A stretch of 10,402 bases of DNA from an uncultured Lutibacter sp. (GTDB taxonomy: Bacteria; Bacteroidota; Bacteroidia; Flavobacteriales; Flavobacteriaceae): NCBI GenBank assembly GCA_913061425.1, contig CAJXUO010000018.1:1-10402 (forward strand), given 5' to 3'. Under the pieces are notes generated by a model, which saw nothing but the letters and a program-made list of their open reading frames with translations, was not told the DNA's origin and made no database searches. How positions within the stretch are numbered: position 1 is the stretch's first letter; every line of letters begins with the position of its first letter. This document shows positions 1 through 10,402 of the stretch, in pieces. A program made the translations under genes and the position numbers.

Positions 1-36
1 TATTCGTCGGCAGCGTCAGATGTGTATAAGAGACAG
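1..36 (+). other. Residual Illumina Nextera adapter (i5/read 1 side)
   Basis: Positions 4-17 are the Nextera read 1 adapter (TCGTCGGCAGCGTC) and 18-36 are the 19-base Tn5 mosaic end (AGATGTGTATAAGAGACAG). The three bases before it (TAT) would be the last bases of an i5 index. This is library sequence and not part of the genome, so the biological sequence starts at 37. Seen directly and matched to the known adapter. Confidence 0.98.
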
Positions 37-494
37 GTCAACAAGTTAAAAAAGAAGAATTTAATAAAAAAAATATTCCTTTAGGAGTTTTATTAGAAGG
101 TGATTTTAAATCTGCATATGAGAATAGGATTAAGCCTTTTAAAGTTATAAATAACAAAAACAAATCTTTAGGAAATAAGATGATTGTTATTGCGGATGGT
201 GACATTATTGCGAACCAAGTTACTAGAGGTACTCCGGAGAAATTAGGAATAGATAAATGGACAGGACAACAGTTTGGTAACAAAGAATTTTTATTAAACG
301 CTGTGAACTATTTACTAGATGATTCTGGCTTGCTAGATATCCGTTCGAAAACTATCAATCTAAAAATGTTGGATAGAGAAAAAGCATATAGTGAACGCAT
401 TTTTTATCAAATTTTAAATACTTTACTACCTATATTTCTGTTAGCTGTTTTTGGTTTTGTATTTAATTATGTTCAGAAAAGGAAGTATACTTAA
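37..494 (+). CDS. gldG: Gliding motility ABC transporter component GldG, C-terminal fragment
   Basis: An open frame runs from the adapter junction (first whole codon at 39) to the TAA at 492-494, about 151 residues. The ATG at 180 is internal and not the start. The fragment begins with an NIPLGVLLEGDFKSAYENR-like stretch, continues with IADGDIIANQ and GNKEFLLNAVNYLLDD, and ends in one membrane segment (about fragment residues 121-147) and a short basic tail. This is the C-terminal part of the GldG / ABC-2-associated auxiliary protein family, which is normally about 550 residues, so roughly three quarters is missing beyond the contig end. In gliding Bacteroidetes GldG works with GldA and GldF as an inner-membrane ABC transporter needed for gliding. 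The missing part is due to the contig end, not to a mutation. gldF would be expected just upstream. The call rests on remembered family features, without an alignment. Confidence 0.85.
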
Positions 495-529
495 ACATAA
501 CTTTAACATTTATCAATAACAAAAATCAT

Positions 530-537
530 TATATTTG
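530..537 (+). promoter_or_regulatory. Bacteroidetes-type -7 promoter element for the DUF2911 pair
   Basis: TATATTTG fits the Bacteroidetes primary sigma factor -7 consensus TAnnTTTG. It lies 21 bases before the ATG at 559, which implies a very short leader. A clear -33 TTG is not seen. The element covers the TTG at 535, which argues against that codon as the start of the next gene. Confidence 0.6.
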
Positions 538-558
538 TTTCTTCACTTAAAACAAAAT

Positions 559-1407
559 ATGATGATTAAAAAATTAATTGCTCTAGTACTATTAGTAGGA
601 TTCAATTATACAATAAACGCTCAAGTACAGACACCACAACCAAGTCCGTTTGCAAAAATTGAACAAAAGGTTGGTTTAACTGATGTTACAATTGAATACT
701 CTCGTCCTGGAGTTAAAGGAAGAACCATTTTTGGAGATTTAGTTCCTTTTGGTAAAACTTGGAGAACAGGTGCAAATGCAAATGCAAAAATCACTTTCGG
801 TAACAATGTAACTGTTGGTGAGACAACTTTAAATGCTGGTACATATGCAATCTATACTGTTCCTAATAAAGAATCTTGGGATGTACTATTCTATACTGAT
901 AGTGATAATTGGGGAACACCTCAAAAATGGGACCCAAGTAAAGTTGCTGCTCAAGCATCAGCAAAAGTATATGAAGTACCATTTAACGTAGAGTCGTTTA
1001 CAATAGATATCAACAATTTACAAAGTGATAGCGCAACATTAGAAATGATGTGGGAAAAGACATACATTTCTGTGCCTTTTTCAGTTCCTACTGACGAAGT
1101 TGCAAGTGCTAGTATCGATAAGATTATGGCTGGACCATCAGTAAATGATTATTTTGGTGCTGCTAAATACTATTTTGATTCTGGTAAAGATTTAAATAAA
1201 GCAAGAGGATGGATTGATACTGCTGTAGCATTAAGAAAAGAACCTGCTTTTTGGCATATTAGATTACAATCACTAATTTACGCAAAATTAGGGAATAAAA
1301 AAGAAGCTATTGAAGCGGCAAAAAGATCATTAGAATTAGCAACTAAAGAAGGAAATGCTGATTATGTAAAAATGAACGAAGAGTCTATTGCAAAATGGAT
1401 GAAATAA
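559..1407 (+). CDS. Exported DUF2911 protein with C-terminal TPR-like helices
   Basis: From the ATG at 559 the protein has 282 residues. The frame is open back to a TTG at 535, but that codon lies inside the -7 promoter element and would put polar residues before the signal peptide, so 559 (or the adjacent ATG at 562) is preferred. Residues 1-21 form a Sec signal peptide ending NA|Q. The DUF2911 domain follows, with the landmark GRTIFGDLVPFGKTWRTGAN at 54-73 and an AGTYAIYTVPN strand after it. Residues from about 195 on are helical and repeat-like (AAKYYFDSGKDLNKARGWI, then KLGNKKEAIEAAKRSLELA), in the style of TPR helices. DUF2911 proteins are common in Bacteroidetes and have no established function. 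The product is probably periplasmic, since no lipobox is seen. It is followed after 27 bases by a shorter relative, and the two are likely cotranscribed. Confidence 0.85.
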   Translation: MMIKKLIALVLLVGFNYTINAQVQTPQPSPFAKIEQKVGLTDVTIEYSRPGVKGRTIFGDLVPFGKTWRTGANANAKITFGNNVTVGETTLNAGTYAIYTVPNKESWDVLFYTDSDNWGTPQKWDPSKVAAQASAKVYEVPFNVESFTIDINNLQSDSATLEMMWEKTYISVPFSVPTDEVASASIDKIMAGPSVNDYFGAAKYYFDSGKDLNKARGWIDTAVALRKEPAFWHIRLQSLIYAKLGNKKEAIEAAKRSLELATKEGNADYVKMNEESIAKWMK

Positions 1408-1434
1408 TATAATTAATTTTTAAATTCAACCCAC

Positions 1435-1923
1435 ATGAAAACTAAAATTCTATTACTATTTACACTTATTAGTTTTATTTGTTACGGACAAAAAAGTCCG
1501 CAAGAAAAAACACAAGGAACAATTAACGGAACAACGATTTCTGTTGAATATGGCTCGCCAAGAGTTAATTCAAGAGTGATTTATGGAGACTTAGTACCTT
1601 ATGGTGTGATTTGGCGTGCAGGCGCAAATAAGAACACAACCATACAGTTTGACAAAGATGTAAAAGTCAACGGTAAAGACTTGAGTGCTGGAAAATATGG
1701 TTTTTTTATTATTCCAAACACAAATAAAGGTTGGGTTTTGATATTCAATAAAAAATCTGATGGTTGGGGAGCATACTCGTATAGTGAATCTAGAGATGCA
1801 CTAAGAATTGAAACCAAAGTTCAAAATAATGAAACGCCTCAAGAGGAATTGTTATACAAAGTAACTGATAAAGGAATTTTATTTTCTTGGAGTGATAAAA
1901 CATTTACGATGCGAATTCAATAG
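1435..1923 (+). CDS. Exported DUF2911 protein, short form
   Basis: 162 residues. Residues 1-18 are a signal peptide ending CYG|Q; the cysteine at 16 is not in a lipobox context. The mature protein is essentially one DUF2911 domain. It carries SRVIYGDLVPYGVIWRAGAN at about 46-65 and AGKYGFFIIPN after it, which line up closely with GRTIFGDLVPFGKTWRTGAN and AGTYAIYTVPN of the upstream protein. It lacks the TPR-like C-terminal part of that neighbour and stops soon after the domain. The two genes are only 27 bases apart and look like a tandem duplication that has diverged considerably. Function unknown. It shares a terminator with the convergent operon. Confidence 0.85.
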   Translation: MKTKILLLFTLISFICYGQKSPQEKTQGTINGTTISVEYGSPRVNSRVIYGDLVPYGVIWRAGANKNTTIQFDKDVKVNGKDLSAGKYGFFIIPNTNKGWVLIFNKKSDGWGAYSYSESRDALRIETKVQNNETPQEELLYKVTDKGILFSWSDKTFTMRIQ

Positions 1924-1945
1924 ATTTCGTTGTAATATTTTACAT

Positions 1946-1975
1946 AAAAAGTCCGCAATTTTTTGCGGACTTTTT
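1946..1975. terminator. Bidirectional rho-independent terminator
   Basis: GTCCGCAA (1951-1958) and TTGCGGAC (1963-1970) form a perfect stem with a TTTT loop. Flanking A5 (1946-1950) and T5 (1971-1975) extend it to 13 pairs and give a U-tract in both directions. It serves the DUF2911 pair on the plus strand and the GNAT gene on the minus strand. The GNAT stop codon (1974-1976) overlaps the edge of the hairpin. Confidence 0.93.
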
Positions 1976-2441
1976 ATTTTTTACCCAGGCTCATTCGCAT
2001 ATTCAAAAGATGACCTTTAAATCCAGCTTTTTCATACGCTCTTATTGCTCCTGGATTATCAACATACACATCTAACCTTACTTCATCTATTCCACGTGCA
2101 GAAATCCATTGATTTAAAGCATCAATTATCAATTTATTAACGCCTTTACCTCTACTATTCTCCTCAACAAACATAAATCCCAAATATGCATATGCCTTAT
2201 GTTTCAAATAAGGTTTTCCATTTTCAATTTGTGCATAACCAGAACCAATAACCACATCATCACTTACTGCAACTACAACAAAAACAGCATCCGCTGTAAT
2301 CATTGCTTCAATATCATAATAACTAATTTTCCCTTCTTTTAAAGTAGGATCAAAAGGGCGTTCAAAGTTGATAACGCCTTGTTCAAATTCTAATAAAACA
2401 GCTAAATCGTTTAAGTTTGCTTCTCTTGTGTTAATTTTCAT
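1974..2441 (-). CDS. GNAT family N-acetyltransferase
   Basis: 155 residues, the full length of a single GNAT domain. The acetyl-CoA pyrophosphate-binding loop (motif A) is ENSRGKGVNKL at 94-104, preceded by the strand AYLGFMFV. Motif B is NPGAIRAYEKAGF at 129-141, where the conserved tyrosine of this family lies. No signal peptide is present, so it acts in the cytoplasm and transfers an acetyl group from acetyl-CoA to an amine. The substrate cannot be read from the sequence. The ATG at 2441 overlaps the last 11 bases of the symporter gene, so translation is probably coupled. It is the last gene of the minus-strand operon. Given the PIG-L deacetylase at the other end of the operon, an amino sugar or other amine from the same pathway is a possible substrate, but this is inference only. 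Confidence 0.92.
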   Translation of the reverse strand: MKINTREANLNDLAVLLEFEQGVINFERPFDPTLKEGKISYYDIEAMITADAVFVVVAVSDDVVIGSGYAQIENGKPYLKHKAYAYLGFMFVEENSRGKGVNKLIIDALNQWISARGIDEVRLDVYVDNPGAIRAYEKAGFKGHLLNMRMSLGKK

Positions 2442-4161
2442 TTTTAGTGTCTTTCATAAACAATTGCAAAAACATTGCGATACTCATCACAATAACACAA
2501 CCTATAAGATTCAACCAAAGATAACTTATATAAGGTTCTTCTCCTGCTTGTTCAAGCACGAAAACTGCAAAATAATACGTTAAAATTATTATTACTTGAG
2601 TAATTAACGCTGCAACAAAAACAGCATTTCCTTTTACAAATTTCACGAAAAATGCCAATAAGAAAATACCTAAAACATTACCATAGAAAATAGAACCAAT
2701 AGTATTAACTAAATTAATCAAATTATCAAACAGATTCGCCACACTAGCGACTAATATGGCGAGAATACCCCAACCAAGCGTAAACCACTTAGAGGCTTTT
2801 ACATAATGCAACTCACTCTTTTCCTCTCTTACATTACGCTTATATAAATCAATGGCTGTAGTACTTGCCAATGCGTTTAATTCAGATGCTGTAGATGACA
2901 TTGCTGCAGATAAAATAACTGCTAATAACAAACCAATTAAACCTCTCGGTAAATTATTTAAAATGAAATGGATAAATACATAATCTTTATCATTAGATTC
3001 TATTTTTTCAATAGAACTATCATCCACTTTTTTAATAATTTCTCGTGCTAGCTCTTTCAACTCAAGATCTCTTTCATTTAAAGATAAGATTTGAGCCTTT
3101 TCTTCTTTCTGAAAACCATCAGTAAAAAGTATTTTTTTAGCATTCTCTATTTCAATATGCTCATCTTGTAACAACTTATATTCAGCAACATATTCAGAGT
3201 TTGCTATTGCATCTTTTGCAGTAGGATTAAAGTTTAATGGCGATGGATTAAATTGATAAAACACAAATACCATTACTCCAATTAACAGAATAAAAAATTG
3301 CATTGGAACTTTTAACAATCCGTTAAAAATTAAGCCTAACTGACTTTCTCTAACCGATTTACCAGACAAATAACGTTGCACTTGACTTTGATCAGTTCCA
3401 AAATAAGAAAGCATTAAAAATGTACCTCCTAAAACACCAGTCCAAACAGTAAATCTATTATTTAAATCAAAAGAAAAATCTATGATTTGCATTTTATCAC
3501 TTGCTCCAGCAATCTCTAATGCTTTTGAAAAAGTAATATCCGCAGGTAATTGACTCATTATCATAAAAAATGCAATCAACATTCCTATAAAAATGATAAT
3601 CATTTGTTGTTTTTGAGTTACGTTTACAGCCTTTGTTCCACCAGAAACCGTATAAATAATAACTAAAAAACCAATAATGATATTCAGCGTTAATAAGTCC
3701 CAACCTAAAACAGCCGACAAAATAATTGCTGGAGCAAAAATTGTAATTCCTGCCGCCAATCCACGTTGGATTAAAAATAAAATTGCGGCTAAACTTCTGG
3801 TTTTTAAATCGAATCTTCCTTCTAAAAACTCATATGCAGTATAGACCTTTAATTTATGATAAATAGGTATAAAAACTATACAGATGATAACCATTGCGAT
3901 AGGTAAACCGAGATAGAATTGTACAAATCCCATTCCGCTATGAAATGCTTGTCCTGGAGTAGATAAAAATGTAATTGCACTCGCTTGAGTTGCCATGACA
4001 GACAAACCAATTGTCCACCATTTACTATCACTTCCTCCCTTTATATAGTCTTGTACATTCGCATTCTTTCTTGTAACATACGTTCCGTAACCAACTATAA
4101 ACAATAGTGTCACAGTTAATATAATCCAATCAACAGCATGTAATTTACTTTGAATTTCCAT
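2431..4161 (-). CDS. Sodium:solute symporter (SSS/SLC5 family)
   Basis: 576 residues, strongly hydrophobic with about 13 predicted membrane segments, as usual for the SSS family (LeuT fold). Recognisable family features are the N-terminal DWIILTVTLLFIVGYG helix, the TQASAITFLSTPGQAF segment (59-73), TDQSQVQRYLSGKS at 256-269, and AAMSSTASELNALAST at 419-434, where S422/S423 match the serines of the Na2 sodium site. The TDQ..VQRY motif recalls the monocarboxylate/vitamin branch of SLC5 (SMCT/SMVT), but the substrate cannot be assigned. A charged hydrophilic stretch of about 88 residues (about 305-392) sits between two membrane segments and is longer than in typical vSGLT-like members. The ATG follows the stop of the upstream microprotein gene after 3 bases and in the same frame (TAA TCT ATG). 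The 3' end overlaps the GNAT gene by 11 bases. It probably imports a solute made or released by the upstream PIG-L enzyme. Confidence 0.93.
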   Translation of the reverse strand: MEIQSKLHAVDWIILTVTLLFIVGYGTYVTRKNANVQDYIKGGSDSKWWTIGLSVMATQASAITFLSTPGQAFHSGMGFVQFYLGLPIAMVIICIVFIPIYHKLKVYTAYEFLEGRFDLKTRSLAAILFLIQRGLAAGITIFAPAIILSAVLGWDLLTLNIIIGFLVIIYTVSGGTKAVNVTQKQQMIIIFIGMLIAFFMIMSQLPADITFSKALEIAGASDKMQIIDFSFDLNNRFTVWTGVLGGTFLMLSYFGTDQSQVQRYLSGKSVRESQLGLIFNGLLKVPMQFFILLIGVMVFVFYQFNPSPLNFNPTAKDAIANSEYVAEYKLLQDEHIEIENAKKILFTDGFQKEEKAQILSLNERDLELKELAREIIKKVDDSSIEKIESNDKDYVFIHFILNNLPRGLIGLLLAVILSAAMSSTASELNALASTTAIDLYKRNVREEKSELHYVKASKWFTLGWGILAILVASVANLFDNLINLVNTIGSIFYGNVLGIFLLAFFVKFVKGNAVFVAALITQVIIILTYYFAVFVLEQAGEEPYISYLWLNLIGCVIVMSIAMFLQLFMKDTKNEN

Positions 4162-4164
4162 AGA

Positions 4165-4272
4165 TTAAACAGTAAAATAGTTTGTGATTAAATAAAATGC
4201 TAAAATGTAAATTACATTAGCCACCAAAACCCATGTATACTCTTTCTTCCAAATATATTTTTGTTGATTCAT
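4165..4272 (-). CDS. 35-residue single-pass membrane microprotein between deacetylase and symporter
   Basis: An unbroken 36-codon frame from the ATG at 4272 to the TAA at 4165-4167. The product starts MNQQKYIWKKEYTWVL and ends FYLITNYFTV. A polar, basic N-terminus (about 1-12) precedes one hydrophobic segment of about 17 residues (13-29) rich in aromatic and beta-branched residues, so the N-terminus probably faces the cytoplasm by the positive-inside rule. Its ATG overlaps the stop of the PIG-L gene as TAATG, and its own stop lies 3 bases before the symporter ATG in the same frame. This placement strongly suggests translational coupling. Small membrane proteins encoded next to SSS transporters are known (for example YjcH with ActP, YhdT with PanF), though those are longer and I see no resemblance. 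A role as a symporter subunit or regulator is inference. The alternative is a leader peptide that only couples translation. Confidence 0.72.
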   Translation of the reverse strand: MNQQKYIWKKEYTWVLVANVIYILAFYLITNYFTV

Positions 4273-6806
4273 TAGTTCTTAATTTTTTGATTTGGCTCAT
4301 TCTTCCCTACAGATAATAAATTAGCAAACAATTTATACGCTCCAGGAACTCCTGCTGGAAGTTCTCTAAAGAAACTTAATCCTGTATAAATAAAGTGACC
4401 TTCACCATATTTCGCAACCAACAAACTTCCGTTTTTGGCTGTTTCTCCTTTATCATTCATAGATAAAATTGGAGTAAATTCAGAACTCCATTCATTTGGA
4501 AAGTACAATCCTCGCTCCTGAACCCAACCATCAAAATCTTTAGTTGTAATTTGATTTGGAAAGTTCATCACCTCATGTGAAGGTGCTAAAATTCTAACTT
4601 CCGAAAACTCATCCGTAACTCTATCTCTTGAAAGTTTTATATGTAATGGTGAAACTTTATCAACTTTTAAACGGTGACTCGTATTGTATTGAACCATCAT
4701 TGTTCCTCCACTTTTTACATATTTATGCAAATCTTCTTGGTAATATTTTGCGCTTTCATTTGTGTTATAGGCACGAATACCCAAAATAACTGCATCAAAG
4801 TTTTTTAATTTTTCAAATGATATATCATCCTTATTTAATTCAACAACTGTGTATCCTACTTGACGAAGACTTTCAGGAATCTCATCTCCTGCACCTTGAA
4901 TATACCCAATCAATTGACCTTCTTTTTTTATGTCTAATTTGACAGTTTTACTTTTTGATGGCATCAATACAGATTGATAAGGAATATGATCATAATCAAT
5001 TTGTATCAATTCATCTGTGTATTCATTCCCATCTATTTCAACAATAGGAGAAAAAGTTCCTTCGCTTTGATTTTTTGTTGGAGTTACCTTAAAAGTAAAA
5101 GATTGCTGTGCTCCTTTTTGCTCAATTTTTACATCAAATTTTTCTGGGCTTACTGTCCATCCATTTGGAATTGATAATTTAACTGTTCCGTCAATATTTG
5201 GTTTTCCAGACCTCACTTTTACTATAACATTTTTTGAATTGGTGTCAGAAAAAATATAAACCTTGTCTGAAACACCAACAGTCACTTCAGGTAAAATTTC
5301 AAAAGGTTGATACACTTCTCCTTTTACAGGGTCGTTCTTTTTATAAACTACATCTTTAATAATAGTAATTTCAGTTTCATCAATAAACAAAACAAAACCT
5401 GCTTTAAGACCTCTATCAGTTTCTGGTTTTCCAATCATTTGCCTATCATCAACCTTATACATCCCAACTGTTCCCTTTTCTTTCAACCAATAAGGAGTTG
5501 TGTAACTTAAAGTATCAGGAATAATTCCTTTTACATCTTCAATTTCTAATTTTTTATTTTTCAATAACAAACCGTGACTCTTTTCTTTATAAACCCATGC
5601 AGCTATTGGATTAACAATAAGTCCAGTCAAATGCATCGAAACATCACTTCTATTTATTGCTTCAATTTTTACAGTAATTTCACTTCCTTTAGTTGCTGAA
5701 GATTCTGTTGCAACAGCTTCTAAATATAATCCTGCGCAAGCCTCAATAATTGCTGTTATTTCTTTTGTTTTCTGATTTTTCCAATGTTCATTCTCTAGTT
5801 GCTGAATGAGTTTATAAGCCTTTAACAGATCAGAAATACTAGCTGAAGGGTTTTTGAAATCAAAATCATTTTCTACTTTAGATAATATTTCTCCAATCTC
5901 TTTTCCGCCTTTTACACGTGTCCAAGTCGTATTTATTCCATCAAAAATATTTATCTTGTCTTTTGGCATATCTCCTTTCACTAATTCAAGATATTCCGTA
6001 CTTTCTCCTCTAGCACCAGTACTACCAAAACCTTGGCTCTTGTGCATACTTCTACTTAAACTTGCTATTTCGGTATTAGACAATCCAGCAGTAGGATAAT
6101 ATGCACCCGTTTCCACTTCCATCATAGTTGATTTGTCTGCTTTATCAAAATTTTCTTGACTTCCATAAAACCACCAAGAAGTATTAAAGAATTCTCTTTG
6201 AGGCTGCCATATGTCAACAAGTTTTAATTGCTCTGGATATTGTGTCTTATCTCCTGCTAAATCAAATGCTAATTCGCTTAAAACAGCCGAAGAAGTATGA
6301 TGCCCATGTGTTTTACCAAAAGTTTCTGGCTTATGACTAAAGCGATTTACAATAACGTCTGGTTTAAAATTACGTATTGCCCAAACAACGTCAGCCAAGA
6401 CTTCTTTTTTATTCCATATTTCTAACGTTTCATCTGGATGTTTAGAATACCCAAAGTCATTTGCTCTTGTGAAAAACTGTTCACCTCCATCCGTTCTCCT
6501 TGCTGCCAATAATTCCTGAGTTCTTATAACTCCTAATAATTCTCTAATTTCTGCACCAACTAAGTTTTGTCCACCATCACCACGAGTTAGAGAAAGGTAT
6601 CCTGTTCTTGCTTTCACATCATTTGCCAAATAAGAAATCAAGCGTGTATTTTCATCATCAGGATGTGCAGCAATATAAAGTGCTGACCCTAAAAAATTTA
6701 ATTTTTTAATTGATTCGTATATCTCTGAAGAATTCGATTTTTGAGGTGCTTGTGCGTGTATAAAAATTGTTAAAAAGAGTAAACTGAACAGTAAAATTCG
6801 TTTCAT
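4272..6806 (-). CDS. Exported PIG-L/LmbE-family deacetylase with Ig-like and amidotransferase-like C-terminal domains
   Basis: 844 residues. Residues 1-20 are a signal peptide ending HAQA. The PIG-L domain covers about 37-190: AHPDDE at 47-52 is the metal-binding motif, and THGHHTSS at 166-173 supplies the later histidine ligand, so the zinc site looks intact. PIG-L enzymes remove N-acetyl groups, typically from GlcNAc-type sugars; the substrate here is unknown. Middle regions look like beta-sandwich modules (about 365-400, and about 530-615 resembling NEW3-type domains). Residues 632-830 (DAVILGIRAYNT, SGGTMMVQYNTSH, GEGHFIYTGLSFFRELPAG) resemble the class I glutamine amidotransferase/ThuA-like fold, but this part contains no cysteine, so it is not a working glutaminase and may bind a ligand instead. 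This long architecture is known from Bacteroidetes PIG-L proteins. It is the first gene of the operon; its stop overlaps the start of the microprotein gene. Confidence 0.9.
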   Translation of the reverse strand: MKRILLFSLLFLTIFIHAQAPQKSNSSEIYESIKKLNFLGSALYIAAHPDDENTRLISYLANDVKARTGYLSLTRGDGGQNLVGAEIRELLGVIRTQELLAARRTDGGEQFFTRANDFGYSKHPDETLEIWNKKEVLADVVWAIRNFKPDVIVNRFSHKPETFGKTHGHHTSSAVLSELAFDLAGDKTQYPEQLKLVDIWQPQREFFNTSWWFYGSQENFDKADKSTMMEVETGAYYPTAGLSNTEIASLSRSMHKSQGFGSTGARGESTEYLELVKGDMPKDKINIFDGINTTWTRVKGGKEIGEILSKVENDFDFKNPSASISDLLKAYKLIQQLENEHWKNQKTKEITAIIEACAGLYLEAVATESSATKGSEITVKIEAINRSDVSMHLTGLIVNPIAAWVYKEKSHGLLLKNKKLEIEDVKGIIPDTLSYTTPYWLKEKGTVGMYKVDDRQMIGKPETDRGLKAGFVLFIDETEITIIKDVVYKKNDPVKGEVYQPFEILPEVTVGVSDKVYIFSDTNSKNVIVKVRSGKPNIDGTVKLSIPNGWTVSPEKFDVKIEQKGAQQSFTFKVTPTKNQSEGTFSPIVEIDGNEYTDELIQIDYDHIPYQSVLMPSKSKTVKLDIKKEGQLIGYIQGAGDEIPESLRQVGYTVVELNKDDISFEKLKNFDAVILGIRAYNTNESAKYYQEDLHKYVKSGGTMMVQYNTSHRLKVDKVSPLHIKLSRDRVTDEFSEVRILAPSHEVMNFPNQITTKDFDGWVQERGLYFPNEWSSEFTPILSMNDKGETAKNGSLLVAKYGEGHFIYTGLSFFRELPAGVPGAYKLFANLLSVGKNEPNQKIKN

Positions 6807-6851
6807 GTATGTATATTTATTAACTTTTAACGGTCACGTATTATATCATTT

Positions 6852-6881
6852 TCTTGAGTTTCAAGATATCGTACTGGATAT
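6852..6881. repeat. Two small inverted repeats in the leader of the deacetylase operon
   Basis: TCTTGA (6852-6857) and TCAAGA (6861-6866) form a 6-base inverted repeat with a 3-base spacer. ATATC (6866-6870) and GATAT (6877-6881) form a second, 5-base repeat with a 6-base spacer. Both lie in the probable 5' leader of the minus-strand operon. They could be an operator or a leader hairpin, or chance in AT-rich DNA. Confidence 0.25.
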
Positions 6882-6909
6882 TTCATAAAGTATAATGGCA
6901 AAGTTCAAA

Positions 6910-6917
6910 CAAATCTA
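6910..6917 (-). promoter_or_regulatory. Bacteroidetes-type -7 promoter element for the deacetylase operon
   Basis: On the minus strand this reads TAGATTTG, matching TAnnTTTG. Transcription would start near 6903, leaving a leader of nearly 100 bases before the ATG at 6806. No convincing -33 TTG is seen at the usual distance. Confidence 0.45.
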
Positions 6918-7041
6918 AAAAAAATTAATCTCTATTGAATTATATATCAATAAATCTTAACAATAATTTGTGATTTCTTTTTGGCTCAATTCTTGACGAG
7001 TAAAAAAACGTCATGCTAAACTAAAATTAATCTATAAACAA

Positions 7042-7446
7042 ATGAGAAAATTACTACTTATCCTCACAATCCTTTCTTTATATAGTTGTGAACAGATTAT
7101 TGAGAATTCAATAGACAATTTAATTGAAGAGCCAGAACCAGATTATGATACTTTTTTGACCATAGAAAATACAAGTATTTATGAATTAGAAAATTTCGAA
7201 TTGTATTTTGACAATAGTTCTTCTTTTTATACTAATAAACTTAGTGCTCAAAGCACTCTAAATCCAAGCCTTAAATATCATTATATTTCAGATTCACCGT
7301 ATATATCCTTTAATATTAACAATCAATACTACGAAGTTCAAACAAATAGCAATTCAAACTTTATTGAATCTGGTAATTACTTATTGAAAATCAATATTTT
7401 ATCTGTCAATTCACCCATATTTAACTTTAGTATAATAGCACAATAA
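7042..7446 (+). CDS. Small lipoprotein of unknown function
   Basis: 134 residues. A short basic start (MRK), a hydrophobic stretch and the lipobox LYSC at 13-16 mark it as a lipoprotein lipidated at C16. The mature N-terminus is acidic (EQIIENS..., then EEPEPDYD), followed by a region rich in Asn, Ser, Tyr and Ile with alternating hydrophobic residues (YELENFELYFDN, YISFNINNQYYEVQ, YLLKINIL) that suggests a small beta-sheet domain. I do not recognise a family. It is transcribed away from the deacetylase operon across a 235-base intergenic region, and dnaN follows after 82 bases with its own promoter. No TAnnTTTG element is seen in front of it. The codon use and strong AT bias look like the surrounding DNA. 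The gene call is supported by the lipobox and the full-length reading frame. Confidence 0.75.
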   Translation: MRKLLLILTILSLYSCEQIIENSIDNLIEEPEPDYDTFLTIENTSIYELENFELYFDNSSSFYTNKLSAQSTLNPSLKYHYISDSPYISFNINNQYYEVQTNSNSNFIESGNYLLKINILSVNSPIFNFSIIAQ

Positions 7447-7496
7447 TTAGATTGAATTTGTTTATAAGTTCTTTTTAGTTTTACGTATTTTTAGAA

Positions 7497-7504
7497 TATC
7501 TTTG
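7497..7504 (+). promoter_or_regulatory. Bacteroidetes-type -7 promoter element for dnaN
   Basis: TATCTTTG matches TAnnTTTG exactly and lies 24 bases before the dnaN ATG at 7529. No clear -33 element is seen. No Shine-Dalgarno sequence precedes the start, as is usual in this phylum. Confidence 0.6.
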
Positions 7505-7528
7505 TTTTCTTATTAAAATAGAAAACAG

Positions 7529-8647
7529 ATGAAATTTATAGTATCAAGTTCACAACTTTTAAAGCAATTACAGGTTCTTGGAGGTGTAATTAATAGCAAT
7601 AATACATTACCTATTTTAGATAATTTCTTATTTGAATTAGACACCAATGAATTAAAGATAACAGCATCTGATTTAGAAACAACAATGAGTTCTTCAATAG
7701 AAGTTGAGTCTGATTCACAAGGTTCAATTGCAGTTTCTGCACGTTTGTTATTAGATACTTTAAAAACATTTCCTAATCAACCGTTGACTTTTAAAACTGA
7801 AGACAACAGTACCATTGAAATCAGTTCTAGTCAAGGGAAGTATGATATGGCGTATTTTAATGGAGAAGAATTTCCTAAAACTGCGGCATTAAATGCACCT
7901 AGTACAACAGTGATTAATGGTGATATTTTAGCAACAGCAATTTCGAAGACTATTTTTGCAGCAGGAAACGATGATTTACGTCCAGTAATGAGTGGTGTTT
8001 TCTTCCAATTTAGTCCAGAAAATTTAACGTTTGTAGCAACTGATGCTCACAAGTTAGTAAAGTATACACGTACTGATGTAACTGCAGATGCAGTAGCAGA
8101 ATTCATTATGCCAAAGAAACCTTTGAACTTATTAAAAGGAATTTTAGGAGGTGCTGGAACAGATGTAACAATTGAATATAATGATTCTAATGCGAAGTTT
8201 ATTTTTGACAGTACCGTTTTAGAATGTCGTTTAATTGATGGAAAATATCCAAATTACGATGCCGTAATTCCAAAGGAAAATCCAAATAAATTAACGGTAG
8301 ATCGCGCAACATTCTTAAACTCTGCAAAAAGAGTTTCTATATTCTCAAGTAAAACTACACATCAAATTCGTTTAAAAATGGCTGGAACAGAGTTAAACAT
8401 ATCTGCAGAAGATATTGACTACTCTAACAAAGCAGATGAACGTTTAAACTGTGAGTATCAAGGTGATGATATGCAAATTGGATTTAACTCTCGTTTTTTA
8501 ACAGAAATGGTAAGCAATTTGGATTCTAATGAAATATTAATTGAAATGTCATTGCCAAACAGAGCAGGAATTATGACACCCATTGATGGAAATGAAGAAG
8601 GTGAAGAAATCACAATGTTGGTAATGCCAGTAATGCTAAATCAGTAA
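7529..8647 (+). CDS. dnaN: DNA polymerase III subunit beta (sliding clamp)
   Basis: 372 residues, the normal full length for the beta clamp. The protein shows the usual three repeated clamp domains (about 1-120, 125-245 and 246-372). Typical features are the N-terminal MKFIVSSSQLLKQLQVLGGVI, LPILDNFLFEL, the DLRPVMSGVFFQF and VATDAHKLVKY stretch of domain 2, LIDGKYPNYDAVIP at the domain 2/3 boundary, and the C-terminal MPVML (366-370), which corresponds to the MPMRL tail that forms part of the partner-binding pocket in E. coli. The clamp is a cytoplasmic ring that tethers DNA polymerase III and other repair and replication proteins to DNA. It has its own promoter and terminator and appears to be a single-gene unit. 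In many Flavobacteriaceae, as I recall, dnaN lies next to gldG; here about 7 kb separates the two. Confidence 0.97.
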   Translation: MKFIVSSSQLLKQLQVLGGVINSNNTLPILDNFLFELDTNELKITASDLETTMSSSIEVESDSQGSIAVSARLLLDTLKTFPNQPLTFKTEDNSTIEISSSQGKYDMAYFNGEEFPKTAALNAPSTTVINGDILATAISKTIFAAGNDDLRPVMSGVFFQFSPENLTFVATDAHKLVKYTRTDVTADAVAEFIMPKKPLNLLKGILGGAGTDVTIEYNDSNAKFIFDSTVLECRLIDGKYPNYDAVIPKENPNKLTVDRATFLNSAKRVSIFSSKTTHQIRLKMAGTELNISAEDIDYSNKADERLNCEYQGDDMQIGFNSRFLTEMVSNLDSNEILIEMSLPNRAGIMTPIDGNEEGEEITMLVMPVMLNQ

Positions 8648-8668
8648 GTTTCAATATATATAATATTT

Positions 8669-8697
8669 AAAAATCCGTCTTTTAGGCGGATTTTTTT
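8669..8697 (+). terminator. Rho-independent terminator of dnaN
   Basis: TCCGTC (8674-8679) pairs with GGCGGA (8685-8690) around a TTTTA loop, with one G-T pair. An A-run precedes it and a T7 tract (8691-8697) follows, so the stem extends by A-T pairs. It begins 21 bases after the dnaN stop codon. Confidence 0.9.
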
Positions 8698-8700
8698 ATG

Positions 8701-8795
8701 AACTGATAAACAGAGGAATAAACATCCTTTTATCCCGAAATATAAACCCATAAAAGAGTACTTTAGTGCTTTTATAACCAGTTGTGTGCAAGCTG
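8701..8795. repeat. Imperfect palindrome and hairpins in front of the two-gene module
   Basis: AACTG-ATAAA (8701-8710) pairs with TTTAT-(AAC)-CAGTT (8771-8783) with a 3-base bulge, giving outer arms of an 83-base imperfect palindrome. Inside it, AGTAC (8756-8760) can pair with GTGCT (8766-8770) around TTTA. At its right edge CAGTTG (8779-8784) pairs with CAAGCTG (8789-8795). GTTGTGTGC (8781-8789) recurs inverted at 10176-10184. The stretch 8698-8811 holds no gene. Individually these are short pairings in AT-rich DNA; the combination with the downstream element makes them worth reporting. Confidence 0.4.
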
Positions 8796-8811
8796 AAAAA
8801 AAATAATCGGA

Positions 8812-9666
8812 ATGTCCAAAATTTACAATTACATTGACCAGAAAGGGATTCCATTTAAAAAGATAGCTAGCTTCTCAATTAGAATTGAGGAAGATGACAT
8901 TTTAAATAGACTGAACATTGAATCTGATGAAACTACAGATAAAATCATAAACAAAGGGGAATTAATTATTTCTACTCATAATGATCCCAACGTAAAAGCA
9001 CCCGATTTTCCGAATAAATTCAAACTAGATAAAAAAACTCAAGAAGAAATTGCTATTAATTGGCTAAAAGATACCACAGGTTATGTTGTGGATGAATTTA
9101 GAACGCTCTTCGAACTACCAGAATTAAACCAAAATCCATTTTTATTACAGATTGAGAGAGGAATTAGGAATTATTTTTTAATACTCGCAACGAAAATTAT
9201 TAATGGAGATATAATTGTCAGAGAAAAGTATCATAGTCATCATGGGTTTTTACAAGAAAATTTCATTAAAACATTTGGACAAATAGAAAAAATAAACGGA
9301 ACTATAGGTATTGATGGTAAAATGAATGACTTTGGGAATTTAACCGAAGTTGGTGGAGATTTGTGGTTTTCTAATCATGTTTATCAAGAAAATTTAGAAT
9401 CTATCAAACCATTAAAAATAGTTTACGGTGATTTAAATTTAAAAAATACACATGCGTCTTTAGAGTCTTTAGAAGAGGTTGGAGGTAATTTAAATTTAAG
9501 AAAGACCACATGTCATAACGTATCATCACTTAAAAGAGTTGGTGGTAATGTATTAGTATCCAAAAGTCAATTGGACAACTTTGACTTCTCTAAAGTAGAA
9601 ATCAATGGAAAAATTAAGACGTTTAATGACAAATTTAATCAAGGACAATTAACATCACCTCAATAA
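8812..9666 (+). CDS. Hypothetical protein with C-terminal leucine-rich-like repeats
   Basis: 284 residues, no signal peptide or membrane segment, so probably cytoplasmic. Residues 1-150 are a charged domain I do not recognise. From about 155 on there are five repeats of 19-24 residues with the core L-x-x-V-x-G-(D/N)-L: IEKINGTI (158), LTEVGGDL (177), LKIVYGDL (201), LEEVGGNL (220) and LKRVGGNV (240). Such stacked repeats predict a solenoid of the leucine-rich-repeat or receptor L-domain type, usually a binding surface. The ATG at 8812 follows an AT-rich stretch with no clear promoter. The next gene starts 31 bases after its stop, so the two are probably cotranscribed. The pair lies between hairpin elements and appears to be an accessory insertion after dnaN. 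The function is unknown; the repeats suggest protein recognition. Confidence 0.8.
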   Translation: MSKIYNYIDQKGIPFKKIASFSIRIEEDDILNRLNIESDETTDKIINKGELIISTHNDPNVKAPDFPNKFKLDKKTQEEIAINWLKDTTGYVVDEFRTLFELPELNQNPFLLQIERGIRNYFLILATKIINGDIIVREKYHSHHGFLQENFIKTFGQIEKINGTIGIDGKMNDFGNLTEVGGDLWFSNHVYQENLESIKPLKIVYGDLNLKNTHASLESLEEVGGNLNLRKTTCHNVSSLKRVGGNVLVSKSQLDNFDFSKVEINGKIKTFNDKFNQGQLTSPQ

Positions 9667-9697
9667 AAAATTTAATATAACTTAAGCTAGTATCTTC

Positions 9698-10195
9698 TTG
9701 AAAACATCTATTTACATTTTATTTATTCTGCTTATAATATTGTTTGTGATATTCCACAAAAGGAAATTAAGAAAAAAGAAAATTGTGGAATATAACAATT
9801 TGAATCGCTCTTTTGATGAGCTTAAATTTCAATTTGAGAAAGGTCTGACTATTGAAAGTCATAAGAAAGGAACTCGATATTTCGGACTTGAAAAAGTAAA
9901 AGAATGGAAATCTAAATTTGGGTATACCTTTAATATTTATGGAAATGACCATTTCATAGACAATAAACCTCATTTTCATTTTGACCATAAAGAGAAAGGT
10001 GTTTCCTGTAAAATGAGTTTTGAGGGAGAAATATTTGAAAGTAAAGGAAAAAACGAAATAGATAAGAAAGCACTTAAAGAATTAAGATATTTTTTATCGA
10101 TGGATAGAACACAAGAATTAATAGTTTCTAAATGGAATGAAAAAAATCCAAAACTGAAATATAAAATAAAAGCCAGCACACAACAACGTGTATAA
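9698..10195 (+). CDS. Membrane-anchored protein with DUF4160-like C-terminal half
   Basis: 165 residues. The frame has no ATG near its beginning; a stop lies at 9683-9685 and the first plausible start is the TTG at 9698. That start gives a sensible N-terminus, MKTSIYILFILLIILFVIFHK, which is one membrane segment (about 4-19) followed by a basic cluster, so the rest should face the cytoplasm. Residues 83-150 resemble DUF4160: KPHFHF (90-95) matches its PPHFHV, followed by KMSFEGEIFESKG and a helix ending ELIVSKWNEKN with W146. DUF4160 proteins are small, of unknown role, and usually lack a membrane anchor. The last residues (QQRV) and the stop codon are encoded by the edge of the downstream palindromic element. 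It is likely cotranscribed with the repeat protein upstream. The family call is from pattern recognition and is moderate. Confidence 0.7.
   Translation: MKTSIYILFILLIILFVIFHKRKLRKKKIVEYNNLNRSFDELKFQFEKGLTIESHKKGTRYFGLEKVKEWKSKFGYTFNIYGNDHFIDNKPHFHFDHKEKGVSCKMSFEGEIFESKGKNEIDKKALKELRYFLSMDRTQELIVSKWNEKNPKLKYKIKASTQQRV
10176..10184 (-). repeat. 9-base inverted repeat of 8781-8789 bracketing the module
   Basis: GCACACAAC here is the exact reverse complement of GTTGTGTGC at 8781-8789. The similarity continues weakly: going outward from each copy, away from the module, one meets TATAA after 4 (left) or 6 (right) bases. The right copy lies within the last codons of the preceding gene. Confidence 0.5.
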
Positions 10196-10306
10196 TTAAT
10201 TGCTAGTTAGTGTTTACTTGCGAAAGTCCTCCCTGACTTTCTATCTGTAATTTATTTGCTAAATTTAGTACTTAAACTACGCAACGAGATCATACACAAA
10301 CACGTT
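10185..10306. repeat. 122-base imperfect palindrome, cassette-end-like element
   Basis: The outer arms AACGTGT (10185-10191) and ACACGTT (10300-10306) are perfect. Going inward, TTGC (10200-10203) pairs with GCAA (10281-10284), TAGTT (10204-10208) with AACTA (10275-10279), and AGT (10209-10211) with ACT (10270-10272). At the tip GAAAGTC (10222-10228) pairs with GACTTTC (10235-10241) around CTCCCT. Unpaired bases lie mostly on one arm, so a folded single strand would have extrahelical bases, as integron attC sites do. The canonical attC cores RYYYAAC and GTTRRRY are not matched, and no U-tract makes it a terminator. I recall similar sequences between genes in other Flavobacteriia but cannot verify this here. 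The rest of the stretch to 10363 holds no recognisable gene. Confidence 0.65.
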
Positions 10307-10363
10307 AAAAAGAATGAATACAATAAAATTAGAAACTACAAATAATTTTATTTATTACTGAAT

Positions 10364-10402
10364 CTGTCTCTTATACACATCTCCGAGCCCACGAGACCTC
10401 TC
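10364..10402 (+). other. Residual Illumina Nextera adapter (i7/read 2 side)
   Basis: Positions 10364-10382 are the reverse-oriented Tn5 mosaic end (CTGTCTCTTATACACATCT), 10383-10397 the read 2 adapter (CCGAGCCCACGAGAC), and 10398-10402 (CTCTC) the first bases of an i7 index. This is library sequence; the biological sequence ends at 10363. Confidence 0.98.

Follow-up and report, generated by a model that had tools for sequence, protein, structure and literature searches.

The imperfect palindrome at positions 10182..10306 (+) of the window, by which we mean the whole 10,402-nucleotide stretch of Lutibacter DNA analysed here, is very probably the equivalent of attC in an integron-type gene-capture system of Bacteroidota. 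In this system, a recombinase gene is directly followed by an attI site and then by cassettes in the same orientation, most of which hold a gene and each of which ends in a site of about 125 bp. The sequence-only reading of the window had suggested that the palindrome resembles attC and belongs to a distinct, little-described family of recombination elements in Bacteroidetes; this proposal is supported by the arrays, by the complementarity between the two ends of a cassette (R'/R'') and by a recombinase that, judging from its sequence, is not IntI.

The assignment of 10182..10306 as an attC-like site comes from a match to covariance model R1 (107.5 bits; the window site is itself one of the 69 rows of the model) as well as from the family-structure alignment. 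In the register so defined, AAC (10182-10184) faces GTT (10304-10306), followed by an internal loop of 3 and 6 nt and then by the two arms, GTGTATAATTAATTGC at 10188..10203 (+), placed by the family alignment, and GCAACGAGATCATACAC at 10281..10297 (+), which has 17 nt versus the usual 16 in the family. The R'' box GCACACAAC (10176..10184, +) pairs with the cassette start at 8781-8789 in the modelled circular form, and the putative crossover is placed at G(10304)/TT. The imperfect palindrome originally described at 10185-10306 is thereby found to be present in the sequence; its limits are best drawn at 10182-10306, with an R'' box from 10176 that had been overlooked. The AACGTGT/ACACGTT stem proposed at that time is an alternative, off-register pairing, the conserved register starting at AAC/GTT. 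Extra bases on one arm had also been seen correctly (loop of 6 vs 3 nt; 3' arm one base longer in the window), but the measured strand bias arises elsewhere, namely from arm positions where the top strand shows A.C and the bottom strand G.T. When both single strands were folded as DNA, as the sequence-only reading had advised, the window palindrome alone gave z -1.17 for the top strand (30 of 200 shuffles equally good) and z -1.92 for the bottom strand (8 of 200). The stability of this single palindrome beats chance only weakly, and because its lone fold is unremarkable, weight had to be sought in related sites.

Among 163 unique sites of the ~125-bp family folded as DNA, the mean minimum free energy was -18.2 kcal/mol for the bottom strand and -15.6 kcal/mol for the top strand, compared with -7.5 kcal/mol for letter-shuffled sequences (five shuffles each), and the bottom strand was the more stable one in 156 sites. 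The plan shared by the family consists of AAC/GTT, the 3/6-nt internal loop and a 16-bp arm of variable sequence (GTGTAT, GTATAA, GGCTAT, GTATAT and others) with compensation. In an alignment of 69 sites (A3, made of 68 of the 72 dereplicated sites, four being omitted by hand, and the window site), the outer stem was paired in 97.9% of the cells vs 84.5% after shuffling; cells altered on both sides numbered 142 vs 33 after shuffling, and 12 of the 19 pairs showed two-sided change. The folding of the family surpasses chance by far. Mismatches in the arm, counted in 127 of the 163 unique sites (the 36 with fewer than 10 identical arm positions were omitted), comprised 296 bottom-strand wobbles, 2 top-strand wobbles and 100 others, with the wobbles clustering at arm positions 7 (111 sites) and 12 (103 sites). 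Since the cassette genes lie on the top strand, the favoured bottom-strand fold differs from the fold of the mRNA. A longer site form of ~187 nt co-occurs with the 125-nt form at L117 (e.g. 3590-3776), L072, L098, L120, L142 and L145.

The element was also far from being a single occurrence. Scanning twenty 20-kb stretches from four relatives (G027, G006, G013 and G010) with nhmmer yielded 247 matches, of which 232 were full length; the other 15, partial or at a stretch end, were discarded, as were 7 full-length matches that were unanchored. The full-length sites are uniformly oriented inside each array and mostly spaced 0.4-3 kb apart. G006 and G027 hold one-orientation arrays with dozens of gene cassettes, located at ~164-241 kb and near 1.87-1.89 Mb in G006 and at ~2.22-2.26 Mb and ~2.72-2.79 Mb in G027. 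In an integron, each crossover is followed by the first bases of the next cassette, and these have to be complementary to the R'' box at the far end of that same cassette. The same relation was observed here: the first ~9 bases of a cassette are complementary to the bases preceding its own site, like the R'/R'' boxes of integrons. Positions 4-9 past GTT matched their own R'' in 88-91% of 210 adjacent pairs vs 30-54% when shuffled, and perfect 4-base complementarity was found in 179 of the 210 pairs vs 11 of 210 shuffled. Because many G006 cassettes are copies (a 46-member cluster), this comparison was repeated on a deduplicated set, in which 83 of 113 unique start/end combinations were complementary, whereas none of 1000 shuffles gave more than 14. 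When cassettes around 19 other recombinases were used as an independent set, 81 of 92 pairs were complementary, compared with 8 in the control. At one locus (L053, G010:C4:225-245 kb), four consecutive sites are each followed by the same GTTGAAGCACATTCAGCAAAGCTG, which is found also past attI in L080; it violates the usual complementarity, so that a repeated insert or an ORF-less cassette may lie there.

The 217 cassettes delimited in this way have a median length of 768 bp, and their ORFs start at a median of 33 bp past the cassette start. Taking ORFs with an ATG start and at least 60 aa, and leaving aside 7 cassettes longer than 3.5 kb, we found the longest ORF on the strand of the site in 141 of 210 cassettes and on the opposite strand in 6, while 63 had no ORF of at least 60 aa; in random nearby control segments the orientations were 60/56. 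In 90 of these 141 cassettes, no more than 140 bp separated the stop codon from the cassette end. The site does not always accompany the same gene, as the 147 cassette ORFs formed 121 families. A Pfam search of 108 representatives showed ParE and Gp49 toxins, MutH, a GNAT acetyltransferase and ResIII-type helicases among the 25 of 63 families listed, and PADLOC showed HamB, PtuA and a type II restriction enzyme among the 25 of 93 families listed. An IS-type rve transposase was present among the Pfam matches of the cassette ORFs as well, indicating that some arrays hold inserted elements.

Near-identical cassettes formed 15 clusters that recur inside or between arrays of one genome; none recurred between genomes. 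Both neighbours differ in 380 of the 604 near-identical pairs with known neighbours, a count that largely reflects one 46-member cluster. Ten pairs from smaller clusters (97-100% identical) were inspected; the identity on the right side stops within 2-4 bp of G/TT in all ten, and on the left side within 12 bp in nine, the tenth pair sharing the preceding site too. Such cassettes in new contexts, with the identity stopping at G/TT, are an indirect sign of exchange. The cassette with 46 near-identical copies is ~430-450 bp long and lies in two G006 arrays (L045 and L048) ~1.6 Mb apart; it may drive its own expansion.

At the heads of the arrays lies a gene for a tyrosine recombinase of ~375-400 aa. 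We examined 20 such platforms, hand-picked from the top part of the results of a profile search across the family, in which entries on short contigs or examined before were mostly skipped. All 117 counted sites were downstream of the recombinase and on its strand, and none was found in the ~9 kb upstream of each recombinase; three partial ones among 120 CM matches had been removed before counting, all of them downstream as well. At least one site was present at 19 of the 20 platforms, and at the remaining one the sequence runs for just 202 bp downstream. A preceding batch comprised 20 short loci, nine of them with a site; of the other 11, three have a site further on and at least six stop no more than 400 bp from the recombinase gene. 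Using the R'' of the first attC, we could find attI within ~240 bp of the gene end at 16 of the 19 platforms, vs 1 in a mismatched control. The attI sites are of two styles, typically ..ATATAACNAG/TT, or else a perfect or near-perfect palindrome followed by ..G/TT.

The residues R, K, H, R, H and Y, which we take to be the catalytic residues of the array recombinase, are invariant in an 18-row alignment, with Y nearly invariant in 34 rows. Scored with TIGR02249 (cut-off 265 bits), three array recombinases reached 208.7, 199.6 and 197.2 bits vs 428.4 bits for a true IntI. The inter-motif distance is 63-66 residues in 42 of 54 array-type rows where measurable, compared with 105-109 in 3 of 6 IntI rows; by these alignments the array recombinase is without the ~40-residue IntI insertion. 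Passages of PMC8138268, a survey of tyrosine recombinases, describe an integron-like subgroup that carries a specific insertion, incompletely conserved and essential for integron function. In a 78-row tree, six IntI proteins form one clade (100/100) and the flavobacterial XerC/D proteins another, while 54 array-type enzymes and relatives (a set in which the presence of sites was not confirmed row by row) form, together with four proteins without the N-terminal domain, a clade with 97/96 support. The best tree does unite IntI with the array enzymes, but this grouping is unsupported (62/15). The best NCBIfam model is NF040815 recomb_XerA_Arch (223 bits, cut-off 220), and the nearest solved sequences are XerA 5hxy and XerC-like 4a8e, followed by IntI4 2a3v. 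The G006 recombinase is identical to an NCBI protein assigned to Urechidicola croceus.

With the N-terminal domain alone, Foldseek ranked 4o66 and 2fwr at the top (HARP domain of SMARCAL1/XPB N-terminal part); the Pfam HARP match (PF07443) is weak and the sequence identity low, and VIA-align gave no decisive match for this domain and did not single out HARP. There is thus moderate evidence that the array recombinase has an N-terminal HARP-like domain. By eye, a similar N-terminal region occurs in recombinases from Cytophagales, Bacteroidales, Chitinophagaceae and a Spirochaetota MAG (L194, L191, L202, L171 and L190). Further site families may therefore await detection.

In the window, the system is represented by a platform that follows dnaN. 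The dnaN gene for the DNA polymerase III beta clamp (7529..8647, +; Pfam PF00712/PF02767/PF02768) is chromosomal flank outside the cassette. Behind it, 8707..8753 (+) is a remnant of the 3' end of an array recombinase gene, with the frame ..LLSRNINP* and its stop at 8751-8753, where intact recombinases end in LLSGNINP or LLSGNMNP. The segment 8707-8784 aligns to the last codons and attI of the recombinase gene of G013 and G010 (L082/L080) with local scores of 107 and 101, vs a maximum of 29 in 300 shuffles against L080. The attI-like site ..TTTTATAACCAG/TT at 8754..8783 (+) has a near-same sequence past the recombinase stop in G013 and G010, and its predicted crossover lies between 8781 and 8782. 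Next comes a gene cassette of 1523 bp (8782..10304, +), which starts with TTGTGTGC, complementary to its own R'' GCACACAA(C) at 10176-10184, and ends at the G of the attC GTT; its bounds follow from the complementarity of GTTGTGTGC at 8781-8789 to GCACACAAC at 10176-10184. The cassette holds two ORFs, one of 284 aa (8812..9666, +; Recep_L with 19.7 bits, under the cut-off of 21.8) and a DUF4160-like one of 165 aa (9698..10195, +; 24.9 bits vs a cut-off of 23) whose stop codon is within attC. The post-crossover sequence TTAAAAAGAATG.. at 10305..10364 (+) fits the cassette-start consensus by eye (A at 9-10, T at 11) and is perhaps the start of a second cassette cut by the contig end. Positions 10365-10402 carry the adapter-like sequence CTGTCTCTTATACACATCTCCGAGCCCACGAGAC.., which is also seen at the 3' end of L113 (G000:C157) and the 5' end of L114 (G000:C25). 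We take it to be the Nextera transposase adapter; it is untrimmed library adapter left in the assembly.

G013 has the same dnaN remnant and attI with a different first cassette and more sites behind it. Comparison of the gene content at this shared platform, another check that had been suggested, showed that the first cassettes of the window and G013 are alike only in the site (window 10142-10304), the remainder scoring 29 vs a shuffled maximum of 35. In G010, a remnant with attI at dnaN was not found, and a search for a clean empty site behind dnaN in ten related genomes found none. Probably, the recombinase gene was lost at the window locus, or its tail, attI and cassettes moved there. Contig C210 of the same MAG carries a recombinase gene of its own, with an attI-like motif behind it. 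Having no recombinase of its own, the window copy would be mobile only with a recombinase acting in trans, and C210 holds one such gene.

Concerning the distribution of the site, blastn with the window element found 4 places in its own MAG; of 60 genomes, that MAG among them, 29 gave matches, and only one of the 29 is from outside the family. Within the family, 174 of 199 genomes, which nearly all represent different genera, were matched by model R1. Across the phylum, 73 of 247 genomes were matched, and in genus g146 of the family only 5 of 14; the R1 counts per genome are lower bounds, with the best 14-17 candidates per genome scored. None of ten genomes from other phyla was matched in a run with no positive control, and most of these are presumably G+C-rich, so this result merely limits false positives. 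The recombinase (E < 1e-60) was detected in 125 of the 174 attC-bearing genomes vs 2 of the 25 without sites (Fisher p 8e-10); this threshold was fixed after the bimodal E-values had been seen, and 1e-90 gives 117/174 vs 2/25. The remaining 49 of the 174 genomes have sites without a detected recombinase. Two Tenacibaculum finnmarkense plasmids (CP116298.1 and CP116296.1) carry the site, showing that it is not restricted to chromosomes; none of the phage records searched matched.

A question raised from these findings is whether they could describe an ordinary IntI-type integron that has unusual attC sequences and a conventional IntI elsewhere or formerly present. The overall organisation matches integrons, a true IntI gene does lie on contig C258 of the window's MAG (428 bits vs the 265 cut-off), and NCBI calls the G006 enzyme a 'site-specific tyrosine recombinase/integron integrase'. 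This product name, however, derives from the XerA-type model NF040815, and TIGR02249 exceeded its cut-off in only 1 of 60 genomes searched (own included), that of the window. In the tree, the C258 IntI (G000:C258, L084/L116, 2-949) is sister to the IntI of a Thiotrichaceae MAG, so that C258 is probably a contaminant contig. The array recombinases themselves, at 197-209 bits, without the insertion and in a separate clade (97/96), also speak against IntI. Canonical integron core motifs are GTTRRRY and RYYYAAC; here GTTRRRY occurs in 16 of 133 unique starts and RYYYAAC in 6 of 38 unique R'' 7-mers found by script, in line with the initial remark that the cores are non-canonical. We therefore consider an ordinary IntI-type integron very unlikely. 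Bacteroidota or Bacteroidetes/Chlorobi are listed as carriers of integrons or intI in passages of PMC8618304, PMC9668308 and PMC2426708, so the presence of integrons in the phylum is in itself nothing new.

Two readings that involve no gene capture are even harder to credit, both to the same degree. Passive palindromic repeats of the REP/MITE type, spread by transposition and landed after genes, would account for many scattered similar copies with inverted-repeat ends. This candidate was rejected, because the full-length sites keep one orientation through whole arrays with the junction fixed at G/TT, cassette start and end are complementary, ORF polarity is 141:6, and duplication affects whole cassettes, not just the repeat. 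A role as transcription terminators or as 3'-UTR RNA elements following accessory genes would fit the position of the sites behind genes as well as their folding, and a terminator side-function at the RNA level may exist. Nevertheless, Rfam at its gathering threshold gave no family match in the window, the strand favoured in folding is the one opposite the gene (296:2 wobbles, 156/163 energies), and the bases beside a site covary with the far cassette end, typically some hundred bases to 2 kb off. An ordinary terminator or untranslated RNA, which the sequence-only reading had kept in view, was rejected on the fold bias and this distant covariation.

For the gene-capture system, strand exchange and circular intermediates are inferred from sequence, as are expression and what the HARP-like domain does. 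The recombinase would bind the bottom strand folded as a hairpin, recognised by the R box (GTT plus ~7 cassette-specific bases), the 3/6-nt loop and the 16-bp arm with its G.T wobbles at positions 7 and 12. The HARP-like N-domain probably aids recognition of the loop or junction, a job for which IntI uses its own insertion. The folded site would then be exchanged at G/TT with attI or another attC, so that cassettes could be excised in circular form and inserted again one at a time, in the orientation in which they are read from the platform. Of the recombinase gene in the window only the 3' end would be left, with attI and at least one cassette remaining downstream of dnaN.

Like integrons with IntI (class 1-3, Vibrio superintegron), this system combines a recombinase, attI and head-to-tail cassettes, a cassette start complementary to R'', a G/TT junction, a predicted bottom-strand hairpin, and large chromosomal arrays of mostly unknown accessory genes, some of defence or toxin types. 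Unlike them, it has a recombinase without the insertion and with a probable extra N-terminal HARP-like domain; its sites lack GTTRRRY/RYYYAAC cores and have an R box of ~9-10 bp followed by AAT/AAG, and nearly fixed G.T wobbles in the 16-bp arm replace the obvious extrahelical bases of IntI attC sites. The order recombinase-attI-cassettes in one direction (19 platforms with sites) also differs from the usual integron, whose integrase is divergent. Reverse integrons, in which integrase and cassettes are read the same way, are an accepted exception according to passages of PMC7691350; those of Treponema share this reading direction and are described there with IntI. The window and the 49 of 174 genomes without a detected recombinase resemble CALIN (attC clusters without integrase, a term found in passages of PMC8618304), but their sites belong to a non-IntI system. 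XerA, XerC and XerD are similar by the best NCBIfam model and the nearest solved sequences, whereas the flavobacterial XerC/D form a separate clade; Xer proteins chiefly resolve chromosome dimers, according to passages of PMC8138268. The domain whose top Foldseek likeness is the HARP of SMARCAL1/XPB sits here on a tyrosine recombinase instead of a helicase. No Bacteroidota are included among the 11 taxon-specific attC models of PMC8352920, and in the IntegronFinder 2 text Salinibacter is the only one of the Bacteroidetes proper that is named. Among the papers listed by searches of the open-licence PMC literature, none describes a flavobacterial non-IntI system in its title or the opening of its abstract. 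Overall, the flavobacterial system would share the logic of integrons with a different recombinase and site code, and is apparently undescribed.

It is possible, though somewhat doubtful, that Bacteroidota hold a second integron lineage, built independently from a Xer-like recombinase and a HARP-type junction-reading domain and convergent with integrons in its single-strand hairpin cassettes, attI and strand selectivity, and that it is their main cassette-capture engine, found in most Flavobacteriaceae genera; on this tentative reading it would have been overlooked because detection tools seek IntI and canonical attC. If the gene-capture system is real, a common family of marine and soil bacteria holds large cassette libraries by means of a different enzyme, which can be tested in the laboratory and would illustrate a way of recombining single-strand hairpins that needs no IntI, as well as providing a new recombinase for DNA engineering. 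Many hypothetical flavobacterial genes would then be mobile cassettes, and the sampled ones include defence and toxin-antitoxin types.
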